Below, piece after piece: positions 1 to 35,936 of a stretch of 35,936 nt of DNA. Origin of the DNA: Psychrilyobacter piezotolerans (GTDB taxonomy: Bacteria > Fusobacteriota > Fusobacteriia > Fusobacteriales > Fusobacteriaceae); the NCBI RefSeq assembly GCF_003391055.1, contig NZ_QUAJ01000027.1:1-35936 (forward strand), given 5' to 3'. The notes below the pieces were generated by a model. The model was given only the letters and a program-made list of their open reading frames with translations. It had not been told where the DNA came from and did no database searches. Numbering within the stretch: position 1 is the first letter of the stretch; the number at the start of each line of letters is the position of its first letter. The position numbers and the translations under genes were made by a program.

Positions 1-38
1 ATGGGAGGGTAGTTGCCATAAGAATATTGAGGGAATAA
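1..38 (+). CDS. Partial ORF tail (last 11 codons) inside the left repeat
   Basis: Frame 3 reads GRVVAIRILRE followed by TAA at 36-38. The same tail is present, inverted, at 35899-35936, where it would be the gene lying upstream of pcm in the same direction. The residues look like an ordinary protein C-terminus, but they are too few to assign a family. The call rests only on an open frame running off the window edge and could be chance. Confidence 0.3.
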   Translation, partial: GRVVAIRILRE

Positions 39-223
39 GGCCTTCAAAAAAAATAGTGAGGACGTTTGTTTGCTATACAAAAATTCTTGTTTTCAGTATT
101 AAATACTATGAAATATCCATAAATAAGCAATTATTTGTCAAATTAACAAAGTTAAAAACTTAATAGATACATTGAGTTATCAAGGAAAATTAATAAAAAA
201 AATTATTTACAAATAGGGAGGAA
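1..223. repeat. Terminal inverted repeat, left copy (223 bp)
   Basis: Bases 1-223 are the exact reverse complement of 35714-35936. I compared the two ends block by block, including the two eight-base A runs, and found no mismatch. Identity stops inside a GGGAGGAA ribosome-site motif: the left copy continues into a headless ORF, the right copy into the pcm start codon. The repeat holds the last codons of an unidentified ORF and two odd palindromes, AGTATT-A-AATACT (95-107) and AAGTT-AAA-AACTT (149-161). It may extend beyond the window. Whether it is genomic or an assembly artefact cannot be decided from the sequence. Confidence 0.95.
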
Positions 224-453
224 GCTATACTTACACTCGAGATGATTTTCAGTCAGATTATATAGCTATCGGGATTAGAATTGGAACTGATGGAACACAA
301 GAAGATATTGATTTTATAGTGAATAAATTACAACCACAGATTAAAATTACAGATGCAGATATGGACAGCTCAGATTTTCCAGATATTGATAAAAAAGCTA
401 TGATGAAATTAAGGGAAGAGTTATTACCATATTATAAAAAATTAAGGAGATGA
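217..453 (+). pseudogene. Headless C-terminal ORF fragment, possibly class-V aminotransferase-like
   Basis: An open frame follows a TAG at 214-216 and ends with TGA at 451-453. It has 78 sense codons and no start codon before the ATG at 361. The translation contains SDYIAIGIRIGTDGTQEDID and a basic, Tyr/Lys-rich end (ELLPYYKKLRR). The I-R-x-G-x-x-x-T-x-x-D-I-D pattern resembles the extreme C-terminus of fold-type-I PLP enzymes of the class-V aminotransferase/cysteine desulfurase group, but this is weak. The frame begins exactly where the 223-bp repeat ends, so the 5' part of the gene was replaced by repeat sequence, by rearrangement or by misassembly. The AAGGAG used by the next gene lies inside its last codons. 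Confidence 0.5.
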
Positions 454-459
454 TGTATT

Positions 460-2046
460 TTGATAAACAAGAACGTATTAAGAAATGGTGTATTAGTAAG
501 TATGATAGTATTAGCTTTAACGGGGTGCAGCAACAATCCAGGTGAGTTAACATTTCAGCATCACAATCACTTAGCAAATTTAGAGTTTGATCGTGGTTAC
601 CCAACGGCTGATTCAGCTGAAGCTCTTCAGCAGGAGCTAGCTTTCCAAAGAGCTACCCAAGCATATCTTTGGGCACTTCCAATTACAAATATGAGAGCTA
701 TGCAAGAAGGGCATGCAGAGCTTATGGATGGAACAGCTTACAACAAGATTGCTATTTATGAAGACAGACTAAAAGCACATACGATTATCACTACACCAAA
801 CAGTGATGTAATCTATGGTTTAGCATGGCTAGACATGAAAGATACAGGACCTTTAGTTATTGAAATGCCAGCTGCATTACAAACTCTTGTAGATGATATG
901 TTGCATGATGCATTGATTGGCCCTGAAAAAGAAGATGGCACTCATTATTTAGGAGATATAGGGAATGCTGGCCCCGATCGAGGTAAAGGAGGATTATTCT
1001 TAATCCTTCCTCCAGGTGTGTCTAGAGAGGGTTATGATTCGAATAAATATTTCATCTATGAATCAAATACATATGAAGTATTCTTATTCCTTAGATCATT
1101 TTTTGAGGATATGAATAATACAACCCCTGCAGTTGATCGTATGAAAGAAATTAAGATTTATCCATTAATTGGAGATGCGGAACCAATGGAATATCATGAA
1201 GTTTCAGATATACCAAGTAACTCGATCTCCCCTAAAGATTGGACTTACTTTGAACAGTTGGATCGTACTATTCAAGCTGAACCAATATTAGTGGTTGACC
1301 CTTACATGAATGGTATTCTTGCTTCTTTAGGTATTAAGAAGGGATATAAATTCAACCCATCGGATGCTGAGAAAGAAATGTTAACACTTGCAGCACAAAC
1401 TGGTTGGAAAATAGCAAAAGAAGTTTCATTAAACTTTGATGAAAAAGGACGTGATACTGTTGGGCATACAACCTTCTGGGAGGAATCTCCTTCATGGGTA
1501 GCTCACGCCTTAACTGATGAGGAGGGTAACCAGTATACTGCAGGGTCTGATACTTCATATAATTCAGTTGAAACAGGGCACACAAATGTAGATGCCAAGA
1601 TGCATATGTATATCAACCACTACTCTATATCCGATGCAATGATAAATGCTAAGATTGGACAAGGAGCCAAGTATGCAGGGGCATATAAAGATTCAGATGG
1701 TGAATACCTGCGTGGTGAATGCACTTATTCAATAACACTGCCAAACAACATACCTGCAGGACTATTTTGGTCGATAACTGCATATGATGCAGAAACTGCT
1801 GCTGGAGTGCCAAGCAACAATAAGTATCCATCAATTGGTGACCGTGATAACCCCATTCAAAATGCTGATGGTTCAACAACTCTATGGTTTGGCCCGTCAC
1901 TGCCTGAAGGCGCTTATGCTGAAAACTATGTTCATATTCCAAAAGACACAAATTGGTTCGCTTTAATACGTCTATACGGTCCTCAGAAGAGTCTATTTAC
2001 CGGTGAGTGGATTCCTGGTGAGTTTATAAAAATAGAATCTAATTAA
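460..2046 (+). CDS. DUF1254/DUF1214 domain lipoprotein
   Basis: 528 residues starting at TTG 460, nine bases after AAGGAGA (444-450); the ATG at 454 is in another frame. The N-terminus is a lipoprotein signal: Lys/Arg, a hydrophobic stretch, then LTGC with the lipidated Cys at residue 23. The body matches the two-part DUF1254 (N-terminal, including ITTPNSDVIYGLAWLDM) plus DUF1214 (C-terminal, including LFWSITAYDAET, NADGSTTLWFGP and WFALIRLYGP) architecture. These are envelope proteins of unknown biochemical function, most common in Proteobacteria and marine bacteria. Base composition is visibly richer in G+C than the glycogen or fba genes, and it sits between a truncated ORF and an IS relic, so horizontal acquisition is likely. 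The frame is intact and may be expressed. Seen: lipobox and full length. Known: domain names. Inferred: transfer. Confidence 0.82.
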   Translation: MINKNVLRNGVLVSMIVLALTGCSNNPGELTFQHHNHLANLEFDRGYPTADSAEALQQELAFQRATQAYLWALPITNMRAMQEGHAELMDGTAYNKIAIYEDRLKAHTIITTPNSDVIYGLAWLDMKDTGPLVIEMPAALQTLVDDMLHDALIGPEKEDGTHYLGDIGNAGPDRGKGGLFLILPPGVSREGYDSNKYFIYESNTYEVFLFLRSFFEDMNNTTPAVDRMKEIKIYPLIGDAEPMEYHEVSDIPSNSISPKDWTYFEQLDRTIQAEPILVVDPYMNGILASLGIKKGYKFNPSDAEKEMLTLAAQTGWKIAKEVSLNFDEKGRDTVGHTTFWEESPSWVAHALTDEEGNQYTAGSDTSYNSVETGHTNVDAKMHMYINHYSISDAMINAKIGQGAKYAGAYKDSDGEYLRGECTYSITLPNNIPAGLFWSITAYDAETAAGVPSNNKYPSIGDRDNPIQNADGSTTLWFGPSLPEGAYAENYVHIPKDTNWFALIRLYGPQKSLFTGEWIPGEFIKIESN

Positions 2047-2156
2047 TAGACATGGAATAATATTTACTTATAAATGACTTCAAAAGAAATATCAAAAAAT
2101 GAAAATATGAGAGTTTTATAAATAAGTGAATTACTTCCTGCAATAAACTCAAATTT

Positions 2157-2258
2157 AATTGGGGTTTCCATGGTCTTGTATTATGATTAGCATAGTATTT
2201 AAATTTTAGCATGTCAAGAAACCCCATTAAGCATTAGAGGTTTTGGCATGCTTTTCTT
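2157..2258 (+). terminator. Long imperfect hairpin followed by terminator-like stem
   Basis: GGGGTTTC at 2161-2168 pairs perfectly with GAAACCCC at 2218-2225. Its roughly 50-nt loop contains a second stem, GTATTATG (2178-2185) with CATAGTAT (2191-2198), which pairs fully if G-U pairs are allowed. Immediately after comes AAGCAT (2229-2234) pairing with ATGCTT (2248-2253) and a T-rich tail. It lies about 115 bases after the DUF1254 stop. The second hairpin could terminate that transcript; the first is larger than a terminator needs and may be a small structured RNA or a relic of a mobile element. Confidence 0.45.
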
Positions 2259-2337
2259 TACTTTGAGAAAGAGAATTGAACCAACATTCTAGCGAAATTA
2301 TTATAAAAAATAGGTTTAAATCAATGGGGTTATTAAA

Positions 2338-3025
2338 GGTTCTGGTGCAACAATTTAAATGTGATAGAATATCCTAAAAACCTAGGAGGAATATCATGCA
2401 ACCAAAAGAATTTAAATATAAACAATTTGAAGGTGAAGTAATATTGCTTTGTGTCAGGTGGTATTTGAAATATCCTCTTAGTTTTAGAAACTTAAAAGAT
2501 ATTATGATGGAGAGAGGAATTGAGGTGTCGCACACTTCTACTATGCGTTGGGCTCTGAAGGTAATACTGTAGACTTTCTATTAACTTCAAAGCGAGATAA
2601 AAAGGCTGCTAAAAGGTTTTTAATAAGGCATTAAAATCTAAAAACAATGTTACTCCTAGAGTGATCACGATAGATAAGAGTGGAGCTAACCTTTCTGCAA
2701 TCAACAGCTTGAAGCAAGAAAACTCTGATGTTTTGGACAGTTTAGAGGTACGCCAAAACAAGTATTTGAATAATATTATTGAGCAAGATCATCGTTTTAT
2801 TAAGCGAATAGTAAAATATGCCTTAGGTTTCAAAAGCTTTAATACAGCTAAGCGTATATTGTCTGGAATTGAAATAATGAATATGATAAGGAAAGGGCAA
2901 GTCGATGGATTAAATCGAAATGCCCTTTTAGAATGTAAATTTATAAATGAGTTATTTGGAATTGTAGATTAAATAAAAAATCTTATAGAAATTTTGTACT
3001 TTTTCATAATTGTTGCACTAGAACC
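2338..3025 (+). mobile_element. IS6-family insertion sequence, internally deleted
   Basis: The element has clear terminal inverted repeats. The left end reads GGTTCTGGTGCAACAATT (2338-2355). The right end, read inward, is GGTTCTAGTGCAACAATT (3025-3008), 17 of 18 identical. GGTTCTG-TGCAA ends are typical of IS6-family elements (IS240/IS257 type). The length is 688 bp against roughly 800 for intact family members. The flanking octamers (TTATTAAA left, AAGGATTT right) differ, so no target-site duplication remains. The element is probably immobile by itself, but its ends could be used in trans. Confidence 0.85.
2396..2972 (+). pseudogene. IS6-family transposase remnant, catalytic core deleted and frameshifted
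   Basis: The N-terminal part (2396-2572, 58 codons) reads MQPKEFKYKQFEGEVILLCVR and ends its family-like portion with HTSTMRWAL, the helix-turn-helix region of IS6 transposases; it then runs out of frame into TAG at 2570. The next recognisable segment, GSEGNTVDFLLTSKRDKKAAKRF (about 2551-2620), is in another frame, so a deletion removed roughly 70 residues including the first catalytic Asp. A second shift in the T run near 2620 (apparently one T missing) moves the frame again. The rest (2661-2972) keeps the second Asp (VITIDK) and the Glu (NNIIEQDHR) of the DDE triad and GFKSFNTA. An AGGAGG lies at 2384-2389. It is non-functional. Confidence 0.88.
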
Positions 3026-3297
3026 AAGGATTTCCCACAATTGTTCAGTTCTATGAATAGATAGAAATTAGAATCACTGGTACAAGCTAGTGGGAGAGAT
3101 ATTTATAAGTTAAATAAAAAAGTTCCTAATTTTTTAGGATCTTTTTTAATTACTTTTGAGGAAACAGGCTCTAACGTGTGCCCCAGATGTTTACTTTTTC
3201 TATCTGTCGTGATGTTCCCTTGGAGTTAGGAATTAAGTCAAGTTATATAATAAAAATTCTACTTCAAATAGTGATTCTGTGGGGACAGTTTGGAGAC
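3026..3297. other. Intergenic, no gene recognised
   Basis: Between the IS right end and the hydE terminator no frame of useful length with a start and ribosome site is visible. The only structure is an A/T-flanked hairpin at 3115-3147 (GTTCCTAA pairing with TTAGGATC, flanked by A7 and T6), which could stop transcripts arriving from the IS side. The rest looks like decayed sequence. Confidence 0.5.
3115..3147. terminator. A/T-flanked hairpin, probable bidirectional terminator
   Basis: A run of seven A, then the arm GTTCCTAA, a four-T loop, the arm TTAGGATC and six T. The stem contains one mismatch. The structure is symmetrical, so it could act on either strand. Confidence 0.55.
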
Positions 3298-3337
3298 AAA
3301 AAAGGAAAGTTAGATAGACTCTAACTTTCCTTTTTTT
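3298..3337. terminator. Terminator downstream of hydE (symmetrical)
   Basis: GGAAAGTTAGA (3304-3314), loop TAGAC, TCTAACTTTCC (3320-3330), flanked by A6 on one side and T7 on the other. The stem is a perfect 11 bp. It lies 28 bases past the hydE stop on the minus strand and also works in the plus direction, so it separates hydE from the accessory segment. Confidence 0.88.
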
Positions 3338-3364
3338 AATCACCCTTACACCTTTTAAACCAAC

Positions 3365-4450
3365 TTATTTAAGTTTCTTTTTAAAATGCGGGGAATCTCC
3401 CCAGTCATTGTAAATAATCTCGTCTCCGACACTTTCAACTCTCTTACCCAGACAGCTTTTACACTGATCGGCATTGTCATCTATACATGGTTTATTGTTA
3501 TAAAGCTGGTACTTAGCCTTATGCTCTTTAATAGTTGTAATAGGCATTAAAATATTAGCCCCTGCTTTTAAGCCTTTCTCCCTGCCTAAAGAATCCAATC
3601 CCTGAAGAGCAGTAGTAGCTGCAATATTAACATCTTTTAAATAGATTCTTGTCAGTGCTATCATCTTTAAACCTAATTCAACTCTTTTTTTCTTATCCAA
3701 AATATTATTTTTTTCCTTTTTCCCCATGGGAGTATCATCATGGAGGATATAAGGCCCCATACCTATCATATCTATATCCATCTTCTCATAAAATAATATG
3801 TCATCCACCAAATCCTCTGTAGTCTGACCCGGTAATCCAATCATTACTCCTGTACCTACCTGATATCCGGCCTTTCTCAGATCCTTTAGACACTCTATTC
3901 TGGTATCATGGTTGTGAAGGGGATCTTTGGGGTGTAGGGAGTCATAGATATCTTTATTAGAACTCTCTATTCTGAGTAAATATCTATGAGCTCCGGCATC
4001 GAACCACCTTTTATATGTTTCATAACTCTGCTCACCTAAGGATAAGGTGATTCCCAATTTATTGTTCGAAATCTCTTTTATTCCAATTACAACTTCCTCA
4101 ATAAAGTTAACGAACTCTTCATCACACCTTTCCCCGGCCTGAATAGCTATAGAAGCATAATTATTTTCATAGATCCATTTAGCCCCTTCCAGAATCTGTT
4201 CTTTGGTCATCCTGAATTTTTCTACCTTATCATTATCTCTTCTAATCCCGCAATAAAAGCAGTTTTTAATGCATTCATTACTAATTTCTATAAGCCCACG
4301 ATAATAAACTTTATTCCCGATATTTTCCAGCTTAACTTCATAAGCTTTCTTAAATATTTTTTCTATATCCTCTGCTGAATTTGTATTCATTAAGCAGATC
4401 AAATCACTTCGATCTAATTTTTCTTTATTTAATATTCTTTCTATATCCAA
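3365..4450 (-). CDS. hydE: [FeFe]-hydrogenase H-cluster radical SAM maturase HydE
   Basis: 361 residues. HydE is a radical SAM enzyme that builds the organometallic precursor of the hydrogenase H-cluster together with HydG and HydF. Seen: the radical-SAM motif C60-x3-C64-x2-C67 (CIKNCFYC), the downstream IAIQAGE and GVMIGLPGQT strands of the barrel, and a C-terminal C322-x7-C330-x2-C333 that matches the accessory cluster of HydE and separates it from biotin synthase. The start codon is TTG (4450-4448), preceded by GGGGGA; no better ATG is present. A candidate promoter lies at 4487-4495. Neither hydF, hydG nor a hydrogenase is in the window, so the partners must be elsewhere. The gene ends at a strong terminator and looks monocistronic. 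PylB-like or BioB-like function is less likely given the C-terminal cysteines and length. Confidence 0.9.
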   Translation of the reverse strand: MDIERILNKEKLDRSDLICLMNTNSAEDIEKIFKKAYEVKLENIGNKVYYRGLIEISNECIKNCFYCGIRRDNDKVEKFRMTKEQILEGAKWIYENNYASIAIQAGERCDEEFVNFIEEVVIGIKEISNNKLGITLSLGEQSYETYKRWFDAGAHRYLLRIESSNKDIYDSLHPKDPLHNHDTRIECLKDLRKAGYQVGTGVMIGLPGQTTEDLVDDILFYEKMDIDMIGMGPYILHDDTPMGKKEKNNILDKKKRVELGLKMIALTRIYLKDVNIAATTALQGLDSLGREKGLKAGANILMPITTIKEHKAKYQLYNNKPCIDDNADQCKSCLGKRVESVGDEIIYNDWGDSPHFKKKLK

Positions 4451-4486
4451 AATAAATCCCCCTGTAAATCTTTATTCAACAGATAA

Positions 4487-4495
4487 ATAATACCA
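4487..4495 (-). promoter_or_regulatory. Candidate extended -10 promoter for hydE
   Basis: On the minus strand TGG-TATTAT forms an extended -10 about 37 bases before the TTG start. No good -35 is seen at the expected spacing. Confidence 0.4.
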
Positions 4496-4578
4496 TTAAT
4501 TAGTGAATTTTTCCACAAAAAACTCCTAAAATTAATTAAAAATTCCTCTATTTTACAATTAAGACCGTAAATCCAACT

Positions 4579-5253
4579 TTATAATGTTTCTCTCAGGATG
4601 TATCCTCTTCCCTGAAGGGATTCGATGTGGCTGTCAAAGGTAGAAAGCTTCTTCTTGAGCTTCCTTATATATACATCTATGATCCTGTTCCCCTGAATAA
4701 ATTCATCCTCCCATACCCTCTCATAGATATTCATTCTGGAGAGAGCCACTCCTTTGTTTTTTGCTAAAAAAACAAGAAGGTTATACTCGGTTTTGGAGAG
4801 CTTGATCTCCTCTCCCCCCTCCCTCACACTGTTGGCTGAGAGATTGATAATAATATCCCCTACCTGGAGAAGTTCTATCACAGCAGCATTTTTTCGTTCC
4901 ACCACCCTTATCCTGAGAATCACCTCATCTATATTAAAGGGCTTTTTTACATAATCATCTGCCCCCCTTACAAATCCATCCACTATGTCCTGCTGTTCCG
5001 TCTTTCCTGTGAGCATTATTATGTGGGGAGTCCCGTAAACTCCCGGATGATTTCTTATTTTTTCACAAACTTCTAACCCGTCTATCCCCGGCAGGTATAG
5101 ATCTAAAAGTACAAGCTGCGGGCTCATATTTACTATCGTCTGTAAGGCGGCTTCTCCAGATGCGGCTGTACTAACCTCATATCCTTCTTCCTTTAAAGTT
5201 TTTTCTAAGTGATTTCTTGTTATCAGACTGTCCTCTACTATTAATATCTTCAT
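4579..5253 (-). CDS. OmpR/PhoB-family response regulator
   Basis: 224 residues. The receiver domain (about 1-118) carries E7/D8, the phosphoacceptor D51 (LVLLDLYLPG), T82 and K104 (KKPF). A winged-helix DNA-binding domain follows (about 125-222) with LSKTEYNLL, IYERVWED and RIIDVYIRKLKKKL, ending GRGYIL. It starts 3 nt after the hybrid kinase stop, so the two are surely one operon and cognate. The pairing of a REC/HPt-bearing hybrid kinase with an OmpR-type regulator resembles TorS/TorR or ArcB/ArcA. The target genes are unknown; the dyads at 7685-7719 upstream of the divergent permease are a possible site (inference). Confidence 0.92.
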   Translation of the reverse strand: MKILIVEDSLITRNHLEKTLKEEGYEVSTAASGEAALQTIVNMSPQLVLLDLYLPGIDGLEVCEKIRNHPGVYGTPHIIMLTGKTEQQDIVDGFVRGADDYVKKPFNIDEVILRIRVVERKNAAVIELLQVGDIIINLSANSVREGGEEIKLSKTEYNLLVFLAKNKGVALSRMNIYERVWEDEFIQGNRIIDVYIRKLKKKLSTFDSHIESLQGRGYILRETL

Positions 5254-5256
5254 ATT

Positions 5257-7617
5257 CTATTCCTCTCCAATCCTGTCTTTTAAACTGTTCCATCTAACCT
5301 CTATACCCTTTAAATACTTAACTTTTTGTTCAACGTTCTCTGAATCTTTTTCAATTTCTTCCAGAAGAATTCTTATTTTATCCTCTTTTAAATATGAAAA
5401 CTCCCCCTTAAGCTTATGAGCATAATATCTTATCTTCTCATATGATTTTACTTCCAGAGCTTCTTTTAACCGAAAAAGTCCTTTTGGTATCTCCTTCAAA
5501 CAATCGGCTATTATCCCTTCATTGCCCAGTTCATTAAGAAGTCTTTCAACCTTTAGCTGAGGCACAAGATTCTCAATTGCCTCTATAAGATCATCCCTCT
5601 GAAAAGGCTTTGTTACATAGGCATCCAGTGACCCTTTAAGTGCTTTTACTCTATCCTCTAAAAATGCATTTGCAGTTATCGCCACAACCGGTAATTTCAT
5701 ATCTATCTTTTTTATCCTGTCAGCCAGTTCGTATCCATCCATCTCAGGCATCTGTATATCTGTAAATACAATATCAATTTCACCTGTTAATAATTCCAGA
5801 GCTTCTGAACCCCTGGAAGCAGAAATGACCAATATTCCAATCCTTTCTAAAAGATCTTTTAATACATTTAGATTTAGCCTGCTGTCATCAACAATTAATG
5901 CTTTGATATTCCTTGTTTTGACCTCTATCTGTTCCTGGTTTACCTTCTCCATACTTCTATGGATCTTCCAGTTAAATAATGGATTCATACAAATAACAGA
6001 GACTTTTAGAAGCTCCATAGGTAAACTGCATACAACTGTACAATCTAAAGTATGCTTTTCCGGCAGATACAGATCTTCCCCTATAAAGATATGGGGGTAA
6101 TCAAGGAGTATTTCCCCATCCTCGGATAGGTCCATAAACTCCTCTTCATCGGATATAATTATATAAGGATGGTTGTAGTCATCTCCGAACTCTTGAAAAA
6201 ACTCCTTTACCTCTCTTGTGGCTGTATATAAAATAAAGCCTCCGGTGTTTGGCTGTAACTTATCTTTTCCTTCTGGAAGAGACAGTTTAAAGTAAAAACT
6301 GCTTCCCAGGCCCACGGTACTCTCAACCATAAGCTTTGACCCCATCAAAGATAAGAACCTTGATGTTATTGCCAGTCCCAGTCCCGTTCCTTCATACTCT
6401 CTTGAGTTCCCCTGCTGTCCCTGAATAAAATCTTCAGTTATTTTATCTACCATCTCTTCCGGAATACCTATTCCGGTATCTGTCACTCTAAAGTAAATGT
6501 CTCCGGACTCATTTATTTTAACACAGATAGTAATTTCACCCTCATGGGTAAACTTAACTGCATTTCCAACCAGGTTTATAAGAATCTTTCTCAGAGCTAA
6601 TCTGTCTCCCACTACAAGATGGGGGATATCCTTTGAACAGATACATATGAGTCTTAAATTTTTCCTATTTATTATACTCTCAAATATTTGAAGTATCTCT
6701 GTGAGAGTTTCCCTCAGAGAAAACTGGTTTCTGTGAATTTCTATTTTATTTGCTTCAATCTTGGAAAAATCAAGAATATCATTTATGATCTCCAATAAAT
6801 GATGGGATGCTCCTCCTATAACCCCGATCTTTTCATTGATCTTCCTGTCCATGGGAATATCTCTCAGGGTTTCTACCGTGCCTATTATCCCGCTGAGAGG
6901 TGTCCTTATCTCATGGGACATGTTGGCCAGAAAACGCCCTTTTTCCAGGCTGGCTTCCTCTGCCCTGAGCCTTGTTTTCGTGAGTTCCTTTACAAGTTTT
7001 CGTCTGCTTATTATCAGATAAAACATGATAAAGGAAACCATTATTGTCAGGTGGAAGGAGATTATTATCTTATTGAGGTTTCTCTTGTCTATCACAAAAA
7101 AGTGCCCATCCATATTGTAAAATGAGTACCCTCCCTCCAAAAGAAAATAGTTTAATTTATATTCTTTTGCCTTGGGATAGTTAAAAAACAATCTTTCCCT
7201 TACAGGGGAACCGTGGTATGGTTCGTCAGGATATAACACCATAACAAACTCATCCCTGGGAGTGTACCTATATCCGTAAACAGGGTAATTAAGGTTCTTT
7301 AAATCCGAGGTTTTTCTCCTGTCTTTAACAACCAGAGCTCTTGACCCTCCAGATTCTTCTTTATTTTTTCCCATCGAAAAGTTTGAAAACTCTATCTTCG
7401 AAAAACGTTTCTTTAAGTTATTTGTTTCTTCCCCTTTAAAGCCTAAAAGATAGACCTTCTCTACTGCAGGCTGAAGATAAATTACTCTTTCAAAGTAGGC
7501 CTCCAACCCATGAGAAAGGGGAAGCACTTTTCTCTCTGTTCCTATATTCATTGAGGGCTCTATTCCAAACACTCCTATACACATTATTATATATAAAGAC
7601 ATAATTATTCTTTTCAT
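5257..7617 (-). CDS. Hybrid sensor histidine kinase (HisKA-HATPase-REC-HPt)
   Basis: 786 residues. Order: an N-terminal hydrophobic segment (1-19, signal or membrane anchor), an extracytoplasmic region of about 160 residues with no family I recognise, a membrane segment (about 184-204), HisKA with the phosphorylated H235 (NMSHEIRTPL), HATPase_c with N352, DTGIG (380-384) and GTGLGL (410-415), a weakly conserved linker that may be a degenerate receiver (about 457-560), an intact receiver with D620 (VFTDIQMPEMDG) and K670, and an HPt domain with H734 (AHKLKG). It therefore carries a full phosphorelay in one chain and should pass phosphate to the regulator encoded 3 nt downstream. ATG 7617 is preceded by GAGGAGG, and a promoter at 7637-7665 would give a very short leader. 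The signal sensed is unknown. Confidence 0.92.
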   Translation of the reverse strand: MKRIIMSLYIIMCIGVFGIEPSMNIGTERKVLPLSHGLEAYFERVIYLQPAVEKVYLLGFKGEETNNLKKRFSKIEFSNFSMGKNKEESGGSRALVVKDRRKTSDLKNLNYPVYGYRYTPRDEFVMVLYPDEPYHGSPVRERLFFNYPKAKEYKLNYFLLEGGYSFYNMDGHFFVIDKRNLNKIIISFHLTIMVSFIMFYLIISRRKLVKELTKTRLRAEEASLEKGRFLANMSHEIRTPLSGIIGTVETLRDIPMDRKINEKIGVIGGASHHLLEIINDILDFSKIEANKIEIHRNQFSLRETLTEILQIFESIINRKNLRLICICSKDIPHLVVGDRLALRKILINLVGNAVKFTHEGEITICVKINESGDIYFRVTDTGIGIPEEMVDKITEDFIQGQQGNSREYEGTGLGLAITSRFLSLMGSKLMVESTVGLGSSFYFKLSLPEGKDKLQPNTGGFILYTATREVKEFFQEFGDDYNHPYIIISDEEEFMDLSEDGEILLDYPHIFIGEDLYLPEKHTLDCTVVCSLPMELLKVSVICMNPLFNWKIHRSMEKVNQEQIEVKTRNIKALIVDDSRLNLNVLKDLLERIGILVISASRGSEALELLTGEIDIVFTDIQMPEMDGYELADRIKKIDMKLPVVAITANAFLEDRVKALKGSLDAYVTKPFQRDDLIEAIENLVPQLKVERLLNELGNEGIIADCLKEIPKGLFRLKEALEVKSYEKIRYYAHKLKGEFSYLKEDKIRILLEEIEKDSENVEQKVKYLKGIEVRWNSLKDRIGEE

Positions 7618-7636
7618 TTACTTCCTCCTCAGAGGC

Positions 7637-7665
7637 ATTATATCTTTTTTTAAAAATAAAATCAA
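7637..7665 (-). promoter_or_regulatory. Promoter of the kinase/regulator operon
   Basis: On the minus strand TTGATT (7665-7660), a 17-base spacer and TATAAT (7642-7637). Transcription would start about 12-16 bases before the kinase ATG, just ahead of its GAGGAGG. Confidence 0.65.
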
Positions 7666-7668
7666 AAA

Positions 7669-7697
7669 TTAACAATTTGTTAACAAGTTCATATTAT
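7669..7697 (+). promoter_or_regulatory. Promoter candidate for the permease gene
   Basis: TTAACA (7669-7674), 17-base spacer, TATTAT (7692-7697). The -10 lies between the two halves of the dyad at 7685-7712, an arrangement typical of a repressor-controlled promoter. Confidence 0.5.
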
Positions 7698-7719
7698 ACT
7701 TATTTTGAACTTAGAGTTC
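7685..7719. promoter_or_regulatory. Candidate operator: three half-sites in two overlapping dyads
   Basis: AAGTTCA (7685-7691) and TGAACTT (7706-7712) form a perfect 7+7 dyad with a 14-base spacer. GAACT-TAG-AGTTC (7707-7719) forms a second, overlapping perfect dyad. The half-site AGTTC thus occurs three times in the divergent region between the kinase and the permease. The protein that binds is unknown; the OmpR-type regulator normally prefers direct repeats, so a different dimeric regulator is equally possible. Confidence 0.45.
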
Positions 7720-7792
7720 TTAAAGAAATCGTAATGATATAAAATTCATCAATATTTTTTTAAACATTACGTAATATATTAGGGAGGAATTT

Positions 7793-9133
7793 ATGAAAGG
7801 AAAATTAGGATTTTGGAGTATTGTACTTTTAGGTATTAACTGTATCATCGGTACTGGGATTTTCGGATTACCCAGTAAAGCTTATGCTATGATTGGTGAA
7901 GCAAGTGTCGGTGTAATTATTTTTGATGCATTATTGGTTATTTCTATTGCTCTGTGTTTCGCAGAAGCTGCTGGTCGTTTTAAAGTTAATGGAGGTCCTT
8001 ATATCTATGCCAAGGAAGCCTTTGGAACGTTCTTTGGTTATGAAGTGGGTCTTATGAAATGGCTCATGGGAATTATCGGCTGGGCTACATTTGCAGTATT
8101 TTTAGGAAACAGGCTTGCTCTGGTTTTCCCGACGTTTGACACTTCATCTGGCAGGATGGCTATTGCAATCTTTAGTATCCTTTTCTGGAGTGTAATTAAC
8201 TTAATGGGAGTAAAATCTTCTAAAATAGTTAATAATATAGTTACTTTAGGAAAAATAATACCATTATTTTTATTTATTTTTGCAGGAATCTTCCTATTTG
8301 GTAAGGTCGATACAACAACTTTAACTAAAACTGTTGCTGTTGCAGCATCTGCACCTAATGGAAATACCTTAGTAGAAGCAGCAATATTATTTTTCTTTGC
8401 TTTTACAGGTTTTGAAGCTATAGGTATCGCAGCTGGAGATATGATCAATCCTCAGAAAAATCTTCCAAAGGCGATTGTTGTAGTAATGTTAATTGTATCA
8501 GCTGTTTATATCGCTATCCTATTAATATGTATGAAAGTACTGGGACCATCTCTTGCTGTCAGTAAGGCTCCTGTTGCAGAAGCAGCTGGTGTTCTTTTAG
8601 GAAGCGGCGGAAAATCATTTATTATGACAGGAATATTAATATCAATAATAGGAATCAATATGGCCGGTTCTTATACTTCTACAAAGTCTGGAGTAGCCTT
8701 AGCTGAAACCGGTCTTGTTCCTGAATTTTTCTTAAAAACAAATAGTAAAGGGGTTCACTATAACGCAGTTCTTGCATCTATGATAGGAACTATGGTTCTG
8801 GCAATGAGTGGAAGTTTTGCTGCCCTTGCGTCTATCGGTGTTATTGTTAGATTTATCCAGTATATCCCAACTTGTGCTGCTGTTCTGATCTTTAGAAAAA
8901 GAGACAGGGAAAACGGAATAAAACATGAGGGGTTTACAATTCCATTTGGTCCAATTATTCCTATTATTGCTTTAGTTGTAAGTGTAATCCTATTAATTAA
9001 AGCAGGTATAGCTACTCCTCATAAAATCGTTTATGGTTTAGGAGGGTTAGTAGTTGTGGCTCCATTCTATAAATTCTCTAAAGATAGGATGGAAAAAGTA
9101 GAGAAAAAAGAAGCCTTGGGAGGTGCCCAATAA
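7793..9133 (+). CDS. APC-superfamily amino acid permease
   Basis: 446 residues with about 12 hydrophobic segments. The first carries the APC signature GINCIIGTGIFGLPSKAY (the Gly-rich unwound part of TM1 that contacts substrate carboxylate in this superfamily), followed by conserved FAEAAGRFKVNGGPYIYAKEAFG and, in TM6, FFFAFTGFEAI. ATG 7793 follows AGGGAGGAA. It abuts the next gene with no gap (stop at 9133, next ATG at 9134), so it is co-transcribed with the PuuD-type hydrolase. That pairing suggests import of a gamma-glutamyl compound, polyamine or amino acid, but substrate cannot be read from the sequence. Regulated perhaps through the dyads at 7685-7719. A clear paralogue starts at 9954. 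Confidence 0.9.
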   Translation: MKGKLGFWSIVLLGINCIIGTGIFGLPSKAYAMIGEASVGVIIFDALLVISIALCFAEAAGRFKVNGGPYIYAKEAFGTFFGYEVGLMKWLMGIIGWATFAVFLGNRLALVFPTFDTSSGRMAIAIFSILFWSVINLMGVKSSKIVNNIVTLGKIIPLFLFIFAGIFLFGKVDTTTLTKTVAVAASAPNGNTLVEAAILFFFAFTGFEAIGIAAGDMINPQKNLPKAIVVVMLIVSAVYIAILLICMKVLGPSLAVSKAPVAEAAGVLLGSGGKSFIMTGILISIIGINMAGSYTSTKSGVALAETGLVPEFFLKTNSKGVHYNAVLASMIGTMVLAMSGSFAALASIGVIVRFIQYIPTCAAVLIFRKRDRENGIKHEGFTIPFGPIIPIIALVVSVILLIKAGIATPHKIVYGLGGLVVVAPFYKFSKDRMEKVEKKEALGGAQ

Positions 9134-9832
9134 ATGAAAGTAATTGGTATTTCAGGAAATAAAAAGTTTTTAGATGGTTTTAACAGGGATTATGTTTTCG
9201 ATCACTATTCCACATGTATTGAAAAAATCGGTGCTGTACCGCTGATTTTACCAATAACTAACAAGGAAGAAGTTGCTAGGGTATATATCGATAAGATCGA
9301 TGCCTTAATAATGACCGGGGGTATCGATGTAAACCCTTTCTTATATGGTGAGGAACTTACAAAGGAAACTGAAGTACCTTTTATCCAGAGAGATACTTTT
9401 GATTTCCTGCTTATCAAGGCTGCACTGAATAAAAATATCCCTATTTTAGGGATATGCAGAGGGATGCAGATAATAAATGTATATTTTGGCGGTTCACTGC
9501 ATCAGGATATAAAATACTATGGTGAGACCAATGTGCAGCATGTACAGAAATCTAATCACCATGAGCCTGTTCACTTTGTGGATATTGAGAAGGATTCTAT
9601 CCTCTGTACTCTCATCGGGGAAAAACAAATTGTCAATTCTGTACACCATCAGTGTATCAAGGAACTGGGGGCAGGACTGACAGCTTCAGCAGTATCTTCT
9701 TCCGATAAGATAATTGAAGGTTATGAATCTAAGGGTAAAAACAAGATCCTGGGTATCCAGTGGCATCCTGAGATGATGTTTGCTGAAGGAAATAATGAAA
9801 TGGAAAATATCTTCCGGTTTTTACTTAGATAA
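9134..9832 (+). CDS. Peptidase C26 / gamma-glutamyl-gamma-aminobutyrate hydrolase-like protein
   Basis: 232 residues, a class-I glutamine-amidotransferase fold acting as a hydrolase. The catalytic triad is visible: nucleophile C108 in GICRGMQIIN, H211 and E213 in GIQWHPE. MTGGIDVNPFLYGEE and SVHHQ are family hallmarks of the PuuD group, which cleaves gamma-glutamyl amide bonds such as gamma-Glu-GABA. The ATG directly follows the permease stop codon and the permease 3' end supplies its ribosome site (GGGAGGTG), so translation is probably coupled. Known for the family: the hydrolase activity. Inferred: it processes the substrate imported by one or both neighbouring permeases. It could instead act on another gamma-glutamyl compound, since no other putrescine-pathway gene is present. 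Confidence 0.85.
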   Translation: MKVIGISGNKKFLDGFNRDYVFDHYSTCIEKIGAVPLILPITNKEEVARVYIDKIDALIMTGGIDVNPFLYGEELTKETEVPFIQRDTFDFLLIKAALNKNIPILGICRGMQIINVYFGGSLHQDIKYYGETNVQHVQKSNHHEPVHFVDIEKDSILCTLIGEKQIVNSVHHQCIKELGAGLTASAVSSSDKIIEGYESKGKNKILGIQWHPEMMFAEGNNEMENIFRFLLR

Positions 9833-9851
9833 TCAGAAAAATTATTCAGAT

Positions 9852-9882
9852 AGAGGGCTTTCTAAAAAAGAGGCCCTCTTTT
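9852..9882 (+). terminator. Intrinsic terminator after the hydrolase gene
   Basis: AGAGGGC (9852-9858) pairs with GCCCTCT (9873-9879) across a 14-base A-rich loop and is followed by TTTT. It ends the permease-hydrolase transcript or attenuates readthrough into the second permease. Confidence 0.8.
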
Positions 9883-9953
9883 CAATTAAACATACAGATG
9901 ATATACTATTTAAAATATTATAGATATCAATTTTTATAAAAGGAGGGCAGACT

Positions 9954-11213
9954 GTGACAAATAAACTAGGTTTTTGGAGTATTGTTTTACTTGGAATAAA
10001 CACCATTCTTGGATCAGGTATCTTCCTTCTTCCAGGAAGTTTTTATATAGCCTTAAATGAAAGAGGGGTTTTCCCTACCCTGATTGTTATCGCCACCGTT
10101 CTTTCTATCTCTCTTTGCTTTGCTGAAGCCTCTGGAATCTTTGAGGGGTATGGAGGTCCTTATATATATGTGAGAGAAGCTATGGGAGAATTCATGGGGT
10201 TTCAGGTTGGATTTATGAAGTGGGTTATCTCTCTTCTTGCCTGGGCAACCATGGCTGTTGCTTTTGCAGATCTTTTGGTGGCCTTTTTAGATATAGCTCA
10301 TATCCCTTATATTGAAAAGATTCTTGCAGGACTCCTCATTGTCATCCTCTCCTATATCAACTTTTTAGGAGTAGAATTAACAAAGAGTTTAAACAATATT
10401 GTTACCCTGGGAAAGATGGTGCCTATTATATTATTTGTTTTTATAGGAATTAAATATATGGGAAAAAGCAACCTCATCTTTATCGCAAGGGATCCCGGAA
10501 GATTGATAACGGGTATTGCAGATCCTATCCTGATCCTATTCTATGCATTTACAGGTTTCGAATCAATTGCAGTAGCAGCCAGAGATATGAAAACTCCCCT
10601 TAAAAACCTTCCAAAGGGTATTATCAGTGTAATGATTGGTATAACAATACTTTATCTTATCCTGATCTTTTCTATCCTGGGAGTTCTGGGAGGAAATATA
10701 GCCCCGGATTCATACCCTATATTTCATGCGGCCTACCTTCTGCTGGGACCTCTTGGAGGAAGCTTTTTCTCATCGGGGATAATAGTTTCTGTTATTGGTA
10801 TCAATATTGCATCATCTTTTATAAGTCCAAGATCTATAGTAGCACTATCTGAGAAAAATACCATGCCGGAATTTCTCTCCAGAAAAAATAAATATGGTAC
10901 CCCTGGTGCTGCTATCATCCTCACTGGGGGGCTTTCATTACTTATAATTCTTATTGGTAACTTTAATACCTTAGCTTCATTTTCTGTAATTTCAAGAATT
11001 TCCCAGTACCTGCTTACGTGTATAGCTGTCATCATATTTAAAAAGCGGGGTATTAAAGGCTCTTTAACCTTGCCGGGAGGGTACCTTGTTCCTATTATTG
11101 CCTTGGTAACTATGGGTATTTTATTTTATAACTATCTAATTTACATAGTTACTGTATTTTTAATATTTTTTCTCATTGGAAGATATTTTTATAGTTATGA
11201 TAATAACAAATAA
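9954..11213 (+). CDS. APC-superfamily amino acid permease (paralogue)
   Basis: 419 residues, about 12 membrane segments. The same signature positions as the permease at 7793 are kept: GINTILGSGIFLLPGSFY in TM1, FAEASGIFEGYGGPYIYVREAMG, and FYAFTGFESI in TM6, so the two are clearly related by duplication or share a recent ancestor. The start is GTG 9954, seven to eight bases after GGAGGG. It lies behind a terminator and therefore may be separately expressed or reached by readthrough. TM1 and TM6 differ at several positions from its paralogue (for example S for T beside GIF), consistent with a different substrate preference (inference). No terminator is obvious in the 110 bases that follow. Confidence 0.9.
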   Translation: MTNKLGFWSIVLLGINTILGSGIFLLPGSFYIALNERGVFPTLIVIATVLSISLCFAEASGIFEGYGGPYIYVREAMGEFMGFQVGFMKWVISLLAWATMAVAFADLLVAFLDIAHIPYIEKILAGLLIVILSYINFLGVELTKSLNNIVTLGKMVPIILFVFIGIKYMGKSNLIFIARDPGRLITGIADPILILFYAFTGFESIAVAARDMKTPLKNLPKGIISVMIGITILYLILIFSILGVLGGNIAPDSYPIFHAAYLLLGPLGGSFFSSGIIVSVIGINIASSFISPRSIVALSEKNTMPEFLSRKNKYGTPGAAIILTGGLSLLIILIGNFNTLASFSVISRISQYLLTCIAVIIFKKRGIKGSLTLPGGYLVPIIALVTMGILFYNYLIYIVTVFLIFFLIGRYFYSYDNNK

Positions 11214-11288
11214 GCAGCTCAATGGCACATTTCTAAATTAAACACAGTAGTCCTTAAATTATTGAACTGATTTTTTTAGGCCAATTTA

Positions 11289-11297
11289 TGCTATAAT
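11289..11297 (+). promoter_or_regulatory. Extended -10 promoter of the HAD/dtd unit
   Basis: TGC-TATAAT (11289-11297), about 27 bases before the HAD start codon. The -35 region is only a T run, consistent with an extended -10 promoter. Confidence 0.6.
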
Positions 11298-11323
11298 AAA
11301 AAGAAAAAAAGGAGATTATACTT

Positions 11324-12130
11324 ATGAAATATAAAGCGGTTATTTCTGATTTAGACGGTACACTTTTAAATTCAGAACACAAAATTTCAGACTATACTAA
11401 AACAGTTATTAAATCTATCATTGACAGCGGTGTAAAATTTTTTATTGCAACCGGCAGGCACCACACCGATGTATTGGCTATAAAAAAGATTTTAGATTTA
11501 GACAGTATTATGATTACCTCTAACGGAGCCAGGGTTCATGATGAGGAAAATAAAGAGATCTTGGCCAGAGACCTTCCCCTTTCTATCTCAAGAGAGATAA
11601 TAGACCTTAAATTAGATGAGGAAATTTATGTAAACTTATATGCCGGGGACCATTGGTATACAGAAAAAGAAGCCCAGTGGACCGAAGCATTTCATACTGA
11701 ATCCGGGTTCACCTATACTTTAGCTAATTTTGAAGACCTGAAAAATACTAAAATCACTAAATTTTTCTATCTCCATGAAGATCCAAAGGTCATGGAAAAA
11801 CTGGAAAAAAAAATTAATGGACTTTACCCTGACCAGCTTAATGTCACTATGTCACTACCTGTCTGTTTGGAAGTAATGGCTAAAGATGTCTCTAAGGGAA
11901 CTGCCATAGTAGAGGTCTTAAAATTAGAAGATATCAAGATCGAAGAAACTATCGCCTTTGGTGATGGATTGAATGATTTGGAGATGTTAGAGTTAGTAGG
12001 AAAAGGATTTATAATGCAAAATGGCAGCCAAACCCTTAAAGAAACATTACCACATTTAGAGATTATCGGAGATAATACAAATGATGGAGTAGCTAAAAAA
12101 TTAGAAGAAATATTTGAAATAAAAAAATAA
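11324..12130 (+). CDS. Cof-type HAD-IIB family phosphatase
   Basis: 268 residues. Motif I DLDGT supplies nucleophile D9 and acid/base D11, motif II is in FFIATGR, and motif IV GDGLND sits near residue 220, followed by IMQNGSQTLK. The long insert between motifs II and III is a C2B cap, which defines the Cof/YbjI-type sugar-phosphate or nucleotide phosphatases. Substrates in this group are broad (phosphosugars, FMN, PLP), so no gene name is given. ATG 11324 follows AAAGGAG. The dtd start is 30 bases past its stop, in the same direction, so the two are probably one transcript. Confidence 0.9.
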   Translation: MKYKAVISDLDGTLLNSEHKISDYTKTVIKSIIDSGVKFFIATGRHHTDVLAIKKILDLDSIMITSNGARVHDEENKEILARDLPLSISREIIDLKLDEEIYVNLYAGDHWYTEKEAQWTEAFHTESGFTYTLANFEDLKNTKITKFFYLHEDPKVMEKLEKKINGLYPDQLNVTMSLPVCLEVMAKDVSKGTAIVEVLKLEDIKIEETIAFGDGLNDLEMLELVGKGFIMQNGSQTLKETLPHLEIIGDNTNDGVAKKLEEIFEIKK

Positions 12131-12160
12131 TTGATTTAACTATAAGTGGAGGAACGGGAT

Positions 12161-12616
12161 ATGAGAGTCGTTTTACAGAGAGTTTCAAGAGCAAGTGTAG
12201 AAGTAGAAGGAAATATAATCGGGAAAATAGACAATGGATTATTACTGTTATTAGGTATTCATGTAGATGACAATATAAAGGAATTAGAATGGATGGTTAA
12301 CAAGGTCATAGGACTTAGAATATTTGAAGATGAAGATGGAAAGATGAACAACTCCCTGACCGATGCAGGCGGCAGTCTCCTAATAGTGTCACAATTTACC
12401 CTCTATGGCGATTGTGAAAAAGGAAGAAGACCAGGATTTATAGATGCTGCCAGACCAGAAAAAGCTATCCCCATGTATGAGGAGTTTATAGACAGGTGTA
12501 AAAAATTAGGAGTCCATGTAGAAAGTGGTGAATTTGGTGCTGATATGAAGGTGGATCTTTTAAATGATGGTCCCGTTACTTTGGTAATAGATTCTCCTGC
12601 AAGACTCAGAGGATAG
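12161..12616 (+). CDS. dtd: D-aminoacyl-tRNA deacylase
   Basis: 151 residues. Dtd hydrolyses D-aminoacyl-tRNA (and Gly-tRNA-Ala), recycling tRNAs mischarged with D-amino acids. Seen: MRVVLQRV at the start, the catalytic-site segment SQFTLYGD (77-84) and the cross-subunit DGPVT motif (136-140), which position substrate in the dimer. Length is normal for the family. ATG 12161 is chosen because GGAGG (12148-12152) lies eight bases upstream; an earlier GTG at 12146 overlaps that ribosome site and would add five non-conserved residues. It shares its 3' terminator with the convergent glgP. Confidence 0.95.
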   Translation: MRVVLQRVSRASVEVEGNIIGKIDNGLLLLLGIHVDDNIKELEWMVNKVIGLRIFEDEDGKMNNSLTDAGGSLLIVSQFTLYGDCEKGRRPGFIDAARPEKAIPMYEEFIDRCKKLGVHVESGEFGADMKVDLLNDGPVTLVIDSPARLRG

Positions 12617-12628
12617 AAAACAAGAACT

Positions 12629-12677
12629 TAATTAAAAAATAGTCCACTAGTTTTACCAGCGGACTATTTTTTAATTA
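12629..12677. terminator. Shared convergent terminator of dtd and glgP
   Basis: TAATTAAAAAATAGTCC (12629-12645) and GGACTATTTTTTAATTA (12661-12677) form a perfect 17-bp stem around a 15-base loop. It has A and T tracts on both sides, so it can stop transcription from either direction. The glgP stop codon (12671-12673) is inside the right arm. Confidence 0.9.
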
Positions 12678-15073
12678 TCTATACCCCATATCTCTTTTGC
12701 ATATTTTCTTATGGTATTGTCACTGGAAAAATATCCGGATTTTGCAATATTTTTAACTACCATGGAGTTCCATTTATCGCGGTCACGGTAAATTTTATCA
12801 ATTTTTCTATGGGTTTCTAAGTAGGTATTGAAATCTTTTAGAACAAAATACCTATCCCCATCTATTAGATGACTGTATATACTTGAAAAATCTCCTCCAA
12901 AGGTTCCATCTCGCAGCATCTCTACAACTGTCTTTAATTTAGGGTTTGTCTCTAAAAATTTTATCGGATCATAAGATTGTTTTTTCCTTATCTCTTTCAA
13001 TTCCTTATATTCCAATCCAAAAATAAATATATTTTCCTCTCCTACAGCTTCCTTCATCTCAACATTAGCTCCATCCAGGGTTCCTATAGTCAAGGCTCCA
13101 TTCATCATAAATTTCATATTTGAAGTTCCGCTGGCTTCCATTCCAGCAGTGGATATCTGTTCACTGAGATCACTTCCAGGGATTATTATCTGAGCTTTAC
13201 TTACACTATAATTTGGGATAAATACCACCCTTATAAATTTATTGACCCTCTCATCATCATTGACCAGATTTCCTACAGAATTGATCAACTTTATAATTCT
13301 TTTAGCCAAATAATAACCAGGAGCTGCCTTGGCTGAAAATATAAATGTCTTAGGATGCATCGTAAAGTCTTTATCTTCAAGGATCTCCCTGTATAAATAG
13401 ATTATATGCAGGATATTCATCAGCTGCCTTTTATATCCATGCATCCTTTTCACATGGGTATCAAAGATAGAATTAACATCCACTTCTATTCCTGTTTCCT
13501 CCCATATAAATTTAGCTAATTTTTTTTTGTTTTCCAATTTTATTCCCTCTATCTTCTTACAAAAACTCCTATCCTGCGAAAATTCAGCTAATTTTTCCAA
13601 AAGATTTGGGTCATCTTTCCAACTATACCCAATTACATCATCTATCAATGTTGTCAATGCTTTGTTTGATTTTAATAACCACCTTCTATGGGTTATTCCA
13701 TTGGTCTTATTATTAAATCTCTCTGGATATAATTCATAAAAATTTTTAAATATTTTTTTTGTTAAGATCTCTGTGTGTAACTTTGATACTCCATTTATAG
13801 AATGGCTCCCTACAATGGCTAGATGTGCCATATTTATTACTCGATCTTTAATAATGGCAACCTCCATAACTCTGTCCCAGTCATCATATTTTTGATAGAC
13901 CTTATTACAAAATCTTCTATTAATTTCTTCAATTATCATATATACCCTGGGAATTAATTTCTGAACCTTATCTATCTCCCACTTTTCCATAGCTTCAGTT
14001 AAAATTGTGTGATTGGTATAAGACATTACTTTTTTTGTAATCTCCCAAGCTTCATCCCAGTATACTTTTTTTTCATCTATCAAGATCCTCATAAACTCTG
14101 CAATACAAAGGGCAGGATGGGTATCGTTTATTTGTATATTAAAGGTTTCAGGAAATTTACTTGGTCTGATACCTTTCTTAGAGTTATAGCTCACTATACT
14201 CTGTAATCCCGCACTGACAAAAAAATACTCCTGTTTTAACCGGAGCAGCCTCCCACTTTCAGTGGCATCATCTGGATATAATAATTTTGAGATAGCTTCA
14301 GCCTTTCTTTTTTGTTCATCTAATTCTGAAAATGTACCGTAATTAAAAGAATTAAAATCAAAATCATTCCCCTGTATTTGAGCTTTCCATAATCTCAGAT
14401 TATTCACAACCTTATTATTATAGCCTACAACAGGGATGTCATAGGGAACCGCTAAGATTGTTTCATATCCAGTATGAATAGGTGTCAGGTACCCCTCTGT
14501 CTCTTTTAAAGTTATCTCTCCATAAAATTTTATCCTTTGTGATTCATGACTTTTTTTAGTTTCCCAAACAAATCCATTTTTCAACCAATTATCAGGACCC
14601 TCTATCTGTTCCCCATTGACTATTTTTTGTTCAAACAAACCATAATCATACCTTATACCACATCCATGTCCCGGTATTCCTATAGATGCCATAGAATCTA
14701 AAAAGCAGGCAGCCAGTCTTCCTAAACCACCATTCCCGAGACCTGGTTCAGCATCATATTTTTCAAATTCATCTAAATCTAAGCCTAATTCATCCATAAC
14801 TTCCATACATAGATCTTCTAAACCTAAATTAATTATATTGGTACACATCATCTTCCCCAATAAAAATTCCAAGGAAAAATAATACACTTGTTTTTCTTTT
14901 CCAATCCTATAATTTTCATTTTTTTTCAGCCAGTTTTCCGAAAGATATCCCTTTATAACTGTGGCAAAAATCTCATACTGATCTTCCTTAGACGTGTCTA
15001 TAAATTCCTTCGTAAACATTATCATAGCCACTTTTTTTAAATCTGATAGGATCTTTTGTTTTGTAATATTCAT
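12671..15073 (-). CDS. glgP: Glycogen/alpha-glucan phosphorylase
   Basis: 800 residues, normal for GT35 phosphorylases. It releases glucose-1-phosphate from the non-reducing ends of glycogen. Seen: the N-terminal YYFSLEFLLGK and GNGGLGRLAACFLDS, the substrate-site NDTHPAL, the KAAPGYYLAKRIIK segment that binds phosphate and PLP, and the EASGTSNMKFMMNG motif containing the PLP-binding lysine, followed by GTLDGANVEM. It is the last gene of the glg operon, 20 bases after glgA, with AGGGGGA before ATG 15073. Its placement with the biosynthetic genes lets storage and mobilisation be made together, with control left to allostery. No truncation is seen. Confidence 0.97.
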   Translation of the reverse strand: MNITKQKILSDLKKVAMIMFTKEFIDTSKEDQYEIFATVIKGYLSENWLKKNENYRIGKEKQVYYFSLEFLLGKMMCTNIINLGLEDLCMEVMDELGLDLDEFEKYDAEPGLGNGGLGRLAACFLDSMASIGIPGHGCGIRYDYGLFEQKIVNGEQIEGPDNWLKNGFVWETKKSHESQRIKFYGEITLKETEGYLTPIHTGYETILAVPYDIPVVGYNNKVVNNLRLWKAQIQGNDFDFNSFNYGTFSELDEQKRKAEAISKLLYPDDATESGRLLRLKQEYFFVSAGLQSIVSYNSKKGIRPSKFPETFNIQINDTHPALCIAEFMRILIDEKKVYWDEAWEITKKVMSYTNHTILTEAMEKWEIDKVQKLIPRVYMIIEEINRRFCNKVYQKYDDWDRVMEVAIIKDRVINMAHLAIVGSHSINGVSKLHTEILTKKIFKNFYELYPERFNNKTNGITHRRWLLKSNKALTTLIDDVIGYSWKDDPNLLEKLAEFSQDRSFCKKIEGIKLENKKKLAKFIWEETGIEVDVNSIFDTHVKRMHGYKRQLMNILHIIYLYREILEDKDFTMHPKTFIFSAKAAPGYYLAKRIIKLINSVGNLVNDDERVNKFIRVVFIPNYSVSKAQIIIPGSDLSEQISTAGMEASGTSNMKFMMNGALTIGTLDGANVEMKEAVGEENIFIFGLEYKELKEIRKKQSYDPIKFLETNPKLKTVVEMLRDGTFGGDFSSIYSHLIDGDRYFVLKDFNTYLETHRKIDKIYRDRDKWNSMVVKNIAKSGYFSSDNTIRKYAKEIWGIDN

Positions 15074-15093
15074 ATATTCCCCCTATCCTCTCT

Positions 15094-16521
15094 TTATTTT
15101 TTATTTATCAATTCCTTATATATCTTCTTATATTCCTTAGCTGCATTTGCCCAGCTGCTCTTTCTTTCCATGGCATTTTTAACCAGCTTATCCCAGTGTT
15201 CTTTCTTTTCATAAATTTTTAAAGCATACTTTAAAGTTTCCAGCAGTTCATGAGCATTATAATTTCTAAATCCAAAACCTGTTCCTGTCCCCTTAAATTC
15301 ATTATATGGAATAACGGTATCCTTCAATCCTCCCGTTTCCCTTACAATAGGTATTGTCCCATATCTCATAGAGATCAATTGTGACAATCCACAGGGCTCA
15401 AATAATGATGGCATCAAAAACATATCCGATCCAGCATATATTTTTTTAGCCAGTGTACTGTCAAAGGTAATATTGGCTGATAATTTAGACGGGTATATAT
15501 GTGCATAATATTTAAATAGGTCTTCAAATTGAATATCTCCAGTTCCCAATACAACCAGCTGTATATCTAAAATCAATAACTCTTCCAATATGTGTGCTAT
15601 CAGATCCAGACCTTTTTGTCCGGTGAGCCGTGTGACAATGCCAATAACCGGGATATTTTCACTCTCTAATAAACCCAGCTCTCTCTGTAGAGCTAATTTA
15701 TTCTCTATTTTTTTTTCCCTTGTAGAGATCCCGTATTTAGTGTGAAGTTCCTTATCTTTTCTGGGGTTAAAAGTTTCATAATCTATACCATTTACTATTC
15801 CTGTAACTTTATAATCCAGTTTTTGAAAGAGACCGTGGAGACCCTCACCAAAAAAAGGATACTTTATCTCATTGGCATATGTATCACTTACTGTAGTTAT
15901 ATAGTCGGAAAAGGTAATCCCACCCTTCATATAGGAGATGGCATCGTTAAATTTTAATTTTTCCTCATCAAAATAATAATCACTTAAACCTAAGATATCA
16001 TGGAGGGTTTGCTTACTGTATACTCCCTGAAACTTAAGATTATGTATCGTATATACCACCTTTATATCTTTATATTTTTCCCCGTAAAATGCTTTTAAAA
16101 ATACAGGAATTAAAGCTGACTGCCAGTCATTGCAATGGATAATATCAGGTACAAAATCCATATGTTCAATAGCATCTATTACTGCCCTGGAAAAATATGA
16201 AAACCGCTCACCATCATCAAAATATCCATAGGCATTGGGACGGTTAAAATAGCCCTCATTGTCTATAAAATAAAATGGAATTTTATCATATTTCATCCTA
16301 TAAAGACCTACATATTTCTCCCTCCAAGATACCTTAGTTGTAAACTTGGATATCAATTTCATTCCGCTACGATATCTATCGTGAATACTTGTGTATTTAG
16401 GCATAATCACCCTGATATCTGTAGTTTTCACAAGGGCTTTTGGAAGGGAATGTGCAACATCTCCTAACCCTCCACTCTTGGCAAAGGGATGCGCTTCACT
16501 GGTTACAAATAATATTTTCAT
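15094..16521 (-). CDS. glgA: Glycogen synthase (ADP-glucose type, GT5)
   Basis: 475 residues, the usual bacterial length. It transfers glucose from ADP-glucose to the growing alpha-1,4-glucan. The N-terminal KSGGLGDV (15-22) binds ADP-glucose; the C-terminal Rossmann domain has LFEPCGLSQL and ETGGLKDTV, with the Glu that contacts the nucleotide sugar. The start ATG 16521 follows AAAAGGAGAATATT. A GC-rich hairpin (16546-16566) lies between glgD and glgA and may lower or time glgA/glgP expression. glgP follows 20 bases after its stop. Confidence 0.97.
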   Translation of the reverse strand: MKILFVTSEAHPFAKSGGLGDVAHSLPKALVKTTDIRVIMPKYTSIHDRYRSGMKLISKFTTKVSWREKYVGLYRMKYDKIPFYFIDNEGYFNRPNAYGYFDDGERFSYFSRAVIDAIEHMDFVPDIIHCNDWQSALIPVFLKAFYGEKYKDIKVVYTIHNLKFQGVYSKQTLHDILGLSDYYFDEEKLKFNDAISYMKGGITFSDYITTVSDTYANEIKYPFFGEGLHGLFQKLDYKVTGIVNGIDYETFNPRKDKELHTKYGISTREKKIENKLALQRELGLLESENIPVIGIVTRLTGQKGLDLIAHILEELLILDIQLVVLGTGDIQFEDLFKYYAHIYPSKLSANITFDSTLAKKIYAGSDMFLMPSLFEPCGLSQLISMRYGTIPIVRETGGLKDTVIPYNEFKGTGTGFGFRNYNAHELLETLKYALKIYEKKEHWDKLVKNAMERKSSWANAAKEYKKIYKELINKK

Positions 16522-16545
16522 AATATTCTCCTTTTTTTCTTAAAA

Positions 16546-16566
16546 TGCTGGCTCATAGAGCCAGCA
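16546..16566 (-). terminator. Intercistronic hairpin between glgD and glgA
   Basis: A perfect 9-bp stem, TGCTGGCTC and GAGCCAGCA, around a 3-base loop, followed on the minus strand by TTTTAAG. It is much more G+C-rich than its surroundings. The U tract is short, so it is more likely a partial terminator or mRNA-stabilising element than a full stop. Confidence 0.65.
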
Positions 16567-16574
16567 AAAATATT

Positions 16575-17696
16575 TTATCCGTCTAAGAGTGATTTTTTTT
16601 CTATTATCAGCGGAAATTCTTCCGATCCAATCACTTTTTGATATCTGCTAATTGTTACATTTTTATCTATAATCACATTTTTTATCTCCACACCCTCTTC
16701 AATTATACAAGATTGTAAAATTATACTGTTTTCTATGGTGGCACCTTTTTTTATTACTACCCTTCTTCCTATTATACTATCTTTCACCGATCCCTTTACA
16801 ATACATCCGTTAGCTATAAGAGAATTAGATACCTTAGAATCAGGTTTATAGATAGCTGGGGGAGTATCGTTAATTTTTGTAGATATCCCTCCGTTGCTCA
16901 GGAGAAGTTCCTCTCTGATTTCTTTTTTTAGTATATCTTTATTTGCTCTAAAATAATTTTTTGTAGAATCAATAAATTTAGCATATCCGGTAAACTCGTA
17001 TAGATTGATGGAAATTTTATGGATATTATGTTCAATAAATTTATTTAAATCCCCTACAAGGCCATTCTGTACCCCACTCATGAGAAAATCTATTAGGAGA
17101 TCTTTTCTTATAATTTTTATCTCCAAAGATATATTTGTTTCCTCCCGAGAATCCACGACCACTCCAAATTTTTTTATTTCTTTATTTTCATTGAGTATTA
17201 TACTTGTAGATCCCCTGTACGTCTTTATATCCTTATCTATTTTTTTATACACTAGAGTGAGATCTTTTCCTGATTTTTCATGGGAATCTATAATAGACCG
17301 CAGGTCTATATTAGCCACTAAATGAGATGAACACAGCACAACATTCTTTTCTTTACTCTTATATAAATATTCTAAGTTAGATCTAAAGTTTTCTACATTT
17401 GATTTTCCAATTTCAGAATCAATGGTAGGATGCATCAAAAATATTCCACCATTTTTTCTGTTCAAATCCCAAAACTGCCCTCCTCTTATATGATCCCGGA
17501 GTGATCTTACATAACTGTGCGGAACTACTATTCCTACGTTTGAAATCCCAGCCCTAGTCAGATTTGTCAGGGAAAAATCAATTATTCTATACCTTCCTGC
17601 AAATGGAATAGATGCAATTGGTCTGTATTTTGTAAGTCCCCTTATATCATTAGTGTTTTGAGAAGCCAGTATTAATCCCATATATGATTTCGCCAT
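16575..17696 (-). CDS. glgD: GlgD, non-catalytic ADP-glucose pyrophosphorylase subunit
   Basis: 373 residues, homologous along its length to the GlgC encoded just upstream (sugar-nucleotidyltransferase domain, then a C-terminal left-handed beta-helix with hexapeptide-like repeats such as VIIDKNVTISRY). The nucleotide-binding GGQGSRL of GlgC is replaced by SQNTNDIRGL, so catalysis is lost, as known for GlgD of Firmicutes. GlgD forms a heterotetramer with GlgC and raises its activity or modifies its allosteric response. The gap from glgC is 15 bases, so translation is probably coupled and the subunits are made together. Kept features include FAGRYRIIDFSLTN. Confidence 0.95.
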   Translation of the reverse strand: MAKSYMGLILASQNTNDIRGLTKYRPIASIPFAGRYRIIDFSLTNLTRAGISNVGIVVPHSYVRSLRDHIRGGQFWDLNRKNGGIFLMHPTIDSEIGKSNVENFRSNLEYLYKSKEKNVVLCSSHLVANIDLRSIIDSHEKSGKDLTLVYKKIDKDIKTYRGSTSIILNENKEIKKFGVVVDSREETNISLEIKIIRKDLLIDFLMSGVQNGLVGDLNKFIEHNIHKISINLYEFTGYAKFIDSTKNYFRANKDILKKEIREELLLSNGGISTKINDTPPAIYKPDSKVSNSLIANGCIVKGSVKDSIIGRRVVIKKGATIENSIILQSCIIEEGVEIKNVIIDKNVTISRYQKVIGSEEFPLIIEKKSLLDG

Positions 17697-17711
17697 AATC
17701 TTCCTCCAAAT

Positions 17712-18836
17712 TTATTTTATAGTTTTATTTTGTGGTATAACCTTTATTGTAGTATCTCCAGCATGGGTTCCAGACAGAACATTTGTATTTTCTCCTACTA
17801 TAACTCTATCCAAGATTACCCCCCTTCCTATTTTTACATTTGGAAATAACACTGAATTTTTAACTATAGCTCCCTCTTCAATAATTACTCCGGGAAATAA
17901 TACGGTACTCTTTATAGAACCATAGACTTCACATCCATCTACTACCATGGAATTCTCTACTACAGCATTTTCACCGAAATACGCAGCGCCTTTTGGTTCT
18001 CCAGATGTATATATCTTCCAATCATTTGTATGTAAATTTAAATCATTATTTTCATCCAATAGATCCATATTAGCTTCCCATAAACTATTGATAGTTCCCA
18101 CATCTTTCCAATATCCCTTAAATGGATGGACAATCATTTTCAGCCCGTCATCTAACATCTTAGGCAGGATATTCATCCCAAAATCATTTGCTGAATCGGA
18201 ATTTTTTTCATCTTCAATTAAATACTTTTTTAATTCCGACCATTTAAAGATATAGATCCCCATAGAGGCTAAATTACTTTTTGGTTTTTCTGGTTTTTCT
18301 TCAAATTCATATATTATATTGTCATCTCTGACATTCATTATCCCGAACCTTGTAGCTTCTTCTAAAGTTACTGTTAAGGCAGCAATTGTTACATCTGCCC
18401 CTTGTTTTTTATGTTCTTTTAACATCTTATTATAATCCATTTTATAGATATGATCCCCAGATAATATGAGTACATGATCCGGGTCATATCTGTCTATATA
18501 CTGGATATTCTGGTAGATTGCATTAGCGGTTCCTTTATACCAGGCTCCTCCCTCTTCAGTTGTATATGGCGGGAGGATTGCTGTCCCCCCGTGCATACTA
18601 TTCAGATCCCAGGCTGAACCTGTTCCTATATGTGTATTTAATAAAAATGGTCTGTACTGGGTAAGTATTCCCACAGTATCTATTCCTGAATTTGTACAAT
18701 TACTCAATGGAAAATCTATAATTTTATATTTGCCACCAAAATCAACTGCTGGCTTCGCTACGTCTAAAGTTAAAGGCACCAACCTGCTCCCTTGTCCCCC
18801 TGCCAATAGCATAGCTATCATCTCTTTTTTTCTCAT
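17712..18836 (-). CDS. glgC: Glucose-1-phosphate adenylyltransferase (catalytic subunit)
   Basis: 374 residues. It makes ADP-glucose from ATP and glucose-1-phosphate, the committed step of glycogen synthesis. Seen: the ATP-binding [11 protein letters not shown] near the N-terminus, [20 protein letters not shown], the catalytic [16 protein letters not shown], and the C-terminal beta-helix ([20 protein letters not shown]). Slightly shorter than enterobacterial GlgC, typical of Firmicute-type enzymes that pair with GlgD. ATG 18836 follows GGGGGGAGAG. Immediately upstream lie three 16-bp tandem repeats (18853-18896), and a terminator-like stem separates it from glgB. A weak extended -10 (TGATAAGAT, 18914-18906) could give it its own promoter. 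Confidence 0.97.
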
Positions 18837-18852
18837 CTATCTCTCCCCCCTA

Positions 18853-18896
18853 TGAATGTTTAACCCTGTGAATGTTTAACCCTGTGAATGTTTAAC
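18853..18896. repeat. 16-bp tandem repeats in the glgC leader (2.75 copies)
   Basis: The unit TGAATGTTTAACCCTG occurs at 18853-18868 and 18869-18884, and its first 12 bases again at 18885-18896, with no mismatch. The array ends two bases from the glgC ribosome site (18841-18850), so it is in the 5' untranslated region. Such arrays change length by slippage or bind a regulator; which applies is not known. Confidence 0.9.
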
Positions 18897-18967
18897 TTTT
18901 TAGACATCTTATCACAATTCCCTTATATTTAACTAGGTGAATCGAGTATTTTTTAATCTATATGCTA

Positions 18968-18995
18968 TAAAAAATTGTTCTTTTTTTTAACAATG
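18968..18995 (-). terminator. Weak terminator after glgB
   Basis: On the minus strand ATTGTT, an A-rich loop, AACAAT, then six T. The stem is only 6 bp and A/T-rich, so readthrough from glgB into glgC is likely. Confidence 0.45.
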
Positions 18996-19014
18996 GTGTA
19001 TTTTATTTTATTAT

Positions 19015-20901
19015 TTAAAATTTGGGTTTCAGGTAAATTACTGAAAGAGGAGCTATATTTATCTCTATATGGCAAAGTTCTTTATCCACACCGCCCCATC
19101 TGGGTTTCAATATTTCCAAATTCACTCTACCCTCTCCTCCATATTTAGAAATATCACTGTTTAATACCTCTTCATAATCAACAAATCTAGGCACTCCCAT
19201 CTTATGTTTGGAATAATGAACAGGGGTAAAATTATATACCGCTATTATAAAATCGTCCCTCTCCTCACTCTTTCTCATAAAAGAAACTACCCCACAGTCA
19301 TTATTATTCGCTTCTAACCAATGAAATCCTTCATATGAATGATCAATTTCCCAAAATGATTTTTCCTTCCTATAAAAAAAGTTTAAATTTTTAACAAATT
19401 CTTGTAATTCTCTGTGTTTTTCAAGCTCCAACAACTGCCATTCTATAGACTCATAAAACCTCCATTCTAAAAACTGACCGATCTCTCCCCCCATAAAAAG
19501 AAGTTTTTTCCCGGGGTGGGCCATCATATACCCCAAAAGGAGTCTTAAACTTGCAAATTTGTCCACATAGTAACCTGGAAATTTTTCTATAAGAGATTTT
19601 TTCCCATGAACTACTTCATCATGGGAAAAAGGCAGAACATAATTTTCTGAAAAAGCATAAACTATGGAGAATGTAATTAAATTATGGTTGAATTTTCTAT
19701 TGATGGGATCTAACTCCATATATTTTAAAACATCATTCATCCATCCCATATTCCATTTGTAGTTAAAACCTAATCCATTTTCTTTCTTTCCTTTAGTTAC
19801 ATTTGGCCAGGATGTAGATTCTTCTGCTATCATAAGTGCATTTGGAAATTCTTTAAATATCTCTGTATTTAATTTTTGCATAAAATCAATTGCCCATAAA
19901 TTCTGATTTCCGCCATCTTTATTTTTTAACTCCGGGCTGGATTCCTTGCAAAAATCCAAATACAGCATATTAGATACCGCATCTACCCTGAGACCATCTA
20001 TATGATACTCCTTCATCCAGAATATAGCATTTGATATTAAAAAACTGTGGATCTCTCGTTTGGATAGATCAAAGTTACAAGTTCCCCACTGTTCATTTTC
20101 TCCCAGTAGAGGATTGCTGTACTCATATGTTGTGGTTCCGTCAAACCTGTATAAACCATGAGCATCTTTACAAAAATGTCCCGGCACCCAGTCTAAAATA
20201 ACTCCTATCCCATATCTATGTAATTCGTCTATTAGGTACTTAAAATCTTCAGGTATTCCATGTCTGCTGGTTGCCGAAAAATATCCTGTACCCTGGTACC
20301 CCCAGGAATCATCCAAAGGGTATTCCGCTACAGGCATAAGTTCCACATGGGTATACCCCATTTCAGAGACATACTTAGGCAGTTCTTCCGCTAATTCTCT
20401 ATAGGTCTGGAAATTTTCCCTTCCCTGGGGTTTTTTCCAGGATCCCAAATGAACTTCGTATATATTCATTGGATTTTTATATGGTTCATAGGATTTTTTA
20501 TTTGCCTTCCACTCCTGGTCATTCCAAGAATAATTTTCTAAATCCCATACTATTGAGGCTGTATTTGGTCTTAATTCTGAATATAATGCATAGGGGTCTG
20601 ATTTTACAAGCTTTTCACCACTCCATGTTTCAATAACGTATTTATACTTTTCTCCTTTTTTTATCCCGTCAATTTGAAGAATCCAAAAGTCATTAACTTT
20701 TTCCATCCTATGACTATTTTGATCCCAATTATTAAAATCTCCTACCACAGAAAGCCCCTTGGCGTTGGGAGCCCAAACTCTAAAAGATACTCCATCATCA
20801 TTTATGTGTGCTCCTAAAAAAGAATATGACCTAAAATGGTTACCTTCGTGAAAAATGTGAGCATCAAACTCTATTTTTTTTTTTTCTTCATCATATTTCA
20901 T
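19015..20901 (-). CDS. glgB: 1,4-alpha-glucan branching enzyme (GH13)
   Basis: 628 residues, a normal length. It creates alpha-1,6 branches in glycogen. Domains: a short N-terminal segment, a CBM48 module (about 20-110, GVSFRVWAPNAKGLSVVGDFN), the GH13 barrel (about 130-510) and an all-beta C-terminal domain. Catalytic residues are visible in DGLRVDAVSNM (nucleophile Asp), IAEEST (acid Glu) and FSHDEVVHGK (transition-state Asp). It is the first gene of the glg cluster, with its own promoter at 20941-20969, and is divergent from the glnN leader. A 178-base gap to glgC holds a weak terminator and tandem repeats, so glgB may be expressed at a different level from glgCDAP. Confidence 0.96.
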   Translation of the reverse strand: MKYDEEKKKIEFDAHIFHEGNHFRSYSFLGAHINDDGVSFRVWAPNAKGLSVVGDFNNWDQNSHRMEKVNDFWILQIDGIKKGEKYKYVIETWSGEKLVKSDPYALYSELRPNTASIVWDLENYSWNDQEWKANKKSYEPYKNPMNIYEVHLGSWKKPQGRENFQTYRELAEELPKYVSEMGYTHVELMPVAEYPLDDSWGYQGTGYFSATSRHGIPEDFKYLIDELHRYGIGVILDWVPGHFCKDAHGLYRFDGTTTYEYSNPLLGENEQWGTCNFDLSKREIHSFLISNAIFWMKEYHIDGLRVDAVSNMLYLDFCKESSPELKNKDGGNQNLWAIDFMQKLNTEIFKEFPNALMIAEESTSWPNVTKGKKENGLGFNYKWNMGWMNDVLKYMELDPINRKFNHNLITFSIVYAFSENYVLPFSHDEVVHGKKSLIEKFPGYYVDKFASLRLLLGYMMAHPGKKLLFMGGEIGQFLEWRFYESIEWQLLELEKHRELQEFVKNLNFFYRKEKSFWEIDHSYEGFHWLEANNNDCGVVSFMRKSEERDDFIIAVYNFTPVHYSKHKMGVPRFVDYEEVLNSDISKYGGEGRVNLEILKPRWGGVDKELCHIEINIAPLSVIYLKPKF

Positions 20902-20940
20902 AGCTATCCCCTTTGTCTGTTAAGTTTATTATATAGTAGG

Positions 20941-20969
20941 AGTATACCCCAACTACGGCATGTTTACAA
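20941..20969 (-). promoter_or_regulatory. glgB promoter
   Basis: On the minus strand TTGTAA (20969-20964), 17-base spacer, TATACT (20946-20941), about 40 bases before the glgB ATG. It is back to back with the glnN leader promoter, the two -35 elements being only 7 bases apart, so the polymerases may compete. Confidence 0.7.
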
Positions 20970-20976
20970 AAAAAAA

Positions 20977-21005
20977 TTGCTTTTTTCCTAAAAATTTGTT
21001 ATACT
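20977..21005 (+). promoter_or_regulatory. Promoter of the glnN leader
   Basis: TTGCTT (20977-20982), 17-base spacer, TATACT (21000-21005). Transcription would start near 21012, upstream of the small ORF, giving a glnN leader of about 350 nt. No convincing second promoter is seen between the first terminator and the aptamer. Confidence 0.7.
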
Positions 21006-21051
21006 GCTCTAAATAAGTTGGTACAAATAATAAAATTCGGAGGTTAAGCAG

Positions 21052-21144
21052 ATGTTTTTTAAAAAAATTCACAAATTAAACATGTTCATATCAAGCTTTG
21101 CTTCAAACACGGACTCAGTAAAAATTGTTTCTTATAGGGGATAG
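21052..21144 (+). CDS. 30-codon leader ORF upstream of the glnN riboswitch
   Basis: ATG 21052 lies eight bases after CGGAGG (21038-21043), a strong ribosome site, and a good promoter is 47 bases upstream. The product is 30 residues, basic at the start (MFFKKIHKL), ending VSYRG. The stop TAG (21142-21144) is inside the 5' arm of the terminator hairpin at 21137-21171. A ribosome reaching the stop would cover that arm and favour readthrough toward the riboswitch and glnN; without translation the hairpin could form. No run of Gln, Glu or other regulatory codons is seen. It may instead be a free-standing small-protein gene with its own terminator. I recognise no family. Confidence 0.55.
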   Translation: MFFKKIHKLNMFISSFASNTDSVKIVSYRG

Positions 21145-21171
21145 TGACTTCATGTCACTGCCCCCCTTTTT
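21137..21171 (+). terminator. Strong terminator hairpin in the glnN leader
   Basis: AGTGAC (21143-21148) pairs with GTCACT (21154-21159) across a TTCAT loop; the outer GGGG (21137-21140) pairs with CCCC (21161-21164), with one bulge and a T-G pair between; five T follow. This is a strong intrinsic terminator that any transcript from 20977 must pass to reach glnN. Confidence 0.85.
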
Positions 21172-21185
21172 AAAATTTATATAAA

Positions 21186-21250
21186 ACTTATATATCCCCA
21201 TAATATGGTTGGGAGTTTCTAGGGTTTACCACAAATTAACCACTATAAGT
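21186..21250 (+). promoter_or_regulatory. Purine riboswitch aptamer (guanine type)
   Basis: P1 is a perfect 7 bp: ACTTATA (21186-21192) with TATAAGT (21244-21250). P2 forms between TCCCCA and TTGGGA around the L2 loop that contains ATAATATGG. J2/3 is the invariant GTTTCTA. P3 uses GGTT and AACC around the loop ACCACAAA, whose CC can make the known loop-loop pairs with the GG of L2. The base directly before the 3' arm of P1, equivalent to C74 of the xpt aptamer, is C (21243), which predicts guanine or hypoxanthine rather than adenine binding. L3 departs from the usual ACCGTAAA at one or two positions. It lies 114 bases before the glnN start codon. Confidence 0.88.
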
Positions 21251-21278
21251 GAATTTTATGCCGCTATCGTCCGAGGCT

Positions 21279-21318
21279 TGTTTTTCGCTTTACTTAAAAA
21301 CATGTCTTGTTTTTTTTT
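21279..21318 (+). terminator. Expression platform: A/U terminator with competing hairpin
   Basis: AAAAACA (21296-21302) can pair either with the downstream TGTTTTT (21308-21314, loop TGTCT, then more T) to give a terminator-like stem, or with the upstream TGTTTTT (21279-21285) to give a mutually exclusive hairpin. This is the layout of a terminator/antiterminator switch. How it couples to P1 is not evident, and the stems are A/U-rich, so the function is an inference. Confidence 0.5.
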
Positions 21319-21363
21319 ATAAATTAATCGCAATAAACATTTAAACAACTTTAGGAGGTCAAG

Positions 21364-23475
21364 ATGAAAAAAATTATTACTGAAACTAAAAGTTTACCTG
21401 AAATTTATGGAGATTATTGCTTTGACAAAACTACCTTAAGGCAGCGTGTCCCAAAGAGTGTATTCAAAGAATTTTTAGAGGTGCAAAATGGTAGAAAGGA
21501 ATTGACTCTTTCCATTGCTGAGGTAGTAGCCAATGCCATGAAAGATTGGGCCATTGAAAAAGGAGCTACTCATTATACCCATTGGTTCCAACCATTAAAT
21601 GGACTGACTGCAGAAAAACACGATTCTTTTGTATCTCCTATCGGAGACGGACAGATCATAATGGAATTTTCGGGAAAGGAGTTAATTAAGGGAGAATCAG
21701 ATGCATCTTCATTTCCAAGCGGCGGACTGAGATCTACCTTTGAAGCCCGTGGATACACTGCATGGGATACTACCTCTCCTGCGTTTTTAAAGGATGACAA
21801 TACGGGGATCACACTATATATTCCAACTGCTTTTGTTGCCTATACAGGAGAGGCCTTGGATAAAAAAGTACCTCTGTTAAGATCTATGAATGCCATTGAA
21901 AAACAGGCTCTTAGAATCTTAAGGATTTTAGGAAATAATACTTCCAAGCATATTACTACATGCTTAGGAGCAGAGCAGGAATATTTTTTAGTTGAAAAAA
22001 ATCTATTTAACAAAAGATTGGATCTGGCTCATACGGGAAGAACATTGTTTGGAGCAAAACCTGCTAAATCACAGGAGCTTAGAAGTCATTATTACGGAAC
22101 TATAGAGGAAAGAGTAGCTGCCTTCATGAGGGAATTGGACTTCGAATTATGGAGACTGGGGATTCCTTCTAAGACTAAACATAACGAAGTAGCTCCCAAC
22201 CAGTTTGAGCTTGCACCTATTTATAGCACTACAAATGTTGCTACCGACCAAAACCAGCTTGTGATGGATACTATAAATAAAATGGCCAGCAGACATGATT
22301 TAGTGGCATTATTACATGAAAAACCATTTGCAGATGTAAATGGTTCCGGTAAACACAATAACTGGTCTTTGGCTACCGATGATGGAATCAACCTATTTGA
22401 GCCAGGAAAAAATCCTAAAGAAAATGCACAGTTTTTAATTTTTATTGCCGCTGTTATAAAGGCCGTGGATAAATATGCGCCGCTCCTCAGACTTTCTACT
22501 GCAAGTGCATCCAATGACAACAGATTAGGAGGACATGAAGCTCCCCCGGCTATTATCTCAATCTTCTTAGGAGATGAATTAGAAACTATCTTCAAGAAGA
22601 CCGATGAAAAATTAAAAACCAGAAATAAATTAGAAATTGGTGTAGATTCTTTACCTAAGCTGCCTATGGATATCACCGACAGAAACAGAACATCTCCATT
22701 TGCCTTTACTGGAAATAAATTTGAATTTAGAATGCCTGGATCCAGTCAAAGTACATCTACTCCCAACGTTATGTTAAATACAATCATGGCCGATGTGTTA
22801 AAAGAATTTGCCGATGAATTAGAGGGAATGGAAGATAAGACTAAGGGAATTCAAAAATTAGTATCTAAAACATATAAAGAACACAAAAGAATAATCTTCT
22901 CCGGAAATGGTTATGGGGAAGAGTGGGTGAAGGAAGCTGAGAAAAGGGGACTGCCTAATTTAAAATCTACAACAGATGCATTGGGAGCTTATACTACTCC
23001 TGAAACAATTGAGTTATTTGGAAGACACGGAGTATTATCCGAGGGAGAATTAATTTCCAGATACAATATCTATGCTGAAAATTATTATACTCAAATAGTG
23101 ACAGAATCAACTGTGATGATTAAGATGGCTGTCCAAGATATCTATCCGGCATCAAACAGGTATGCTCTGGAGCTGGCTGAAATAATTAAAAAATCTTCTA
23201 AAATATTAGGAGAAGAATTTACAGTAACTCAGGAAGAACTTCTGGCTTATATTTTAAAAAATAATGCAGAGTTGTATAAATCTTCCAAAAAACTGGAAGA
23301 AAAATTAGAGGAGTTAAATAATTTAGAAAACATCACCTTGAGAGTTAATTTTACTAAAGATGAACTTTTACCTCTCATGAAAAAATTAAGAACTCATGGA
23401 GATAATTTAGAAGGTGTGGTAGAACATAAGATGTGGCCATTCCCGACTTATGAAGAGTTATTATTTAAATTATAA
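21364..23475 (+). CDS. glnN: Glutamine synthetase type III
   Basis: 703 residues, the length of GSIII dodecamers and much longer than GSI or GSII. It makes glutamine from glutamate, ammonia and ATP. Seen: the GSIII-specific N-terminus (PEIYGDYCFDKTTLRQRVPK), HWFQPLNGLTAEKHDSF, the SGGLRSTFEARGYTAWD block, GAEQEYFLVE with metal-binding Glu, HNEVAPNQFELAPIY, NGSGKHNNWSL near the ATP site, RLGGHEAPPAIIS, and a GSIII C-terminal helical extension. ATG 21364 follows TTAGGAGG. The leader carries an ORF, a terminator, a guanine-type riboswitch and a second terminator-like stem, so expression should respond to purine status, which is logical because glutamine donates nitrogen in purine synthesis. A symmetrical terminator follows. 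Confidence 0.96.
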   Translation: MKKIITETKSLPEIYGDYCFDKTTLRQRVPKSVFKEFLEVQNGRKELTLSIAEVVANAMKDWAIEKGATHYTHWFQPLNGLTAEKHDSFVSPIGDGQIIMEFSGKELIKGESDASSFPSGGLRSTFEARGYTAWDTTSPAFLKDDNTGITLYIPTAFVAYTGEALDKKVPLLRSMNAIEKQALRILRILGNNTSKHITTCLGAEQEYFLVEKNLFNKRLDLAHTGRTLFGAKPAKSQELRSHYYGTIEERVAAFMRELDFELWRLGIPSKTKHNEVAPNQFELAPIYSTTNVATDQNQLVMDTINKMASRHDLVALLHEKPFADVNGSGKHNNWSLATDDGINLFEPGKNPKENAQFLIFIAAVIKAVDKYAPLLRLSTASASNDNRLGGHEAPPAIISIFLGDELETIFKKTDEKLKTRNKLEIGVDSLPKLPMDITDRNRTSPFAFTGNKFEFRMPGSSQSTSTPNVMLNTIMADVLKEFADELEGMEDKTKGIQKLVSKTYKEHKRIIFSGNGYGEEWVKEAEKRGLPNLKSTTDALGAYTTPETIELFGRHGVLSEGELISRYNIYAENYYTQIVTESTVMIKMAVQDIYPASNRYALELAEIIKKSSKILGEEFTVTQEELLAYILKNNAELYKSSKKLEEKLEELNNLENITLRVNFTKDELLPLMKKLRTHGDNLEGVVEHKMWPFPTYEELLFKL

Positions 23476-23483
23476 ACTTAAAA

Positions 23484-23507
23484 AAAGAGCGAAGAAATTC
23501 GCTCTTT
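23484..23507. terminator. Shared terminator of glnN and the TSUP gene
   Basis: AAAGAGCGAA (23484-23493), loop GAAA, TTCGCTCTTT (23498-23507), a perfect 10-bp stem with A and T tracts at the ends. It serves both convergent genes. Confidence 0.88.
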
Positions 23508-23511
23508 TACT

Positions 23512-24279
23512 TTATACTAAGCTGCTTACCACATTGTAAAAATTTAAGATCACCAGGGCTATTATAGCAGTATTAAATATTTTATGAATTATTTCATGAC
23601 TCAATTTATGATTGAAATGAGCTCCTATAAATCCTCCTAAAATCCCGCCGGGAATCATCACATAGAGCATAGACAGATCATATCTGCCAAACCCGCCTCC
23701 TGCAAAAATCAAAATTAATTTTGCAAACTGAGACAATAAAATTATCAATATTGAAGTTATAGCAGCTTTTTTTATATCCATATTCATAAGTAAAACCAGC
23801 ACCATTACATTTATAGGTCCTCCTCCTACCCCCAGAAAAGATGCTATAGTTCCAAGGGTCATTCCTATCAAAAACAATACCGGATAATTTTTTAGATGGT
23901 ATTTCGGAAAATTTTCTTTAAATAAAACCAATATCAGCAGCCCCGCTAAGATAAATCCCTGAATCGCTGTGGCAAAACCTTCATTATTTAAAGTTTTCAA
24001 AAAAACACCAAATAATGAATTCCCAATTCCACCACCTAATATTGATCCTGCTGTTATTATCAGCATATTTTTTTCCACTTTAAATCCTTTCTTCATTTGT
24101 TTTCCTGTAGATACAACAGCCATGGAGAAGACCGTAAAGGAGGAGAGTATCCCAATAGTAGTAAGATCATAAGTTCCTATAGCGTCTAAAACCGGCTTTA
24201 TAACCACTCCCCCGCCTAATCCAACCAATGATCCAAAAATTGTTGCTAACAGCCCAATACCAAAGTATAATATCATCAT
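23512..24279 (-). CDS. TSUP-family (TauE/SafE) membrane transporter
   Basis: 255 residues with about eight hydrophobic segments in two repeats. Each half carries the TSUP Gly-rich loop: GSLVGLGGGVVIKP near the N-terminus and ASFLGVGGGPINV in the second half, which mark the DUF81/TauE family that exports or imports sulfite, sulfonates, taurine-derived or other organic anions. ATG 24279 follows AAAGGTGG; an ATG-ATG pair leaves one residue of doubt. It stands alone, with a terminator shared with glnN, so context gives no substrate. A second, more divergent TSUP protein is encoded at 28698. Confidence 0.88.
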   Translation of the reverse strand: MMILYFGIGLLATIFGSLVGLGGGVVIKPVLDAIGTYDLTTIGILSSFTVFSMAVVSTGKQMKKGFKVEKNMLIITAGSILGGGIGNSLFGVFLKTLNNEGFATAIQGFILAGLLILVLFKENFPKYHLKNYPVLFLIGMTLGTIASFLGVGGGPINVMVLVLLMNMDIKKAAITSILIILLSQFAKLILIFAGGGFGRYDLSMLYVMIPGGILGGFIGAHFNHKLSHEIIHKIFNTAIIALVILNFYNVVSSLV

Positions 24280-24428
24280 TTTTTTTCCACCTTTATAAAA
24301 TTAATATATGTATATATTCATGATAGGCTAATCTTTTATTTCTGTCAACTCATGCCGCTTTAACACCTTCTTTCTTTGTTATTTTAAGCAGGATTTATTC
24401 ATCTAACTTAGCAGAAAAATAGTATATA

Positions 24429-24459
24429 TTGCATATGTCTAAATTATGTAATATAATTT
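24429..24459 (+). promoter_or_regulatory. Promoter with dyad over the -10 element
   Basis: TTGCAT (24429-24434), 17-base spacer, TATAAT (24452-24457), 29 bases before the ATG at 24486. AAATTAT (24441-24447) and ATAATTT (24453-24459) form a perfect dyad with a 5-base spacer that covers the -10, a possible operator, though A/T-only dyads arise easily by chance. Confidence 0.65.
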
Positions 24460-24485
24460 AGTATTAAAGTTAAGGAGTGGTTAAA

Positions 24486-25070
24486 ATGATTTTTAAAAAC
24501 TTGAAAAACGAAATAAAATTAGATGAACTTTTCAGATTTGATGAAAAAACCAATTCTTATATAATAGATATTTCCATAGATAACTATGGAACTCTATATA
24601 GTTCTCTTGATTTTTCACCTTTTAAAAACAGGGATTTAGATGACGAATTGATCATTTATTTAGAGCATTCTGTAGAGGATATTCCCTTTAAGTACAACAT
24701 TTTACTGAACATAAATATGCCTCAAAATATCTATGATGAAGTTCAGGAAACCAGAGGAATAAAGGAAATAAAAAACTATTTTTCATATCTGCACAGGAAA
24801 AAAAAAAGAGAGATCTATGAGTATTACAGATCCGCTGTGAGAAGTTTTGTTTTAGGCATTTTGTTTATTTTTGCAGTTTCTTTTATTAAAAAAAATTTTG
24901 CTGTCACACGGGTAGTATGGCAGTTAATTATAGAAGGATTTTATGTAGGAGGATGGGTATTCCTCTGGGAATTCTTTTCACTGCTTTTTCTAGAACCTAA
25001 TAGTAAAAGGAGAAAATTAAAGCAGTATCAAAGAGTTCTCGATTCTAAGATCACCTGTACCTATCATTAA
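24486..25070 (+). CDS. Hypothetical protein with two C-terminal membrane segments
   Basis: 194 residues; I recognise no named family. The N-terminal 105 residues are soluble, acidic and beta-rich in pattern (DISIDNYGTLYSSLDFSPF), then comes a basic stretch (HRKKKREIYEYYRSAVR) and two hydrophobic segments (about 122-140 and 149-170), ending with a basic cytoplasmic tail (NSKRRKLKQYQR). This is a soluble domain tethered to the membrane. ATG 24486 is chosen because AAGGAG (24472-24477) is eight bases away; a GTG at 24477 overlaps the ribosome site. It is a single-gene unit with a clear promoter and a terminator at 25081. Confidence 0.75.
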   Translation: MIFKNLKNEIKLDELFRFDEKTNSYIIDISIDNYGTLYSSLDFSPFKNRDLDDELIIYLEHSVEDIPFKYNILLNINMPQNIYDEVQETRGIKEIKNYFSYLHRKKKREIYEYYRSAVRSFVLGILFIFAVSFIKKNFAVTRVVWQLIIEGFYVGGWVFLWEFFSLLFLEPNSKRRKLKQYQRVLDSKITCTYH

Positions 25071-25080
25071 ATAAATCAAA

Positions 25081-25107
25081 AAAGGAGATAGCCTGGCTAT
25101 CTCCTTT
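25081..25107. terminator. Convergent terminator before fba
   Basis: AAAGGAGATAGC (25081-25092), loop CTG, GCTATCTCCTTT (25096-25107), a perfect 12-bp stem with A and T tracts outside; symmetrical, serving both the hypothetical gene and fba. Confidence 0.88.
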
Positions 25108-25116
25108 TAAATTTAA

Positions 25117-26097
25117 TTATTTAGTTCCTTTTTTATAAGCACCTTCAGAACCGAATACATTTTCGATTTTTTCCATATAGAAATCTCTCATGTAGTTCTT
25201 TGCCGGTGTTAAATATTTTCTAGGATCAAATTCTTTTGGATTCTTAACAAATACTTCTCTGATTCCTGCAGTAAATGCTAGTCTACCATCTGTATCAACA
25301 TTGATCTTAGCAACTGCTGATTTTGCAGCTCCTCTTAATTGCTCATCAGGGATACCTATAGCATCTTTGATCTCTCCACCAAACTCTTTTATCATTGAGA
25401 TAAATTTAGCTGGTACAGATGATGACCCGTGTAATACGATAGGGAATCCAGGTATCTTAGTTTCAATTTCAGCTAAGATATCTAACTTTAACTTAGGATC
25501 GTCTCCTGGTTTAAATTTATGTGCTCCATGTGAAGTTCCGATTGAGATAGCTAATGAATCTACTCCAGATGCCTTTACGAATTCTTCTACTTCATGTGGT
25601 TGTGTGAAGATATGCTCTTCTGCTTCTACTTCATCTTCGATTCCAGCTAAAACACCTAATTCAGCCTCTACAGTAACACCATGTGCATGTGCATATTCTG
25701 CAACTTTTTTAGATTCAGCAATATTTTCTTCAAATGAATGATGAGATGCATCGATCATTACAGAAGAGAATCCCCATTCGATACAATCTTTAGCCTGCTC
25801 GAAAGATGATCCGTGATCTAAATGTAAAGCGATAGGGATATCTGATCCCATATCTCTTGCAACATCTACTGCTGCTTTAGCTAACATAGGTACTACCGTT
25901 CTTCCCATATAAGTTCTTGCTCCACCTGAACATTGTAATATAACTGGTGATCCTTTTAATGCAGCAGCTTCTACGATTGCTAACATCTGCTCCATGTTGT
26001 TGAAGTTAAATGCAGGTACTGCATATCCCTCTTTATTTGCTTTAGCAAACATCTCTTTAGTGTTCACTAATCCTAAATCTTTGTAATTATATCTCAT
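25117..26097 (-). CDS. fba: Class II fructose-1,6-bisphosphate aldolase
   Basis: 326 residues. A zinc-dependent glycolytic aldolase that splits fructose-1,6-bisphosphate into dihydroxyacetone phosphate and glyceraldehyde-3-phosphate. Seen: AVPAFNFNNMEQ near residue 30, LHLDHG with Zn/catalytic residues H92, D94 and H95, VEAELG, SIGTSHGAHKF with a Zn-binding His, and VLHGSSSVP. The C-terminal KYLTPAKNYMRDFYMEKIENVFGS fits the 310-330-residue class-II forms. Codon choice is strongly biased (mostly A/T-ending), as expected for an abundant protein. ATG 26097 follows AGAGGAGG, and the gene has its own strong promoter at 26137-26165. It appears monocistronic. Confidence 0.97.
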   Translation of the reverse strand: MRYNYKDLGLVNTKEMFAKANKEGYAVPAFNFNNMEQMLAIVEAAALKGSPVILQCSGGARTYMGRTVVPMLAKAAVDVARDMGSDIPIALHLDHGSSFEQAKDCIEWGFSSVMIDASHHSFEENIAESKKVAEYAHAHGVTVEAELGVLAGIEDEVEAEEHIFTQPHEVEEFVKASGVDSLAISIGTSHGAHKFKPGDDPKLKLDILAEIETKIPGFPIVLHGSSSVPAKFISMIKEFGGEIKDAIGIPDEQLRGAAKSAVAKINVDTDGRLAFTAGIREVFVKNPKEFDPRKYLTPAKNYMRDFYMEKIENVFGSEGAYKKGTK

Positions 26098-26136
26098 AAT
26101 TACCTCCTCTTTTATATTTGAGTTTTTCTACTATTA

Positions 26137-26165
26137 ATAATACCAAATTTAATATATAAAAGCAA
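26137..26165 (-). promoter_or_regulatory. fba promoter
   Basis: On the minus strand TTGCTT (26165-26160), 17-base spacer ending TGG, TATTAT (26142-26137): both a -35 and an extended -10, consistent with high expression. It overlaps the end of the membrane-protein gene whose stop is at 26178 by almost nothing, leaving 12 bases between. Confidence 0.75.
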
Positions 26166-26177
26166 TCTTTTGAAAGA

Positions 26178-26651
26178 TTATATTTTACCCTCTATTTGCT
26201 TTAAAATATGTCTAAAAAACGCCTTGAATTTCATTCTCTTCTTAAATAGAACAAAAACCTCTGGAACTAATTCTATAATAGTATCTGTTAATTCGTTATA
26301 TCTTTTGAATCTGCCGGTAAATATATTTTGTGCATTTATTAGCCACGAAATAAGCAGGATATCAAAAATCCTCAAAAAATTGATCCCTACCTGGGTAACT
26401 CCCCTCCAGGTAATATAAAAATTATAAAACTTGAAGATCACTTCACCATCCTGGATCATGACTAACTGAAACAATATTGTAGTAAAATAGAGGAGAAAGA
26501 CATATTTCATTCTCTTTATGGAATTTTTTAAATTTTTGTTAAATAGCAGGTTTGAAAAAATCATCAAACCTGCTACTATTATTAATATATATATATTAGA
26601 TGTAAGGATGGTAAGTAGGAGTATAAAAATTATACTACTTTTTAACAACAT
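26178..26651 (-). CDS. Small membrane protein, possibly CbiQ/EcfT-like
   Basis: 157 residues with about four hydrophobic segments (2-18, 20-36, 49-65 and about 86-103) and a basic helical C-terminus ([22 protein letters not shown]). The pattern [23 protein letters not shown] followed by a helical, basic tail recalls transmembrane coupling subunits of ECF transporters (EcfT/CbiQ), but the protein is far shorter than the usual 240-270 residues and lacks a clear Ala-Arg-Gly coupling motif, so this is a weak guess. It starts inside serS, overlapping its last 17 bases, so it is translated from the serS transcript. No ECF ATPase or S component is nearby. Confidence 0.5.
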
Positions 26652-27906
26652 CTAATCCGCCCATATATGGCTTAAGAGCTTCTGGAATTAAGAAACTTCC
26701 ATCTGCCTGCTGGTAATTTTCCATAACAGCTAATAAAGTTCTACCTACTGCTAATCCAGATCCATTCAATGTATGAACAAATTCACTCTTTCCGCCTTCA
26801 GCAGGCTTAAATCTAAGACCCATTCTTCTGGCTTGGAAATCTCCACAGTTAGAACAAGATGAGATCTCTCTATATGTATCTTCAGATGGTAACCATACTT
26901 CTAAATCATATGTTTTAGTTGCTGAGAACCCAATGTCTCCTGTACATAATTGAACTACTCTATATGGTAATCCTAGTTTTTGTAATACAGTCTCTGCATT
27001 TACTACCATTTTTTCTAATTCCTCGTTTGAGTCATTAGGATGAGCTAACTTTACCATCTCAACTTTATTAAATTGATGCTGTCTGATTAATCCTCTGATA
27101 TCCCTACCGTATGATCCTGCTTCCCTTCTGAAACAAGGTGAAAATGCAGTGTAGTATTTAGGAAGATCTGTTTCTGATAAAGTTTCTCCTCTATGGATAT
27201 TTGTTAAAGTTATCTCTGAAGTTGAGATTAGGTACATATCATCTTCAGTTTTATACATATCGTCACCAAATTTTGGCAGCTGGCCAGTCCCTTCACATAT
27301 TTCAGGTTTTACTAAAATTGGTGTAAGGTGCTCTGTATATCCATGCTCTGTAGTATGCAGATCTAACATAAAGTTTATTAATGCTCTCTCTAATCTAGCT
27401 CCTGCTCCTCTATATAGAGTAAATCTGGATCCTCCTAATTTTACTCCCCTTTCAAAGTCTAATATTTCCAATTCCTCTCCTAATTCCCAGTGAGGTTTAA
27501 CATCAAAATCAAACTTTGCAGGCTCTCCCCAAGTTCTAACTAAAATATTATCAGTGTCATCGTTTCCAACTGGTGTAGACTCATGATATACATTTGGAAT
27601 AGTCATTTGGAAATATCTGATTTCCTCTTCTATTACAGATAATTTCTTGTCTATTGCTTTGATACTAGAGCTTACATCACCCATCTCTTCGATAATATGA
27701 GATGCATCTTCTCCTGCTCTCTTTAATTTACCTACCTCTTGTGAAGCATTATTTCTCTTATATTTTAAAGTTTCTACCTCTGATAGTAACTCTCTTCTTT
27801 CCTCATCTAACTGCTCAAATCTATCTAAATCTATCTTAGCATTTCTATTCGCTAAAATTCCCTTTAAAAATTCAATATTATTTCTGATATACTTTAAATC
27901 TAACAT
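26635..27906 (-). CDS. serS: Seryl-tRNA synthetase
   Basis: 423 residues, normal length. Class II synthetase that charges tRNA-Ser (and tRNA-Sec where present). An N-terminal coiled-coil arm (about 25-110, rich in Glu/Lys/Arg, [17 protein letters not shown]) contacts the tRNA long variable arm. The catalytic domain shows motif 2 ([18 protein letters not shown]) and motif 3 ([18 protein letters not shown]). It follows the DUF2344 gene by 26 bases, so the leader between them is too short to hold a T-box; regulation would act at the upstream promoter. The membrane-protein gene at 26178 overlaps its 3' end. Confidence 0.97.
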
Positions 27907-27932
27907 ATTCTATCCCTCCATATTTTTATTTT

Positions 27933-28526
27933 TTATTTACTTTTTTTATACCCCATTCTTGTAACTTTTAGATCTTTACTGTCTATTTCAGCCAGTGCAA
28001 ATAAACCTTTAGGAGAAATATTATACAACTCTAAAAAGATCTTGTTTCCAATTCTTTTTAAATCTCCTATTTTCTCTTTTAAGTTTCTTTCTTGGGTTTT
28101 CCCTCTTTTTTCCCTTACCTCAATTATTTCATCACTGTTTAATAGGTTTTCCAGAGTATCTATATCCGCTGTGCTTCCCTCTATCTCATAGATTAAAATG
28201 TCAAAATCATTGGCTATTCCTGATTTTTTAGGGACATCATAGATCTCATGAAACTTAAATCCCTCAGGTGAGTTTGAATTTAGAAGTTCTAAGATCTCCT
28301 CATTGGATAGTTCAGAAATTATCTCAGCATCCATCAATTCATTGTACGCTTCATCTCCCAGTGACACAGGGTTTCCAAAGGACAACTTCGGTCTGGGGGT
28401 AAACCCTTCCGAATGTTTTATAATGATACCCGTTTTCTTAAAGAGTCTCTCTAAAAATCTTATAGTATCTAAATGAGAGATGTATTTCATATCTCCTACT
28501 CTATCAAAGACTATTCTTTTTTTCAT
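27933..28526 (-). CDS. DUF2344 / radical-SAM-associated protein
   Basis: 197 residues. The start MKKRIVFDRVGDMKYISHLD, then SEGFTPRPKLSFGNPVSLGDEA, are hallmarks of the DUF2344 (TIGR03936) family, which in many bacteria is fused to or sits beside a radical SAM protein and the RNase G gene. Here no radical SAM partner is adjacent and serS follows. The exact biochemical role of the family is unknown. ATG 28526 is chosen because GAGGAG lies six bases upstream; an in-frame ATG at 28571 would lie upstream of the predicted transcription start (promoter -10 at 28567-28562), which excludes it. It heads the serS operon. Confidence 0.85.
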   Translation of the reverse strand: MKKRIVFDRVGDMKYISHLDTIRFLERLFKKTGIIIKHSEGFTPRPKLSFGNPVSLGDEAYNELMDAEIISELSNEEILELLNSNSPEGFKFHEIYDVPKKSGIANDFDILIYEIEGSTADIDTLENLLNSDEIIEVREKRGKTQERNLKEKIGDLKRIGNKIFLELYNISPKGLFALAEIDSKDLKVTRMGYKKSK

Positions 28527-28561
28527 ATGCATCTCCTCTTTATCGCTTATTATATCTGACA

Positions 28562-28590
28562 ATTCTAACATAAACCATTGAAAAGTTCAA
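28562..28590 (-). promoter_or_regulatory. Promoter of the DUF2344-serS operon
   Basis: On the minus strand TTGAAC (28590-28585), 17-base spacer, TAGAAT (28567-28562). The start site would be near 28555, giving a leader of about 29 nt before ATG 28526. Confidence 0.65.
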
Positions 28591-28608
28591 TGAAAAGAAA
28601 TCCCTCAA

Positions 28609-28657
28609 AAAAAAATCAAAGCCCACGAAAAGACTAGTTGTCTTCTCCATGGACTTT
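28609..28657. terminator. Terminator of the second TSUP gene
   Basis: On the minus strand the arm AAAGTCCA pairs with TGGGCTTT (one mismatch) and GAGAAGAC with GTCTTTTC, around a short loop; nine T follow (28616-28608). T8 on the other strand makes it symmetrical. It separates the TSUP gene from the DUF2344-serS promoter. Confidence 0.85.
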
Positions 28658-28697
28658 TTTTTATATCTATTAAGAGATATTAGTGTGTTTTATTCGA

Positions 28698-29582
28698 TCA
28701 AACTTTAAGTGGATCTTGACTTTTAGATGAAAAAGCATCTTTCAATAAATTTAACGAGGTATAAAGAACAACTCCCATAACAACCCAAGTTAAAATATTA
28801 ATAGGTAATGATTTAACTAAATAAGCTGCTACAACAACTCCAATCGATCCAAATATTGTACTCCATAGAGTCGCTTCTCTATGATAGGCACCTTCACGGA
28901 TAAACTTAGCAGTAGCTGCGGGCATTAAATATGCACATGATCCCATCATAATAGGGAAGGCAACTAACGGACTTAATCCCAGAGCGTATACCAAAGCCAT
29001 ACAGGGAGCATAAAGCCCTATTCCAAGGGTCATAAGTGCACCCAATACAAAGTTACCTATAACTGCTATAACCAATTTAACACCAGAGAGACCAACAGCG
29101 TCTCCACCAGATGGAAGTATTCCTAATTTACCGGCCAACATAATCGCTGCAACAATTATTAAAGCTATACCCATATAAAGCTGGACCTTCTTTTCGTCCA
29201 ATTTAGATACATATCCCGCACCTAAAAGAGCTCCTAAAGTGGCAGCTACAAGCATAGATACAAGGGTGATTAAATCGACCTTTACATCTTTGATAAAAAT
29301 AAGTGCTTCAATAACGATGGGAATAGTCATAGCCGCATTTAAAGTTCCGGGGATAATCCTGTCATTGACCAATTTAAACTGCTTAAATATAGCAGTCATA
29401 GGTGCAAATCCACCTATTCCAAGTGTGTCAAAAAAACAGATTATAAATCCAATACCACTTAGGGCTACTTTATTTTCCTTCTCTAATCTATTATTTATCT
29501 TAGCTTCTTTATAGTCTTTAAAAAAGACCATCAAATACCACAATCCCATACAAGATAGGATTCCTAATAAAATCTTAACCAT
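28698..29582 (-). CDS. TSUP-family (TauE/SafE) membrane protein, second copy
   Basis: 294 residues with about eight hydrophobic segments. The N-terminal ICFFDTLGIGGFAPMTAIF replaces the more typical Gly-rich loop, and the second half has GALMTLGIGLYAPCMALVYALGLS, the TSUP inverted-repeat pattern; this is the longer subgroup often seen in fusobacteria and clostridia. The substrate is unknown (organic or sulfur anion). ATG 29582 is chosen because AGGAGG lies upstream; an ORF extension to 29666 would add a hydrophobic stretch not typical of the family and has no ribosome site. It is monocistronic. Distantly related to the protein at 23512. Confidence 0.85.
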   Translation of the reverse strand: MVKILLGILSCMGLWYLMVFFKDYKEAKINNRLEKENKVALSGIGFIICFFDTLGIGGFAPMTAIFKQFKLVNDRIIPGTLNAAMTIPIVIEALIFIKDVKVDLITLVSMLVAATLGALLGAGYVSKLDEKKVQLYMGIALIIVAAIMLAGKLGILPSGGDAVGLSGVKLVIAVIGNFVLGALMTLGIGLYAPCMALVYALGLSPLVAFPIMMGSCAYLMPAATAKFIREGAYHREATLWSTIFGSIGVVVAAYLVKSLPINILTWVVMGVVLYTSLNLLKDAFSSKSQDPLKV

Positions 29583-29881
29583 ATTTCCTCCTTCTACAAA
29601 AAACAATATATGTGAAAATAATACCATAATTTGAACAAATTTACCACTTTTTTGTTCCGAATACAATACATCGAAGTCGCTTATAAAACACTAAGAATCC
29701 CTAAATAACAACAAGAATTTCTATATAAATTAAAAAATAGCTTAAGTAACGCTTAAAAACTAATGTGATGATGGGTTAATCTACCCACGCCTTTTGTCTT
29801 CTTAATCTTTTCCCTATTGTAAAAATTATCTATTTTAGTTAAAATATAATAGAAGCTTTTTAATATCTAGGAGGGAATTCA
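29583..29881. other. Divergent intergenic region between TSUP and glycosyltransferase genes
   Basis: No gene is seen. On the plus strand TTGTAA (29817-29822), 17 bases, TAAAAT (29840-29845) is a candidate promoter for the glycosyltransferase, with another TATAAT at 29845-29850. A small hairpin TGGGT/ACCCA lies at 29772-29787. The middle is A/T-rich without further recognisable structure. Confidence 0.5.
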
Positions 29882-31111
29882 ATGAAAATTCTTCATATTA
29901 TATCTCAAAAACCAAGTGATACTGGCAGCGGGATCTATTTACAAAACATAATAAAAGAATTTACCGGTTTAAATCATTCTCAAAGTTTAGTTTACGGCGG
30001 TGAATCCCAAGGAAATTTAAAAGATATCGATGTTTTCTCCACCTATGAAGTTGTTTTTAACAGTTCTGAACTACCCTTTCCAGTTGCCGGTATGAGTGAT
30101 ACCATGCCGTATAAAAGTACCATCTATAAGGAAATGGATAATTCCATGGTGAGTCTTTATGAAGCTGCCTTTAAAAAACAAGTTTTAAAAGCTGTGGAGG
30201 AGTTTAGCCCGGATTATATCCTCTGTCATCATCTGTATTTTTTGACTGCATTAGTTAAGGAATGGGTCAAAGATATTAAGATCATTGGATTTTGTCATGG
30301 AACCGACCTCAGGCAAATGAGGTCACATAATTTAAAAAATAGTTTTATCCGTGAAAAAGTTAAAAAATTAGATAAAATTATAGCCCTGCACGAAGTTCAA
30401 AAAAAAGAGATCCAGGAGATCTACAATGTCGAACCTCATAAAATTATCCCCCTTGGAATAGGATTTGATAATAAAATTTTTCATCCTTTAGATACAGAAA
30501 AAAATAATGAAATAATCGATATTATCTTTACCGGTAAGATCTCCTATGCTAAGGGGATCCAATATTTAATAGAGGCTTTTTCTTCCCTTAAAACAGATAA
30601 ACAAATAAGGCTTAACTTAATTGGAATGGGGCATGGTGTGGAATATGAAAACATCTTATCCCAAAGTAAAGGCAGTAAAAACGAGATAAAATTTTGGGGG
30701 ATGGTTGATCAAATTAAACTAAAGGAAATCTACAATAAGGGTCATATATTTATCCTTCCGTCCCTATATGAGGGCTTACCCTTAGTTTTAGTAGAAGCTC
30801 TAGCCTGCGGGCTGAGGGTTATCACATCTGATCTTCCCGGGATAAAACCTTGGTTTGGAGATGTGATCAACAATTCAAATATGATAACATATATAGATAT
30901 TCCTGAGAGAGTCTCCCAGGATCAGTTAAAAAAACAAAATGAAGATGTTTATAAAGAAAATATAAAGAGGGCCCTTTTAAATTCTTTAGATACTCTCCAT
31001 CATATGGATCATGATATTTCTTTAGATCGATTCACTTGGAAAAATTTAACCTCTCAACTGGATGATATTTTAAAAAATATAAAAAAGCAACGTGACATTG
31101 CATCCAGATAG
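29882..31111 (+). CDS. Glycosyltransferase family 4 protein
   Basis: 409 residues with a GT-B fold. Seen: the N-terminal MKILHIISQKPSDTGSGIYL (glycine-rich acceptor-side loop), GFCHGTDLRQM, the central IIFTGKISYAKGIQYLIEAF that starts the C-terminal domain, and the donor-binding SLYEGLPLVLVEALACGLRV with the E-x7-E pattern of GT4. Cytosolic enzyme that transfers a sugar from a nucleotide-sugar donor; donor and acceptor cannot be told. ATG 29882 follows AGGAGGGAA. It is not part of a surface-polysaccharide cluster here, but an isolated gene followed 93 bases later by a zinc-ribbon protein, so it may have a special role (storage glycan, glycolipid or small-molecule glycoside). Confidence 0.88.
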   Translation: MKILHIISQKPSDTGSGIYLQNIIKEFTGLNHSQSLVYGGESQGNLKDIDVFSTYEVVFNSSELPFPVAGMSDTMPYKSTIYKEMDNSMVSLYEAAFKKQVLKAVEEFSPDYILCHHLYFLTALVKEWVKDIKIIGFCHGTDLRQMRSHNLKNSFIREKVKKLDKIIALHEVQKKEIQEIYNVEPHKIIPLGIGFDNKIFHPLDTEKNNEIIDIIFTGKISYAKGIQYLIEAFSSLKTDKQIRLNLIGMGHGVEYENILSQSKGSKNEIKFWGMVDQIKLKEIYNKGHIFILPSLYEGLPLVLVEALACGLRVITSDLPGIKPWFGDVINNSNMITYIDIPERVSQDQLKKQNEDVYKENIKRALLNSLDTLHHMDHDISLDRFTWKNLTSQLDDILKNIKKQRDIASR

Positions 31112-31204
31112 GCATAATCTAGGGGTATATAATTTTATAAGGTTAAGATATAAAAAAATTTAAGTTTGTATCAATTATTTAACATAAAAAACAGGAGGAA
31201 TCAT

Positions 31205-32020
31205 ATGAACTTTAAATGTAAATGCGGGACCAAATACAGGGCTAAAACACCTGAATTTACAGGGGATATAGAGGCTGTAATCTACACCGACGGGGTAGTG
31301 GAAGGAGCTGTGACTCCTAGAAAAATAGATGTTTTTATATGTGATACCTGCAAAAAAATCAAATCTGTAAGTGAATGTGAACAAATTGAGGAAGTGGGAA
31401 AAACTCTCCTAGAACCCACAACTGAAGAATATTTAGAAATTTTAAAAGATGAAAAATTTAAAAATCTAAATATCAGAATAAAGACCTGGCAAAGATCCAA
31501 TGATAAGTACAGGGAAATCGACTCCCTGGATGATCTCAAAGTAAAGGTAGAACTTTTAAAAGCAACCATTTCACAGATACCTTCTATAACTCATTTTAAC
31601 CAGTATATCGCTAAGATGGTGAAAAAGAAAGAAGCCCTTTCCGATGAAAATTCCATAATTATAGTGGAAGAAAAAATAAATGAATTAATCCAAAAAAGAG
31701 AGGAAGTTTTTGGCAGATTGAAGGAAAAAAATCACCTGAATAACATCACAAGTCAGATTAAAGAGATGGAAGAAATAGGAGAGGCAGAAGTGGTTTATAC
31801 CTCCCAGGAAAAAGAAAATATGAAAATTCTTTTAGACACCTTAGGAGGGAGCAGTGCCGAAAAGATTTTGAAAGCAGAACTTTATAGAAATTTAGGAGAA
31901 TTTGAAAAATCTACAGTTGTAGCCGGGGAAATCACTGAAAAACAATATGAAAAAATTAAAGACCTTATAAAAAATTTAAGTGAAAGAAAATTAAAAAAAC
32001 CAGCTAGATTGAACTCTTAA
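31205..32020 (+). CDS. Hypothetical zinc-ribbon and coiled-coil protein
   Basis: 271 residues; I recognise no named family. The N-terminus carries C5-x-C7-G and C46-DT-C49, a likely zinc ribbon with a beta-rich insert between the two Cys pairs. After residue about 90 the chain is almost all charged helix (KKKEALSDENSIIIVEEKINEL and following), predicted coiled coil, ending in a basic tail (SERKLKKPARLNS). Soluble, with no signal peptide. ATG 31205 is chosen because AGGAGG lies six to seven bases upstream; an upstream in-frame ATG at 31166 has no ribosome site. It may be co-transcribed with the glycosyltransferase. A strong terminator follows at once. Confidence 0.7.
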   Translation: MNFKCKCGTKYRAKTPEFTGDIEAVIYTDGVVEGAVTPRKIDVFICDTCKKIKSVSECEQIEEVGKTLLEPTTEEYLEILKDEKFKNLNIRIKTWQRSNDKYREIDSLDDLKVKVELLKATISQIPSITHFNQYIAKMVKKKEALSDENSIIIVEEKINELIQKREEVFGRLKEKNHLNNITSQIKEMEEIGEAEVVYTSQEKENMKILLDTLGGSSAEKILKAELYRNLGEFEKSTVVAGEITEKQYEKIKDLIKNLSERKLKKPARLNS

Positions 32021-32029
32021 AAAACAGGC

Positions 32030-32064
32030 AAAAAGACCAGAAAATTAAATTTTCTGGTCTTTTT
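32030..32064. terminator. Convergent terminator before pncB
   Basis: GACCAGAAAATT (32035-32046), one-base loop centre A, AATTTTCTGGTC (32048-32059), with A5 and T5 outside: a perfect 12-bp palindrome extended by A/T pairs. It serves both strands. Confidence 0.9.
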
Positions 32065-32070
32065 CTATTT

Positions 32071-33585
32071 CTATATTTCACCCTTAATTTGTTTACTTAT
32101 CTTATTTATAAGTTTATATTTTAGTTTTTTCAAATCATGAGATAGATTCACCTTATATTTATGAGGATTTTCCAATCTCTTCCTTTCGGTAGATATTTTT
32201 TCCAATTCTTTTAAATAATAATCCCTTGAGTTTTTTATATCTTTTAACTTTAGATATTCTTTCGTTATTTGACCATCTTTCACATATACTTTGGTAAGTT
32301 TTTTATGGGTATATTCCCCCCCTGCCAGACTAACACTTTTAAAATCATAATTTTCATCCATAAGTTCTATAGTATCATCATTCATCAACAATTTTTTATC
32401 CTTGTCTCCATCAACTAAAGTTATTAAATCTGCGTAAGCCAGGCCATTTTTATCATATAGCCTGTATACCTCTTTAAAACCAGGATTTGATATTTTAATA
32501 ATATCTTCAGATAATTTTATTACCGATTTATCATCAACTTCTACAATCTTATATACTCCTCCAAAACAAGGATTAGACTTACTTACAGCAATGGCATCTC
32601 CCACACCATAGGAATCTACAGCGACATCCTGCTCCTTCAGAGCTCTTATTAAATTTTCATCCAGCCCATTAGTCAGAACTATTTGAGCCTTATGCAGGGA
32701 TGCCTCATCCAATAATTCCCTGCATTTTTTAGACAGGTATGCTAAATCCCCTGAGTCAATCCTTATACCATAAGTTCCCTCATAGGAATCATCTATCCCA
32801 GCATCCTGAAATGAATCAATTGCATTTTGAATCCCTATCTTCAATGTATTATAGGTATCGATCAAGAGAATAAGGGGGTTATTTTCACCCCTTCTATTTT
32901 TTATAAATTTATCAAAAGATTCTTTTTCAGCTTCCCTTCCAACACCAAAAGTCTGAATATATGAGTGTGCCATCGTTCCTACACTGGGTATACCATATTT
33001 ATACTCTGTAACGATATTTGAATGAGTCGCACATCCGCCAATGTAGGCTGCTTTATTCCCATCCACAGCAGAAGTAAACCCATGAGCTCTCCTGCTTCCA
33101 AATGATAGCACAGGGGTAGGATGAGCAGCTCTGCTTACCCGGGATGCCTTTGTGGCTATAGCTATCTGCATATTCATTATATTTAAAATAGGTGTTTCTA
33201 AAATCTTAGCCTGAATTATAGGAGCTTTTATAGTTATGATCGGCTCATTTGGGTATGCTATTTCCCCGTCTCTCATAGCATATATATCCCCTGTAAATTT
33301 TAACTTTACCAAGTATTCCAATAATTCTTCTTCATGAATAAGGAGAGAAAAATACTTTCTTTTTTCCTCCTCACTTGTACTATTTAAAACCTCTATTAAT
33401 TTAATTACTTCATGAATCCCGGAAACTACGGCTAAGCCGCCATCCTCTGTTTTACGAAAGTACATATCAAAAACGGCTACCTTTTCCTGCATTCCTTCCT
33501 TTAAAAAAACATCACTCTCTGTATATTGATACCTATCGGAATTTATTACGTTTGCAAATTCACTTAAAAGTTGTCTATCTTTCAT
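32071..33585 (-). CDS. pncB: Nicotinate phosphoribosyltransferase
   Basis: 504 residues, typical of the longer bacterial forms. It makes nicotinate mononucleotide from nicotinate and PRPP (with ATP hydrolysis), the salvage entry to NAD. Seen: FSLLIHEEELLEYL-type N-terminal domain, SFGSRRAHG, IGGCATHSNI, GTMAHSYIQ with the His phosphorylated in the family, LIDTYNTLKIG, and GIRIDSGDLAYLSKKCRELLD and VLTNGLDE in the barrel that binds PRPP. ATG 33585 follows GAGGGGAAACT. It lies 129 bases after the envelope-protein gene in the same direction; no NAD-sensing riboswitch was seen in that gap, which is A/T-rich with runs of T. Confidence 0.95.
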   Translation of the reverse strand: MKDRQLLSEFANVINSDRYQYTESDVFLKEGMQEKVAVFDMYFRKTEDGGLAVVSGIHEVIKLIEVLNSTSEEEKRKYFSLLIHEEELLEYLVKLKFTGDIYAMRDGEIAYPNEPIITIKAPIIQAKILETPILNIMNMQIAIATKASRVSRAAHPTPVLSFGSRRAHGFTSAVDGNKAAYIGGCATHSNIVTEYKYGIPSVGTMAHSYIQTFGVGREAEKESFDKFIKNRRGENNPLILLIDTYNTLKIGIQNAIDSFQDAGIDDSYEGTYGIRIDSGDLAYLSKKCRELLDEASLHKAQIVLTNGLDENLIRALKEQDVAVDSYGVGDAIAVSKSNPCFGGVYKIVEVDDKSVIKLSEDIIKISNPGFKEVYRLYDKNGLAYADLITLVDGDKDKKLLMNDDTIELMDENYDFKSVSLAGGEYTHKKLTKVYVKDGQITKEYLKLKDIKNSRDYYLKELEKISTERKRLENPHKYKVNLSHDLKKLKYKLINKISKQIKGEI

Positions 33586-33714
33586 AGTTTCCCCTCTTTT
33601 ATTTATTTATTTAAAATCTTAAAAAATTATTTAGTTAAAATCTTAAGACCCATGATAATTTACCTTTTAATCTATGCAATTTATGTTCATTTTTTTTTAA
33701 TCCTTACTCTGCTT

Positions 33715-34287
33715 CTAAAGCTTCCAGTTAAAATTAAAAAAAGGCATCACCGGTAAAACACCGTTCTTGGCAAAGTTTAAGAACCCTATCTGGATACCAT
33801 TTATCCGGTCTGTAACATTTATAAGTCCCAATTGAAAAAATGCTTCCACAGAATAATTGATTACTCCCAATTCATAGTCTGAATAAGATTTGGAATAATT
33901 AAGGATCCCTAATTTTAATCCTGTAAACTCCTTTGTAAGGTTTGCTGCTCCTATTAGAACTCCCTTACTATCTCCACCATGAAGATTAACAAGCCCCAGA
34001 CCGACTCCTCTAAATTCAGTATTAACTTTGTTAAATATTCCTGCTCCTAAAAATATTCCCCCCTGCAGACCTGTAAATTCGTCCACTTCACCGGCAAATA
34101 TATTAAAATCAACCCCTGTAACTTTTTCTGTAGTTCCAAAAAATACCGGTACACGCAAGCCCACAACTTCTTCTCCCTTACCTATATTCAGAGTAGGAGT
34201 TAATCCCAGTTGAAAATTTGTAGTTTCACTAAAAGTCGTTATTGTTATGCTAACCACCAAGCTTAAAAATAATATTAATTTCTTCAT
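33715..34287 (-). CDS. Exported protein with surface-type Gly/Asn repeats
   Basis: 190 residues from ATG 34287, chosen because GGGGGAG lies just upstream and a signal peptide begins there (MKKLILFLSLVVSITITTFS, cleavage after about residue 20). The mature part consists of short repeats of the kind VxGVxxG-xxN (GVGLGLVNLHGGDSKGVLIG, LKLGILNYS, LGVINYS, LGLINVT, IQIGFLNFA), which resemble the LA_2272-type surface repeats known from Leptospira and other Gram-negatives and probably form a flat beta-solenoid or barrel-like fold at the outer envelope. It starts 7 bases after the stop of the preceding exported protein, so both are one operon. The function is unknown. Confidence 0.75.
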   Translation of the reverse strand: MKKLILFLSLVVSITITTFSETTNFQLGLTPTLNIGKGEEVVGLRVPVFFGTTEKVTGVDFNIFAGEVDEFTGLQGGIFLGAGIFNKVNTEFRGVGLGLVNLHGGDSKGVLIGAANLTKEFTGLKLGILNYSKSYSDYELGVINYSVEAFFQLGLINVTDRINGIQIGFLNFAKNGVLPVMPFFNFNWKL

Positions 34288-34294
34288 TCTCCCC

Positions 34295-34966
34295 CTATAA
34301 TTCTGTTTCAAAAAAGAATGTCACATTATTTGATCCGCCATCTACCCCATTAATAATCCCAAATATTCCTGATCTATGTAAAATTCCCATTCCAATATAG
34401 GTGTCTTCTAAATCATCCATTCCGGTAATATCCTTGACATTAAAAGAAAGGGTAATATCTAAATAATTTAAATAATTAGAGTTATTTTCATGATATTGAT
34501 CGTATCTTTCTAAGTTGGTTATCCTGCTTGTATAAGATAAGCCTTCTGAAACACCCAACCTTGTACGTACATATTTATCCCATGGAAACTCCGTCCAGTA
34601 TATTTTTATACCAAAGTTTATCTCATAGGAATTGTCATTTGTATAATAATCTGTTTCTTCACCGCTATAATCGTTAAAATGGGTAATAAAGCTGCTCTGT
34701 ATGGTCACATCCACCGGAAAATCATAGGGTCTCTTATACACATATCTTTCCACCTGTATACCGGCAATTTTACCATGGTTTGGATCTTCCTTGAAATCCT
34801 TAAAGCTTATTAAATCTCCTAAATATGATTTTGTAGCCAGTCCATATAGGGGTCTGATTATATATTTATTCCCATCTACATCAAATGCCTTTCTTTTCTT
34901 TCCTTCTGTTTCTCCATAAAGATTCAAAGAAAGAAAAATTATTAAAGTAATGATTAGTTTTTTCAT
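34295..34966 (-). CDS. Exported outer-membrane beta-barrel-like protein
   Basis: 223 residues from ATG 34966. It begins with a signal peptide (MKKLIITLIIFLSLNLYGETEG, cleavage near YG-E). The mature chain alternates polar and aromatic residues (VERYVYKRPYDFPVDVTIQS, YEINFGIKIYWTEF, YLDITLSFNV), a beta-barrel pattern, and ends GMGILHRSGIFGI...SNNVTFFFETEL, aromatic last strand as in outer-membrane insertion signals but with Leu rather than Phe at the very end. I do not assign a family. AAGGAG lies 13 bases upstream; an ATG at 34978 would sit one to two bases from that site and delay the signal peptide by four residues, so some doubt remains. It is followed 7 bases later by the second exported gene. 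Confidence 0.7.
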   Translation of the reverse strand: MKKLIITLIIFLSLNLYGETEGKKRKAFDVDGNKYIIRPLYGLATKSYLGDLISFKDFKEDPNHGKIAGIQVERYVYKRPYDFPVDVTIQSSFITHFNDYSGEETDYYTNDNSYEINFGIKIYWTEFPWDKYVRTRLGVSEGLSYTSRITNLERYDQYHENNSNYLNYLDITLSFNVKDITGMDDLEDTYIGMGILHRSGIFGIINGVDGGSNNVTFFFETEL

Positions 34967-35090
34967 AAAATTTGTCATTCTCCTTCTTATGAACGCCATA
35001 TGGAATTATTGTACCATAATTATTAAATTTATTTTTTAAGAAATTTATTTTTTTTTATAGTTTTTTATCAAAAAAATCTTTTTTCTAAAT
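34967..35090. other. A/T-rich gap with candidate promoter for the envelope pair
   Basis: On the minus strand TGG-TACAAT (35025-35017 approximately) is an extended -10 about 50 bases before ATG 34966; the -35 region is unclear. No convincing pcm terminator is seen, only long A and T runs, so pcm readthrough is possible. Confidence 0.4.
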
Positions 35091-35711
35091 TTATTTGATC
35101 ATGGGCACAAACCTTACATAAATTAAACCAGTTACAGAAAATTTATCCGTATCATTTCTCTCTATATAAATTAACTGTTGACTGAATCCGCCTAGAGGAA
35201 GGATCATCCTCCCCCCTATTTTTAGCTGTTCCATTAAAATTTTTGGAATTTCCACAGGGGCCGCCGATACTATTATCGCATCATAGGGAGCCTTTTTTTC
35301 ATACCCTTCAAACCCGTTTTTTTTCAACACCTCTATATTTTTATAGCCTAACTGCTTGAGTTTTTTCTTGGATTCCGAATAAAGATGAGAATCCACCTCC
35401 AAGGTAATAACCTGTTTTGCAATTTTAGAGATGAGTGCCGCTTCATATCCCGATCCGGTTCCCACCTCTAAAACTATATCGTCTTTTTCTATCTTTAATT
35501 TTTCCATCATATAAGCTACAATATACGGCTGGGAAATTGTCTGTCCGGATCCAATGGGCAGAGGATAATCATTGTAGGCAAATTCTATTTCTTCTTCCCT
35601 GACAAAAAGATGCCTTTCAACCTCTAAAAATGCAGCTATTACCCTGGGATCCTTTATCCCGCGATAAGACAGTTGATTTTCTACCATGGCTTTTCTTATT
35701 TTTTCAAACAT
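35091..35711 (-). CDS. pcm: Protein-L-isoaspartate O-methyltransferase
   Basis: 206 residues, complete. It methylates L-isoaspartyl residues in damaged proteins with S-adenosylmethionine, starting their repair. Seen: YNDYPLPIGSGQTISQPYIVAYM (family-specific substrate block), the SAM-binding VLEVGTGSGYEAALIS (about 80-95), VITLEVD (motif post I), YDAIIVSAAP (motif II) and GGRMILPLG. The ribosome site GGGAGGAAAG lies at the edge of the 223-bp terminal repeat, so the whole leader and any promoter are inside repeated sequence. In the same direction upstream is an ORF tail (35936-35899), so pcm may belong to a longer operon. Confidence 0.96.
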   Translation of the reverse strand: MFEKIRKAMVENQLSYRGIKDPRVIAAFLEVERHLFVREEEIEFAYNDYPLPIGSGQTISQPYIVAYMMEKLKIEKDDIVLEVGTGSGYEAALISKIAKQVITLEVDSHLYSESKKKLKQLGYKNIEVLKKNGFEGYEKKAPYDAIIVSAAPVEIPKILMEQLKIGGRMILPLGGFSQQLIYIERNDTDKFSVTGLIYVRFVPMIK

Positions 35712-35713
35712 CT

Positions 35714-35936
35714 TTCCTCCCTATTTGTAAATAATTTTTTTTATTAATTTTCCTTGATAACTCAATGTATCTATTAAGTTTTTAACTTTGTTAATTTGAC
35801 AAATAATTGCTTATTTATGGATATTTCATAGTATTTAATACTGAAAACAAGAATTTTTGTATAGCAAACAAACGTCCTCACTATTTTTTTTGAAGGCCTT
35901 ATTCCCTCAATATTCTTATGGCAACTACCCTCCCAT
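35714..35936. repeat. Terminal inverted repeat, right copy (pcm leader, 223 bp)
   Basis: Exact reverse complement of 1-223. Here the repeat has a natural context: the tail of an upstream ORF, an A/T-rich leader and the pcm ribosome site directly followed by pcm. This suggests the right copy is the original and the left copy a duplicate or artefact. Two odd palindromes lie inside (35830-35842 and 35776-35788). Confidence 0.95.
35899..35936 (-). CDS. Partial ORF tail upstream of pcm
   Basis: The last 11 codons (GRVVAIRILRE, then TAA) of an ORF entering from outside the window in the pcm direction. About 190 bases separate its stop from pcm. Too short to name; it is the partner of the tail at 1-38. 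Confidence 0.35.
   Translation of the reverse strand, partial: GRVVAIRILRE

Follow-up and report, generated by a model that had tools for sequence, protein, structure and literature searches.

The glnN locus and its leader

The window analyzed here, that is, the whole stretch of 35,936 nucleotides, corresponds to positions 1–35,936 of the forward strand of contig NZ_QUAJ01000027.1 of Psychrilyobacter piezotolerans (assembly GCF_003391055.1; genome G000). It includes the glutamine synthetase gene glnN together with its leader, in which the following features were recognized:

20977–21005, + strand: likely glnN promoter read from the sequence (TTGCTT, 17 nt, TATACT), with the extended −10 element TGTTATACT at 20997–21005
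21039–21144, + strand: leader open reading frame (ORF) of 30 codons with a conserved frame (GGAGG at 21039–21043, ATG at 21052, stop codon TAG at 21142–21144)
21137–21171, + strand: predicted terminator 1, overlapping the stop codon of the leader ORF (stem GGGG.AUAGUGAC/GUCACUG.CCCC, −17.9 kcal/mol, followed by U5)
21186–21250, + strand: guanine-type purine riboswitch aptamer, identified by RF00167 (57.4 bits), by pair counts, and by our own aptamer model (77.9 bits, the model being partly derived from this aptamer itself)
21247–21290, + strand: predicted antiterminator, AAGUGAA (21247–21253, overlapping the 3′ strand of P1) paired with UUCGCUU (21284–21290), −10.9 kcal/mol, kept in G058, G054, and G060
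21272–21318, + strand: predicted terminator 2 of the riboswitch platform, CGAGGCUUGUUUUU, a 10-nt loop, and AAAAACAUGUCUUG, followed by U9, −10.4 kcal/mol
21351–21356, + strand: ribosome-binding site of glnN, AGGAGG, conserved
21364–23475, + strand: glnN, type III glutamine synthetase, 703 aa (PF12437, 2.9e-74; PF18318; PF00120)
23483–23508, + strand: terminator after glnN found by the terminator scan, 11 pairs

The preliminary description had placed a type III glutamine synthetase downstream of the aptamer, and the Pfam analysis bore this out: the product of 703 aa carried GSIII_N (2.9e-74), Gln-synt_C, and Gln-synt_C-ter, in agreement with the length of about 700 aa and the N-terminal, catalytic, and C-terminal domains of type III enzymes. 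The score against TIGR03105, an NCBIfam model also named type III, was below the cut-off (45 vs. 470 bits); this model comprises 435 positions and thus apparently represents a different protein group. In the genome of P. piezotolerans, which is 99.8% complete, glnN was the only match to PF00120, and a single match was likewise obtained in G053, G054, G058, and G059. Because glnN is followed by a terminator and the next gene (23512–24279) lies on the opposite strand, it is probably transcribed alone. Elsewhere in the window, two genes resembling amino-acid transporters flank a peptidase C26 gene (gamma-glutamyl-GABA hydrolase-like) at 7793–11213, which is possibly a glutamate-related cluster, and a DUF1254/DUF1214 protein with a TTG start codon and a lipoprotein-like signal is encoded at 460–2046.

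The −35 element of the likely promoter matches the consensus at only three of six positions; its extended −10 element is kept as TATACT or TATAAT in G058, G054, G060, and G059. The start, frame, Shine–Dalgarno sequence, and stop codon of the leader ORF were kept in five species, and a deletion of four codons was in frame. The encoded peptide showed no clear purifying selection, with amino-acid changes about as frequent as synonymous ones. Since the frame is kept and the amino acids are not, these sequences suggest that translation of the ORF, rather than the peptide, is important. A conserved small protein was rejected on the basis of the same substitution counts and the lack of a Pfam match, as was classical glutamine-codon attenuation, because the leader ORFs of the genus contain no glutamine codon. 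In Ilyobacter polytropus, the leader ORF is annotated as the hypothetical protein WP_187288121.1.

The 5′ arm of terminator 1 contains the stop codon of the ORF, and its fold energy reached −22.7 kcal/mol in G058 and −22.9 kcal/mol in G059. In G059, only a few nucleotides separate the U-run of this terminator from the Shine–Dalgarno sequence of glnN; this leaves no room for a second promoter, so terminator 1 must be read through there. The element is best read as a putative attenuator. Its control by ANTAR was rejected, as ANTAR occurs in G000 and in none of the leader-bearing genomes G058, G042, G044, and G053. A similar layout of ORF and terminator precedes glnN in genera g9, g10, and g14, which makes four genera of Fusobacteriaceae together with that of the window. 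Leaders of this kind were observed in G041–G043 (L027–L029), G044 (L026), and G053 (L030), and the combination is by itself a candidate for a new attenuator. In genus g3 (L164, L165, L169–L171, and similar loci), glnN is preceded at a distance of about 105–128 nt by a conserved hairpin (GAGAGGAGT...ACTCCTCTT) with a U-run after it, which may represent either a further attenuator or the end of the preceding gene.

Given that the promoter, the ORF, and terminator 1 all lie ahead of the aptamer, the leader would comprise two attenuators in series. The riboswitch does precede glnN, as had been proposed; however, it is not the sole control of the leader, because the promoter is separated from the aptamer by the ORF and a strong terminator.

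The aptamer and its expression platform

A cmscan search of the whole window returned a purine riboswitch (RF00167) at 21168–21265 (+ strand) with 57.4 bits (E 1.7e-07; cut-off 37), and this was the only match above the gathering score in the 35,936 nt. The guanine-type purine riboswitch proposed from the letters alone at 21186–21250 was thus recovered as a significant covariance-model match. Low-threshold matches to other Rfam families at the locus remained below their cut-offs and belonged to unrelated eukaryotic or viral families. A glutamine riboswitch was ruled out, as RF01739 had no match in the window.

P1 is formed by ACUUAUA (21186–21192) and UAUAAGU (21244–21250), seven base pairs with no mismatch. 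P2 (21197–21200/21210–21213) and P3 (21223–21226/21238–21241) contain one U–U mismatch each. L2 (AUAAUAUGG) occupies 21200–21208 and the CC of L3 is at 21229–21230; sequence and alignment contain both the GG of L2 and the CC of L3 required for the predicted loop kiss. The cytosine characteristic of the guanine class, C74, is at 21243, and the ligand contacts U22, U47, and U51 are intact according to a position tally over 62 distinct aptamers. The perfect P1, L2, the CC of L3, and the guanine-type C were all found where the preliminary description had put them. Its claim of an invariant junction held only in part: GUUUCUA is present (21215–21221), but it is followed by G (position 53, 21222) instead of the expected C.

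Structural support was evaluated on an alignment of 15 aptamers: 13 from the genome of the window (the glnN aptamer and 12 others) and two from elsewhere, of which one belongs to a sister species and one to a different genus. The pairs of the three-way junction were present in 91.8% of cells, compared with 68.4% in shuffles, and both sides had changed in 15 of the 18 pairs. By RF00167 score (57.4 bits), the glnN aptamer ranks 12th among the 13 of its own genome. By score and structure, it is a member of the purine riboswitch class.

The other 12 aptamers of the genome precede add, pbuX, xpt, pbuG (twice), guaA, guaB, fhs, purL, ade, a BMP lipoprotein gene, and a DMT transporter gene, the names of these targets being taken from sequence without a profile test; the class is thus widely used in this genome. 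In the fhs leader (L016, 1018–1180 of contig C46), the aptamer is followed by a short ORF with a Shine–Dalgarno sequence (MKYKIKMLKINKKGINQQS), a strong terminator (−18.8 kcal/mol) with the stop codon of the ORF at its 5′ end, and fhs, a layout like that of glnN in G053. The aptamers of L019 (4089–4157, own genome) and of L194 and L206 (G053), located before DMT-type transporter or BMP lipoprotein genes, show ATATGC in L2 together with GAGC in L3; here the kissing pair G38–C60 is replaced by C38–G60, a compensatory exchange within the tertiary contact. In G053, L206 and L194 (contig 3, 142883–143139) form a tandem of near-identical purine aptamers, spaced by about 155 nt, ahead of a single lipoprotein gene.

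The substitution at position 53 affects the A23–G46–C53 triple, which was called fully conserved and is the uppermost layer of the binding pocket in a structure survey (PMC3764141). In G000, G054, G058, and G060, the glnN aptamer has G at this position. In the model-based alignment, C53 occurred in 59 of the 62 distinct aptamers, and the remaining three, all of them glnN sequences from the genus, had G53; positions 22, 23, 46, 47, 49–52, and 75 were invariant among the 62. A pattern search for G53 in 98 genomes of the phylum yielded five matches, four of which were the glnN aptamers, and more than 140 of the matches listed had C53. The fifth (L229, 943–1040, minus strand, G086; 60.5 bits) lies before a gene resembling an exported MTA/SAH nucleosidase, and its score indicates that C53G is compatible with membership in the class. 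On these alignments, C53G is rare, not unique, and fixed at glnN within the genus. As it breaks the G46–C53 pair, the affinity or specificity of the aptamer may differ.

The predicted expression platform lies in the 5′ leader of glnN (21247–21318), as in guanine-class riboswitches. Terminator 2 and the antiterminator share bases and are mutually exclusive in all four species of the genus with the glnN aptamer, and the base changes between species preserve both competing helices. When the aptamer pairs were enforced during folding, terminator 2 formed in all four; in the unconstrained fold, the antiterminator was the best structure in three species, with the two states nearly equal in energy in G054. 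Terminator 2 is rich in U and A, with few G–C pairs. The free fold of the 196-nt leader showed no excess of stability over shuffles (z +0.63), as expected when a switch alternates between two moderate structures. Because the 3′ strand of P1 forms the antiterminator when free and permits terminator 2 when held, the ligand should turn glnN off. The predicted platform should thus follow the standard OFF design, in which the ligand-bound state terminates transcription, and its direction agrees with the earlier proposal that guanine represses glnN.

Distribution and origin of the glnN riboswitch

Among the eight genomes of the genus, the aptamer was located 5′ of glnN in G000, G054, G058, and G060. 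It was not detected at glnN in G057 or in G056, the contig of which stops 200 bp upstream of the gene, and glnN itself was not found in the incomplete genome G055. The leader of G059 aligned through the promoter, the ORF, and terminator 1 and then continued directly with the Shine–Dalgarno sequence of glnN, and thus represents an empty site without the cassette. Between species, the aptamers differed at 0–2 of 65 positions, compared with 5–14 of about 50 four-fold degenerate sites of glnN. The comparison of glnN leaders proposed at the outset accordingly recovered the motif in three sister species and in one other genus.

Among other aptamers, the purL aptamers of the genus were the closest, with 85% identity in G000 and 88% in G054; the gene was recognized as purL from sequence in G000, G054, G055, G056, and G059. 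The purL leaders were also the next matches of the cassette within the genus in a blastn search, and the two aptamers grouped with a support of 0.90 in a tree that, being built on a 65-nt alignment, is weak. Identity, blastn, and tree all agree on the kinship with purL. The sequences indicate that the glnN aptamer most likely arose from the purL leader by duplication after the genus had arisen. Loss of the aptamer in G059 is a less simple explanation than gain in the other species, because the leader of genera g9 and g10 contains ORF and terminator without an aptamer. A copy on a plasmid was rejected, since a DNA search of the plasmid collection gave no match.

G053, which belongs to another genus, also carries a purine aptamer at glnN (81.5 bits), with its own terminator and a competing antiterminator. 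This aptamer lies before the leader ORF, whereas that of the window's genus lies after it; it carries C53, and its best matches (68%) were to aptamers other than that of the window. A shared origin of both glnN riboswitches was rejected because the G053 sequence is distant and located on the other side of the ORF; from its sequence and position, the G053 riboswitch looks like an independent capture. Altogether, the aptamer was present in five of the 53 genomes of the family with a readable glnN leader (some leaders being readable only partially) and in none of the 80 glnN loci outside Fusobacteriota, in keeping with the earlier view that the circuit is uncommon.

Proposed control of glnN

We propose that the guanine-class riboswitch is a transcriptional OFF switch on the only recognizable glutamine synthetase gene of the cell, derived from purL and inserted behind an older control by ORF and terminator, and consider this very probable (about 0.8). 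The proposal is based on sequence, predicted structure, conservation, paralogy, and the target gene, from which we infer the ligand, the direction of control, and the two-input logic. RNA polymerase would initiate near 21012 and would pass terminator 1 only under a condition tied to translation of the leader ORF. In the absence of ligand, the 3′ strand of P1 would pair with 21284–21290, terminator 2 would be blocked, and glnN would be transcribed. With guanine (or hypoxanthine) bound, P1 would be held, terminator 2 would fold, and transcription would stop about 45 nt before glnN. As the cassette is placed behind the control by ORF and terminator, expression of glnN should require both that terminator 1 be read through and that guanine be low. 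Glutamine supply would then be under the same signal as the glutamine-consuming purL and guaA of this genome, and guanine would either lower the supply of glutamine along with the demand or be read as a sign of nitrogen sufficiency. Points against the proposal are C53G, the unremarkable stability of the free leader fold, the few G–C pairs of terminator 2, and the strong terminator 1, which may restrict the amount of RNA reaching the riboswitch.

A changed response would be expected if C53G gave the pocket roof another shape: the aptamer would then sense a different purine, for instance xanthine or deoxyguanosine, or would respond only to much higher guanine. G53 is fixed in the four species with a glnN aptamer and absent from the 59 other distinct aptamers, and in known variant classes, core changes occur together with unusual targets (PMC9295807). 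However, contacts 22, 47, 51, and 74 are standard, the traits of xanthine-II (a change at position 51 and junction insertions) are absent, and the C53G aptamer of G086 precedes an ordinary gene of the purine-salvage type, which makes a variant of this kind improbable. The same substitution, together with the mismatches in P2 and P3, the 12th rank of 13, and the weak terminator 2, could also mark a decaying copy of the purL aptamer that does not bind a ligand and leaves glnN to the leader ORF and terminator 1 alone. Such decay is difficult to reconcile with the slow evolution of the aptamer, which in every comparison changed less than the spacer and the glnN synonymous sites, and in most also less than the leader ORF, or with platform changes that preserve both alternative pairings; we regard it as more doubtful still. 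Finally, the weak −10-like sequences in the AT-rich spacer (21310–21350) would be compatible with a separate downstream promoter of glnN, the aptamer then serving another RNA, either a short transcript or one from the opposite strand. This hardly accords with the strong Shine–Dalgarno sequence and glnN directly after terminator 2, with G059, where both cassette and spacer are missing and the glnN promoter must therefore be upstream, or with the order and strand of aptamer, platform, and gene kept in four species, and we give it almost no weight.

The preferred reading, an OFF switch responding to guanine, can be extended to a two-input gate that couples the guanine riboswitch in series to an ORF attenuator responding to nitrogen or to translation. 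Within Fusobacteriaceae, such a gate would have come together at least two times, each time from a different purine aptamer and with the order of the two units reversed in G053; the aptamer of the window would have been retuned by C53G. We put the extension forward tentatively, at somewhat below even odds.

Purine riboswitches and their usual targets are well known; the variant features here are the glnN target, C53G, and the arrangement in series with a leader-ORF attenuator. The glnN riboswitch shares the three-way junction, the loop kiss, C74, and the OFF platform based on the 3′ strand of P1 with the guanine-class (RF00167) riboswitches of Bacillus subtilis xpt/purE and of its own purL, but it targets glutamine synthetase rather than purine synthesis, salvage, or transport, and C53 is replaced by G. 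Like the xanthine-II, guanine-II, and 2′-dG variants (PMC9295807), it combines a core substitution with an atypical target; unlike them, it is changed at position 53 and not at the ligand contacts, has no junction insertion, and is confined to one genus. The tandem guanine–PRPP riboswitch (PMC5912903) likewise joins guanine sensing and a second input in one leader; its aptamers share a single platform, whereas the second input of glnN would be the leader ORF, with a terminator for each unit. The glutamine riboswitch (RF01739, glnA RNA) and the cyanobacterial control of glutamine synthetase also place an RNA switch on a gene of glutamine synthesis, but the glnN leader has a different RNA family and presumably a different ligand. 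With the trp, his, and pyrBI attenuators, the leader has in common a short ORF that adjoins the terminator stem or ends inside it, but it lacks a run of glutamine codons and its peptide is not conserved. In the searchable literature, the coverage of which is incomplete, we found no prior report of a purine riboswitch on a glutamine synthetase gene.

Riboswitch targets are used for inferring ligands and gene functions. The empty site, the donor paralogue, and the recipient are all visible here, which makes glnN a clean case of the spread of a riboswitch to a new target, and C53G would provide a natural test of the role of the pocket roof in a very well studied binding pocket. Primary nitrogen assimilation is usually controlled by proteins of the PII, NtrC, or GlnR type. 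If the proposal is true, the glnN leader would couple this assimilation directly to purine status through an RNA.
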